DNA from: Heterostelium album PN500
Lineage: Eukaryota; Evosea; Eumycetozoa; Acytosteliales; Acytosteliaceae
Length of the DNA stretch: 64,000 bases
Direction: 5' to 3'
Assembly: GCF_000004825.1 (NCBI RefSeq)
Contig: NW_008805067.1
Span: 471,297 to 535,296, forward strand
This document shows positions 1 through 64,000 of the stretch, piece after piece (position 1 is the stretch's first letter; each line of letters opens with the position of its first letter). Below the pieces are notes generated by a model that worked only from the letters and a program-made list of their open reading frames with translations, searched no databases and was not told the DNA's origin. Both the position numbers and the translations under genes were made by a program.

Positions 1-313
1 TATCAACAGTAATTAAGTTAAACTTTTATAAGATTCTTTTTTGTTTTTGAAATAGTTTATTATTATCTTTATTTTCATTTGCGAAGTAGACTATTCTATT
101 CATGTGATTAATTTCACTCTTTATTTATTATTTTTAAATTAATATGGTGGGGCGAGCAAGTTTGAGTGAAGACAATTATGCCTAATTAAAATTTTGACAA
201 TTCTTATTTATCTTATTATATGATTATATCAATCAATACTTATTATTATTATTATTAAATATTATGTTTAGTTTGATTGTTTGATTGATTTCATAGGTTG
301 AATTATTGTATAG

Positions 314-370
<57 letters not shown>

Positions 371-417
371 TATTGTATACTTGATTTGCTTGTAAATGTG
401 GTATGCTAAGCTTATGA
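1..417. repeat. AT-rich left edge with a (TA)n microsatellite
   Basis: No gene is seen in this stretch. It holds a pure alternating TA run at about 318-365 that lies just downstream of the stop codon of the minus-strand Mediator-like gene. The run gives a spurious Tyr/Ile-rich open frame on the minus strand, which I disregard. Confidence 0.8.
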
Positions 418-1320
418 TTATAGGAAAGAGGAACCTGGTAAATTGAAAGCGGGTGGTGTTCTTTGTGAGAGTGATGATAGAATCGATGGTGTGTTTGGTA
501 TTGGTGTTTGCATCGGTGAGAATGGAATATCACTGGATGAACTGAATACCTGACCCGATGAATTCAGTGTTTCATATTGTTCTCTGTAGATAGGTTCGAA
601 ATGTGACTTCCATTCCTTCACTTTGTTCTTATATTTCTCTATTAGCATGTCTTTTGATTCAATCTCTTTCTTTACTCTAAATATCTCCTAATAATCATTA
701 TCATTTTTAATTAAAAAAAAAAAAAAAAAGTCAGTTTTTCATAAACATTACACTTAATATTAATAATAGTAATAATAATAATAATAGTAGTAATTTACCT
801 GTTTAACATCTAAATCTTTCTTTTGATTATATTTCGATTGTATTGATTTAAGATAGCCATCTAAATCACCTATAGATCCAAGTAGATTTTCGATATTGAC
901 CTCAATAACTATAAATCAATCAATATAATTAATAAATATCATTTTAGTTTAATTATAAATGATTTTTTATTATTTACCTTCAGAGTATGTTTTTTCTTTT
1001 GCTTCATTACTCGATATTAGAGATTGTATAAACACTTCAAGATTACCATTTAATTTCATTAATAATTCAAATGGATTTAAGTTATTATTATTATTATTAT
1101 TACTATTTACATTGCTATTATTATTGTTATTATTGCTATTATTATTATTATTTACATGATTGTTTGTTGATATATTATTGCTATTATTAGTATTTGTATT
1201 ACTACTACTACTATGATGTGTACCATTCATTCCATTTTGATAAACATTTGTATTAGTAGTAGTAGTAGAAGTGTTAGAAGAAGAAGAAGTAGTTGTTGTT
1301 GTTGCTGTATCTTCAGACAT
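418..1320 (-). CDS. med28: Mediator complex subunit 28-like protein
   Basis: Three exons are read on the minus strand: 1320-978, 908-799 and 687-418, with GTAAAT donors and AG acceptors. The lengths sum to 723 nt, giving 240 aa in one frame. The first 80 or so residues are Ser/Thr/Asn low complexity. The conserved core follows: a helix around NPFELLMKLNGNLEVF, then a coiled-coil stretch with EIESKDMLIEKYKNKVKEW. This closely resembles the metazoan Med28 pattern in which a charged helix ends in a KDALVQKHL-type segment followed by a Trp. Med28 is a head-module subunit of the Mediator complex that bridges activators and RNA polymerase II. The C-terminus is Ser/Pro-rich and has no known function. 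The assignment rests on remembered Med28 sequence; another small coiled-coil Mediator subunit is the main alternative. Confidence 0.68.
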
Positions 1321-1640
1321 TGCTTTTCTATATTAAATACTATAGAACACTCTAAGTAAAGTTTGACTTACAAAGTTCTTTAAAGAAAAAAACAGTTGAT
1401 GTGGCACCTCAAATTTTTTTTTTGTTTTTTTTTTTTTTTGCGTGAATTGCAAACCCTATCATTATTATCTTTTTAATTTAAATTATCATTCTTCTTCAAT
1501 TTTTAGAATATTTATAAATAAAAAAACGAACTATTTACAGAGATATTATAGATATAGATAAATAAAGTTGAAAGTAAACAATATAGTAAATAAAAAAACA
1601 ACAATATTAGTTTGATTTGGTTTTATAGAGTAATAGAAAT

Positions 1641-2750
1641 ATGTTGGGAGGAGTAACACGTACCTCTACATCGCTGCATGGCGATTCCGTACGATATAAA
1701 CGTATAGTACCAGAGTATTTTAGGAGGATATTTCACTATCCTCAAATGGATATAGAATATACATTTTGGATTATGTTTTATCTATGTTTCAATCCCGCTC
1801 GTGTATATAGAAATACTTCTTGGCATAAACGTAGGTAGACACCATACTATTATTATAATAATCAACATTGTATAAATATTCATTTTTATAACAATCTATA
1901 TATATATATATATATATAAACAGAGACAAAGAATCAATGGGCACGTGATGATCCTGCATTCGTTGTTATATTAGTATTCTTTATGTCTATAGCGTCGATG
2001 TCCTATGCAATTGCATTTCACTATCTATCTATATTACATATTATAAAGTAAGTTGTTGTTGTTGTTGTTTAACAAAGATTAATAGTTGATAACATTGAAA
2101 TCTAATACAAAATTTAAATCTACTCTTGTGTAGAACTATGTTTTGGGCAGTATTTTTTGACTTTATTACAGTTGGTTTGGTAGTTGCCACTGCAGGTTGG
2201 TGGATATCCAATCATTTCCTCCGAGAGTCTGCACATCATCATAGTGTCGATCAAAAAGTTGAATGGCTATATGCTTTCGATATTCATTGTAATTCATTCT
2301 TTCCTTTATTCATCATTTTATATGTTATTCATGTAAGTAGTAATAATCTATGATCATCATTATATTCTTAAATTAACATATTAAAAATGTTCAATGTTGC
2401 TACAGTTCTTCTTGTTACCAGTATTTATGTCTACAAAGTTAGTAGCAACCATTTTCTCCAATTCAATGTTTTTTTTGGCATTTGTATACTATTATTATAT
2501 AACTTTTCTTGGATACAATGGTATGTTTATATTAGATATGATAGATATAAATAATGTGTAAATGATAAAAGATTAATATTAACGAATCACATTGATTTAT
2601 ATATATATATAAATAGCATTACCATTTTTAAAAAATACAAAAGTATTCCTATACCCTATTCTGGCATTGTTCACATTATTTGTACCGGCGGTAATCCTAA
2701 ATATTAATTTCACAGTTCAGGTAATGTCTTTTTATTTTGGTAGTACATAA
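1641..2750 (+). CDS. unc50: UNC-50/GMH1 family Golgi membrane protein
   Basis: The exons are 1641-1830, 1924-2047, 2134-2332, 2406-2520 and 2617-2750, summing to 762 nt (253 aa). The phase across each intron reproduces the family sequence, for example TKNQWARDDPAF at the first junction and FLGYNALPFLKNT at the fourth. UNC-50 proteins are Golgi/ER membrane proteins with about five membrane spans that affect receptor assembly and Arf-GEF recruitment. Hydrophobic segments are visible at about VILVFFMSIASMSYAIAF, MFWAVFFDFITVGLVVATAG, FPLFIILYVIHFFLLPVF and near the C-terminus. The end was set by reading through a possible donor at 2721, because the extra residues (VMSFYFGST) align with the family C-terminus and stop at 2748-2750. 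A spliced alternative would add only one residue before a stop. Confidence 0.93.
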
Positions 2751-2927
2751 TAGGAACAACCAATTCAATAATAATAATAATAATAGTAATAATAATAATA
2801 ATAATAGTTAATAATTAATTATAATAATAAAATTGATAATAATAAATATTTAGATATAATAGTAAAGAAATGAATTTATTTAAAAAGGTATTATTGATGA
2901 TAACAAGAATGTATGACGTTATGTATT

Positions 2928-4361
2928 TTATTGACTATTATTATTTAATAAATCATTAATATCTTCGTTTGATGTTTCTAATCCTTCAAGATTGTTGTTG
3001 TTGCTATTATTATTTTGGCTATTATTGTTGTTGTTGTTATCATTGTTGTATTGATGATCACTGTTGGGAGAGTTGAATGAGTGTTCATTAGGGTGATCAC
3101 TTTGAGAGTTGTTGTTGTTGTTGGTGTGGTTGTTGATGTTGTTGTTGTTGGTACTGGTGTTACTACTATTTCCATTACTCATATTGTTCAGGTATGGAGG
3201 CATATGAAAATGTAAATCACCATTGGACACCGACTGGGAACCTTGAAGAAATTGATGATGATGATTTGCTATAATATTGGTATTATTGACAGTAGTTGTT
3301 TGTTGATGTTGATAGAATGGATGAGTGGCAAGTATATTTTGTTGTTGTTGTTGAAGTTGCTGCTGTTGTTGTTGCTGTTGATGGTGAAAGAATGGATAAT
3401 ATTGATTCACAAACTGCGGAGGTATTAAATATTGTTGTTGATGTTGTTGAAATGATAATGTAGATTGTGGTTGATAATTCTCCATTGTTGTTGTTGAGGC
3501 ATGGAGATCTGGGAATCCATTATTTTCCATTCCGTGACACTTGTTTTTTCCTTCAGAAATCCTCTTTTTATAATATATCTTGAAAAAAAAACAAAACAAT
3601 AAAATAAAATGTTAGATAAATCTGTTTAAATTTTAGAAAAAGAATGCATTTGAACTTACATAAGCAACTTCATTCGCTTTAAGAAAGTATTTGTGGTTTT
3701 TGATATTTACCTCATTGTCGCTACTGTAGTTCATAGGCATATTGGTTGGGATTTCACAGAGACTACTGCTAAGTGTAGAGTTGGGGTGATGGTGATTTAC
3801 AAAATTCTGATATGGATGATATGTATTATTTACATTGGGTCTTGTCGATTTGATTGGACTGGTTGGTGGATGTTGTTGAGTTTTTGATTTGTTGGTTTTT
3901 GTTATTGGAATAGTGGTGTCACTCGATGATAAAGGAACAGAATGGTTGTTTTTCGATTCTCCTTTGGCATTTTGATGGAAGGGACATCTCCCTCTTCGTT
4001 GACATGGTCTATGGAATTTATTCAATTCTTCACATGATGTTTTACTCTTTAAAGCCGATTGGTTTTGTAATGTTCTATTCAAATGATTATTATTATTTAT
4101 AGTGGTTGTTGAATTATCAATTATATTATTATTTGTCAAAATATTGTGCTGGTGTTGGTTCAGACTCTGACTATCATCTAATGAGGGTGAAGAAGAAGAA
4201 CTGGATGTAGACGATGATGACAAATGGAGTTGTCCATTATTCATATTATTATTATTATTGTTCAAATGACTAACAACATTTAAATTTTGGTCAAAAACAG
4301 CCATAAAAGGAATTGAATTGGAATTTGTTGTTGTATGAGTACTATGTGGTGATAGACTCAT
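2928..4361 (-). CDS. Unrecognised Asn/Gln-rich protein with a Cys/Arg patch
   Basis: There are two exons, 4361-3660 and 3578-2928, joined in phase 0 by an intron with a GTAAGT donor, giving 450 aa. Most of the protein is Ser/Thr/Asn low complexity, followed by Gln and His/Gln tracts. The only ordered-looking parts are a short Cys/Arg/His cluster at about residues 115-130 (HRPCQRRGRCPFHQ) and a lysine-rich segment spanning the splice junction (NHKYFLKANEVAY followed by IYYKKRISEGKNKCHG). The Cys-His spacing could bind metal, but it matches no zinc-finger class I know. The composition fits a dictyostelid nuclear regulator, which is only an impression. I do not recognise a family. Confidence 0.6.
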
Positions 4362-5550
4362 TCTTTAATGAAAATTTGATATACTATTAATTAATTAAAC
4401 AATTAAAATTAAAAAGGATAATTTAATATTTATATAATAGATTGTTAATACCAATGACATGACAAAAACACTAATTGTTTTGAAACAATGAATAAAATAT
4501 AAGAATAGCAATTATTACTTACTATTTGTTGTAGTAGTTGTTGATTTTTGTTGTTGTTTTTCAAAAGATAATCTAATAGCTAATATAGTATCGAATTGAT
4601 GAAAATGGATTCACTGGTCTAATAATAAGAATACAATCGACAGACAACCAAAAAAAAAAAAAAAAACAAAAAAGATAAAGAATTAAAAAAATTAAATTAG
4701 AAGAAATAAAATTTAATTAAATTAAAAAAAAGATAATAAGTATAAGTATATTTTTTTCTACTTTGCAGGTGGAGTGAGTAGAAGGAAAGCTATTATAAAT
4801 GTTTGTGTTGATGTGTCAATATTGTTTGTTTGATTTATAATAATCTAAACTCAGCAACCTACTTGTTGAACTGATTCTGCAGAATGAACACCACTCCTGT
4901 TGGCATTTTACCTGTTAGAATCAGGTTGGCTAGTTTTTTACCTTTGCAAACCAAACCAACTCAATAAATTTTTTTTTTTTTTTTTTTGTTTTTCTATTAT
5001 TTATTTGTTTGATAGAAATAACATATTCAATAGAAAGTTAGAGGTGGGTGTTTTTGAAGTTGGTTTTGTTGGTACTTTCAGTGAAACTAAAAATGAATTT
5101 ATTTAGTATTGAATAGCTAAAGAAATCAGATAGGAATAAATAGTCGGGTTTATGGAGGATTGAAAAAAAAAAAAAAAGAAAAATTTAAACAAACCTACAT
5201 ATAAATAATTTAATTACTTTTTAAGATTTGAAAAAATCTATACCTATATAATGTTGGTGCACCATAGATTCTATTCTTTTTGATTACAACCTACTTGAAA
5301 GTTCTTATTTCTAATTACAAACTACCAAAAAAAAATTAATAGTTCCATAAAAAGGTTACCACTTTCAAAAATTTAGTATTCCAATGAATTTAAATTTGCA
5401 TCAACACAAAATCATCGCCTGTCACACACACACACACAAATAATCATTGGTAACCTAAATTAATCTTTGAATGCAAATATAAATAATTCTATAGAATTAT
5501 TAGCTTTAATAATTAAAAATTATTTATTTTCCAAAAAAATTATGATAATT
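4362..5550. other. Intergenic AT-rich DNA
   Basis: No coding potential is supported here. It contains homopolymer A and T runs and a short (CA)n tract at about 5424-5438. It separates the start of the minus-strand gene at 4361 from the 3' end of the DENN gene. A short plus-strand open frame at 4900-5106 is Phe-rich and encodes poly-T-derived sequence, so I do not consider it a gene. Confidence 0.7.
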
Positions 5551-5582
5551 TTATAATTTATTGGATTTATATGGATTTAAAA

Positions 5583-8500
5583 TTATATCTTTTGAATTAC
5601 ATATACTATTTTTAATTCCAAATAATAATTCTGTATGTGATGTGAAAAGTTGAGAATTCTTGAATAATAATAATTAATGTTAGTTATACACTTTTGTTGT
5701 TTCACAAAATAACTATTTAGTTTATGACTTACTAAAAATTGGTCTATAAATTGATAATGAGTTGGTGAAATTATCTTTAATAGCTTTTCTTTCATTTCTT
5801 TGTTACCAAAATCAAAGTTTGGATTCCAATCGATATAAAAAGCGATACTATCAATAATAAATCGGTGATAAAGCTGTAGATGAATCGAAATTAGTATTTT
5901 AGAATAAGATTTGATGAAATTGATGATGATGATGTTGATAGTTACAGTTAATTCATTCGAAAACTTGTGAATATATTTGAAATCGTTTTGAATTATTTTG
6001 AATGGATAGTCTAGAGAGTATTTTCTACCAGTGTCTTTCCAAAGTTGATTGTGGAACTGTCTAAGTGAGAATTCCAATCGCTCTTCAAGTGGTAAGCGTG
6101 GTAGGTTTTGACATTTCTTTCCTATTATTAATCGATTCTCATCAACATCCAATATATAACAGTTATCGATGATCTCTGGCATATCTGTAGGTACTTTAGT
6201 TATTCCAATTACATATGGTACTAGAATATTCAATCAAAAATCATAACGTTAATAAAACTTATCTAATTATTAATTATACTCCAATATTTTTATACATACT
6301 TGGACAGTGAAGAACATCTAATGTAGATTGTGGTAAAATTGGTATAAATGCGCCTTGATAAACATATGGTTTCAAAAGTGGTATAAATGAAAATCTAAAT
6401 AAACAATATTGGTTATTAATCTATTGCCAAGTTGTTGTATAATAATAATAATATTAACATACATCGTATTTGAAATTAAACCTATATTTCTTGAAGTGAC
6501 AATAATGAATTTCTCTAAAAGTATACAGGTGAGTGTCATCATGATTGTCTTTAAGGAGAGTGTTCTCATTAGTCCACCTAGACACCAATTTTCAATTTGA
6601 TAGTTGTCATCGCCAGCTTCGTATGTGAGTGTGTTTTGCTCGCCTGGTGGATGTACCTCGAGTTTCTTATCTTCGCGAGGTACTCTCAAGCCACAGTAGT
6701 ACTTGATGATTTCAATCTCCTCCAAAGCCAATGGTTTTGTGTTGCTGTTGATGTTGGTGATTGTGGGTGTGAGGATTGGCGAAATTGGCTCGGATATCAT
6801 TGTGGGTGAGATTGGTGTGACACTGACTGGCTGTTGTGTCGGTACTTTTGGAAGTGGTTTGATCTTTGGCGATACATTATTAGATGTGTTGTCACCGTCT
6901 TCGCCGCCAGCGGCTGTTGTTGATTGCTGCAATTTGTCTTGTCGGTCAGTTGGTGAATGATTGGATATTGCAGTGGGTGGCACCGGGCTAACAGAGATTG
7001 GTGAGTCTGCCGAGATGGTAAAGTCAGTGGTGGCAGTGTTCAGTGTGGTTCTTACTCTGTTGCCAAACTGTATGTTACCGCCATCGAGTGTGCTATCGAT
7101 AAAGTTTACTTTCTGTTTAATTGCGTCTACTTTGGTGATGATAGGAGTGTTTGTGCTGTTGAGCTCGCCATTTGCCAGCTTCTGAACGTTGAGGGTGGTT
7201 GCTGTTGGTGTTGAGCTTGAATTGGTCAAGTCGTCAAACTGCAGGTTGGCAGTGGTCGGTGATGAATCCGCTGAAAAGTCTACGCTATTAGACGAGGATG
7301 TAAAGTCGGTCATCTGATCGAGATCATCGTAGTCATCATTCGATATGCTGAGTGATTCCTGAATGGCAGAGAGCGCTTCATCTGTGATGGTTCCAGGCGA
7401 CTGCGATGACGAGGGTTGATAGAAGCCATTGGCCGATGTCGGTAGTTGATGTTGATGCTGTTGCTGCAGTTGCTGTTGACGAATCTTTTGAATGTTTGCT
7501 AAATTTGAAATGGGTGTGGAATGAGATCTGCTATGTCCTACGGACTTTGACAACTTACTATTGTCGCCGTTGATATGTAAGTTGTTGCTGTTGTTGTTAT
7601 AGCTGCTGCTGGCCGACAAATTATTACTACTGGAATGCTTCGATATAAGAGAAGTCGTCTCCGATCCAAAGAGTGGAGAATCGCTTGGCGACACCATGTA
7701 CGGTGAGTTACCAGAGAGGTTGAGTGTGTTTGTTTGTGAGACATGTGCTGGCAGTGGAGGCAGCGGCTTGCGCATCAAACTCTTGGTGAGCGGACCACCA
7801 CCACCGCCACCACCACCACCGTTCATAGCCAGGCCATTACCATTGGCATTGCTATGCGATGCTGCCAGTCGATTTAGGTCGTTGGCCGACGACATTGTCA
7901 GCGACTTGTTGTGGTTGATGGCAACCGGTGGCTTCTCGAGAATCGAATTGATACGATTGAGTCGCTCCTTTCCGAGAATCGAATAGATAAAGTCAAAGTG
8001 TGCTTTAAAGAAAGGGAATCGAGAGATGACACAGTAGCAACGTGGTGCGAATATACAGATGTTGTTGGATTGTGCGTATTGTTTTCTTGGGTCGAGTGGT
8101 GGCGATGAAGATTTGCTAGATACCGGTGGAATGCCGTCGTGATTAAAGAAACAAGGCAGCTGGTCGATTGGCTCCGTATTGAGAACACAAGCGACATATA
8201 AAAGATGCTCACCACCCGTAATCAAAAACATAAAACTCGTATCGGATCCCTCCAACTGTGATAACGACTTGAACAACACTGCATGAATCTCTGTCAATGA
8301 ACTTCTCCTAGATACCTGCAACAGTTTAATACCATCTGGAAAACAAAATCCAATTACCTGTTCATCACAACTATAAATCGAAAACAACAACGATTGTTAA
8401 AACAAAATAACTAAAACAAACATCTAATAACATACACTCTTTCAGGTGGATATGAATATAATATTTTGGCATCGTGTGAAACCTTATCGTTTGGACCAAT

Positions 8501-8997
8501 AGGTGAATCAGCAGATAAACCAACCACTATGAAATGTTCAATTAGATTACCATCTCTATATGCTTTGCTATTACCACCTAGAGTAAATGATTTAGTTGTA
8601 CTAAAATAGATTATAATTGTTGATGGTAAAATGATAGAAAGCAATGTAAGTATATTTAATGAATGAGTGATAAGTTTGTTGATTGTGATTATTACTCTAT
8701 ATTCTTTGCTGAAGTATTTAGATCATCATTGTTTGAATCTATAATTTCATTATTATTACTCTGTTCACTAATAGCATTATCATTTTTGTGATTTTCAATA
8801 TTTTGTAACTTTTCTTGTTGAGTCTCCAAATTTGCGATGTTCAAAGATTCATTTGGATGTAATTTTACATTGTTGTGATTCGGTGTTTCTACTATTAGCT
8901 TTGGTACTTCTTGTTGTTGTTGTTCTTGTTCAACAACTATTTTAATATTATTATTACTATGACCATTTATTTTATTATCTTCAACTGATTCAATCAT
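5583..8997 (-). CDS. Tripartite DENN domain protein (putative Rab GEF)
   Basis: Six exons (8997-8696, 8601-8437, 8370-6463, 6394-6300, 6220-5946, 5873-5583) join in phase to about 1011 aa. An acidic Asn-rich N-terminus precedes a uDENN region (HFIVVGLSADSP, a Tyr-Pro-Pro-Glu stretch, GFCFPDG, CYCVISRFPFF at about residues 110-290). A linker of about 400 residues, rich in Ser, Pro, Asn and Gly, follows. The cDENN has IENWCLGGLMRTLS, an LLEKFIIVTS helix, SFIPLLKPYVYQGAFIPILP and PYVIGITKVP. The dDENN follows from about residue 880 (LEERLEFSLRQFH, then FIDQFLVSHKLNSYF). Tripartite DENN proteins usually act as guanine nucleotide exchange factors for Rab GTPases; the Rab target cannot be told from sequence. 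The last 40 codons are uncertain: an extra intron with donor GTGAAA would move the stop to 5551 and give a more protein-like tail. Confidence 0.88.
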
Positions 8998-10751
8998 TAT
9001 TTTAAAAAGTATAAAATAACAATAACTTTTATGATTCTAGAAATCCAAACAACACTAACCAAAATATCTGTAATATCTATAAAAACAAGATTCCAAAATA
9101 TGAAAATCTCTCTATAAATATATATAAATATAAATAAACTATAAAAATAATATAAATTAATATTATTATTTCAATTAAATAGTGTCTTTGAGTAGTTGTA
9201 TATCAAATAAGAGTGGAATTGGAAGTGCTTTGTTCAAAACAAACTATTATAATAATAATAATAATAATAAATAATTATATATATGATGTGTACAATATAT
9301 TAAAAATAATTATATTTGGTTTATTTACATAAATTAGTCAGATAAATTAAAATCAATTATTGTTATTTTGCAAAGTTATTATTATTATTGCTTGGTTGCA
9401 CTAGTTCTTCCTACACTGCACTTCTCGCCTATTTTCTATTTGTTTACTGGTTTGTTTGTTTGTTGTTGCAATACATAATTTAAATTGATGAATTAATACT
9501 TTCATCTGTTACATACATTTTGAGGTTGTTGTTATTATGTTTGGTGTTTTTAGTGTGTGTGTGTGTGTGTTTAGTTTATTTGTATGAGCACATTGTGTTC
9601 TAAATTGTGTGTATGTACTATGTGTTAAACTTTGCTTTGTGTTTTGCTTTGCATACAAGTAAAACACTCACTCATATACATTACTCAACCAATAAGATAC
9701 ATAGATAAATAGATAGACAGATGGATATCAACAAAACAAAATAAAAAGATGGAAATCATCAAAAAAAACAAAAAAAAAATAGTAAAAAAAAAAAACTAAA
9801 AAAATAGTTTACAAAGATAAAGATAGAAATGATCTTGAACATCTTTGAGTCAAGTCTGAGAAGATTGATGTCAACCAACAACATCATCATCTTTCACAAC
9901 AATGAAATTCGATTTATATTTTTGTTACTTACCTAAATTTAAATATTTCTAACCAAATAAACTATACACTAAAATATTAATAAAGAATAAAATGAAAAAG
10001 AAATAACTAACAAATAAACAAATAAATGAAATAATCAAATAAAACTTTTTAGTAAAACAAAACGAAAAAATTATGAAATTTGCAAATTTAATATAACAAA
10101 AAAAAAAAAAAAATCATATGACTCTTGGTGGTTGGTTGTGGTTAATCCCAATGAGAAGAAAGACTTGTTTGAAAATTTCATTTTCACCGAATGACATTTA
10201 AAGAATAAAATTAAAAAAAGAATAAATTTGTTCTTTGAATAGATTAATATAACAAGTAAATTTATTATATTATATATGAAGTAATTATTTAAAATAAAAG
10301 TTTATTGAAATAACTTTTTAAAAGTAAAATGATAAATAATTATACTATTTTAATTGAAATATCTTGAATAGAATTTAAATTGGATATTCTAAAGTTGATT
10401 ATGCTATGATAGAGGTATTGTTTCAGACTGTACTGGGTTGTATTCGACTAATTTGTAATAATCAAGGTTCGAATTTTGATTGCTTTGACCCTACACATAT
10501 AAATCTCGATTGTTTTCCCAGAAAATAGGTATCTTCACCATAAACTACTAATCTAGTAATATAATACCTGTTAGAATTATCTGAATGTACTGCAAAGAAT
10601 ACAAAATAAAAAGGATCTAGGAATTAGCTTGCTTCGGAATGGCATTGAATCTTTGTTGTAGGCATTGAGTTATCCACTCATAGAATGATTCCTAAATCCT
10701 TAAAGATTAAAACTTTACTTCCAATCATTTCAAATCTACTTATCTACCTGT

Positions 10752-10945
10752 TCAGAACTCATGTTGTTGAACAAGTTTACCTAAAATTAATGTAACAATA
10801 ATTGGATCGCGTTCTGTTGACAATATTCTGATCGAAAAATTCCACCCGATCTTTCTTGAGCTATTCAAAATCGACCAACATCGAGAGATATCACTGCGGT
10901 AAGTCCTCACAGGATTAACATTCCGAAACAAGCATCTGGAGTTAG
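10752..10945 (-). pseudogene. Decayed coding fragment, family unknown
   Basis: A minus-strand frame of about 62 codons is open and has a protein-like composition (RTYRSDISRCWSILNSS, then DPIIVTLILGKLVQQH). It ends at a TGA and has no start codon or convincing splice context. A second short patch further down the same strand at about 10620-10690 reads SFYEWITQCLQQRF before a stop. The local composition is richer in G+C than the surroundings, which in this genome usually marks coding DNA. No family was recognised; a transposable-element or duplicated-gene remnant is possible. Confidence 0.3.
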
Positions 10946-11454
10946 AATATTTAGAGATGTTTCAAACTGTATGGAAATGCTACATCATCACAACAATGAA
11001 ATAAATATATATATTAATGTTAAGAATCTAAAATTAATGTCAAGAATTGGAATGAAGGTGACCTCAAAGTTTGTCGAAATTCTATTTTTAAAAAATAAAT
11101 TAAAATAAATTAAAAAACAACATGAACCAAAAACCAAAGGAATGGCGAATCAATATATTCCTAAAAAGGAAGTTACAACAGAGATGTGGGTGGTTTATTT
11201 AATATAAACTTAATTGATGTGTAATTACCCAAACGATCAAAAAGAGTGGTTATATGTGTGTGCTTTTAAGTTGTGGGCTAGTAATTTTTATTTTTCAAAT
11301 TTCTTTTTTTTTTTTGATAGATTTTTAAAATTTTTTAATTTTTCGTTAACCAGAGAATAATTATTGCGATGGTGAACTATTGGGGTAGTGGGTGAGTTTT
11401 TGACTTATTTTATGATCAAATATTTTTTTTTTGTTTTTTTTTTTGTCTTGTTCA

Positions 11455-11803
11455 TCAGTTTCCTTCGTGATGATGGACTGTTGCCTGAGAATGCTGTTGT
11501 AGAAGATCATTCATCAATGAATTCATTGTTCTTTTTGCTTGATGAATCGCATTTTTCATCATTGTTTGTTGGATGTCAATTCGCAGTGTGGGGGCATTAA
11601 TCTATGATTCAAGTTAATCAGCGAGGGTAATCAATGTCAGAGAGGACACTGATTTCTTCGAAAATAGAACACTGATGTTGGCAAGTTCATATGGTTTGAT
11701 AGAACCCACAACAATATTGATTAATGAGATGTTTTGAAAATCGAGAGTACCGCTGCGAGCTTTCACCGTTTTAAACAACCACAAAACACCAGACCATATA
11801 GAT
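11455..11803 (-). pseudogene. Decayed coding region with in-frame stops
   Basis: On the minus strand a frame of about 60 codons (with VKARSGTLDFQNISLINIVV and KPYELANISVLFSKKS) ends in TAA. After a second stop a further 45-50 codons follow (RIDIQQTMMKNAIHQAK, MNSLMNDLLQQHSQAT). The two parts are in the same frame, separated by two stops only a few codons apart. The composition is that of a real, partly helical protein, so this looks like a broken gene. I do not recognise the family; a retroelement structural protein or an unannotated dictyostelid gene are both possible. Confidence 0.4.
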
Positions 11804-13063
11804 ATAAATAATATAAATAGTCAACAATTGAGTTTTTACCAACCAATTAAACAATTATTTATTTATACATTTATATTTTTCTACCTTCTTTAAAAATAGA
11901 GATTATAAATTATAAATAATAAGTTAATTTAGAATAGTTTACAATAAAAAAAGATAATTATAAAAAGATAGATAGAAATTTATTTATGGAGATCATTAAA
12001 TTCCTTTAATATCTGACCTGTAACCATTTACCAATAAAAATAACAAATATTATTAATAAAAAAAGTATGAACATCAAATTACTCAATTCACATACATATG
12101 ATTTTACCACTTTTCATCAAAAACCAATTTATATTCTTTTGATTCCACCCCAAACAAATAACATCATAAATCTTTTAAATTTCAAATTTTTATTATAATT
12201 CTATTTATTTTTATTTATAATTATCATTTTAATATAAATTACAATTGTTTTTATTTTTTTAAAATTACTGTCTACAACAAAATAATAAAAACAATAGTAA
12301 ATATATTTTTTATATTTCGTTAAACAATAAATTATTGAATGTTTTAAAAATTGTTCATCTTTATATTTTATTTTTAGTTTGAGATTTCAACCTCAAAGTA
12401 AAACAATAAATACAAACAATCAGTAAATCATATTCATAGAATCATAAAAACATCAACAATTGTTGGAAAGACTCAGTAAATCATTATTTCTAAATAGAAT
12501 ATTAATAGTCAAATTGTCGTGATTGTTTTATTTTAGTTTTAGAACCAACATACATTAATAATGTTGTAACCCCCAATCCGCACCAACAAAAAGGAAAAAC
12601 CAAACCACTAAAAAAAAAAAATCGACCAAAAAAACCAAAAAACAACAACATATTGAATTTTCAAGATATTTTTTTGCGCAGTAATTTTGACACTTTCATT
12701 AGTTTTAAATTTAGAATTCAAATTATAGGGGAGGGCAAAATCAAGTTAACTCAAGAATAGCTTCTTTATCAAGTAAGGCAACTCCATAACACATCTACTT
12801 CAAACCGGTTTGGATCTGAATAATAATAATCCATCTTTTCTTTTTTATTCTTTTTCTTTTTATTTTTTTCCCTCAAAAAATTAATTCTTTTTCTTTTTTT
12901 TATTCTACACATAAATATCTAAAATCTAACCTTTCATTTTTAAAGAAACAAAAAAATCATTTATAACTATCTATTTATATATCTTATAAATTATATTTAT
13001 ATATTTCACTTGTTTAATTTTAAAATTTAAACTAAATTAATTTCCAAATATTTCCTGATAGTT

Positions 13064-14867
13064 ATGGAAATTGTACATTCACATTTTCAGCTTCATATTC
13101 ATAATCAAATGTTACCGTTTTCAAATCAGTCAACATATCCTGTTGAACAATATATTAAAGAAAATACCAATTTAAATATTAGCAACAATCAAAAGAATAT
13201 TCAATTAAATCAACAATTTATACAACAGCAACAACAACAATTTCCACCATTATCACCACCAGAATATTTAGATAATCAACCACTACATCATAGTAATAAT
13301 AATAGTCATCCAAATATTCAATCACATAATACTAATAATAATCAATTTCCAAATCTATCAACAACACCACCTCTTGATCAAAATTATCAATATCATCAAC
13401 AACAACATCATCACCATCAACAACAACAGTTTCCTCCACAACCATTTTATCATCCAATTAATTTTCCGAGTTCATCATCTAATAGTAATAACTATCAAAC
13501 ATTTACATCATCTACATCTCCAACAACTTCACCAACTTGTAACTACAATGTAAATACAAATTCACCACCCCAGCAACACCTACTATATAGTAGTAACAAT
13601 AGTGTTATACTAGATGGTAGCAATGATGCTCTCTCACTCAACAATTCTTCATCATCATACTCACTTTCACCACAATTGTATTCAACACCATCATCACCAC
13701 CTTTAAACTTGGGTACTTTAATTTTAAATCAATTTTCTCATAATCATAATCCAAACATCGTCAATCACAATAATAACTTGAATAATAACTTGAATAATAA
13801 TAACAATATACACAATATTAATACACATACATACAGTAATTTATCAACACCTAATTTAATATCATTATCATCAACAAATGATATATTACCAACACCATCA
13901 TCAACATTTTCAAATGTAACATCAACCACCACAACAACAACAACCACAAATTCAAATCATGATGAAACAATGGCACAATCTTTAATTAGTATAGCATCTG
14001 ACGATGCCAATCTTGAACTGATTAGAAAGAAGCTGAGCAAAGGTTTCCATGGTATGATCACCAATCTTTTGCCACTCTGTGAGGAAATAGACAAACTTCG
14101 CGGTGCCACCAAAGAGAAGAACGATAAAATGACTGAGCTTCACGAGAGAGTCAATTTAGTTATCAAAAAGATCTACAAAGAAAAGAAGAACAAATTACCA
14201 TTTCCAGTGAAAACCAACGAGAAAAAAGAGTAAGTAAATAAATAAATAAATACAGAATCAAAACTATTTATTAATAAAATTATTAACATTTTTTTCTTTA
14301 TTTTTATAGATATATTGATCTGAGGCCTAGAAGAAAGAGAAAGATGAATGTAAAATATAAAGAGAATGAAGAGGATATGCAGTGTCAAAGGTATGAACAA
14401 TTGTTAATAATATTAAAATAATTGTTGTTGTACCATGTTTTTTAATTTTAATCTTATTTATTTATTTATTTTTTTTCAGATGCGGTGTAACCGAGTCACC
14501 AGAGTGGAGAAAAGGCCCAGATGGTTGTAAGTCTTTGTGTAATGCCTGTGGACTCTACTATGCCAAAGCCAAAAGAAAGGAGAAAGAGAGTGCACTCAAC
14601 CAAATTCAAATGCAATCGGCATCCACCAACAACACTACCGGAACACCATTCACCGGTCACACTTCCAACTCCATCAATATTCACAATTTGATCAACAAAA
14701 GTGGTGGTAATGTACCTGCTGTAACAACATCAACAACAACAACAACAAAAACTACAACTGGTCGTACCGATTTAACAAATGCCACACCCAAAAGCAAACA
14801 AAACGATAATAGTAATAACAATAACAATCAGAGTAGTAGCGGTAGTGAATCAAGTGAATCCGAGTGA
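13064..14867 (+). CDS. GATA-type zinc finger transcription factor
   Basis: The exons are 13064-14229, 14310-14390 and 14480-14867, giving 544 aa. The first 300 residues are Asn/Gln/His/Ser/Pro low complexity. A conserved-looking helical region follows at about residues 305-385 ([20 protein letters not shown], then [20 protein letters not shown]). A basic stretch at about residues 394-400 (RPRRKRK) could be a nuclear localisation signal. A single GATA finger has zinc ligands C414, C417, C436 and C439 (CX2C-X18-CX2C) with the characteristic [11 protein letters not shown] and [13 protein letters not shown]. The finger is split by an intron between its first two cysteines. GATA factors of this type in dictyostelids regulate developmental genes. 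The Ser-rich acidic C-terminus ends at 14867. Confidence 0.93.
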
Positions 14868-15658
14868 AAACAATCAACAAAACAAAACTTATTCTTTTGA
14901 ATAAAAATGAATAAGATTTTAAAAATCAAAAAAAAATATTATTATAAAATTAAATTTATTATTATATTTATAAAAAAAAAAAAAGATAGGTATATATTTG
15001 GGTTATAATAATTCTTTTAAAACTGACCTAAAAATTAAATGAATGAACTGAATTAATTTGACTTCGTGTCTAATAAAATTTGTCTGTTTTTTTTTTTTTG
15101 GTAAAATTAATAAACCAGTTAAACAGTTCAGTTATTATTTATTAATAAATTCAAGTTATTTTATTTTTTTTAATTTATTTTTATTATCTTTTTTTATTTT
15201 CCTTTCGATTATTCAACATCATATCATATTCGATAAACACATCATAAATTAATAATAATATTTAATTTTTCCACAACACACACTATCAATCTTCATAAAA
15301 TCACATATTTATTTTACTTACGATTCAATTCTATTCTTTCTATTTTTACTCTTTTTTCATTTATTTATATTTTTCTATTTGAAATCATCAATAAATGTCA
15401 TACTACAAATCAAAGTTTTGTATAGATAATAAATAATATAGATAATATACAGATTAGTTAGTAATAGATAGATTTGATTTCATATTAAATTTGTGAACTT
15501 CTTCACCTATCACTTCATATTTCATTTGTAAATACAACATACATCTCTTTTTTATTTTATTTTATTTTAGTTTTTAAAGATATATATATATATAAGGTCT
15601 AGTTTACTTTATATATATATATATATATATTAATATAGTATATAGATAGGTATAAAGA
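14868..15658. other. AT-rich intergenic DNA with TA microsatellites
   Basis: No gene is seen. (TA)n runs lie at about 15579-15592 and 15611-15630, immediately before the GT60 start codon. A plus-strand frame at 15058-15252 is Phe/Ile-rich and derives from T runs; it is rejected. Confidence 0.7.
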
Positions 15659-16946
15659 ATGCAATTTAAACCTTTGGTGATAGGTAATACTCTTTTACTT
15701 TATAATATATGATCATCATCGAATTGATCATTATTAGTTCAACAATGAATATCAATATTGATATTAATACTATTTGAATATTATAGCTTGTTTAATAGTT
15801 TTGATTGTTGGTGCGATTGGACATGTTTCATATTTTTATACAGATTTATTCACAAACAATGTGACGATAAGTGAAATGACATCGGATCAGCGAGAGGAGC
15901 TCATCCAGTCGACATCAAAGAAACATAATATTCGACCAACTATTTTCGTATCGATGGCGGCATACAGAGACAAGTTCTGCTCGGACACACTCAACTATCT
16001 ATTCGAGAATGCACAGCATCCAGAGAATGTATTTGTTGGTCTGGTCGATCAAGGTTCGGAACTACTCGATCAAGAAACCACACCAAAATATCCAGACTGG
16101 CCAAACTCTCATTGCTATCGCGGCTTGAATCTGCCGCCAGAACTCGTCAAGACAAACATCCGGCGTGTAGCAATGGAAATCAAAGATTCGGCAGGTCCCA
16201 CCAAAGCGCGTTACGAAGCGTCGCTACTCTATAGGAACGAGACCTACTACATGCAGATCGACAGTCATTTGCGATTCATTAAACACTGGGATACCTATAT
16301 CCTCTCGAATCACTGGTCGCTAAGAGACTTGGCGCCAGCCGGAAAGAATGGAATTCCGCGCGCCATCCTCTCACACTATCCACCACCCTACGAAGCCGAT
16401 ACGCCAGGACTTCCACACGACGATCAATCGCAAGTTCCCAAGCTGTGTAAGGCGGTGTTTAACGGTCGTGGACTGATAACATTCAACGCCTACACACTGC
16501 GGGCAACCAAGATTCCCGCAGAGTCGCCATTCGTCGCCGCCGGATTCTTTTTCGGAACCGGTGAATTCCTCGAGACCGTTCCATACGACCCACATCTCCC
16601 AAATATGTTTGAGGGTGAAGAGATTCTACATACCGTTCGTATGTATGTCAATGGCTATCGATTCTTTGCACCGACAATCAATATTTGCTATCACTACTAC
16701 ACAAGACAAGGACAACCAAAGTTCTGGGAGGACAACAATAAGTACTGGGTCGATATGCAAAACAGCGTCGATCGTGCCAAATATATTTTAGGACTCAACA
16801 ACACAGAACTCGATCTTTCACAAGCGAAATATCAAGATATCGATCGATACAACATTGAAAACAAGACTTTGGTTTCAGAATATTGGAAACATTATGAAAT
16901 CGATTTTGAAAAGAATGAAATGAATTATCAAAAATGGTGCGATTAA
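15659..16946 (+). CDS. GT60 family polypeptide GlcNAc-transferase, membrane-anchored
   Basis: A 25-nt first exon (15659-15683) encodes MQFKPLVI and splices at GTAATA to 15787, restoring a proper ATG start and a signal-anchor helix (ACLIVLIVGAIGHVSYFY). Total length is about 395 aa. The catalytic domain starts near residue 55 with PTIFVSMAAYRDKFC and contains NVFVGLVDQGS, GPTKARYEA, the metal/sugar-nucleotide motif YYMQIDSHLRF (Asp-x-His in place of DxD), PFVAAGFFFG and FEGEEILHTVRMY. GT60 enzymes attach alpha-GlcNAc to hydroxyproline or Ser/Thr; the Dictyostelium members include the cytosolic Skp1 enzyme and Golgi forms. The N-terminal anchor points to a Golgi type II enzyme acting on secreted or surface glycoproteins. 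The catalytic exon is much richer in G+C than its surroundings. Confidence 0.88.
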
Positions 16947-17262
16947 TAATTGTTATTTTTTTTAATTTGAAACATTTAATGCATTTTTCCAACAATTTGT
17001 CAAAATCGATTGTCATATTATTAATAAAAGAAATATATTAAAAAAAATTATCAAATCTGGTTTTTAAAAATTAGACTAAAAATATGATCATGAACCGACA
17101 AACACCATTTATTAAAATTTTCTTGGTTTTGACACCATTTTTAAAAATCTTTTTTTTTCTCAGATTTTACAACTATTTTTTAATTTAAATAAAAAAACTG
17201 TTCATTTACATAATTGTATTATTTAGAAAATTAATTAAACATATAAATATATATAAACAAAA
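16947..17262. other. Short AT-rich intergenic region
   Basis: This holds the 3' end of the GT60 gene and the promoter of the RNA ligase gene. Only A/T runs are seen. Confidence 0.7.
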
Positions 17263-18663
17263 ATGATTAGTAATAATGATAGTATTGTAGAGAAGATTGG
17301 TTCGATTTCAATTGAAAATAATGATAAACCAACAACAACAACAACAACAAAAGAAATAAATGATATACCAACAGAATCTAATGTCAATGTTGATGATGTA
17401 GAAGAAGAAGATGCTCAAGATGCATCGGACCGTGTTTTGGCTTATGTAGAAAAGATTGTATCATTAGAGCCAATTGCCGGTGCTGATGTCATAGAAATCG
17501 CAACTGTCCTCGGATGGAAAGTCATCGTCAAGAAAGGTCTTTATGCCGTAGGTGATTTAGTAGTTTATGTAGAGATTGACTCAATCTTACCACCATGGCC
17601 ATATTTCATCAATGATAAATTAGATAAATGTAACTTTAGAATTAAAACTATCAAATTACGTGGTCAAATTTCACAAGGTAAGTACTTCATAGAGCAATCA
17701 AATCAAGTGAAATCAAATCAAATGAATGAAATGAAATCAAATTCTAATAATCTTTAAATCTAGGATATTGTATTCCAATTAAAGAATTATTAAATCATCC
17801 AAATAAAAAGTTGACACCAGTTTATTGTGTCGATGGTCAGGTGGAATCTGGATTAAAGTCAATCAGGAGATTGTCGGATCCGGTATTGCAAAATGGTGAT
17901 TTCGATTATTCTTTGGAAATTAAATCCAATATGACAGAGTTGATTGGTATCAAAAAAATATGTGGAGCGTGTTGTTGGTGGAGGTGGCGGAAGCATCTTC
18001 TCGGCCACTAATCGTAGTTTGAAGACATTCCCATCATTCATTAAAAAGTCAGACCAGCCAAGAATACAGAACCTTCCACTCTATCCAACAACCTATGCTC
18101 ATGTCGAGTTTGAGGTTACCGAGAAGTTAGAGGGTTCTTCAGTAACAGTATATCACTACAAGGGTGTCAACGGTACATGTTCTCGTAACTTTGAGCTGAA
18201 CTTTGAGAACTGCCAGAAGCAGTCGGAAATCAAAGATGTTCTTGTCGACAAGATGAAGTTGTACGATCGTTTGGATAAGTTGAATTTGAACATTGCACTC
18301 CAGGGCGAGTTCATCGGACCAAAAGTACAAGGAAATATTTATGGTATTTTAGAGTTGTGTTGGCGATGCTTTGATATTTGGATGATCGATCAAAATCGTT
18401 ATGCAACTCACGCCGAAAGAGTTGATATCATGGAGAAATTGGGATTACCATGGTCTGACTATGGTGTTCCATATCTCGGAACATACAAATTGGAGGGCAA
18501 GACTCTAAAGGATATCTTGGAGATGGCCAATGGATTCTCTCAACTCAAAGGATCGAAACCAAAGGTATTGAGAGAGGGTATCGTTTTCAAATCAACTACC
18601 GTCGAAAACAATAGTATCATTACATTTAAAGCTATTTCAAACCAATATTTATTAAAGAAATAG
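17263..18663 (+). CDS. ATP-dependent RNA ligase, one apparent frameshift
   Basis: Exon 1 is 17263-17677 and exon 2 17764-18663, about 437 aa once a frameshift is allowed for. After an acidic Thr-rich leader, an OB-like N-terminal region contains ADVIEIATVLGWKVIVKKG and LVVYVEIDSILPPWP. The nucleotidyltransferase domain shows motif I at EKLEGSSVTV (catalytic Lys about residue 259), motif III-like LQGEFIGPK, motif IV EGIVFKS and motif V ITFKAIS. This matches the Deinococcus/Naegleria-type (Rnl5-like) RNA ligases, which seal 3'-OH/5'-phosphate nicks, probably in repair or editing. At 17952-17958 a run of seven A forces a frame change: the upstream frame reads LIGIK and the expected continuation (KYVERVV) lies one base out. 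Everything after the change is in one open frame, so either the assembly has one A too many or the allele is broken. Confidence 0.85.
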
Positions 18664-18912
18664 AGTTAAAATAAACAATATATTATAATAAAAAGTGCAA
18701 CTATTCATTCAAATCTTTAATATTTATTTATAAACATTATCAAGCTTTTATCTAGATTTTTATTGAATATTGCTTATAGGTTGTAGGTTATTTAACAAAT
18801 ATGAGATTATTGTAACCATTTTAAACAAGTAGTTAAATTCTCAAAAGTTATAGTAGTTTTGATAATTAGATCCTAAAAAATTAATAGAACTCAGCAAAAA
18901 AAAAACACTTTT

Positions 18913-20769
18913 TTATTCTTTTTTGAAAAGAATCAATGGGTTCATTGGAACTAAAGTCTGTGGATAGTCATATCCAAATTGAATATGATTGATATTACGA
19001 TGAGTTTCATCTACACCTATATGATCAAGTGTTTTCTTTGAAGATTCTGGTATGACTGGGCTGAGAAGTAGTGCAATCGTTCTAATACATTCCAATAGTA
19101 TATACATTATATCGTTGAGTCGCATTAGGTCACCTGCTTGTTTGCCTGGTTTTGGTACGAGTGTCCATGGTTTTGTTTGCTCCACAAAGTTGTTGGTTGC
19201 ATAGGTAAAGTTAATGACCTCATAGATACCAGACTTGATATCACCGCATTTGTAATGTTGATTCACAAGACTTACGAGCTGCTGCATTTGTTCGATGATT
19301 CTCAAAGAGTTTGGTTCCTGTGCTGTGGCAGCGAATGTCTGTGACAAGCAAGTTGGCCATGCTCTGCTCGGATGTAGTGCTTTGGCTGTACAACGTGTCA
19401 CCAAGTTACCGAAAGTATCCGCGAGGTCTGCAGTGATACGCGATCTCACTTCGAGATCCGACCAATCACCGTCGTTCTCCAGTCCACCACCTTTCAGCAG
19501 GAAATAACGAACACCTTCGATACCGTATTTCTCGGCGATGTCGAACGGGCTGATCACATTACCTCTACTCTTTGACATCTTGACTCGCTCCACTGTCCAA
19601 TGTGCATGTGTAACTATGCTGTGTGGCAGCTTCAGACCTGTACCGAGAAGGAATGCTGGCCAGTAGATCGAATGAAACTTTAAGATATCTTTACCGATGA
19701 CGTGTGTAACATCGGTGTGATTCCAAGCAATGTCGGTACCGTCAGCAGAACGAGCTTTGAAACCACCTGCAACCGTCAGATAGTTAGTGAGAGCGTCTAG
19801 CCATACATAGATCGACTGTGATTCGTCGTTGGGTACTCTTATTCCCCAAGGTAATCTTGAAGATGGACGTGAAACCGAAAGATCTTTCAAGTGTGGAAGG
19901 TAAGAGCGTGCCTGTAGATTCCAACTCTCTGGATATAAAGGATTTTTCGATAGCCAATTGTCTATCGGTTTCAAAAAGTCTGTCAATTTGAACATATAGT
20001 TACTTTCACTGACCCATTCACAAGGATTACCCGATTCTATACTGAGTTTGCATGGCTTTGATACAGGGTTCTGTGGTGTAACCGGTGACATTCCATCTTG
20101 TACTTGATCATTGGTCAAAAACGCTTCATCCGATACACAATACCAACCTTCATAGCTACCTTTATATATCAGACCATTTCCATCTAATTTATTCCACATA
20201 TCATGAACTACATTCTTGTGTCGTTGTTCTGTCGTTCTAATATAATCGTCATATGATATACCGAATTGATCAAATGATTTCCTAAACTTTGTTTATTTGA
20301 TTGATTAATAATGATAATTCAAATGATATCATTATATTAAATGATTACCTACAACACCAGATATTTCATCACAATAAACAATATTATCTTTTTGAGCTTT
20401 CTTTGCAGCATCTTGTACTTTTTGACCGTGTTCATCGGTACCGGTCATGTAGAGTACTTTATCATTGCAGAATCTGTTCCATCTAGCTATGGCATCACCC
20501 AATACCGATGTATAGAGATGACCTATGTGTGGTGTACCATTAACATAGAATATAGGTGTTGTTATTAATTTATTATTCAATTGATGACTGCTGTTGTTAT
20601 GACTGCTACTATAGTTATCATTTATTTTGTTGTGATTACTGTTGTTGTTGTGGTTGTTATTGATAGTATCTGAATGATTGATTGATGTTGAAGTATAAAA
20701 TGATTGACATCTAACAGTTTGATAATAGCTAGTTAAATATCTGTTTGTAATTCTATGGATATTTAACAT
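18913..20769 (-). CDS. mmetS: Mitochondrial methionyl-tRNA synthetase
   Basis: Two exons, 20769-20353 and 20286-18913, sum to 1791 nt (596 aa), the usual size of the single-domain mitochondrial enzyme. The start supplies a Ser/Arg/Tyr-rich presequence followed by an Asn-rich tract, suited to mitochondrial import. The Rossmann fold begins at ITTPIFYVNGTPHIGHLYTS (HIGH at residues 81-84). The connective region has GWYCVSDEAFL, then QSIYVWLDALTNYL and HVIGKDILKFHSIYWPAFL, with KMSKSRGN at about 375-382. The helical anticodon-binding domain includes WTLVPKP. The enzyme charges tRNA-Met with methionine. The acceptor was chosen to give ISGVFRKSFDQFGI across the junction, as in related enzymes. Confidence 0.94.
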
Positions 20770-21390
20770 GTTTAATCAAAAATCTTAGATTAAAAACAAA
20801 TAGTGAATTACAATTTTATGAATGAAAAATTGGGAATGAAGTTCATTTTTCTCAAATTTTAAATATTTGACGGATGTATCTATGAAATAAATCACTTAAA
20901 ATAAGAATCAATTTATTTATTAAGAAAGACTTTTTTTTTTTTTATAATTTAATTTTATTTCTCTTTGTTTATCTATTATTATAATTAGTTTCTCTAGAGT
21001 TTCTATACAGATTTATTTTCGAGAGAAGAAGATAAACAAAGACTTGCAAGATATTGTTTATAAGTATGTAAAATATCTAATAGGTAATAAAAGGTATAAT
21101 TTTAATATTTTTTTTATGAATAAGGTTTCAGACTATATACGATTGAATTGTTGAAAATTGTATGACAAAGGATTACTATTCAGATCAGCACCAACTAGAA
21201 CATTAACAAAGACTATTTTTTTCCTCTACTCTGAAGTATCAATAAAAGACATATATAATCGAAACAACAATTAGGCTAAAGGTCGATGCTATTATTCTAT
21301 AGATCGTAGGATTTCAATTTGGTGCCTTTAGCGTAAACTTTTAAAATAAATCTCAAAATTTATAAATACACAATTTAATCATATTATTTC
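20770..21390. other. AT-rich intergenic region
   Basis: No gene is recognised between the synthetase start and the 3' end of the first ComC-like copy. Only T runs and short A/T repeats are seen. Confidence 0.65.
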
Positions 21391-24300
21391 TTAATTTTTA
21401 TTTACGAAACTCTTCATTTTAATTGCGATGTTTGAATATTTTACTTTTGGAATGATGACAATGAGTGCAACAACTATGATACAAAACGCAACACAACCAA
21501 CAACAATTCCAATGATTATTGCTTTGCTTAATCCACCATTGTCAGTGTGTTCGTTACATTGTGATGATTGAAGTGGATCTGAATCAATGAGCATCGAAAA
21601 GTCTGGATCTAAGCGTAGCAATATTATCGAAATTGGGAATGTTGATTCCAATATAAGTTTGGAGTTGTGATGATGTGTCTTTCGTCTCGAATTCGGAATC
21701 CAATAATGTGTTTGAAATGATAGTTGTGAATCCATCGATCTCTGCAACATCAAGGAACTTTCCATAAAGTGATTGTTGATCGATATTCAACTTTATCCAT
21801 TGAATGTTTTTGGTATCATTGTTGAATGATTTCAATGAACATGATGATGAACTTGTTCCAATGGTTGCTGACATAACCAATTGTAATGTATTGAGTTTAC
21901 TTGTAAAGTTGAATGTTGAAAGATTGATTGTATATTTAATGGTTGATGGAAGCATGATCAATTCTTTGTTTGCAAATGTGATTTCTGTTTCTTTTGTAAA
22001 GTATTCAATGTTAACCGATACATTGGTAACCAATGGAATCTCATTTGTATATCGATAAGATAATCTGGTGTCATCTGATGAATTGAGTTCGTGTCCAATT
22101 CTGAAGTAAATATGTCTTGATGACTTGACCGGTTTCTGACAATTCTCTCAATGAATGAATTGAAATATTACTGAAAATATCTTTGGTATCAATGACATTG
22201 GTGGCTGATGGTTGATCGGGGTTGTGTGATTGGTGGTGGACCCATTGTGATTCTGGAATTACAATCTGGACCACTCCAAAGTGAATTACATTTGCACTCT
22301 CCTGTTGAAGTCTGACAGACTCCATTATTTGAACACTGTGGTGTACCTGGACAGTTAAGTGCTGGCAGAGTTGGTCTTTTTGGATTGGGTGCAACATATT
22401 TATATATTATCAATTCATTGGATGATGTTGTATTGACAACGATTTTAACTTTAATATAGGAAGAGAGAATTTCGGTTGTCTTAATTTGGAGTATAGATGA
22501 AGATCTGAAAATAATAAAGATAGATTGGTATCCTTTTCCATCATTATAATCGATTTGACATGTTACACTATCATTATCCAAACCCATTCTTTTTCCATAG
22601 ATATAAAGATTTCCACCATTTGTATATAGCCTATCACTTGATTCCAAAACTGGCGTATCCAAACTGAATTCTGTTTTAAGTAAATATGGTTGAGATCGTC
22701 GCTCCAACTCTGAAGTAGAAATTCCACCAAAATTGAAATGGTTGTCGACAATACCATATATAGAGAGTAATATTGTACCTTTAATTCCAAATCCAAAAGG
22801 AAGCTGTCCATCCACGGTGTAGGTTGCCAATAATCCATCTGGTGTGATAGAATCAAAATTTGATTTCATACTAAAAACCTTTCCGAAATAATCCATGAAA
22901 TATAGATTTGGGTTATTCTTGAAAAGTGTAGAAATACCAGAGTAATCATCGGTGACTGTGAAATTGGCTGAGAATCTTCTATCATTAGATCCAACATCGA
23001 TGATCAGAGGAGAGTTAATATTAAACTCTATTAATTTTGGTGGGTAAATATCTTGTGTCATCGAACAAATAACTTGGATACTGAGTAATGATTCTGTTGT
23101 TGGATTTCCATATAGTTTATAGAATGGGTTTATTGCTTGAGGAGTTGATACATCATTAATATCGTTGGCAACTGAAGTGGCAAGATTCCCAAGATAATCA
23201 AAAAGAACAAAATGGATTCGATAGGTTGATGTTCGACAATTTCCATTGATTGGGACCGTGATAGAATATTCTCCATTGAATTCATTTCCCTTAATGGCAT
23301 TGAAAACACTGAAACTGATATTATATGGAATTGGATCCAAGTCTGAATAAATTAGCGCATATCCATTGTAAAATCCACTTGGCTCATCGGTGATTGTGAA
23401 ATTCCATCCAATATTCATTGTTTCTGAATCACCAATATTTATCAAACCTTTTGGATATTGAATGATATTATTAATTACAGGTCCCATTTCATCAGCATCT
23501 AATGTTTTTAAAATTTTAAAATGTTAATAAAACTAAACAAATGTATAAATATAAAATAAATAATACTAACATTTTGAGGTGACATTTAAAAGAGCATCAT
23601 TTCCAAACTTCATATTGATCATTGACGATGGAATTGGATTTGGTGCTGATGTCAAATTATAAGATAGTGATCTTGTGAAAAGTTTCTCTCTTAGGACGAT
23701 TGGGATGTTGAATAGCTTGGTAGTTTCGTTGAAATATCCTGTAAAAATATTATCTTGATTGATAGTATCTTGATAATATGAATAATATGATATATAGATA
23801 GATGGTGTATCCGATGGATTGGCATTGGTATAGTTAAATACTAATACGGTTTTACCTGGTCCGTTCGAAACATCAATATTGTTTGGTTCAAAACTCCATC
23901 TTTCCAAATCATCTATTGTTATTCGAGCTAAATAATATACATATTCGATATTAATAATATGAATAAATATGGTAAATAGAAACTTTACTTACTTAAGAAT
24001 GAAGGAGTAGAAGGAATATTTTTCATATTTAAATTAATTAAATTATAATTTACAGGTAGAGATATGATATCAGATCCAAATGAATACAACGAAGGATTTT
24101 TGGATGAATATTTGTAGTCAATGATAGTTTCGACAGTGCCATTATAAAAGTCTCCGTATATCATATTTGAAATATCAATCATCTGGTTGTAGATATAAAT
24201 TTTCCTTATTGGTACAATCTTTGATTGATATGATAATCGTAAAACAAACTTATTATTAACCAAAGGAATCATTGTGATGTCTGAAATATGTGTATAAAAA

Positions 24301-25865
24301 GTTATCAAACCTAAAATAAAAAAAAAATGTGAGTTAAAATATTTTCTTTTTTTTTAAACAATTACTTACCAGTATTATTAGTATTATTGTCCCAACGTTC
24401 GAAATCAAATTTATTGAAAGATCTAAATGTGTTATAGGTAGTATATAAATTCAGAGATGTAATATTACTACTCAATGCTCTGGTATAATATTTATCGACC
24501 ATTGATTCCAAAGTGAATGAATACTGGTTATTTAAAGATCTATATCCAAACGGAAATGAATATGAATTGAATTGTAGAGGATTTGTTACATAAAAATAGT
24601 CTATCTGAAAAGGACTCATGGAAATGTTACTGAGGATGAGTGAGAAAGTAAAACGGTAGATATCATTTGCAATATCTTTGGAGGTCAAAGATGTCATATT
24701 GCTTCCTGATGTTGAAAGTGTTTTCCAAGAGAATAAAAATTTCGAACTAAAACTTGAATCTTGGATGTTTAGATAATAGTCTCCATATTGTACACTTTCG
24801 GGTTTAGTGAAGATATTATAAAGACCATTGGCAGGGCTTCCTTTCACAGGGGTCAAAATTACTTGTACAGATCCTCTGTTGCATACAATCGAATTCAAAT
24901 TGGCTATCTGAGCAATCAAACTAAAGATTTGTGTCTTTGATTCTGTTATTCCGATTGAAACATATTGAATATCGGTAGTTCTGATATCTAGAGTTAAAAA
25001 GTGTTAATGTTACGAAAAATAAACAATAAAAATATAATACAAACTAGATGTAAATGGTAATTGTAATTGAATTCTAGGTTGACTGATCACTTCACCGTTG
25101 CTTGAAGTTATGTTAATTGAATAATTTCCTAGAAGCGTATATTGATTTTCAAATCGATAGGTTATACTTAACCAACCAGTAGGCATCCAGTCAAATACTT
25201 GAATTACACATGATGTCAATTCAGAGTAGACAACAGAACATCGATAACTTGAATCAAGAACTACAGTGTCGTTTTGAACATTTAATTTGATAAATTGTTG
25301 AAATTGAAGTGTTGCTGTTGTTGGATAAATCTGTGATTGCGAAATTATTTCACGTTGAACGTATGCTATTGATGATATGTATAAATGTTTTAGTTATTTA
25401 AAGTAGTTCAATCAAGATTTATTTACTTACGCAAACATTGTAGGGGTCCAATATTAATATCTTGAATAAAATTGCCGGCTATTTTCTGTGTTAAAGTTAT
25501 GTATGTTTGGCTAACTTCAACATTTATATATAGATAAAAGATAGTTGATGTTTCGTTAAAAATATAGGTTGGTCTAGATTGTGACAAAAGGGAACTAGAA
25601 TTGAAAAAGGAATCTTTTGGAACGACTATAGCTACACTTGTAGAGCAATTATCAACATTTCTTAAGGAATTATATTTTGGAATAAGAGTATTGTTTATAT
25701 TATTATAGAATGAAGTATCTTGAATTGTCGAACCTTTATAAAGGTTCAACTGAATAACTATGATGAAACAAAAAAAAATAAATATTTAACTTTATACTAT
25801 ATATTTTTTTTTAATTTTTAAAACTTACAACAAAATGTTAGAAATAAAATAAATAAATTATGCAT
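21391..25865 (-). pseudogene. ComC-like EGF/TIG surface protein, copy A (frameshifted)
   Basis: Seven exons are read on the minus strand: 25865-25829, 25757-25431, 25365-25045, 24987-24370, 24310-23993, 23927-23571 and 23498-21391. The first encodes a signal peptide (MHNLFILFLTFC). Extracellular beta-rich repeats follow, then a segment with a TIG/IPT look (YTNGGNLYIYGKRMG), a six-cysteine EGF module (CPGTPQCSNNGVC...) and a ComC-type C-terminal sandwich domain. One transmembrane helix (AIIIGIVVGCVAFCIIVVAL) and a short basic tail end the protein. Compared with copy B the last exon has three one-base insertions (near 22216, 22087 and 21610-21632) that break the frame between EGF and membrane helix. 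Together they add three bases, so the final frame is restored. Family members act in cell communication and adhesion during development. This is a recent pseudogene unless the insertions are sequencing errors. Confidence 0.75.
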
Positions 25866-26221
25866 AGATGAATATTCTAAAATATTTTAAAAATGTGGTG
25901 TTCCTATCTTTTAAAAGAATGATCAAAACAGTTTTCGAAAAATTTGATCTAGATATTTCGATTCCAAAAATCTAAAAAAAAATAAAAAAAATGAAAAATA
26001 AAAATAAAAAAAAATCTATTTTTTTTGTGGCTTTCTCCGATGCAGATCTGAACTCACCATCGAAATTTTTTTTTTTTTTTAATGAATAAACCATACTTAT
26101 ATTCTTAATCAACTATAAAAATTCTATCTATTTATCTGATTTTTATAAAAATCAAACAAGGTTTGATATTTTAATTTCTTTTTATTATATTAATCTCTAT
26201 TGCCCCACAGTCTCTATCATT
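25866..26221. other. Intergenic region between the tandem ComC-like copies
   Basis: This is AT-rich with long T runs, and no gene is seen. It must contain the promoter of copy A and the terminator of copy B. It is short (356 bp), as expected for a tandem duplication. Confidence 0.7.
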
Positions 26222-29200
26222 TTATTTATTGGCAAAACTCTTCATTTTAATTGCGATGTTTGAATATTTTACTTTTGGAATGATGACAATGAGTGCAACA
26301 ACTATGATACAAAACGCAACACAACCAACAACAATTCCAATGATTATTGCTTTGTTTAATCCACCATTGTCAGAGTGTTCGTTACATTGTGATGATTGAA
26401 GTGGATCTGAATCAATGAGCATCGAAAAGTCTGGATCTATAATGGTTGTGTACTCGTAGTTGGGAATATTGATTCCAATATAAGTTTGGAGTTGTGATGA
26501 TGTGTCTTTCGTTTCGAATTCGGAATCCAATAATGTGTTTGAAATGACAGTTGTGAATCCATCGATCTCTGCAACATCAAGGAACTTTCCATAAAGTGAT
26601 TGTTGATCGATATTCAACTTTATCCATTGAATGTTTTTGGTGTCATTGTTGAATGATTTCAATGAACATGATGATGAACTTGTTCCAATGGTTGCTGACA
26701 TAACCAATTGTAATGTATTGAGTTTGCTTGTAAAGTTGAATGTTGAAAGATTGATTGTATATTTAATGGTTGATGGAAGCATGATCAATTCTTTGTTTGC
26801 AAATGTGATTTCTGTTTCTTTTGTAAAGTATTCAATGTTAACCGATACATTGGTAACCAATGGAATCTCATTTGTATATCGATAAGATAATCTGGTGTCA
26901 TCTGATGAATTGGTTCGTGTCCAATTCTGAAGTAAATATGTCTTGATGACTTGACCGGTTTCTGACAATTCTCTCAATGAATGAATTGAAATATTGCTGA
27001 AAATATCTTTGGTATCAATGACATTGGTGGCTGATGGTTGATCGGGTTGTGTGATTGGTGGTGGAACCATTGTGATTCTGGAATTACAATCTGGACCACT
27101 CCAAAGTGAATTACATTTGCACTCTCCTGTTGAAGTCTGACAGACTCCATTATTCGAACACTGTGGTGTACCTGGGCAACTGAGAACTGGTATATTTGGT
27201 TCCACTGGTGCCTCACCAACATTAACTACTAGTTGATTTGAATCTTTTTGTTGATTCAAGTTGATGTGGATAGTAATAGATTTTGATGTAACGTTTTGCA
27301 AATTAATTTGGAAAACACTTGATGATCGATAAATAAATTTAGTTGGAACGTATCCAACACCATAGTTTACAAAACAAACAACCGTGTCGTTTTGCAGTCC
27401 CATATTTTTACCATAGACATATATATTTCCACCATTTCCGGTTATTCGATCGGACGACTCCAAGTATGGTGTAAATGAAAATACAGTACGGATATAGTAT
27501 GTAAGCAATTGGTCTTTCAACTGAGTTGAAGAAACTCCACCAAGATTTCTATGATTATCAACTATACCATAGATAGATAGAAGCAGTATTCCTTTCATAC
27601 CAAATCCATAGGGTAACTCACCTTCAACTTTGAAAGTAGCAGACAATCCATCTTCGGAGAATGCAATCAATTGTGATTGTATCTTTCTGACATCGGCATA
27701 ATAGTCCATGAAATAAACATAAGGATAATCCTTTGGATCCTTTGAAATTCCAGAAAAACTATCTTTAACTGTGAATTTGGCAGAGAATCTTCTATCGCTT
27801 GAAGAAACATCAATAGCTGTGGTAATGACAGATAAAGATATTAATTTTGGTGGATCGAGATCTACTATCATGGAACAATTTACTAAAATATAGAGTAATG
27901 ATTCGGTTGATGCATTTCCGTAGAATTTGTAGAGTGGATTGATGTAGTTTACTTTCGATTCTACTGGGACAGAGTTGGCAAGATTTCCAAGCTTATCATA
28001 AAGCATGAAATGGATTCGATAGGTTGATGTTCGACAATTTCCATTGATTGGGATCGTGATGGAATATTCTCCTTTGAATTCATTTCCTTTAATGGCATTG
28101 GAAGAGTTGAAACTGATATTATACGGAATTGGATCCAAGTCTGAGTAAACTAAAGCATATCCAATGTAAAATCCACTTGGTTCGTCAGTGATTGTAAAAC
28201 TCCATCCAATATTCATTGTTTCCGAACTATCAATATTCACCACACCATTTGGATATTGAATGATATTATTAATTACAGGTCCCATTTCATCAGCATCTAA
28301 TGTTTTTAAATTTTTAAAATGTTAATAAGACAAATGCATAAATATAAAATAAATATACAAACATTTTGAGGTGACATTTAAAAGAGCATCATTTCCAAAC
28401 TTCATATGGATCATTGTTGATGCAATTGGATTTGGTGCTGATGTCAAATTATAATAGAGTGATCTTGTGAAAAGTTTCTCTCTTAGGACGATTGGGATGT
28501 TGAATAGCTTGGTAGTTTCATTGTAATATCCAAAGAATAAATTGTTGTCATCGTATTCTTGGATAACAGGTAAATAAGGTCTCAGCGAGATAAGAATAGA
28601 TGGAGTATCGGTTGGTTGAGAATTTGAATAATTATAAACCAGTGTAGTATATCCAGGTCCATTCGAAACGTCAATATTGTTTGGTTCAAATCTCCAATAT
28701 GTCAACTCTTCTACGGTAACTATTTCTAAAAATTATAAAAAATAAATAAAAACATATTGTTATATAATTTTTAAATATTGAATCTTACTGAGGAATGAAG
28801 GGACAGCAGGAATGGAATCAGCCTGCACATTTATAAATTCGGTATCGAAAGCCAAGGTTGTCAACATTTGACCATATGAAGATTGACTATATCCCTTTTC
28901 CATACGGAAAGTAGGTATATCTATTAAAGCTTCAACTGTTCCAACATTGAGATTTCCTTTAATCAAATTTGAATTATCTATTCGCTGATTATAGATATTT
29001 ATTGTCTTTAGACCAGCATCATTGGAAGATGTAAAATCCAGTGTTACGATGAACTTTCTACTATTTAGTGGTTCGATTCGATATGAAGTTATATAATTAT
29101 AAGGATAAGTATAACTTGGATCTATTATAAAGAATTAAATTAGTGGAATTCAACATTGGAATCATTTTTACTTTTAGAAATATACATACATAATGTACCC

Positions 29201-30738
29201 CAACCTTGGTATCTGGTTGAAAGATATGTACTATTGTCACCATATTGAATCGTATAACTCACATCAAGGTATGTACCAGAGACAATTATATTATATATGG
29301 TCATTGTATCCATATTAAAGAGGTATTTTAATGATGGATCTGGATAGGAAGCACTTGTGAATCCAAACGGAAACTCTACCTGCCTGTCATAATTAAAGGA
29401 TACAACAGGATTAATAGGAAGCAAATTGGTAGAGAACTGGACATTTAGTATATAAAGAATTAAATCATTATCCTTTTGGTTCGTTATTGCTGCACCCGAG
29501 AGCATACTTGGAACAAAAGTTGTTGTAAACATATCGATACGATTGATTGCTATATCCTGAATATAAATGTAATAGGTTACTGGAGTTGCTACGGAGTTAC
29601 CAATCCAATATGCATTGTAATATGCACTGGATTGATTTCCTAGAACTGGAGAAAATACAATAGGAGTTTTGTAGATTAGAGAATTTAAATTGTCTATTCT
29701 CAAAATGGTATTGTAACGTGTGAAACGTGTGATTGTTTCACCTTTTGATATCGATTGAATTTGAGTTGTTCTTGTATCTATAAAATAATATATTATTTTT
29801 AATTGTTAATTATTTTTACAAAATGAAAAGGAGATAACTTACTGTTATAGAAAGGAAGATTAAATTTCATTAAAATTGGGGTTGGGTTGCCCGATGTTAT
29901 AATGTTGATATCGAGATTATCTGCTTTTGAAATATCATCATTATTCAAGTAAATGATCACAGTAAACCAATTATTTCCTGGTAAAGTGGAATGAGGGGAG
30001 ATTAGACATCGATAACTTTGAAACATACAACTATAGTTGAAAAATTGAATTATTGCATCTTTGGGAACACTCAACTTGACGAATATCTGATAAATCGTTT
30101 GACTACCTCCATAAACATATGAAAGTGATTGTCTTAATACTGTTGGTAGAGTATCTATATAATATATAAATATCAATGAAGTTAAGTTTTAATTTATTTG
30201 TTTTTTTTTTAATTATAGTTTGTTTTTTTTTTTTTTTTTTTTTTAATATACTTACATTGACAATTAAAAGTACCGACTTGATAGGTTTGACTCGAGCTAT
30301 TAAATAAGGCTGTATAACTTAGAGTAGTGTCACCAGGTGGCAGAGCGAAATTAATATTACCAATCACCCTACTGCCATCTCCATTGTAAGAAGAATATCC
30401 ATATGAACCAACCGATGGTGATATCTGTGTACTAGCAGGTACCACTAATAATGTTGTTAGAAAACATTGTGTTGGACTTTTATAATTATAATATTTCGAA
30501 ACAAATGTTTCGGGTGCTTGTATTTCATAATAAAAATCAGGATTATAACCTAAACAAAAACTAAATACTAAAAATCAAAAAATAAATAAAAAATATGTTA
30601 GCATTTAAAAAAAATTTCACTTTAACATTTATAATTTTTTTAAAACCGCGCAATTATTATTATTATCATTCATTCGTTTGAATGTGCATTTTTTTTTTAC
30701 TTACAAAATAAATAGATAAAAATTTGTATTCGAAACAT
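26222..30738 (-). CDS. ComC-like EGF/TIG domain membrane protein, copy B (intact)
   Basis: Seven exons (30738-30705, 30549-30256, 30154-29843, 29777-29190, 29121-28789, 28725-28363, 28296-26222) sum to 3999 nt, encoding 1332 aa. MFRIQIFIYLF starts a signal peptide. A long extracellular region of beta-rich, N-glycosylation-rich repeats leads into MGPVINNIIQYPNG, a TIG-like stretch (NGGNIYVYGKNMG), an EGF module with six cysteines, and the C-terminal domain shared with ComC (TYIGINIPNYEYTTIIDPDF). One membrane helix (KAIIIGIVVGCVAFCIIVV) and a tail of about 20 residues follow. Exon number and phase match copy A exactly, so the two arose by tandem duplication. Proteins of this family sit at the surface and serve in developmental communication and adhesion; the ligand is unknown. 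Confidence 0.85.
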
Positions 30739-31022
30739 GATATTTTTTTCTAAAATAATATCTTTTATATGTGAGCTCGATTTATTTATGATGATCAAAA
30801 AACACGTTTCAAATCTTTTTTTGAGATTAAAAATAAGATAAAAAATGGGCAAAATTATTTGCATTTAGTTTCGGTAAAATTGTAATCACCCCACAAACAC
30901 AAGATATTTTTAAAATAAGATCTTAAATTATTTTTTTTAATTTTTAAAGAAATTAAAGTTTAAAAACAGAATAGAAACAAAAAAGTGTTCGAATTTTTAT
31001 TCAATTGAAGATTCGTTTGAAT

Positions 31023-34000
31023 TTATCTTCTAGCTTTCTTGGTCAAATAAACGAAACCAAGAATAAAGAGGATAGACGATGCCCAGTAGGCAACCAAGAT
31101 TCCAAAGTTTCTCCATCTATTTTCATACTTCCAATCCAATGACTGATAGTATTCTTCACCATTTTTATAGACACAATATCCACATTCGGTTTGATTGGCA
31201 TTGAGTGATACTACGTAACCTGGTGAATTTTGAGTGAATCGTTCGGTGTATTGCTCACAGGTTTGTCCGCTTGGCGATGTGAATCTAATGAGATCGTCTG
31301 ATTTACAGATGACTTCGACTGGCTTGAGAATGGTAGTTACAATACCTTCCAATAGATATTTTGCAGGATTCAAATAGTACATAAAGCGGAAGAACGGTGG
31401 CAACAAAGCATAGGGAACTTGAACACCACAGAACAAGAAGATATAGAAAAGGAGAATGGGAAGACTTGCAATTGAGATGGCAATGTCAAAACACGCTGCA
31501 CCCAGAGCCTGACTGAATGATACAATGTAGAGTCCAAACATGGCGTGAATTAACCAGTAGTAGAATCCAGAGATTGCATCAAATTGGAGACCGGCAGTCC
31601 AGTAGGTACAGAAGAAGAACAGAGTGGTTGAGATGATGACATACGGCATTTCAACGGCAACGATTGCCAATGAGAAACTGTGCCATGAATAGTATTTACT
31701 AGCATAGTCACGCTTAAAGAAACTCTTTTGGATAAAGAATTGCGGTAATACCAAGTAGATGAGGAGCACACCTAGAACCATACCTTCCCACAAGAAGAAT
31801 ATTCTTTGATTCATATCGGATGACGAATCTTCCAACTTGAAGAATGTGAAACCCACAATCAAACCTGAGATAATCGATTGCGCGAATGAACCAATGGTGT
31901 ATTGTGGATCTCTCCACCACATCAGATTGAAACGTTTGTAGACTTCAATGAATTGAGTGAGGAAACTGGTAGCAAACTCTCTTGGAACTTCATTTTTAAC
32001 ATTGGATGAATTAATGTATTTCACCAACTCTTCGTCGGTTTTGAGAAGTGCGAGTTCAGCTTTGATTTGGCTGTACTCTGGTGAACTCTTCCAGATGGCA
32101 CTCCAGTCGTAGTCGGTCTTTCCATGGACACCGGCACCGATTACATCGAGAATATACTCAGCTGGATTCTCTGATGGATCAGACTCTCTTCCACCGTTTC
32201 TAACAAAGTAGTTGATCAAAGTCTGAGAGTTTTCACCGATATCACCGAAATAGACAGTCTTTCCACCTTTTGCCAAGAGGAGCAAACGGTCAAAGTGCTC
32301 AAAGAGAACTGGCGATGGTTGATGAATGGTGCAAACCAAAGGCATTCCAGCATCGGCAAGTTTACGAATGAATTTAACAATGTTGTAGGAAGATTGGGCG
32401 TCGAGACCAGAGGTTGGTTCGTCGAGGAAAAGAATATGGGGTTTCGCTACCAACTCCAATCCAATGGTTAAACGCTTACGCTCCTCTACAGAGATACCGA
32501 TACCAGTCTCCAAACTACCAACGAGTGCATCACCTAGATGTTTCATTTCCATCATCTCCAAGACACGCTCGACATATTCGAATTTCTCAGCGAGTGGAAT
32601 CTCTGGTTCCTGACGGAGTTTAGCAGAGAATCGAAGAGCTTCACGCACAGTAAGACCTGGATTATGTACATCCATTTGTTCTACATAACCAGTGATACGT
32701 TCGAAATCGATCTTCAAAGGTTTACCGTTGAGTGCAGACTCTCCTTGAACGATACCGATTGTTTTACGCTTTGCCAAGACGTCGAGTAAAGTTGTCTTAC
32801 CGGCACCAGAAGAACCCATTAATGCAGTCATTTGACCAGGCTTAATCCAACCAAGTACATCATCGAGTAACAGCTTTTGACCGATACCAGGAACTGGTAC
32901 AGAGTAGTTGATATTCTCCCAAGTAAAGATACCACCAGCAATCTTGAGATTCTCTTTCATGTTGGAAGTAGCTTGTTCGACAATCTTGTTTTGATTACGT
33001 TCTTCCTCAACATCGTTCAACTTTGGTGCTTTACCCTTCTTGTAGACTTTGTGAGTGTAACCACCTGATGTCCAATCAAAGAATTCAATAGCAAAGATAT
33101 TGAGTGCAATATAGAATAACCAGAGAAGATAGATGGCAATAACGTCAATAGCACGTTCACTTACTTTAAAGCTAAAGGTGTGCTTCAAGTAAGATTCACC
33201 AGCTACACTTATTTCACCTTCGACCGAACCAACGACAGGACAAATACGATGGAGACTGTCAGTGTAACCATCTCCATATGGAATTGCAGATTGAGCACAT
33301 GAGAATGACTGATCTTTGAATTCGTTGGTCATCAATGCTTTGAAAGCATATCCTAGTGGATTGACCCAGAAGAACCATTGGAACCAAGGGTGCATCTTAT
33401 CATATCTAAAAAAGGTTATTAAGTTAGAGTAAGGGAAGGTAATTAGTATATAGTATAAATTATTTAACTTGTGCATTTCAAAAATGATAAATTCCATTTT
33501 CAACGGAATAAAAGAAATATATAATAAAGAGGATATAATGAGATGGCAACATACGGAATAGTATAGCCGAAATAATTCACCATGAAGATGAAAACGAAAT
33601 TCATCACATTCTGACCAGCAAACAAAGTTGGAGTGAAATTACCGAATGCACGATACAACGAACCAGAGGCCAGAGTTACACCAACCAATGTGAATGCAAA
33701 TATAAAGAACTTTCCAGCATTATAATCCAGTCCGTACATGAAATAGGCGATGATTGCATGAAGGAATGACTGTGCGAATGCAAATGGAATGTCAACCAAA
33801 ACTTGAGATATCAAGAAAGCAGAAGGACGATACAGTGCATAGGACTTATGTTTCTGTAGGATACGTCTACCATTGAAAGTATTATGAAGATTACCACTTG
33901 TCAAGATACACATAAAGATAATCGACGAGAAAATAGCACCACCTCTTGTGAATAAACCGTTGGTTGTCTTGTCAAGCTGGAAATAGACACCACCCAAAAT

Positions 34001-35662
34001 AAAAGATTGGATAAAAACAGTGGAGAACAATGAAACAATGGTAAACTTATCACCATAACTCAATTGGAATTGACGTTTGGTAAGAGCAATCGATTGTGTA
34101 ATGAAGCTGGAGGTGTATGGTGAGCGCTTCGAAGAAGTCTTACTTCGCTCATTACGAATTTGTTCGATGAACTCTACCGATGGTTGTTCCTTCTCGACAG
34201 TTGCTTCATAGAGTTGCTGTGCCTCCATTTGCTCTCTGAACAAGGCAGATCTCTTCCATGCACTTTCGAGATCACCAGATGTCTCTGGGACACGACCTTC
34301 AAAACCTGGACGTACCAAACGCTCCTGAGGATTGGAGATACCAGTCAAAAAGTCGGCAACAGATTTTCTTGGTTCACAATCGAATCCAAGATCCAAGAAA
34401 TATTTCTTGGCAAGATGGATTGGACCGAAGTAGATACAACGACCCTTATCCAAAACCAATACCTTGTCAAACAAACCGTAGATGGAGTCAGATGCCTGAT
34501 AGAAAGAAGCAATGGTAGTCTTGTGAAGAGTATCGGACATGATTCTCAATGATTTAGCATAGTCCAAAGCTGATGCAGCATCCAAACCACGAGTAGATGA
34601 ATCCCAACATGTAATAGATGATCCAGACACCATTGCTTCAGTGATAGTCATTCTTTTACGTTCACCACCAGATAAACCTCTAACAAATTCATTTCCAACA
34701 ATCTTGTCAAAAAAAAAAAAAGAAATAAAATTAGTTTATTTGATTATACTATTATATATTTTATATTTTTACTTACAGTATTTCTTTGATTAACAAGACC
34801 ATACATAGAAACCAAGAGATCAAAGATCTTGGTACGGAAATTAGCTTTGGTTTCCTCTGGCAAACGTTGATGTGGAGTCTTTAACTTTAAGGTAAAGTCG
34901 AGAGTTTCGAAAACAGTGAGTGTTGGATAATGGATATCTTCCTCTGGTGTATAGATTGCCTCACCACGATATCTACCAAATTCATCGGATGGAATGTTTC
35001 CATACTTAACTTCACCAGTTACATCGATATAAGATTCAATTTGATTGGATACAACACGCAACAAGGTGGAACAACCAGATCCAGGACGACCCAAAACCAA
35101 CAACATCTTACCATCCTCAATATATCCATTAATATCATTTAAAATATTAAATGTATTGAGTTCTCTCTTTTTAAAACTATTTTAGTTTAAAAAAAAAGAA
35201 AAAATGAAACGAAGAAAAGAAAAAAAAACACAAAATGTTAAAATTAAATGTAAATATTATTAATAATTATACTTACTAATTTAAAGGATTTAAACAAGAT
35301 AATAAAAATTTAAAAGGTGTAAAATTGTCGGCAATAATAGAATGATCGGCACCCTGACCTACTACAGTCAAGTTCTTAATGGAGACACCCATCTTTTTAG
35401 GTTTTCCACCAATCTCCAGTTGAGTACGCATTGAATTTTCAAAATATTTTCGCAGTTTGAAATCATCTTCATTCTCTCGGACTCTTTCTCCCAATTCAAT
35501 ATCGACGTCACCTGGATCAGTATGTATATCTTGGAAACGCTGAGACTGACTAATAGCTTTTGCTTGGCTCTCCAAGTCCTTGGCAACCTCTTCGAATTGT
35601 CTATTTCCATCCTCGACAGATGGAGATTCGTTATTACTAACGCTTAAATGAGTTTCCGACAT
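31023..35662 (-). CDS. Full-length ABCG (PDR-type) transporter
   Basis: Four exons (35662-35277, 35176-34777, 34702-33555, 33405-31023) sum to 4317 nt, 1438 aa. The order is NBD1-TMD1-NBD2-TMD2, the reverse arrangement typical of pleiotropic drug resistance transporters. NBD1 has Walker [10 protein letters not shown] (residues 158-166), signature [11 protein letters not shown] and Walker B region [16 protein letters not shown]2 has [19 protein letters not shown], an atypical signature [12 protein letters not shown] and [15 protein letters not shown]. Each membrane half has about six spans (for example [20 protein letters not shown]), with a Cys-rich extracellular loop near the C-terminus ([22 protein letters not shown]). 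It likely exports lipids or small hydrophobic compounds from the plasma membrane; the substrate is unknown. Dictyostelids have many ABCG paralogues, so I give no gene number. Confidence 0.95.
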
Positions 35663-37454
35663 TCTTTATACTAATAAAAAAGAATATAGGAAAAAAAAAA
35701 AGAGGATAAACAAATTTATTTATTTACAAAAAAAAAAAAAACTAAGAAAAGAATAAAAAATATATTAAATAAATATAAATAAGAGATATGTTAATCGAAT
35801 TTTAAATTTTGATCAACTTATACTTAATTATGAAAATGTATAAGAATTAATCAATATGAATATTAATGATCTCACTTTTGAGTATTTATAGAATTTTGGT
35901 AAAAGGAAATTCTCTAAATAAATTAAATTAATTAAAAATTCTATTTTACGAAATAAACTTCGAATCAAATTTTAATTTGGTGAAAATCAGAGGGCGCAAA
36001 TCATATTGAGAGACTGAAAAAATTAGATCTGCTAAATTTAAAATAGGTTGTCTGACAGTCATCAAAAAAATCGTGGTTTAGACTTTAATGAAGTGTTCTT
36101 GAAACGAGTGGTTTACGGGGCATAATTGTGGGGTTACATTGCATTGTTGATGCTTCTTATTCATTTCCTCAAGTTATATTGTCATTTATTGTTTAATTCA
36201 TTACTTATTCATTTAGTTATTTCTTAATTACTATCAAATTTGATCACTCCACAAGGAGTATTCGAAGATTAAATTCTAAATCAACATAAAAAATGAGTCA
36301 TTCACCTTGTGAACCCAATAGAAAAACCTGGTTTTCTCATTTAATGAAGCAACACATCTCCTCTTTTTTCGTACAGTTCTTGTTCTATTGCATTGAGTTC
36401 ATTATGATGCAGATTTCTTGGAAATAGGTAGTTAGGAGTATCAAAATAGATGGACAGCCATCTAATTTATGAAATATTTTGTAATTCATTCATGATTTTT
36501 GATGAACATTCTTTATGGTTGACTATCAAAAAACAAAAAGAAATTGTTGCTTTAGGAAAATTGGCATCGTTCTCATTAGCATCACCTTGTTTTTCAAAAA
36601 ATACGAAATCACTAAAATAAGCTTTGGCGCAAAAAAATATCAAAAAAAACGTGTTTTTTTTTTAAAAAAAAAAGATGGTAAAAAAACAACAACGTTTCAA
36701 AATGTTTTAGCTCTTAGAATCAAAAAGAATATGATTCTAGTAGTTGTGATTTAAATATTATTAACCATAAGAATATATTCTTTTTTTAAGTGGTTTATAG
36801 GTCACAATTTGCTAATTTTTTAAGAATTACTGGAATTGGATAGATTGGATATGAACTACATAATGTATCATGATTTATTAAATGTCATAATCAATGACAA
36901 CATTATTATTTAAAATGAATTTCTCTTGGTTTAATGTGTCATCTCTCCACGTTTTTTCATTTGCTACATATACGCATTTTGTTTTTATTTTGTTATAAGC
37001 GACATTTATTAATCAATATCAATATTCACGGTTTATTTATTCCAATCAATAAATAAAGGATAGAGTAGTATATAACTTTAACCTGGGTAATAGCATCTTT
37101 TTCTTTTGAACATTCAAGCAAGCCAACGTGTAGAAGAATATTTTTGTTTTTTTTGTATTTAACATTTTTATTTTATACTAAATCAATTATTTTTTCGATA
37201 TTGGATACAAATCTGGTATGTGTATATAATGCAATTACTACCATTGTTTTGTTTGATATGAGAATTAAAAATTTTTCAAATTTTAATGGTGAACGAAAGA
37301 TTGTATTAATAAAGTGTAATTTTTTATATTGTTGTTATACTGATATAGATTATATTTTTAAAATTATTAAATTATAAAGTTCTTTGAGTATAGGTAAATA
37401 AAATAAAAATTTATTGTACATTGGAGTTGCTAGATTGAATATTAAAAATAAATT
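35663..37454. other. 1.8-kb intergenic region
   Basis: This lies upstream of the ABCG transporter and downstream of the dioxygenase. It is mostly A/T runs. A 44-codon open frame at 36293-36427 is listed separately. Lys/Phe/Ile-rich plus-strand frames at 36515-36754 and 37144-37377 reflect base composition and are not called. Confidence 0.6.
36293..36427 (+). other. Possible small ORF of 44 codons
   Basis: An ATG-initiated frame starts MSHSPCEPNRKTWFSHLMKQ, continues through an aromatic/hydrophobic stretch and ends with TAG. Its composition is less biased than the surrounding A/T-derived frames, and five adenines precede the ATG, as is common for dictyostelid starts. I know no homologue, and it could equally be chance or one exon of a decayed gene. 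Confidence 0.15.
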
Positions 37455-37494
37455 TTATTGTACATTAGATATTGGAGTCGCCAGATTGTAGGTC
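37412..37494. repeat. Short tandem duplication over the dioxygenase stop codon
   Basis: The stretch TTATTGTACATT...GGAGTTGCTAGATTG at about 37412-37438 is repeated at about 37455-37488 with six extra bases and a few substitutions. On the minus strand the inner copy encodes the end of the PhyH-type enzyme (NLATPISNVQ, stop). The outer copy lies just past the stop and would read NLATPMYNK. Confidence 0.65.
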
Positions 37495-38276
37495 TTAGCT
37501 CCTATCGAGTAGTCCTTTCCTTCTTCTCTGTCAGAAGCGGGTGGGAAAAGACGACGCTTCTCATCGTAGTAGAGATCACGCTTGTCACCGTCACATTCAG
37601 CGTTGTAGGTAAGGTATACGGCGTTTCTGGAGGAGTTGGTATTATTGGAGCCTGATCTGTGAGCAATGTAGGAGCCGAAAATTAAGACATCTCCGACTTG
37701 GCATTCGACTGGAGTCCATTGGTGTTGGTCACACCACTCGTCGGTGATGGAACCATCCGATTCTTTTTGTGGGAGGATAACGGCTGGATTGTGTGAACCT
37801 GGAACGACAAAGAGACATCCATTGGCAACTGTAGAGTCGTTGGCTGCCAACATGGCGGTGATATGGTGTGCTTGACCGAGTTGGACATAGGCTGGGGCGT
37901 CTTGGTGAGCTGGGAATCCACCACCACCTGCTTGTTTGTAGTTGATCTTCTCCTTGAACAACAATACTGGTTGTCCGATTAACTGAGCCAATGTTCCCAT
38001 AAGCTTCTCACCCTTGATGATCGAACGAATACCATCGTGGAATGGTGTGAAGTTCTCTGTACGACATAGTTGCTTCTCTTTGGTGACGAGGTTATCTTCA
38101 TAGTATTGCATCCACTTTCCTTTGGTTGGTGGTAATTCACTGATTTCCTTTACCCATGCAACCATATTGACCTTCTCTTCCTCGGTCAACAAGTCTTTCA
38201 ATACAAGGAATCCACTCTCATTGAATGATTTTCTTTGTTCCTCTGAAATTGTATATAAAAAAGTTTGTGGTTCCAT
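37455..38276 (-). CDS. PhyH-type Fe(II)/2-oxoglutarate dioxygenase, PhnY-like
   Basis: A single uninterrupted exon encodes 273 aa, the usual size of bacterial phytanoyl-CoA dioxygenase-family enzymes. The jelly-roll core carries the 2-His-1-carboxylate triad: H124 and D126 in FPAHQDAPAY, and H206 in IAHRSGSNN. R217 eleven residues later is suited to bind 2-oxoglutarate. NGCLFVVPGSHNP and VGDVLIFGSYIAHRS are the usual PhyH strands. It lies head-to-head, 833 bp away, with a PhnZ-type HD oxygenase. In bacteria PhnY is a PhyH-family enzyme that hydroxylates 2-aminoethylphosphonate at C1, and PhnZ then cleaves the product. The pairing is why I propose a phosphonate substrate; on its own this would be called only a PhyH-family dioxygenase. 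Lack of introns is compatible with bacterial origin. Alternatives are lipid or secondary-metabolite hydroxylation. Confidence 0.85.
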   Translation of the reverse strand: MEPQTFLYTISEEQRKSFNESGFLVLKDLLTEEEKVNMVAWVKEISELPPTKGKWMQYYEDNLVTKEKQLCRTENFTPFHDGIRSIIKGEKLMGTLAQLIGQPVLLFKEKINYKQAGGGGFPAHQDAPAYVQLGQAHHITAMLAANDSTVANGCLFVVPGSHNPAVILPQKESDGSITDEWCDQHQWTPVECQVGDVLIFGSYIAHRSGSNNTNSSRNAVYLTYNAECDGDKRDLYYDEKRRLFPPASDREEGKDYSIGAKTYNLATPISNVQ

Positions 38277-39109
38277 ATTTATTTGTTTATTAATGTTTAT
38301 ATGTATATAGTTTAGTAGTTTTAAATTAATGTTTAAGAGGAGGAGAATCTCAATATTTATATAATTTGATTATGAATGATTCTTTATTAAACATTGGGAT
38401 GAAATTCCAAAAGTGGTCAGTGGTGTCATTAATCACTCACACACAACTGATTCGGTAATTTCATTAAACCCAAATTTATAGGCACCAAAATTATTGTTCA
38501 CCATTAACTTTTTTAAATTGAAAAATAATATCTGCGATGTTGTTTGCAAGCAAATAAAAATTAAAATTAAATAAAATAAATTTCAAAAAATTTCATTTTA
38601 AAATATCTTGTATCTTTGGGTGTGTGGTATCAGAGCCCAGTGTGATTTGTTAAAGTGATGGGGGGTGTGGTTTGATTGTTTACTTTATATTTCGTTGCAA
38701 TCCGATGAATTTTAGGGTCAAAAGTTCCCGATAAAAACTCCGAGATAATAATATTTGCAACAATATTTGGTCAGAGCACATCCGAGATTTTCTTTTTTTT
38801 TTTGGGTTCTTTTATATTTGGTTTTCATAAGCTATTGAAATATGCTAAATTGTTTTATCAACACTCACTGAATTCGTCATAACTTTACTTATTTTTCTAT
38901 TTCAGTCAGTATTTACTTTTCATGTTGTCAACAAAACATCACTATTGTTAATATCATTCAAATATCAATTAGATTGTTCATCGATTAGTTAATACACACA
39001 AAGTACTTTGTTTTAAAATTTCATTAATCATAAATAAAAATAAAAAGAGATAAATTATTTAATTTAGTTTAGGTTCTTAATTAATCATAAATAAACAATT
39101 AATAAAGAA
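38277..39109. promoter_or_regulatory. Shared divergent promoter region with G-box-like motifs
   Basis: This region separates the start codons of the PhnY-like (minus) and PhnZ-like (plus) genes, so it must hold both promoters. Two GT-rich motifs, GGGTGTGTGG at 38618-38627 and GGGGGGTGTGG at 38660-38670, stand out in the A/T-rich background. They resemble the G-boxes bound by the Dictyostelium factor GBF. Whether they act here is inference. Confidence 0.45.
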
Positions 39110-39775
39110 ATGGATCCAAATTGTTGTGATGATATACATTGTGAGGAAAACAATGATAGTTTAACAAATGCAAAGTGTATTGTAGATGAAATTTGGAAGA
39201 TGTTGGAGAGTGGAATGGAAGAAGAATACATTGGAGAGGCAATCTCACAATTGGAACATGCATTGCAAGCAGCTGCCTCTGCTTCTGCCAATGGTTGTGA
39301 CGATGAGACCGTTCTAGCTGCGCTGCTGCACGATATCGGTCAGTTTGTAGTGGCATCGGATATGTCTCAGCAGATGTTGATGACCGACGAAGTCACCGGT
39401 GAAACAGTGTCGGTGGGTGCACACGGTCACGAGATCATCGGAGGTCAGTTCCTCCGAGCCAAAGGATTCTCTGATAAAGTAGCACAACTGGTGGAGGCAC
39501 ACGTCAATGTCAAGCGATACCTGACCGGTTCCAATCCCGACTATTATAACAGCTTGAGTGATGCATCAAAGGCATCGCTAAAGTTCCAAGGTGGTCCATT
39601 CACAGCAGAGCAAGTCAAGCAGTTCGAGGCATCCGATCATTTCGCGCTGAAAGTTCAACTACGTCGTTGGGATGACGCTGCTAAAGTAGTCGGTTTACAA
39701 ACACCAACATTAGAATTCTATAGACCAATTGCAATCAATCATTTATTAAATCAACAAAAATTAAAACAACAATAA
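39110..39775 (+). CDS. HD-domain mixed-valent diiron oxygenase, PhnZ-like
   Basis: One intronless exon encodes 221 aa. The helical HD fold carries YIGEAISQLEHALQAA (Y40, E43, H50), LLHDIG (H74, D75), GHEIIGGQFL (H107), VEAHVNVKRYL (H131) and LRRWDDAAKV (D188). As I recall the bacterial PhnZ structure, its six iron ligands are H34, H58, D59, H80, H104 and D161, with Y24 and E27 as a lid. The spacings Y-E 3, Y-H 10, H-H 24, H-H 24 and H-D 57 all match; only the stretch between the HD pair and the third histidine is about 11 residues longer. PhnZ uses O2 to cleave the C-P bond of 2-amino-1-hydroxyethylphosphonate, giving glycine and phosphate. The enzyme is cytosolic by appearance. The start ATG follows a typical A-rich leader. 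A related alternative is the TmpB enzyme for N-trimethylated substrate. Confidence 0.88.
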   Translation: MDPNCCDDIHCEENNDSLTNAKCIVDEIWKMLESGMEEEYIGEAISQLEHALQAAASASANGCDDETVLAALLHDIGQFVVASDMSQQMLMTDEVTGETVSVGAHGHEIIGGQFLRAKGFSDKVAQLVEAHVNVKRYLTGSNPDYYNSLSDASKASLKFQGGPFTAEQVKQFEASDHFALKVQLRRWDDAAKVVGLQTPTLEFYRPIAINHLLNQQKLKQQ

Positions 39776-40700
39776 AAAAATAAATATAAATAAATTGTAA
39801 ATAATAGTATTAATAAAATTCATCAATAAACTTTTTTTTTAACTTTTTAAACAATTCCTATGCATAGTATTATGCTATTTATAATATACGCTAATGCAAA
39901 AGAAATTTCAAACAATTGGGAAACATTAGATTTAAACATTATCATAATTGTTTCTATCCAAAAAAACAAAAAAAAATAAAAAAAATTGAAAAAAATAAAA
40001 AATAACAGTTAGTTTTCAAGATACTATCGCGAGATTATAAGGATTTAGGTATTTTTTTTTAATATACTTAATTTATTTTTTATTTATTTAATTATTATCA
40101 TATTCTACAAAAATAATACATACTTCACAAGATAGTTTAGATAAAATAAATACACAGATATATAATTGCTAATAACTTCAAATTGAGACAAACAATCAAC
40201 TTTATTTATTCACACATTAGTTTTGAAAACAAAAAAAACAGAATCGACCAGTTATAAAACAAACAAAACACAACACAAAACACATAGACATAATTGTTCT
40301 GACTTATCAAAAAAAAAAAACACAACACAACACAATCCTCATTCATTTCTCTCTATATATCATTTGTTAATTTTTTAACATACATAACAGAAAAGAAAGA
40401 AATTATAAATTTAGAAATATATTAACATATTATACATTGTATTACAATAACTTTATACATATTTTATTTATTTATTTATTATTTTTTTTATAGTGTTTGT
40501 TTATATATATAATTTTTATATCGATTTCACCAAGTTTAATGTTTTATTTAGAAAATAGTTGTTATTTTGGTCGTAAAACGATTAGTAATACAATAGTTAT
40601 TATAGATAGTGATAGTTGTTATTAAATTGAAGTATTGTAATTATAGAATAAGAAAAAAGAGGTTATTTTTTAAACAAGTTGACAACATCTTTGGTCAAAC
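39776..40700. other. AT-rich intergenic region
   Basis: No gene is seen between the PhnZ-like gene and the coiled-coil gene. It contains A/T runs and A/C-rich stretches (about 40255-40335). Confidence 0.7.
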
Positions 40701-43055
40701 ATGATGTGTCAAATGTTTGACAGCAATGACCTGAAACATGCTATCAAATCATTCACCGGTACCGATGTCAGCGATGACTTTATATCGATCATGCAGAAGC
40801 AGTTGGATCTCTATGGTAATACCGAGATTGATTTCGAGGAGTTTCGGGAATCATTCCTAAAGATGACTCGCTCTCTTTATCCCACCCAGCCGAATATGAA
40901 TGGACACGGCGACTCTACACCGCCGTCGCCACCACCCTCGCCAATGGCATCTCTCTCTGGCTCATCATCACCGATTTCCACACCACCCGACTTACTTTCA
41001 CCACCGAATTCACCGCGTGGCTCTGATTCCGCGTCACCCGTTTCCGCTTCGCCACCGCGCTACCTTGAGTTTAGCGATATTGTCGCCACGCCCGCCTCTT
41101 CCATAGCGGCTTCCTTCGTAAAGCCAAACCCAATTTCACCACGACGACTAGGTCAAGGAACAAGAGTGAGATCCAGTTCTCTAGGATCAACAAACAGCAA
41201 CAGTAACAACAACAGCAACAGGCAATTACCAAAATCAAACTTAAACAACAGTTTCAATAGTGAAAATGGAGTTGTACCGATTTTCAATGATGATCAAGCA
41301 TTTAGTCCAAAAAGCTATTCACCACCCGCCACAGATTTACTCTCGAGTTGTTCAGTTGCAAATTCACCACAAGATTATAACGGTTTCAATCATAACCATA
41401 ACCAACATCAACAACAACAACAGCAACAACGTAATTCCAATAGTAATCATAATAGTAATTCACAACATCATCAGCAAGCACAACAACATTTTAAGCGTCC
41501 ACCACTTTTCAATAAGCAACCAAGTCATAATGATCTATTTATGACTTTGATGTCACTTAATAGCGGAAGTAATGATGATGCCGACAGTCCATTCGCTAGC
41601 GCATTTTATAGTAATTCAAAGAAGAATAAGTCGTCGTCGTCGTCTTCAAGTAAGAAGAAAAACAGAGATGACGACAGCGGTGTTTGCAGTGAAGAAGACG
41701 AACCTACTTTTTATATGGAAGAAGATTGGAACGATAGTGGTAATCATCGACATGGCAATGGCAAACCAAAGCGATTCACATATGGCGCAAAGAACAGATA
41801 CGAAGAGATCGGTTGGGCAACTGAGGAGTTCTACTACGATCCAACACTGACGCATTTGGACGACCTTCATGAAGTCATTTCGATTCTCAAAGAGAAGTAC
41901 ACGATATCCTCTTCAAAGGTAAAGGAATTGGAGAAGAAGATACAGGTTGCACTCAAGAGTAATCAGCAGTTGGAAGACGATCTTGGCACCACCAAGAAGG
42001 AGTATATCACCATGTCACTAAAGAACAACGCATTCGCACAGAGCAAAGCAATCTCTGATCAGATGTTGGAGGAATGCAATCTGCAGATTTCACAGTTGAA
42101 ACAATGTCGGATCGCCAACGACAAAGAGATTGCAACTCTGAAAAAGAAATTGATAGTCTCTGAGGAGATGGTACAGAAATTCACAAAGGCCTATGAGGAT
42201 TCTCAAACGGAATCACTTGCCAAAGAGGTTAAGCATCACAACGAAATAGAATCACTTAATCAAAAACATAATTGTAATATTGAAAATGTATGTATTATCT
42301 AATAATAATAATATAATAATTAGATAGATTAATATATATATATAAAGACTAAAGTTACTCACCTTAATAATCATCATTTTAATATTACAATAATACTTAT
42401 TAGTTAAGAAATCAATTCCAATACGAAATGAACGAAGAAAAAGATAGATTTAACAAGTATTGCGAACAGGTTGAATTGGAAAAGAAATCGATACAGGAAG
42501 AGAATAACAAATTAAAAGAAACACTTGAGAGATTGAATCAACAGATATATAGTTTACAAACGGCAGAAGCTGAAGAGTATGTTTATAGCATTAACTATTT
42601 ATTTGTATATTAACGTTAATATTTTATTATTATAATTTAATAGAAAACAAAATCAAAGTGATTTAAATAACGAGTCAATGTCTTATGAGTTGTTGACAAC
42701 AGAAACATTTAATCTAAATACACAGCTACATAGTTGGAAGAAGCGGTATCAACAAATGGAGGCGAAAAAGATAGTCGATCTAAAGAAGGAGTTGAAGCGG
42801 TCAAAGAAACAACACAGTGACTATGAATCACTTATACTACAGGGTATACAGGATTTTAATAAAATGGAAACAACAATAGATCATCATTTAAATAATAATA
42901 ATAATAATAATAATAATAGTAATAATAATAGTAATAATAACAATAGTAATAGATTAACACTTAAACAACATAATAACAATCGAAAACATAATAATAATGA
43001 TACAATAGTCAAATCATCACCAAATACATCAAATCGAGATGACAGTAATAATTAA
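40701..43055 (+). CDS. EF-hand-like and coiled-coil protein, function unknown
   Basis: The exons are 40701-42287, 42404-42576 and 42644-43055, summing to 2172 nt (723 aa). The first 60 residues look like a degenerate EF-hand pair (LYGNTEIDFEEFRESFLKM). A Ser/Pro-rich region (about residues 65-160) and Gln/Asn/Ser tracts (to about 330) follow. A patch ending in EEIGWATEEFYYDPTLT introduces a coiled coil of about 270 residues with clear heptads (VKELEKKIQVALKSNQQLED; EMNEEKDRFNKYCEQVELEK). The C-terminus is poly-Asn. EF-hand plus coiled-coil layouts occur in ninein- and Rab11-FIP3-like scaffold proteins, but the match here is architectural only. ATGs at 40701 and 40704 are both possible starts. 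Confidence 0.75.
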
Positions 43056-43221
43056 TAATAATAATAACTATAGTTACATGTAAATAAACACCACTTGAAT
43101 TCATTTCCTTTTTATTTATTTATACAAAAAAAATAGATAACTATTTAGTTTTAAATTGATTGTTTTAATTGATAATTGAATAACTAATATATTGTGTAGT
43201 TACATTCTATCGATATTATTA

Positions 43222-44077
43222 TTATTCTTTGTTTGGTGTTGATTTTGTTTTTGGTTTCGATTTACTAGAGGATGATGTTGTTGAAGATGGTCCTGTTCCA
43301 TTGGATTTAGAGGTGGAGCCACCACCCTCTTTAGTAGGTGTTTCTTTGTTAGATGAAGATTCTTTACCTTCTTTAGATGGTGTTGTCGATGATGATGATG
43401 ATGATGATTTGTCAGATGATGATGCACTGTTGTTGGTAGTGGTTGTAGTCGTTGAAGATTCCTTTGATTCTTTTTCTTTTGATTCTTTCGATGCTGCAGA
43501 GTTTGAACCACCACCACCACCACCACCAGCAGTCAGCGGAGTCTGTTGTTGTAATTGTTGTGGTGGTATATTCTCTGCAAAGTAATCTGGTTTTCTAATG
43601 TTTATTCCGTAATCTCTTAAACTCTGTGATAGATCGTCCATTGTCAACACCAACTGTTTCTCTTTCTTTACTTTCTCTCTGGTCGGTGCCTGTTGTCTAA
43701 TCTTACAAAACTGTAAACTATCATTTGCTACATCTGATATAAACTTTTGCGTTGCCAGTGATATCATTCTCTTACTACATAATAATGTATTGTGTAATAA
43801 TCGATTTGTTAGTTTATCGATACGTAAAAACTATGATATTATCAAAATGAATGATCATTCTTACATTCTGTGATCGGAACATTCAAAACCTGTCTTATTT
43901 AAATAGTATGTGATAACTTCATCTGGTATCTATGATGATCAACATAAAGTTAGTTTAAACATATCATTCGTTGACTAAATAATCTAATGATTTACGAATT
44001 TAGATTTTACATACAGTTGGTACATAATCTTCTAGAGAATTGATAAACTCTTCATATTCAACCTGATCTAGATCCAT
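43222..44077 (-). CDS. taf10: TFIID/SAGA subunit TAF10
   Basis: Exons 44077-44015, 43929-43865 and 43774-43222 total 681 nt (226 aa). The histone-fold region reads EEFINSLEDYVPTIPDEVIT, YYLNKTGFECSDHRIKRMIS, LATQKFISDVANDSLQFCK and, after a basic linker, LTMDDLSQSLRDYGINIRKP. This follows human TAF10 residue by residue (LEDYTPTIPDAV, YYLNRAGFEASDPRI, LAAQKFISDIANDALQ, LTMEDL). TAF10 pairs with TAF3/TAF8 in TFIID and with SUPT7L-type partners in SAGA, so it acts in nuclear transcription initiation. The conserved core normally ends the protein; here a Ser/Thr/Lys/Gly-rich tail of about 90 residues follows, common in dictyostelid proteins. Confidence 0.95.
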
Positions 44078-44288
44078 TTGTTTAGTGTATATATAAAATG
44101 TATAAGAATATCTTTCGAAAAACAATAAAGTTTGTTTATATTAAATTAATAATGTTTTTTTTAAAAAAAATTTTGTATTTTTTTTTTTTTTTTTGTTTGG
44201 TTAATTACTGTAAAACAATTGTCTTGTAAAGATTAGAGGTATTATTTATTTTTAATTTTTGTTTTTTTGTTTTTTTTTTATTGATTTT

Positions 44289-44900
44289 CTATGGGGATTC
44301 TGGAGTTTCAATCTTAGCGGAGGCAATGGATCCAAAAGTAGAACCACCAGTTGGATATCCAGTTGGGTATGGGTAGTAAGTGGTTGGATAACCAGTTGGA
44401 TAACCAGTTGGATAGGCGGTTGGATAACCAGTTGGATAAGCGGTTGGGTATGGGTAGTAAGTGGTTGGATAACCAGTTGGATAACCAGTTGGATATGGGT
44501 ATGGGTATCTGTTGCTACTGGTGAGACCAACCAAACCAAGTACACCATTCAAGATACCATCGAGGAAGTCACCTACTCCACCAAGAAGACCATTGTTATA
44601 GTATCCTCCTGGGTATCCTCCTGGGTATCCTCCTGGGTATCCACCTGGGTATCCACCTCCTCCTAATAGATTGGCTTGTTCTAAAAAAACAAAAAAAAAG
44701 AAAAAGAATTAAAGAAATTATTAGCATTAATTGATTGATTTTTATCACTAAATGAATAAAAACTTACGAGCAACTTTTTGTCTGAGTTGGAACAATTGTT
44801 CTGCAAGTTGTCTTTCTTCTGGAGTGATATTCTCGACAGTATCGGCCTTAACAGCAGCAATGACTACTAAGGAAATAAGTAAAATAGCAAAAAACTTCAT
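44289..44900 (-). CDS. Small secreted Gly/Tyr/Pro repeat protein a
   Basis: Two exons, 44900-44768 and 44680-44289, give 174 aa. The start at 44900 was chosen because MKFFAILLISLVVIAAVKA is a clean signal peptide; an in-frame ATG at 44933 would spoil it. After cleavage there is a short helical, charged segment (ITPEERQLAEQLFQLRQKVA), then an intron in phase 1, then repeats: several GYPG units, a hydrophobic GLLGG...LVGL segment, and a long series of YPTG and YYPYPT units. It is the first of three tandem, same-strand genes with this layout. The repeats suggest an extracellular or matrix role, perhaps in sheath or stalk, but no function is known to me. Confidence 0.8.
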
Positions 44901-45257
44901 TTTGGAATTGGATACAAATGAAAGTGATTCCATTCATATTCAAGTTATGTAAAAAAATACACTATCATAAAATCAAATTAATATATTTTTATTTTATTTT
45001 TTTAATTTAAATATTATTGACCTTATACCTGTTTTTTGAATGGTGATCATTTTTCTTTAGTGTTAATACAATGAAAAATTATTTAAACACTATGAGTATT
45101 ATAGTCAAATAGTATCATCACCACTTTATTTCACCCTCATTATGATATTGTTCATATGATAAATCATAAGACAATGATTTCACACCCATTTTTGTTTTTT
45201 TTTACCTTTTTGTTATAAATTCATCAAATTAAAATTTGATTTTTTTTATTAATTGAT
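44901..45257. other. AT-rich spacer upstream of secreted gene a
   Basis: No gene is seen. The spacer carries the promoter of gene a and the 3' end of gene b. T runs and one interrupted AT palindrome are present. Confidence 0.6.
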
Positions 45258-45886
45258 TTAGTTTGTTGGTTGTACAGCAGGAGATTGCTCAACTTTTTGC
45301 ACTGGTTGTTGCTCAACATTTTGCACTGGTTGTTGATCAATAATTTGTGGTTGTTGATTTTGTTGTACATTCTTTACAGGCCAATAAGCACCAGCAATAT
45401 ATCCTGGATATTGATTATATGTTGTTGGGAATGAGGTTGGAATAGAAGATGGCCACCCCCAGTTTGGATTTCCTATAGTAACAGGGTATTGATATGGGAA
45501 ATCATTACCTCCACCACTGAAAAGACCACCCAAAAGACCACCTAATAAACCTCCATTTCCGAATAAACCGCCCAATAAACCACCTCCACCTAACAAGCCA
45601 CCACCTCCATAAGATGTGAAACCTGGATAATATTCTAAAAAAATTAAAATTAGTTTCTACTATTTTTTTATTTTTTACATTATTTAATATATTTACGTTG
45701 AATTTTAGAAATTTGATCTCTAACATTGTTTTCTGAAGGATCAATTTTAATACTCTCCAATGCTCTTTTACATGTTAATAATTTTAGAGCAAAATCTTTC
45801 TCCTCTGGACTGATATCGTGAATATCGTCGGCTCTGACAAAGGCAATCGATACCAACACAACCAAAAAAAGATAAATTAACTTCAT
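45258..45886 (-). CDS. Small secreted Gly-rich protein b with Q/V/P tail
   Basis: Exons 45886-45697 and 45634-45258 total 567 nt (188 aa). The signal peptide is MKLIYLFLVVLVSIAFVRA. The following segment (DDIHDISPEEKDFALKLLTC) resembles the same region of gene a, and the intron sits after it in phase 1 as in a and c. The second exon encodes glycine-rich GGGLLGG and GNGGLLGGLLGG units, an aromatic segment around YQYPVTIGNPNWGWP, and a C-terminal repeat of the form QPVQNVEQ. A family with genes a and c is inferred from this layout; sequence similarity outside the signal and SPEE/TPEE region is low. Confidence 0.78.
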
Positions 45887-46237
45887 TTGTTTTTTAGTTT
45901 TTTAGAATTTAGATTAAATAGGAAAAATAAAACAAACTAAAACATCAATTGATTATCTCATTGTATTTAAATGTTATTATTTTCATGTGATTATTTGTTT
46001 TTTTGGGGTTTGGGTTTCAAAATTTGTATTAACTCAGTTAGTGTGAATTATAATTTTTTGATATTCAACTTCATCTTCATATATATAGTGGTATTCAATA
46101 AATTAATTAAAAAATATTACAAAAAATACAAATCCTTGCAAGTTTTTTGAATATTACAAAATATAATTTTTGAATTGATGGAAAAATTTATTTTGTATTA
46201 AATCTGATTAAAATTCAAAATACATTAAATCTTTTTA
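45887..46237. other. AT-rich spacer between secreted genes b and c
   Basis: Nothing beyond A/T-rich promoter and 3' sequence is seen here. Confidence 0.6.
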
Positions 46238-46774
46238 TTATGCTGATTCTTGTTTGTTATTATAAAAAGCAGGGGTAGTTTGTAATTTACCAATTGGGAA
46301 ATATCCAGCAAGATATCCGTCCCAGTTACCACCACCAATATATTTTCCATTTGGAGTGTGATCAGGGTACCAAGGTGGTACAGCTCCAGAGTATCCACCA
46401 ATGTAAGCACCACCTCCACCTAACCAATTAAATGGGTAGGGGAATGAATTTCCAGAGAACAATCCTGCTAACAATGGGATTCCACCTTGTTCAAAACCGG
46501 TTCCACTCCATGGTTGAAATCCTGGAGCTCCATAACCTGGAGCTCCATATCCGAATGGTGGAGTATATTCTAATTTTTGATAAGAAAATAGAAATAAATT
46601 TCTTTTGAGTTTGAAATTAATAATTTCGTTTTAAATAAAATACTTACTCTGAGGAGTTCCATAGAGATTAGTATTTCTAATTGCAAGAATTTTGTCAATA
46701 ATTTCTTGTTCGTTTATTTCTGCCAACGAACAGGTTGCCATCAACAAAACTAAAACTAAAAAATATAGTTTCAT
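46238..46774 (-). CDS. Small secreted Gly/Tyr/Pro-rich protein c
   Basis: Exons 46774-46648 and 46569-46238 total 459 nt (152 aa). The N-terminus MKLYFLVLVLLMATCSLA is a signal peptide. It is followed by a short acidic helix (INEQEIIDKILAIRN), the phase-1 intron shared with genes a and b, and then GYGAPGYGAPG units and aromatic glycine-rich segments (WLGGGGAYIGGYSG, GGGNWDGYLAGYFP). It lies in the same direction as a and b with spacers of about 350 bp, so the three are probably a tandem family and may be co-regulated. I know of no characterised homologue. Confidence 0.78.
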
Positions 46775-47014
46775 TTTATTTTATTTTTTTAATCAATTTA
46801 AAAAATATAAAGAGAGAGCTCAATTTTGTTTAGAATATCTGTTTTTTTTTATATTATTTTCATTATAATCAACATGAATTTTCATATTTCTGTCTGTGAT
46901 TAAAAAATTCATTGTATACAAGATGGGGTAACTGTTATTTTATCATATGAACAATCAATCAAACATTCCCCCTTTTTTTATTCATTTTTTTTAACAATTA
47001 TATTATTATTATCA

Positions 47015-47193
47015 TTATTTTGGAGGATTGTCAGTGTTGTCGGTTGTTGTTGTGGTAGTAGTTCTTGTTGTTGATGATGTTAATGATGTGAATTCTTCCA
47101 ACATAGATTCTGTAGTGAGTTCTTTTGCTATAGAAAATGCTTCATGATCATCTGATGCTTTAGTATTACCATAGTCATCAATTTCATTATTAA

Positions 47194-47269
<76 letters not shown>

Positions 47270-47798
47270 TATAATGGGTGTTGTTGAAAGTGAATCTCCT
47301 GAACTAACATTAATCTCTGTGGGTTGGAGCAAAGATATATTAGGTTCATTAGCAATGATAGAAGTCGTTGTTGTTAATGTTGTTGTTGATGATGGTGTTG
47401 TTGTTGTAATTGATTCATTATTATTATCATTATTATCACTAATTATATTATTATTATTGTCACTAATTTTATTATTATTAATATTATTATCTTTATCATT
47501 ATTATCACTAATTATATTGTTATTATTGTCACTATTGTTATTATTATCTGATATAATTGTATCTCTAGATTGTGTGGTGTTTGTTATTTGTAAAGCAGTA
47601 GAGTTGCTATCAGTGGTATTAATGGTGGAGTTATCTACTATCTCTTCAATACTGACAGTGATATTCTCGAGTGAATAGAATGACATTGGAATAATAGGTT
47701 GCATATTTTTAGCAGATGGTTTCTTGGCTGTAGCCTTTGGAGGTCTACCTCTCTTTCTTTTCTCTGTAGAAGGTGTTACTGGAGTAGATTCTGATGTT

Positions 47799-47829
<31 letters not shown>

Positions 47830-49878
47830 CATCATCATTATTATTGTCTGACGTTGATTGTGAATTGACTTTGGATTTAGGTGTTGACAATGGTTTTTTT
47901 GTTAGATTGGTGATTGGTATTTTCTTTTGTTTCTTCTTCTTTGGATGATAATCGTCACCTGATGATTCAAACTCTGACGATGAAGATGATAGGTCGTCCT
48001 CCACATCCATTGGCACATCTTCACCTCCTGCCAAGCTAGCCTTTGATTTGTCTTTTTCGGTCAGTTCTGGTAGTATATTTCTAAAGTTGGGTGTTTCAAT
48101 TGATCTTGTTGTTCTCTCTGGATTCTTTCTTGGAGTAATAGTCGAAGGATCACCAATAACCTCTACATCTGAATCCCAGTCATCAGAATCGATCGAATCC
48201 GATCCATAACTACTATCACTATCACTATAACTATAACTATCTGAATCATCTATTTCTTCTTTTTCTCCTTCTTTATCTTCTTCTCCTTCTTTCTTTTCTT
48301 TTGATTTTGTCTTTTTCTTTGACTTTGATTTACTACTACTACTCTTTGATTTTCCTTTTCCTTTTCCTTTTACTTTCTCTGATTCTGATTCGCCAGCAGA
48401 TGATTCAACAGCGGAATCCATATCGTCATCAGTCAGTTCCTCTTTATGTTTAATGAATTCAGTTGAATATTTCTTCTTTCTCTTCTCTCTTTGTTTTATC
48501 GCTCTGTTTTCCTTTGCCAATTGTTTTTCCTCTGCAGACATTATAATCCTTTTCCTCTGAGAATGCATGACTATTTTCATTTCCTCATTATGTACATCTT
48601 GACCACCTGGCGCTTCTCCATCTGCACCACCAGCATCACCATTACCATCGGCATCTCCACCACTTGGACTATTCTCTTCCAAGAATGCAAATATATCCAT
48701 AAATCCTTTAGCTCTTGCCATTGATTTTGCAGTAAACAATGTTACATGTTCAATCAATGAAGCATCCACCTTCTTTGCCAACAACAGTCTAACCATTTCT
48801 AAATCACCACTAAACACTGCATAATGTAATGCTGAAAATCCATCTATAGAACAAACAACAACAACAAATTAATATCAAATTAATTAAAAGTTTGACAATT
48901 GTTATAGAATCATCTATATTTACTTACTTGAATCTTGTATATTTTTAATATCTTCAAAATCGGCAAGATAGTCAACCACTTGATGATTCTTTGCTATGAC
49001 AGCACGGTGTAATGCAGTCTTTCCTTGCTTGTTGAGTATGTCGATAGGTACTTTGGCATTGACGAGTAACTCAACCACTTTTCGTCCACTAGACAACACT
49101 GCCTCGTGCAACCATCCATTGCCATCGGCATCGAGTGCAGTCAAGTCGATCTTTCCTGTCTCCAGCATGGTTGCGACAATTACCAAGTCATCGCTGGTCA
49201 CCGCCAGATGAAAGACCGTCTTGTTGACGGAAGTACCACTGCCAGTGGCACTGCTACCACTTCCCGGTCGACTAGCGGGAACAACGTTTCCAACTGCCGC
49301 CGGCTTGGATACGCGATGCAACGGATCGGCACCCAAATGCAAAAGCAAAGCAACCATATCATGTCGTCGTTGAGTGACAGCGATCGACAACGCTGTGTTT
49401 CCCTGCACCTCCAAATCTACGGTTGCCTCAGCAATCTGAACCAACCAACGACCGATATCGAAATGACCATAGAACGCAGCATATCCAAGTGCAGAGTATC
49501 CACATGCAATATAATCGACATAAGCACCGTCCTGTATCGATTTTATAACACCATCTAATAATCCTTTTCTGGTATACTATTCTATTGTTAGTTTATTTTA
49601 TCTATCTAGATTTAATTTCATTGTTTTAACAAACTTACAAGATGTAATCTTTGACCTAATTCCAATCTTTTTTTCTTTTCTTCAGGTTTCAAGTATTCGT
49701 CTGATCTTATTTTCAGATCATCCAAGAAATCTTTTGGCTTTTTAGTGCTGTTGGATTTACTTGGTGTGTCTGTTGAAGTTGTTGTGGCTGTTGTTGTTGT
49801 AGATGATGATGCACCTGCAGAAGAGTTGGCTTGTACCTCTTCATTATTTGAAATTATATATTCGTCATCGTCATTCAT
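47015..49878 (-). CDS. Ankyrin-repeat protein with AT-hook and acidic/Lys-rich C-terminus
   Basis: Exons 49878-49639, 49576-48928 and 48843-47015 sum to 2718 nt (905 aa). A Thr/Ser-rich N-terminus is followed by at least six ankyrin units between about residues 85 and 340 (GYSALGYAAFYGHFDIGRWL, GNTALSIAVTQRRHDMVALL, GKTALHRAVIAKNHQVVDYL, GFSALHYAVFSGDLEMVRLL). The rest is charged and disordered: Lys/Ser-rich segments, acidic DSDSSYGSDSIDSDDWDSD, then an AT-hook (KRKRGRPPK). A long poly-Asn run follows, encoded by a pure (ATT)n tract at about 47191-47270. An AT-hook implies nuclear DNA binding; ankyrin repeats imply a protein partner. The combination suggests a chromatin-associated adaptor, which is inference. 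Confidence 0.82.
47191..47270. repeat. (ATT)n tract encoding poly-Asn
   Basis: About 25 consecutive ATT triplets on the plus strand read as AAT on the minus strand and encode an uninterrupted asparagine run in the ankyrin/AT-hook protein. Its length is likely to vary between strains. Confidence 0.9.
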
Positions 49879-50285
49879 TCTAACATAATCAATTAACCAA
49901 TTTATTTAGTATTTAAAAATTTTAAAAAAATTTAGGAGATTTAAAAAATAAAAAAAAAACAAAAATATGAAATTTGTAACGGTAAAAAAAATGGTGATTG
50001 CTCAGAAAAGTTTGAAAATATTTATAATAAAATAAATTGATTAAATTGGTAAATATTTTCTAATTTAAATAGAAAAAAATCTAGATTAAAAAATTAAAAG
50101 ATATTTTTCTAAAAATAGGAATTTGCAAATTATGAAAATATATTAATTTTTTAATTTTTTTTTTTTTGGTAAAAACACACTTTTGTATTTTCAAATTAGT
50201 TTGCTCTTCATTTTTTTTAATTTTTAAAGATAAACTTTTAAAAAATAATTAAAAGAAAGATATTTTTAATTAATAATAAATAAAA
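49879..50285. other. Bidirectional promoter region, AT-rich
   Basis: This lies between the divergently transcribed ankyrin gene (minus) and the first short-chain dehydrogenase gene (plus). Only A/T runs are visible. Confidence 0.65.
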
Positions 50286-51276
50286 ATGACTTCAACAGTT
50301 AATATTAAATCAACAGATAAAGTATGGTATATCACTGGTGCATCGAAAGGTATGGGTTTGTTATTCGTTCAACGATTGTTGGCCTATGGATTCAAGGTTG
50401 TTGGAACATCAAGAGATAAACAACAATTGATTGATGCCGTCGGTTCTGTTGGTAATGCCGATAATTTCTTGGCCATCAAAGTTGAGTTGGCCAATGAGGA
50501 GAGTGTTAGAGCATCGCTCGAACAGACACTTTCAAAGTTTGGAAGAATCGATGTCGTTGTCAATAATGCCGGTTATTCAACCAACGGAGCACTCGAAGAG
50601 AATACCGATGCCGACGTACGCAAGAACTTTGATATCAACGTATTCGGTGTATTCAACGTGCTTCGTAATGTAACACCGATCCTCAGAAAACAAGGTGGTG
50701 GATTCGTCTTTAATATCTCCTCGGTTGCTTCTATCGTAGGTTTCTCTGGTCACTCTGCGTACAACGCTACGAAATTCGCAGTCGACGGTCTCACTGAAGC
50801 ATATGCCATGGAGGTCAAACCATTTGGAATCAAAGCAATGACAATCAATCCAGGCTATTTCAAATCTGAATTCCTTACTGTAAGTTTTTTTAATTAAATT
50901 TCTTTATTTTTTGCAATGAACAAGAACATCAACATTAAATAATTAACTTGCTTTTATTATTGTTGTGATTTAGGCTGGTTCATATCAAAGTGTACAGAAT
51001 AGAATCGATGCTTATTCAGCTGTACATGGATTGATTGATACACATACTTCTCAAGTCAGTGGAAATCAAAGAGGTGACCCAGTTAAACTTTTGGACATTA
51101 TCATTAGAGCGGTCGAAGAGAACGATGATACTACCAGCCATATCTTTGTTGGTGCAGATGCATACCCATATGTAAAAAGCAAGTTACAGAAATACAACCA
51201 AGATCTAGATAAATGGGAACAATATGCCACAAAAACAGATCGTGATGATTATGTTGAGCCAAAACAACAACAATAA
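50286..51276 (+). CDS. Short-chain dehydrogenase/reductase, copy 1
   Basis: Exons 50286-50879 and 50974-51276 total 897 nt (298 aa). The classical SDR layout is clear: nucleotide-binding motif TGASKGMG near residue 18, NNAG in VDVVVNNAGYS, the Ser of FNISSVASIVG, and catalytic Tyr/Lys in YNATK. The substrate region is followed by a C-terminus ending DDYVEPKQQQ. Classical SDR enzymes use NAD(P)H to reduce carbonyls or oxidise alcohols; the substrate is unknown. A very similar paralogue lies tail-to-tail about 100 bp away but lacks the intron found here at the FLT/AGSYQ junction. Confidence 0.93.
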
Positions 51277-51375
51277 ATAATCTTACTGTAAATCAACCAA
51301 TTATAATTATAATTTTAAAAACAATATAAATAAAGGTTGTTAATAAAAATATTATTATTCTTATTTTTTTATTGT

Positions 51376-52287
51376 TTAATTTGAAGTTTGAACAACAATG
51401 GATGATGGATCTACAAAATCATCACGATCGGTTTTAGTTGCGAATTGTTCCCATTTATCAAGGTCTTTTTTATATTTATCAAGTTTTGTTCTGATCATTG
51501 GATATGCATCGGCACCAACAAAGAGATGGTCGGTTGAATCGTCGGTCTCTTGGAAAGCTCTAAGAATTACATCTAACAACTTAACTGGATCACCTCTTTG
51601 AGTGCCATTCATATGAGTTCTCATTGCCTCCTCAACTTTATGAAGTCCTTCATAGGCTGGAATCTTTTTGGCTGAGGTCTGGAAGGAGTCGGCAGTTAGG
51701 AAATCAGTCTTGAAGTATGCTGGATTGATTGTCATTGCTTTGATTCCAAATGGTTTGACCTCCATTGCATATGCTTCAGTGAGACCATCAATAGCAAACT
51801 TGGTAGCACAATACAATGCGAAACCTTCGAAGCCAACTAGACTGATAGTCGAGGAAATATTGAAAACATGTCCATAACCCTGGTTTCTGAGGATTGGTGT
51901 TACATTTCTGAGTACATTGAATACAGCGAATACGTTGATATCAAAGGTCTTACGGACTTCTTCATCGGAATTCTCTTCGACGGCACCTGGTAATCCGAAA
52001 CCGGCATTATTGACAACGACATCGATTCTTCCAAACTTTGAAAGTGCCTCCTCGAACGAAGCTTTGATACTCTCCTCATTGGTCAATTCAACTTTGATGG
52101 CCAAGAAATTATTGGCATTACCAACAGAACCGACGGCATCAATCAATTGTTGTTTATCTCTCGATGTTCCAACAACCTTGAATCCATAGGCCAACAATCG
52201 TTGAACGAAAATCAAACCCATACCTTTCGATGAACCAGTGATATACCATACTTTATCCGTTGATTTAATATTAACTGTTGAAGTCAT
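51376..52287 (-). CDS. Short-chain dehydrogenase/reductase, copy 2 (intronless)
   Basis: A single exon encodes 303 aa. It is highly similar to copy 1 from the first residue (both begin MTSTVNIKSTDKVWYITG). The motifs are TGSSKGMG, NNAG, a Ser in NISSTISLVG and YCATK, all needed for a classical SDR. Over the region where copy 1 has its intron, this copy continues without a break (FLTADSFQ). The two genes converge. The paralogues differ mainly in the second half and at the C-terminus (DDFVDPSSIVVQTSN). Which copy is ancestral cannot be told from the window; intron loss here or gain in copy 1 are both possible. Confidence 0.94.
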   Translation of the reverse strand: MTSTVNIKSTDKVWYITGSSKGMGLIFVQRLLAYGFKVVGTSRDKQQLIDAVGSVGNANNFLAIKVELTNEESIKASFEEALSKFGRIDVVVNNAGFGLPGAVEENSDEEVRKTFDINVFAVFNVLRNVTPILRNQGYGHVFNISSTISLVGFEGFALYCATKFAIDGLTEAYAMEVKPFGIKAMTINPAYFKTDFLTADSFQTSAKKIPAYEGLHKVEEAMRTHMNGTQRGDPVKLLDVILRAFQETDDSTDHLFVGADAYPMIRTKLDKYKKDLDKWEQFATKTDRDDFVDPSSIVVQTSN

Positions 52288-52872
52288 TTTTAATTATGTT
52301 TATTTATTATTGTTATTTATAAATGATTTTATATTTTATGATTTCTATTTTTAAAATGGATATCGTAATTTTATCTGTTTAAATAGACAAGTTAAGTTTT
52401 ATGAATGTCAATAATTTCCAGGAAATTACGTGTGTGTTAGTTTTTTTTTGGCTTGTGCAAATACTCATATGTCAACAAGAACCATAAAGGAATCATATGA
52501 TTCCAGAACGATCTTTGTTCAAATTAATTAAATGGTTTCACGTTCATTTTGCGTAAATATCTTTTTTATTTATTTATTTAATTAAATCTATTCTTTTTCA
52601 ATCTCTTTACTTTCTTAATAAATTAACAACTTTTAAAGTGAATAGAAATCATAATCATAATGATTAGTTACAAAAAAAAGTGTAGTGCTATATGACTATA
52701 TTTTTCAACATATTGTTGTCATTACAATGCATTAAACAAAGATGACAAGGCATTATTATATTAAAAAATTTTTGTGACCATCATGATGATCAACAAAAAT
52801 AAAAATAAAAATAAAAATAAAAATAAAAATAAAAATAAAAATAAAAATAACCTTCTAGTAATATTAATTAAA
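52288..52872. other. Intergenic region with an (AAAAAT)n repeat
   Basis: There is no gene here. A run of nine or so AAAAAT units at about 52796-52850 lies directly before the start of the next gene and is open on both strands, giving spurious Asn/Lys and Leu/Phe frames. Confidence 0.75.
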
Positions 52873-53478
52873 ATGAATAGAATTAATATATTTTTAGTAA
52901 TACTGTTAATTTCAGTGTCGGTTGTATCATGTACACAAAAAGAATTCATAGTTAAACCAAATACAAGTGATTCCGTTGAATTAATAGATGTAAGTAAATT
53001 GCAATTTGTTTTTTTTAAAGAAACAACAATATAAAATAATAGTTTATAATTAACATCCACTAAACACTTAGGGTAAATCAAAATGTGTATTTACTTTTAC
53101 TGCAGTCGGAGGTTCGAGTGAATCGTGGATGATCATGATCGATAACAGCGGTGACAATCCAATCTGTATGATCGGTCGTCAACCACCACCCAGCTACATG
53201 GTATTCAAAGATTTCAGTGCCTCTTTCATCAATGGTAATAAACACTTCCAAACCGTAGATATGATGGATAATGAAGGTTCTGTTCTATTAAACGATGGTT
53301 ACAAGATTGAAAATAACAAAGGTATGAATTTTAACATTATAAAGAAAAACAAAACACTTCTCAAACTAGCACTCTTTTATTAACTCATAAACAATCATTA
53401 TATCATATGAATACAGTTGTACCAGGTAAAAGTTATAATTCCAATATTGCCTTGTTAACAATGACAGCACCAAAATAA
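52873..53478 (+). CDS. Small secreted protein, family unknown
   Basis: Three exons (52873-52989, 53072-53321, 53417-53478) total 429 nt (142 aa). I placed the start at 52873, in front of MNRINIFLVILLISVSVVSC, a good signal peptide, rather than at the upstream frame through the AAAAAT repeat. The mature part of about 120 residues has a beta-rich look (KCVFTFTAVGGSSESWMIMI, PICMIGRQPPPSYMVFKDFS) with two cysteines that could pair. It may be one of the many small secreted developmental or sheath proteins of dictyostelids; I do not recognise the family. Confidence 0.75.
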
Positions 53479-53648
53479 ATAATAATACAAAAAATATTAT
53501 AAACTTTAATTTTAAATTTAAATTTGAAAAACTTTGGTGAAGTTTGTTTTTTTTATAACGGTTAAAAATATTTTTGAAAATTAAACATACTTATTTGATT
53601 AAAAAACACGAATAGAATAGATTGATAGATATATTAAATCAGATCATT

Positions 53649-56600
53649 ATGTATATAGATGATATTATTATTAGAGCAATAGAAGAAATATCGTTGAGTG
53701 GTGAACAAGGTTTATCACCAAAACAACTATGGTCACTATTGGAAAAGTCAAATATAATAAACAACAACAATAACAATAGCAATAGCAACAATGACAACAA
53801 TAATAGTGACAATAATAATAATAATGACAATAATGTAAATAATAAATTAACTTTAAATAGATTTATAAAATCATATATACATAAAGCTTTATTACAAAAC
53901 ACATCTATCAACATAATACAATCTGTAAAAGATGGTGATGACAATAAAGATAAAGCTAAAGATAAAGCTAAAGATAAAGGAAAGAGTAAATCAAAAGATA
54001 AAGAAAAAGAGAAAGAGAAAGAGAAGGATAAAGAAAAGGAAACAGAGAAAGAAAATGAGGAGGAGGAAGCCGAGGAGGAAGCCGAAAAAAGAGAAGAATC
54101 AATGTCAATTGTTCTTGTACCAAAAGAAGAGGATAACGAAGATAATCAACTTGCTGTAAAAGGTGAGGATGAAGATGAAGGTGAAGTTGATCCAGAGACT
54201 GTTTTGATACCTAGAGTAAACCCATTGTTGGCACCATCCAAGTTGACATCGAATGCATGGCTAAAGAAGCTTAAGAAAGACCAGGAAACTGCGGTCTCTG
54301 CGGAATACATTGCAAAGAGAGAGAGTCAAGATCTGGAATTGGTCGAAGACCAAATTATCTATTGTGCCAACAATGATCTTCGTTCAAAGGCATACGGTGT
54401 CGATACCAATGGAATAACACTGAACGTCCTACAATCAAAGATCATATCGATGATTGCACTCACCAGATACCAAGGTTGTCTACAAATGGATCTCTCCGAT
54501 ACTTTGAGAATCGATGCAAGAAACATCTTTCATCCTATTCAACATCTAATGGTTAAAGGTTTAATGTATGTTAACTAAAACAACACAACAACAACAACAA
54601 CAACAACAAAGAATATATAAACTAACTAACTAATATTCTAATCTAAAAATAAACATTCATAGTAAAAAGACAGCTGTTTATAGACAATCTTCACCAGGTC
54701 AACCTGCTACAACAACAAAGAAACTATATTTAACTAAATTCTTTGTATGTGAATATATAGCTTATATTCTATTATTATTGTTATTGTTTTGTTAACATTT
54801 ATATTATTATAATAATTTAGGACAAAAGAGAACCACCCGATGCACCTTGGTTACCAATGGGTTATATTCAATTCAAGATTTGTGAAGCACTCGCCAATAG
54901 TCCAAACAAAGAAATGTATATAATCGAATTAATAAGTGTAAGTTATCAATAATAATAAAACAAATATATTAATTTAATGTATTAATAATAGTTTAATATC
55001 TATATATTTTTAGTTACTTACAAGGAATAAGATATCTACACCTACTACAATCAAGAAGAATAAGATGATTTTACAGAATGAAGGTTATATTGAATGTAGA
55101 GAAGGTTATTTGAACAAAAAGATAACAACAACAACAACATCATCATCTGTTAAACAAGAGGAGGAGGAGGATGAAGATGACGATGATGAAGATGATGAAC
55201 CAACTACTAGTAGTAAAGGAAAATCAGCATCTAAATCAAAGAAGAAGAAGACCTCCAACCGAAAGAAGATGCAGATTGTCAGATTGGTTAAACCATTCAA
55301 TTGGGAGAATGCCAATAAGAGTGAGGAAATAGATCAACCAAACGATGAAGAGAATGAAGGTGAAGAAGCTGATAATATTAATAATAGTAATAATAGTAAT
55401 AATGGAGTTGGTTTTAGTTACCTAAATAATCCTTTGGTTGATGAAAAGACAGTGTTATCTCAGATGTATGAGATGATTGCATCCAGTGGTGAAGAAGGTA
55501 TGACCATACCAGAATTGACTTCACATATCAAGGTGTACTCGAACAAACATATCACTGCAGGTGTAAGAGAGTTAATCGGTTTCTATCGATTGAAGATCAT
55601 TCCTATCGTACAGGGTAGACAGATGGTATACAAATTGAAAGCAGATCCAGCACACATTGGGCAAAACATCGAACTATTAGAATATCCTGTTAGTAAGGAT
55701 GTTACAGAAGCAGTAGAATCACCTAGAGATATTGATATGGATGATAATGGTGGTGGAAATAATAACGATGATGATGATAATGTAGATAAAGTAGAAGATG
55801 ATGAAAATAACAACAACAAGAATTGTAAAAATAAGAATAAGAAGAATAATAAGAATATCAAAGATAGTAGTACTAAAGAAACAAAGAATAAGAAGATGGA
55901 AATACAAGTATCAACACCATCTCCTGTTGTACAAGAGTTTTCAATGGTAAATAATTATTTCTACTTATCTTAATTAAGATTATAAATTAAGTTAATATTA
56001 ACAAATATATATATATATATATTAAAACTAAATGTAATTTATAGCCACTCATTGTTAAACATAAAGTTAAACCTAAATCAACATTATATCTCCAAAGAGA
56101 GAAAGTTGTGATGGAAAAGATAAATGAGGTTACTGGTTTATTATTTACAACATTATTAGATTATATGAGTAAGTATATTTATTAACAAGAGTGTATGAAT
56201 GTGTTCAATATTAATTTGAACTCAAACTTTTAATAATCACAGCTAAAGATCAAAAAGACAATGTTGATACAAAGATTTTAATGCATATCGTAAATGAATT
56301 AGAGGTAGAAGGAAAAGTAAAGACATTCAAAATATAGTATGTTTATCTATATTTGATTATTTTATTATAAATATATTACTTTACTTACCAAATATAATAT
56401 ATTTTATAGTATTCCATTGTTGACTGGTGTTATTAATAAGAATGCAACGTTTATATTCGATGCAAAGTACGAAGCAACCGATAATATTATCAAGGATATC
56501 ATTCGTAACATCAGAGACAGTCACTCCTCTATGACAATGAGTCTAAACTCAAAGGAAGGTAAAGAGATATTAGACATGCAAAAGCCGTCAATACATTTCA

Positions 56601-59600
56601 ACAAGAAGATCGGTTTGAAGTATGGTATGATACCAGCACTCTACCTTCGTATTAAATTTCTTCACCGACTCATATTGGAATACGTCATCAGTGAGAAACA
56701 AAAGCAAACACAATCTAAAGATAATATAGATGTAAAGATGGAAGATATTGTAAATAATCAAGATAATAATAATAATAATAATGAAGATGATAACAACAAT
56801 AACAATAACAATAACAATAACAATAACAATAACAATAACAATAACAATAAGAATATCAATGATAAAGATAAACAATTGGTTGAAGTAGAGATGGTAGAAA
56901 TACCAGAACAATTTACATTATATCTCAATTCTTTCTTGAAAAGGTTAGTAGTAGTTTTAATGATGTTGTTAAATTTTAAAATAATACTTACTTATTTAAT
57001 TGATTGATTAATATAGGATGAAAGTAGATGATTATTTAAAGATTATACCTCAATATCATGAGATTGAGAATCTTGAGGAGTATGTAATGGCAGGTACCCC
57101 CATTATAGATATTCCAAAGGAGATACGTGCCAATCTCTTTGGAAAGAGTTATGTAGCTCGATTGAATACCTTGGCAAAGATTATGAAGACATTAGGTTTA
57201 CTTAATATCAAATATGAATCTGTAAGTGGTTCTACTATTTATTGTTATCATTTATCATTTATGATTTTTTACTAAATTCTTTTGTTTTAAATAATTACTT
57301 TTTTCTTCCTAGAATTTAATTCAATATATATATTTGAGAGATGTAACATTGGATGAAAAGACCTATTCAATAACAGATAGCGATAGTTTAAATGAATATT
57401 GGAAAGATCTACAGTGTATTGGTCTTTCTGATAAGATTCATCCCGAGTTGAGCGAGAAGTTGCCATCGATTCAGAACACTGCATTCTGGGGTGTAGCTAC
57501 AGGTGTTTCCAGAGAAACAAGATCACATGTCTACAGTGTATTCAGAAGAGATCCTCCAATGACAAAGTAACTATCAATCTATTTATTTTTGAATTGAATC
57601 AAACTAACAACTTTCCTTTACCTTTTTTGATAATAATATTATTTTAGAACTGAATTGATTGAAATCTCAGTGTCACAGAATCTAAGACTTGCCAAGGTCG
57701 AATCATTGTATAAAACCTTCTTGAAGAAACGAAAGGATTCAAAAAAGAATAGGATACTTCGAAGATTGGAAGCAAAGCAAAAGGTGACCAATATTCTTGC
57801 GAAAGACAAGAAGAAGAAGGATCAAGAGATGGTCAAAGCAACTCCGTATCGTGCACAACGTTGGTCACATGACGAAGATATCAAGCTGTTGAATACTACT
57901 CTGAATGTATTCTCAAAGTACCTCGAGGAACTGCCTTCATACAATCAAAAGTTAGTTACTCCTTCTGGTGTGCCAACCTCGAACAATAAACTCTGGGAAA
58001 AGGTAGCTCAAATCGTTGAGAAACCATCGTTACTCTGTCATCGTAGAGTAACCAGATTAATCAAACTATACTCTTCATTTAGAATACAACTACAATCTCA
58101 TTTACAATATAAATTAAATAGATTAAATCAATTGTAAGTAATTAATTATTAATGTAAAAAAAAATTAAGAAAACTAACAAACTATTTTATTAATAGTGAT
58201 TTACCAGCAACAATTGATATTGTAACTAATCTATTCGAACCAGTGTTATCAACCAAAGATAGCTTTTATTTCTCTAGATTTGATAAAACTGAAGATATCA
58301 TTTTAAGAGAAAAGATATTGGTATGTATATTTGATTGATTATAGCAATCAAATAAAATCATTTATTTTCTAATTCAATTATTTATTTACCAATATATAGT
58401 ATCAAATCTATATTCCAGAAGATGTATTTAATCTTGAATATGGTAAACAACTTATTCCTGAAGATGGAAAGATTAATTGCTTTAGAGTTGTAGATCAAAT
58501 GACAAAGGATAAAGTAATTAAATTCTTGGCAAAGAATTTCAAATCAAGAAGATTCGGATTAGCTAGAAAGTAACTATCACATTTAAATAACTTTTTATTA
58601 TTAAAAACATAACAAACTAATATTTAATTTTAATCTTTTTCAATAGTCTATTAATAAGTAAGAATGGTTGTATTGATGGTACTTTATTCTTTAATGAGAG
58701 TCAACAGTTGCTGACTGTAGCCAAGCGTATACCGGTTGATCGGTTCGACGATAGTGATCTATTCCATTTCGAACCACTGACCTCTGGTGGTACTGTTGCT
58801 CAGGCTATCAATTTGATGCATCAAGACAAATTCAAACCAATGATTGGCATGAAGTGTGATTTGGAGTTGGAAACATCGGAACCAAAGGACAAAAAGAAAT
58901 CAAAGCCCACCGTAAGGCTACCCAAGATAGCATCGAATATTGATCCAATCGTTACCAAATATATCGGTGTTTCATTTGATGTTCCAAAGGTTATCGATCA
59001 CTCCTACTTGAAGAGATTGTATTCAGAGGATTATGATATTGAAGATGAACAAGTCGATACTGACTCGGATCCAGTCTATAGAAAGTTGAAGAAACAGTTT
59101 ATTGAAGAAGAAGAAGATAATGACTATGATCAATCTGAAGAATCTCCTACAACTTCAACGACCACTACAACAAATACAACATCATCATCAATAATAGCTA
59201 TTGATGAATCAGTTAATCAAGTACAATCTAGTCTTTCAACTGATTGGATCAAGGAGGAATACTATAAGAATGTATATAACCAAGATCAAGAGCATGTAGA
59301 TTCCATATCACAACATTTTATTTTGATTGACAAGATCTACAATTTGGTAGAGTCGAGTGCAGAGAATGGTATTACTTTGAAGAAGATCATTGACAAGCTT
59401 GCATTCAACGATCTGGAGGAAGCAGACGAGGAAGTGCTTGACCGTGTGTATAGAGAGGCTCCAAATATCCTCAAGAATCTGATCCAACTCAAGAGAATAC
59501 AAGTCCTGTATGGTTTCTATGAGAAGATCTTTGTTGCCACTCAATTCATTGGAAACATGATGTTACCATTGGGAAACAACGACATACCATTGGAACACAA

Positions 59601-60061
59601 GATAATGTTACGACCATGGGTCAGTATCGATGGACAAATCGACATCAAAGTATTTAATCAAATCATTTTTGAGATTATCGTTTTAATAATGGAAGGTCCA
59701 GGTATTACATTGGTATGTTATTAATAATTAATTATCTATTATCGTTTACTAATTAATTTTTTATTAGGAATCATTATCATATGAATTAAGATATTATAAC
59801 CCATCATTTATAAAAGAGGTAACCGATTTATTACATCGAATGGAATTCATAAAAGCTCAACACTATGAATATACACCACCAACTCTTTTTACAGAATCAA
59901 GATATGAAATATTCCCAGCGTCTTATACAGATTCACTACTCTTTTCGAAACCCTCAGATTATGATCCAAAGGAAACAATCAAACAATTGTTTTATCCAAT
60001 GGAGAATATTATCAATTTACCAACTGAATTTTCAACTTTTTTACATTTATTGGACACTTAA
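53649..60061 (+). CDS. TFIIIC largest subunit, B-block-binding (GTF3C1 homologue)
   Basis: Fourteen exons (53649-54565, 54663-54744, 54821-54937, 55014-55946, 56045-56168, 56243-56336, 56410-56943, 57017-57221, 57313-57566, 57648-58133, 58197-58320, 58400-58569, 58647-59712, 59768-60061) sum to exactly 5400 nt, 1799 aa. The start is the ATG at 53649 giving MYIDDIIIRAIEEISLSGEQ; the next residues GLSPKQLWSLLEK match the N-terminal winged helix of TFIIIC220. Further winged-helix segments include LSQMYEMIASSGEEGMTIPE and IDKIYNLVESSAENGITLKK. Asn runs and Lys/Glu blocks interrupt the conserved parts, and RWSHDEDIKLLNT resembles a Myb/SANT helix. TFIIIC220 recognises the B box of tRNA genes and recruits TFIIIB for RNA polymerase III. 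Remarkably, a tRNA gene lies only 170 bp downstream. Confidence 0.85.
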
Positions 60062-60200
60062 TATAATCATCATGTAAATAAACATTAAAGATAAATATTG
60101 AATTACTTCTGATTACCATTAATTGAACAGGCAGTCCACCTCAAGAATTTGGAAAGAAAGATTAGATTAAAATTCTCTACTGAAATTTTAATTTTGATAA

Positions 60201-60216
60201 AACCGCATGCGAACCA
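60201..60216 (-). promoter_or_regulatory. B-box-like element downstream of tRNA copy 1
   Basis: On the minus strand this reads TGGTTCGCATGCGGTT and lies 12 bases past the tRNA 3' end. It resembles a B box (GGTTCGANNCC) and is kept in the same place beside the second tRNA copy. Dictyostelium tRNA genes are known to have external B boxes downstream; the identification here is by similarity only. Confidence 0.5.
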
Positions 60217-60228
60217 GTGATTTTATAA

Positions 60229-60313
60229 AGGCTCCAACGAGATTCGAACTCGTGACCCCTTCCTATCTCTTCCTTTACTAGGGAAGTACAATAACCAACT
60301 ATGCTATGGAGCC
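60229..60313 (-). tRNA. tRNA-Thr (anticodon AGU), 11-nt intron, copy 1
   Basis: Read on the minus strand, the acceptor stem is GGCTCCA/TGGAGCC, the A box TAGCATAGTTGG, and the B box GTTCGAATC in a perfect T stem ACGAG/CTCGT. The anticodon stem CTTCC pairs with the second GGAAG if an 11-nt intron (AAGGAAGAGAT) is removed after position 37. This leaves loop CTAGTAA with anticodon AGT after T33, and a standard five-base variable loop GGGTC. Without the intron the variable region would be 15 nt and odd. Four T's shortly after the 3' end are interrupted, so the terminator is not clear-cut. Confidence 0.9.
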
Positions 60314-60531
60314 TTTGATGGAAAAAAATTTCCATCTGTAGTTTTTATTTATATTTAGTTTATGTTATTAATTTTTTTCAACCACAACAAATGAAATTTA
60401 ATGTTTTTTTTTAAAGATAATTAAATCAATATGTCAATTGACTTTTTAAAATACATTTTTTTTTTTCTTTTTCTACAATAACTAAAAAAAAAAACGAATC
60501 ATTTTATCAAAGAATAAAAACGAACGACAAA

Positions 60532-61570
60532 ATGTTGAATGGTAGAGAAAAGAATGGACAACTCAATATTAATTGGAAAGAGTATGCATTAGGTGCAGAC
60601 AAGTTCAAGAGAAAGACTGTTGGTTTTGGAAAGTACGATAAGCGTGAGAAAGAGTATGAAAAGAGCTATTTATCAGGGAGATGTCTATCATTCAGGGTGG
60701 TATCGGTTGCGCTATCTGGGACGCTGCTATCATCATGTCACGTTGGATCTTCAAACATCAGGATTCTTTCACTGATCAAAAGTGTCTAGAATTGGGAAGT
60801 GGTGTTGGATTGACTGGTATCTTGACTGCACACTATTGTCAATCGATTACACTGACAGATTATCTTCCACCTGTAAGTCTATTTTAATGGTAAACTGCAA
60901 TTCTAGAATTTCAACTTATAACCAATCTATCTTCACTACTATATTATATTTCCAATAGTTATTAGAGAATCTTAAATACAATGTAGATTTAAACAGTAAA
61001 AAAGATACTGTCGATATGGATGACGATGAAGAGATAAGAGTCAACAACAGAATGATAGATTTAAAGGAGAAGGTCGATGTGAAATATTTGAATTGGGATG
61101 AAATTGATAGTGTAAGTTAATGTTGATTGTATGAATTAAAAAACAAAACTTATTAACTCTTTTGTTTATGATTAGATAACTGTGACTGAAGAAGATAAAT
61201 ATGATATAATATTCGGTAGTGAATTGACATATAGTTTATTAAGTGTTGATAATCTTATCAAAGTGATTCAAAAATATCTAAAGAATGACGGTATTTTTTA
61301 TGAGATTCTATCGGATGACAGAGATGTAAGTAATTTTCTTTGATTAAATTACGACCTTTTTATATTAAATTATATTTTAAATTGATACGAATATAGGGAG
61401 TATCTTATTTCCTTGAACAAATGCAAGAAAAAAAGTTTATTTCAAAGATTGTACCTGTTGACCAACAATACTTGGGTTCTTATGGTACCAAGCAGAGAGA
61501 GGAAACCTATAAATTCTATTCATTTAAATTTGATAATGGTCAACCAAACAATCATATCGATATGATTTAG
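60532..61570 (+). CDS. METTL21-type protein lysine methyltransferase, one apparent frameshift
   Basis: Exons 60532-60872, 60959-61111, 61176-61325 and 61397-61570 give about 272 aa if one base is added. The SAM-dependent methyltransferase-16 layout is clear: IIQGGIGCAIWDAAIIMSRW, motif I LELGSGVGLTGIL, TLTDYLPP, a post-I region with LNWDEIDS, YDIIFGSELTYS, and FYEILSDDRD. Family members trimethylate lysines on translation factors and chaperones; the target here is unknown. The first 43 codons (to EYEK) are in one frame and the rest in another: a fifth A in the run at 60659-60662 would join them as EYEKELFIREMSI. Either the assembly lost one A or the allele is broken. An internal start at the ATG at 60681 would skip only a non-conserved leader. 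Confidence 0.75.
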
Positions 61571-61577
61571 AGCAACC

Positions 61578-62088
61578 ATGGTTGATTATAAAGAATTAGA
61601 TGTTGATTTAGAAAAGAAAACCTCAATTAAACTTGGATCTGTGCCATCTTTGGAATCCAAAAGGGTAAATGCATAATCTGAACTGTCGTATATCGAACTC
61701 CATATTCATCGAGCACTATTTCTCCTTGGCACCTCTTCTCCAAACCGACAACAACCAGTAGTTTCAAGTGCTTTAACTGTATTGGTACTTAGACTCTATC
61801 AAAATGGACCATTTTAATCTCTTTAAGCATTCGACCAACGACTTTAAAAACGATGACCATACCAACGCACCACAATACACCCTCCGATTCACTTTTTCAC
61901 TTTATAATTCTCATCTAGTATTATTAAATAAAATATCTCATCAGTTCAGACAGAATGTCTTGGCTGGTCAGTTCCAAAAACAAAAATATTTAATTCATTC
62001 AAACCCTTTCGCCAAGAACTATCTAACAGCGCTGTACCATGATTATATATCAGTTAGATCAGCATTTTTCATTTCTAAATATAATTAA
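61578..62088 (+). pseudogene. Unassigned coding fragments after the methyltransferase gene
   Basis: A short frame at 61578-61664 (MVDYKELDVDLEKKTSIKLG, ending before a GTAAAT that could be a donor) starts eight bases after the methyltransferase stop codon. Further on, a 94-codon frame at 61804-62088 (MDHFNLFKHSTNDF..., then FTFSLYNSHLVLLNKISHQF and AKNYLTALYHDYIS) is protein-like. Between them, different frames are open for 20-30 codons each. I cannot join them into one gene with convincing splice sites. They may be exons of an unrecognised gene or a decayed one. Confidence 0.3.
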
Positions 62089-62395
62089 TAAATGGAATAG
62101 TAGAGATAATTAATGATTCATCATTTTATTTATTTTTTCCAATAATTGTATAATTTTACAATTTGTTTATTGTAAAATACTTTTAACTCCAAGATTGTTA
62201 ATCTATCACTTTTAATATTAAAAATAGTTAATTATATATATAATATATTTCTAAAATAGGTTCAATCAAAGAGATAATGATTAATATTTATACTTTTTTG
62301 AAAATATATTGATTCATAAAAAAGAGAAAGAATAAAAAGAAGAAGAAACTAACAATTTAAAGAGTACTCAAAATGAATCATAAAATAATATTTTA

Positions 62396-62579
62396 GAGGG
62401 TTCAATAAATAATGGATGCTTATCTAACTGCTTGACAATTAAAGATGAATTGAAACACGGGTCAGAGCATCAATATTGCAAAAATAATTTTATTCTATCG
62501 GATCAAAGAGTGTACCTCTATTTTGAAGTTGTAGACTATTGTCGCACTTGGTACATCAATGATTTTCTCTGTAGATTAT
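62396..62579 (+). other. Orphan exon-like open segment
   Basis: After a strong acceptor-like ATTTTAG at 62389-62395 about 60 codons are open and protein-like (NNGCLSNCLTIKDELKHGSE, FILSDQRVYLYFEVVDYC), ending in TAA. No start or donor partner was found. The segment contains several Cys, Tyr and Phe, unlike A/T-driven chance frames. Family unknown. Confidence 0.3.
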
Positions 62580-62645
62580 CATAAATTGGATTCAGAGTAG
62601 GTAGTAGACAATCCATTAGAATCTAATTTTGTATTATAGATACTT

Positions 62646-63603
62646 GGTTGAACTACCAATCGGTACATTGAGTGATGGATCTGCATGGTATTTGAGGCAG
62701 GCTGTTAAAACAAACTTTGGTTGAATCTGAAGATGTATATGACGATGAGGAAGTTGGGGTATTACTACCGTATCTCGATGATTGTTGTTGTTGTTGATGT
62801 TGATGATGATTATGTTGTTGTTCTTCATCTTCTTCGTCATTGTCGATATGAAGAATATCAGACTCTGACTTTATCATTGAGTTATCGTTACGATCTAGAG
62901 CTTCGACTACAACGCGTCTTCCACCGGCTCCGTGGGCTACCTTTCTACGCTTCTCTTGGCGCTTGTTGGAGAACCATGTGGTGACAGCAGTGTAGTTCAT
63001 TCCGAACATGGAGCAAGCTTCTCCTTTTCCTCTTTTATTGGGATAGTTGTCTTTTTCGAAGAACTATTGTTCTTTCTTTAAACGGGTACGACGCTTCTTT
63101 TCTTTTTCGTCTCCCGACGATGGCGATCTCAAACCGATATGGAACTCTTTGCCGCTGATGTTGTGTTCGTTTGGACTGAGTGGAGGAGATGACAAGTCGC
63201 GTGTGCTGTTGGTTGAGAGTCTGAGGTTGCATGATCCACTGGTGTTTAAGCTTTTGACAGTGTTTGGCAGTGAGTTGAACGAGTTAGTAAGTTTTGGTGA
63301 CCTTGCCAGAGTTGGGTTGTGAATGAGGTAGTGAAACGGAAGCAGACGATGTCAGTGACGGTTGTGATAATTGAATTGGTGGGATTACAGTGATCTTTTT
63401 GTTGTTTAAGGGGAATAGAATTGTCGAGGTGGACATTTCGTTGTTATTGATACTGAGTTTAGGATTTGGATTGTTAGAGTTTGCGAGTTTTGGAGTGGTT
63501 TTGGCAGATACATTGGGAGATGGTTGATACTGTGACCATCGGAATCTATTGAACATATACACGTGTTGTATCTCATTACGAAGTTGAATGTAATCTCAGT
63601 CAT
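62646..63603 (-). pseudogene. Disrupted homeobox transcription factor gene
   Basis: On the minus strand the homeodomain begins KEKKRRTRLKKEQ and then meets TAG (63064-63066). It continues in the same frame as FFEKDNYPNKRGKGEACSMF, then NYTAVTTWFSNKRQEKRRK, with the helix-3 WFSN..R hallmark. Aligning W48 and Y25 to a standard homeodomain leaves helix 1 about five residues short just at the stop, so there is both a small deletion and a nonsense codon. Upstream, a frame with SLNTSGSCNLRL and DLSSPPLSPNEHNI leads into the homeodomain. The N-terminal open frame (MYMFNRFRWSQYQPSPNVSA) lies one base out, so there is at least one frameshift near 63300-63325. Downstream of the homeodomain the frame stays open through a His/Gln and Ser-rich tail to TAG at 62646. 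I infer a pseudogene of a homeobox regulator. Confidence 0.7.
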
Positions 63604-63630
63604 CTTTTTTTTTTTTCAAATTTTATATTA

Positions 63631-63646
63631 AACCGCATGCGAACCA
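63631..63646 (-). promoter_or_regulatory. B-box-like element downstream of tRNA copy 2
   Basis: The sequence is identical to the element beside copy 1 (AACCGCATGCGAACCA on the plus strand) and lies at the same 12-base distance, although the 12 bases between differ at several positions. Conservation across the duplication supports function but could simply reflect recent copying. Confidence 0.5.
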
Positions 63647-63658
63647 ATAATTTTCTAA

Positions 63659-63743
63659 AGGCTCCAACGAGATTCGAACTCGTGACCCCTTCCTATCTCT
63701 TCCTTTACTAGGGAAGTACAATAACCAACTATGCTATGGAGCC
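63659..63743 (-). tRNA. tRNA-Thr (anticodon AGU), 11-nt intron, copy 2
   Basis: All 85 bases are the same as in copy 1, including the inferred 11-nt intron. It lies 3430 bp from copy 1 in the same orientation. Flanking identity extends about ten bases on the 5' side and about 30 bases on the 3' side with a few changes. Confidence 0.9.
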
Positions 63744-63782
63744 TTTGATGGAAGATTTGGTGAATCTGTTGTTTTTATTTAA

Positions 63783-63986
63783 AATCGAATCATACACAAA
63801 TATACAGGGGAAACCCTCGACTGGGAGTTGTACATCCTCAAGATGACAAACAATAACGAGCTACATCGAAACGTTATTGCTATCGTACTCCACCAGGTCT
63901 GGATTCTTCACTGCAAACTCGCACACAACTCCCCATCACACCGACCACCTTCTATCACACAACAACCAACAACATTAACAGACTAG
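63783..63986 (+). mobile_element. Possible tRNA-associated retroelement fragment
   Basis: A frame of 67 codons is open to TAG and has an unusual, less A/T-rich composition (GETLDWELYILKMTNNNELH, then RNVIAIVLHQVWILHCKLAH). The pattern of a hydrophobic helix followed by VWxLHCxxxHN resembles the C-terminal tail of non-LTR retrotransposon polymerases. It begins roughly 40-50 bp upstream of a tRNA gene, the distance at which dictyostelid TRE5 elements insert. The evidence is suggestive only; the window ends here, so the element cannot be followed. Confidence 0.3.
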
Positions 63987-64000
63987 CTAAACTAGAATAA

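What the first reader, a model, noticed from the sequence alone, without database searches (positions are those of the whole stretch)
37455..39775. Divergent PhnY-like/PhnZ-like gene pair: a eukaryotic oxidative phosphonate-degradation module
Two adjacent intronless genes face away from each other. The plus-strand HD protein has Y40, E43, H50, H74, D75, H107, H131 and D188. As I recall the bacterial PhnZ ligand set and lid, five of the spacings match exactly. The minus-strand PhyH protein has the HxD...H triad and a 2-oxoglutarate arginine. In bacteria such a pair turns 2-aminoethylphosphonate into glycine and phosphate. I know of no description of this pathway in social amoebae, which eat bacteria and could gain phosphate from phosphonolipids. 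Lack of introns in both, when most neighbours are spliced, hints at transfer from bacteria.
Basis: partly seen in the sequence, partly recalled or inferred. Interest (0 to 1): 0.85.

Follow-up and report, generated by a model that had tools for sequence, protein, structure and literature searches.

The report
Amoeba gene pair for phosphonate breakdown
A social-amoeba genome carries two back-to-back genes that closely match the two bacterial enzymes which free phosphate from carbon-phosphorus compounds; their nearest relatives found are gene pairs in early-branching fungi, not bacteria, so this is a known kind of pathway in an unexpected host.

Summary
The minus-strand gene (37455-38276) is a PhyH-family oxygenase whose best curated match is the phosphonate hydroxylase PhnY (E 2.5e-65). 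The plus-strand gene (39110-39775) is a PhnZ-type HD oxygenase (PhnZ structure, E 1.8e-38; same predicted fold). All iron ligands and the Tyr/Glu lid are present. Relatives of the two are adjacent or fused in 60 of 80 bacterial loci, and probably share a contig in 13 of 17 other eukaryotes. Most likely they turn 2-aminoethylphosphonate or a close relative into glycine plus phosphate.

The pathway is not new to eukaryotes: fused PhoF is known in a fungus. Grouping the dictyostelids with the bacteria tested is rejected (AU p 7e-6); they group with early-diverging fungi (100/99). Direction between those two is unresolved (p 0.086).

A testable difference: PhnZ His62, which holds the substrate hydroxyl, is Gln78 here and in 95 of the 117 other relatives listed, while the amine-binding Glu is kept. 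Substrate is inferred, not shown.

The parts
37455..38276 (-). PhyH-family Fe(II)/2-oxoglutarate oxygenase, PhnY*-type phosphonate alpha-hydroxylase, 273 aa, no intron
39110..39775 (+). PhnZ-type HD-domain mixed-valent diiron oxygenase, 221 aa, no intron
38277..39109 (.). 833 bp intergenic stretch between the two divergent start codons; possible shared promoter region (inference, not tested)
37899..37907 (-). H124-x-D126, first two iron ligands of the PhyH protein (HQD)
   Evidence: invariant in 15 of 15
37659..37661 (-). H206, third iron ligand of the PhyH protein
37626..37628 (-). R217, 2-oxoglutarate-binding arginine (role by family knowledge)
37470..37490 (-). C-terminal tail YNLATPI (tail class A), unlike the ISKIGHFxG tail of the methylphosphonate-type enzyme
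39227..39238 (+). Y40-x-x-E43 lid (YxxE loop; PhnZ Tyr24/Glu27)
39257..39259 (+). H50, iron ligand (PhnZ His34)
39329..39334 (+). H74-D75, HD dyad (PhnZ His58, Asp59)
39341..39343 (+). Q78, in place of PhnZ His62, the residue that holds the substrate hydroxyl
39428..39430 (+). H107, iron ligand (PhnZ His80)
39500..39502 (+). H131, iron ligand (PhnZ His104)
39671..39673 (+). D188, iron ligand (PhnZ Asp161)

Best explanation
The two genes encode a complete two-step oxidative route that releases phosphate from a small phosphonate. Step 1 (inferred): the PhyH protein uses Fe(II), O2 and 2-oxoglutarate to hydroxylate the carbon next to phosphorus, most likely in 2-aminoethylphosphonate (AEP), giving (R)-1-hydroxy-2-aminoethylphosphonate. 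Step 2 (inferred): the HD protein binds this product at a mixed-valent Fe(II)/Fe(III) pair, its Tyr40/Glu43 lid opens as Glu43 takes the amine, O2 binds, and the C-P bond is cut to give glycine and phosphate. Likely sources are phosphonolipids or phosphonoglycans of prey bacteria, other amoebae or soil matter. Shown here: homology, complete catalytic residues, predicted fold, recurrent physical linkage of the two genes, and the phylogeny. Not shown: activity, substrate, expression.
For: HD protein: NCBIfam Phn-HD 3e-52, PDB PhnZ 1.8e-38, TmpB 5.9e-28. Its AlphaFold model (pLDDT 89.3) matches PhnZ 4n6w at TM 0.77/0.94 (by query/target length), rmsd 1.2; other PhnZ chains give rmsd 2.4-4.9; the 10 chains below E 0.001 are all PhnZ or TmpB. 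In 204 aligned HD rows the six ligands are kept in 200-204 rows each and the lid Tyr and Glu in 196 and 197 (4-6 rows have gaps at some of these). PhyH protein: best curated family is phosphonate hydroxylase PhnY at 2.5e-65, next is ectoine hydroxylase at 1.4e-11; confident model (pLDDT 91.5). Linkage: of 80 bacterial loci found with the PhyH alignment alone, 44 have an HD relative beside it on the same strand, 3 on the opposite strand, 13 have it fused, and 20 have none in the held flank. Of 17 species named in both protein lists, 13 have both proteins on a contig of the same listed length. AEP side: the amine-binding Glu is kept; HD trees rooted on TmpB put the dictyostelid, fungal and PhnZ rows together, away from the methylphosphonate-type rows (99; 99/97); the PhyH tail is class A, not the methylphosphonate class B. 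TmpA is a TauD-type enzyme, not PhyH. PhnX, PhnW and PhnA are not detected in this genome at curated cut-offs.
Against: Neither protein reaches the curated cut-off of its best family model: 176.7 against 214.6 bits for Phn-HD, 220.6 against 500 bits for PhnY. PhnZ His62, which contacts the substrate hydroxyl and where changes to substrate or residues are reported to lower activity, is Gln78 here. The PhnY model that matched is the methylphosphonate type; no AEP-type PhnY model was among the hits, so the hydroxylase substrate is not directly indicated. The PhyH tree leaves the place of the methylphosphonate-type group relative to the others unresolved (open fork), and searches used that group as outgroup, so the split towards AEP rests on the HD trees alone, which carry long-branch warnings. 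No characterised AEP-type PhnY sequence was available. No expression or activity data.
Confidence: 0.7

Rival explanations
1. Same two-step chemistry but on methylphosphonate (to formate and phosphate), as in Gimesia.
For: The best NCBIfam match of the PhyH protein is the methylphosphonate hydroxylase model; Gimesia PhnZ also accepts the AEP-derived intermediate (review).
Against: Score is 220.6 bits against a cut-off of 500, whereas the one over-cut-off protein found among 199 genomes of the phylum of L043 scores 559.3. HD trees rooted on TmpB set the methylphosphonate-type rows L043 and L096 apart from the dictyostelid, fungal and PhnZ rows; the PhyH tree sets them in a group of their own but does not resolve its place. 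The C-terminal tail class differs.
Confidence: 0.08
2. An oxidative phosphonate pair with its own, still unknown aminoalkylphosphonate or hydroxy-phosphonate substrate, set by the His62-to-Gln change found in the dictyostelid proteins and most of their listed relatives.
For: Gln at this position in 3 of 3 dictyostelid rows and 95 of the 117 other rows of the list, but His in PhnZ, TmpB, 11 of 11 fused rows and 65 of 66 distinct locus rows, the last one being a gap; His62 contacts the substrate hydroxyl. PhoF shows that a fungal enzyme can have a wider range (AEP and 3-aminopropylphosphonate).
Against: The amine-binding Glu, the lid Tyr and all ligands are unchanged; Gln can also donate a hydrogen bond; of the 117 rows 14 have His and 6 Arg.
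Confidence: 0.2
3. The two enzymes serve turnover of phosphonates made by the amoeba itself (lipids or glycans), not feeding. This concerns purpose and does not exclude the main reading.
For: Another soil amoeba, Acanthamoeba castellanii, contains the hydroxylated AEP (PMC8154272, passages).
Against: No PEP mutase at the curated cut-off in this genome: the one hit has 80.1 bits against 319.55, and its sequence reads to me like methylisocitrate lyase.
Confidence: 0.06
4. Two unrelated neighbouring enzymes, for example a lipid PhyH hydroxylase beside an inositol-oxygenase-like HD protein.
For: PhyH and HD are large families; weak Pfam MIOX match (23.9 bits, below its cut-off of 25).
Against: Recurrent linkage and fusion and family placement.
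Confidence: 0.02

Closest known systems
PhnY*/PhnZ of uncultured bacterium HF130_AEPn_1 (AEP to glycine and phosphate)
   Same: Same two enzyme families by annotation; all PhnZ iron ligands, YxxE lid and six of seven spacings; same fold.
   Different: Eukaryotic, divergent genes 833 bp apart; 11 more residues between H74-D75 and H107; Gln78 in place of His62; PhnY* itself could not be compared (sequence not held).
PhoF, fused PhnY-PhnZ of the fungus Fonsecaea multimorphosa (AEP and 3-aminopropylphosphonate)
   Same: A eukaryotic enzyme of the same two parts, in fungi, the kingdom in which the closest relatives of the window pair lie.
   Different: PhoF is one fused protein; here two separate genes.
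Methylphosphonate pair PhnY/PhnZ1 of Gimesia maris type (NF052437, NF052439; L096 over the PhnY cut-off, L043 best-scoring but under it)
   Same: PhyH plus HD pair; best curated model for the hydroxylase.
   Different: Set apart from the dictyostelid, fungal and PhnZ rows in HD trees; different C-terminal tail; His62 kept.
TmpA/TmpB of Leisingera type (trimethyl-AEP to glycine betaine)
   Same: HD partner is homologous (6npa, E 5.9e-28).
   Different: TmpA is a TauD/gamma-butyrobetaine-type enzyme, not PhyH; the window HD protein scores 129.3 of 300 bits with TmpB.
Unfused pairs of early-diverging fungi (Basidiobolus, Mucoromycota, Mortierellomycota and others), mostly named hypothetical in the lists
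   Same: About 45-63% identity for the HD and 48-60% for the PhyH protein; gene tags one apart in Apophysomyces, Umbelopsis nana and Podila verticillata; Gln common.
   Different: Different kingdom; orientation of the two genes in fungi not testable here.

Membership tests
PhnZ / mixed-valent HD phosphonate oxygenase | HD ligand set H..HD..H..H..D | tested here: met
   H50, H74, D75, H107, H131, D188
PhnZ / mixed-valent HD phosphonate oxygenase | YxxE lid, absent from MIOX | tested here: met
   Y40, E43
PhnZ / mixed-valent HD phosphonate oxygenase | His62 holding the substrate hydroxyl (described for PhnZ; not stated to define the family) | tested here: not met
   Gln78 at this place
PhnZ / mixed-valent HD phosphonate oxygenase | PhnZ fold | tested here: met
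   TM 0.77/0.94 (query/target length), rmsd 1.2 to 4n6w; (predicted model)
PhnZ / mixed-valent HD phosphonate oxygenase | Curated cut-off of NCBIfam TIGR03276 | tested here: not met
   176.7 of 214.6 bits. In one search the fungal P0005, the fused P0195, the Legionella, L043 and TmpB-type HD proteins also miss it, and one plasmid protein (L088) passes, so the cut-off is narrower than the family
PhnZ / mixed-valent HD phosphonate oxygenase | Activity on (R)-1-hydroxy-2-aminoethylphosphonate; mixed-valent diiron site | not testable with these tools
   needs protein
PhnY*-type PhyH hydroxylase | HxD...H iron triad and 2-oxoglutarate arginine | tested here: met
   H124, D126, H206, R217
PhnY*-type PhyH hydroxylase | Closer to PhnY than to other PhyH families | tested here: met
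   2.5e-65 (methylphosphonate PhnY model) against 1.4e-11 for ectoine hydroxylase
PhnY*-type PhyH hydroxylase | Gene beside or fused to a PhnZ-type HD gene | tested here: met
   window; 60 of 80 bacterial loci
PhnY*-type PhyH hydroxylase | Similarity to the AEP-type PhnY* of HF130 itself; activity on AEP | not testable with these tools
   sequence not held; needs protein
Methylphosphonate hydroxylase (NF052437) | Curated cut-off 500 bits | tested here: not met
   220.6 bits
TmpA/TmpB | TauD-type TmpA partner and TmpB cut-off 300 bits | tested here: not met
   partner is PhyH; TmpB score 129.3
Myo-inositol oxygenase (MIOX) | MIOX fold and Pfam PF05153 cut-off | tested here: not met
   23.9 of 25 bits; TM 0.47/0.41 to 2huo
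PhoF | Single fused polypeptide | tested here: not met
   two genes on opposite strands

The most novel reading that the evidence does not exclude
The dictyostelid and fungal pairs form a distinct eukaryotic branch of oxidative phosphonate enzymes, marked by Gln in place of the substrate-pocket His62. The branch has its own substrate range and passed as a linked two-gene cluster between early-diverging fungi and one branch of social amoebae.
Probability: 0.3. Interest if true: 0.7.

Novelty: new member of a known kind. Interest (0 to 1): 0.5.

Why it matters
If true, a bacterivorous amoeba can take phosphate (and glycine) directly from C-P compounds of its food. That extends a pathway studied mainly in bacteria, plus one fused fungal enzyme, to another eukaryotic lineage. 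It also provides an unfused eukaryotic pair and a natural variant (His62 to Gln) of the PhnZ pocket, and a case of a linked metabolic gene pair shared between fungi and amoebae.

Tried and rejected
Direct transfer from bacteria: rejected by AU tests on the concatenated pair. Dictyostelids with 11 bacterial rows p 7e-6, with 4 Legionella rows p 2.3e-6, with 7 fused rows (protist or unnamed) p 9.8e-5; these groups were chosen after seeing the first tree. Fungal monophyly without the dictyostelids was not rejected: p 0.086 concatenated (13 fungi), 0.29 PhyH (17 fungi), 0.32 HD (19 fungi). So a fungal-to-amoeba transfer is favoured by topology only, and vertical descent with losses or the reverse direction remain open. 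The nearest fungal neighbour, Basidiobolus, is supported (88; 88/86) but left open.

Compositional trace of foreign origin: GC3 of the pair (0.464, 0.392) lies within the 0.208-0.490 range of 13 other ORFs of the window (13 of the 21 others listed). This gave nothing.

Endogenous phosphonate synthesis and other routes: the PEP mutase model found one 80.1-bit hit, which I read as methylisocitrate lyase. PhnW best 98.1 of 400.8 bits, PhnA 32.3 of 407.55, PhnX no match at E 0.001. C-P lyase and PalA/PalB were not searched. A translation of the PhnA-like locus in a single frame was uninformative and not pursued.

C-terminal tail patterns: a first and a second pattern were too strict. The counts quoted come from patterns loosened after reading the tails, so they describe and do not test.

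The search with a fused protein was meant to reach PhoF; none of the 120 rows shown (of 754) is named as such. PhnY* of HF130 was not obtained. The structure model of the PhyH protein finds general PhyH relatives among the 50 hits shown, so it does not speak to substrate.

Full report
WHAT IS THERE. The window lies in a 32.9 Mb genome of 39 contigs. Neighbouring genes (ComC-domain proteins, TAF10, MetRS, an ABC transporter) and the nearest named protein hits (Acytostelium subglobosum, 75 and 78% identity) mark it as a dictyostelid. Size and contig count fit Heterostelium (Polysphondylium) pallidum, but that is recalled and comes from no call. Two intronless genes stand back to back: PhyH protein 37455-38276 (-), 273 aa, and HD protein 39110-39775 (+), 221 aa, 833 bp apart. 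One copy of each was found in the genome. GC3 of the pair is ordinary for the window.

WHAT THE PROTEINS ARE. The HD protein matches NCBIfam Phn-HD at 3e-52, then hydroxymethylphosphonate dioxygenase PhnZ1 (1.5e-39) and TmpB (1.4e-37). In the PDB it matches PhnZ (1.8e-38) and TmpB (5.9e-28), and nothing else below E 0.2. Its AlphaFold model (mean pLDDT 89.3) matches PhnZ 4n6w at TM 0.77 by query and 0.94 by target length, rmsd 1.2; other PhnZ chains give rmsd 2.4-4.9; MIOX 2huo is far behind at 0.47 and 0.41. The PhyH protein matches the PhnY-type methylphosphonate hydroxylase model at 2.5e-65; the next family, ectoine hydroxylase, is at 1.4e-11. Its model (pLDDT 91.5) has the general PhyH fold. 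No PhnY structure appears among the 17 sequence hits or the 50 fold hits shown. Neither protein reaches the curated cut-off of its best model. The fungal, dictyostelid and protist relatives scanned also miss these cut-offs.

CATALYTIC RESIDUES. A review (PMC7916636, passages read) gives the PhnZ ligands as His34, His58, Asp59, His80, His104 and Asp161, with Tyr24 as an alternative ligand, Glu27 on the substrate amine and His62 on the substrate hydroxyl. A second review (PMC8177086, passages) describes the Tyr24/Glu27 lid and its absence from MIOX. The printed alignment maps these to H50, H74, D75, H107, H131, D188, Y40, E43 and Q78. Among 204 aligned HD rows (206 rows less two further copies of the window gene) each ligand is kept in 200-204 rows, the lid Tyr in 196 and the lid Glu in 197. 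Position 78 is different. It is Gln in 3 of 3 dictyostelid rows; in the other 117 rows of the list it is Gln in 95, His in 14, Arg in 6, Leu in 1 and a gap in 1. It is His in PhnZ, TmpB and 11 of 11 fused rows, and in 65 of 66 distinct locus rows after removing duplicates and the window's own gene; the exception is a gap in L095, a weakly related HD protein. Those 66 include the TmpB-type and methylphosphonate-type rows. The 117 rows hold fungi, one alga-like protist and many unnamed metagenome proteins, so the Gln is common in this branch but not universal. One contact residue to the substrate is thus changed while the amine contact is kept.

LINKAGE. An HD relative lies beside the PhyH gene on the same strand in 44, on the opposite strand in 3, fused in 13, and is absent from the held flank in 20 (some flanks are cut by contig ends). 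Among eukaryotes, 17 species are named in both protein lists (counted by hand from 120 rows each). In 13 of them both proteins carry the same longest-contig length, which I take to mean one contig; the four others are Basidiobolus ranarum, two Coemansia, and Phycomyces blakesleeanus (different assemblies). Gene tags are one apart in Apophysomyces, Umbelopsis nana and Podila verticillata, ten apart in Acytostelium (consecutive if numbered by tens, which I assume) and two apart in Calcarisporiella. Orientation in those genomes could not be read. Fused HD-PhyH proteins occur in bacteria and in protists, among them Acrasis kona.

WHERE THE PAIR COMES FROM. In the concatenated tree (37 rows) the three dictyostelid pairs sit in one group with 13 early-diverging fungi at 100/99, nearest to Basidiobolus at 88/86. 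The third dictyostelid is an unnamed EukProt entry, called dictyostelid only because of its identity and place in the tree. Single-gene trees agree in placing the dictyostelids among fungi: PhyH, 25 rows at 95 and 20 rows at 97/97; HD, 17 rows at 90 and 11 rows at 85/84. In the HD tree, however, bacteria and fused rows also nest among fungi, and both HD trees carry long-branch warnings; the Basidiobolus neighbourhood is left open. Holding the dictyostelids with the 11 bacterial rows, with Legionella, or with the fused rows is rejected (p 7e-6, 2.3e-6, 9.8e-5, groups chosen after the first tree). Fungi alone as one group is not rejected (p 0.086, 0.29, 0.32). So nothing here supports a move straight from bacteria into this amoeba; whether the pair moved from fungi to amoebae, the other way, or descended with many losses is open. 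None of the named rows is a Dictyostelium, but only 120 of 2667 and 120 of 843 matches were shown.

LIKELY SUBSTRATE. Four known versions of the pathway are listed in a review (PMC10574752, passages): PhnY*/PhnZ on AEP, the Gimesia pair on methylphosphonate, TmpA/TmpB on trimethyl-AEP, and the fused fungal PhoF on AEP and 3-aminopropylphosphonate. TmpA is a TauD-type enzyme, so that version does not fit. HD trees rooted on TmpB put the window protein on the PhnZ side of a split from the methylphosphonate-type rows (99; 99/97). The PhyH tree gives the methylphosphonate-type rows a group of their own but does not resolve where it attaches, and that group was set as the outgroup. The PhyH tail is of class A (YNLATPI-like): 114 of 120 rows of the list and 38 of 80 bacterial loci. 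Class B (ISKIGHFxG-like) has 28 of 80, including L043, and is also the tail of the over-cut-off reference L096. Class C has 13 of 80, none with an HD neighbour; one locus is cut (patterns set after looking). AEP or a close aminoalkylphosphonate is therefore the best guess. The Gln78 change and the unresolved PhyH tree keep this from being firm.

BIOLOGICAL SENSE. The hydroxylated AEP was first isolated from the soil amoeba Acanthamoeba castellanii, and hydroxy-AEP lipids are reported in Bdellovibrio stolpii; 7 phnY*Z clusters were counted in 19,425 complete bacterial genomes (PMC8154272, passages). Prey, other amoebae or soil matter could thus supply the substrate. This genome shows no PEP mutase, PhnX, PhnW or PhnA at curated cut-offs (six-frame search, spliced genes can be missed). 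C-P lyase and PalA/PalB were not searched.

NOVELTY. PhoF shows that the chemistry is already known in a eukaryote (the PhoF paper itself was not held). No paper on this pair in dictyostelids was seen in the listings. These cover only openly licensed full texts, I saw titles and starts of abstracts, and some listings were cut (20 of 58 papers, 15 of 25, 10 of 38). In one search the terms phosphonate and Acytostelium met in 0 papers. I rate it a new member of a known kind, with a variant pocket residue and an unexpected fungal-amoebal kinship.

Noticed in passing
L007-L009, L011-L015 (for example L007:3995-5466): Several Legionella species, bacteria known to live with amoebae (recalled), carry an adjacent PhyH-HD pair at about 45% identity to the window PhyH protein; they hold most of the top bacterial matches but do not group with the dictyostelid pair.
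   Followed up: partly
P0324 (Acrasis kona AKO1_013613), P0321, P0319, P0328: Another, unrelated amoeba, Acrasis (sorocarp-forming, recalled), has a fused HD-PhyH protein, with the class B tail seen in the methylphosphonate-type enzyme: possibly an independent gain of the pathway. It was not placed in the trees.
   Followed up: partly
L048, L049, L052, L054, L060, L065, L070, L071, L073, L075, L078, L081, L084; also L098, L099: A PhyH group with a Y-x-F/Y-R/K-V C-terminus; none of the 13 members among the 80 loci has an HD neighbour. In the genome of L073 a PhnZ-family HD gene lies elsewhere (L091), in that of L065 none was found: perhaps a hydroxylase working without PhnZ or with a distant one.
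   Followed up: partly
L088 (Hymenobacter plasmid): Phosphonate HD oxygenase over the family cut-off, with no PhyH gene annotated in the stretch shown, next to an MFS transporter, SusC/SusD and a Na/Pi symporter.
   Followed up: no
window 31023-34651 (-): PDR-type ABC transporter split over two ORFs by what looks like a short intron near 33500.
   Followed up: partly
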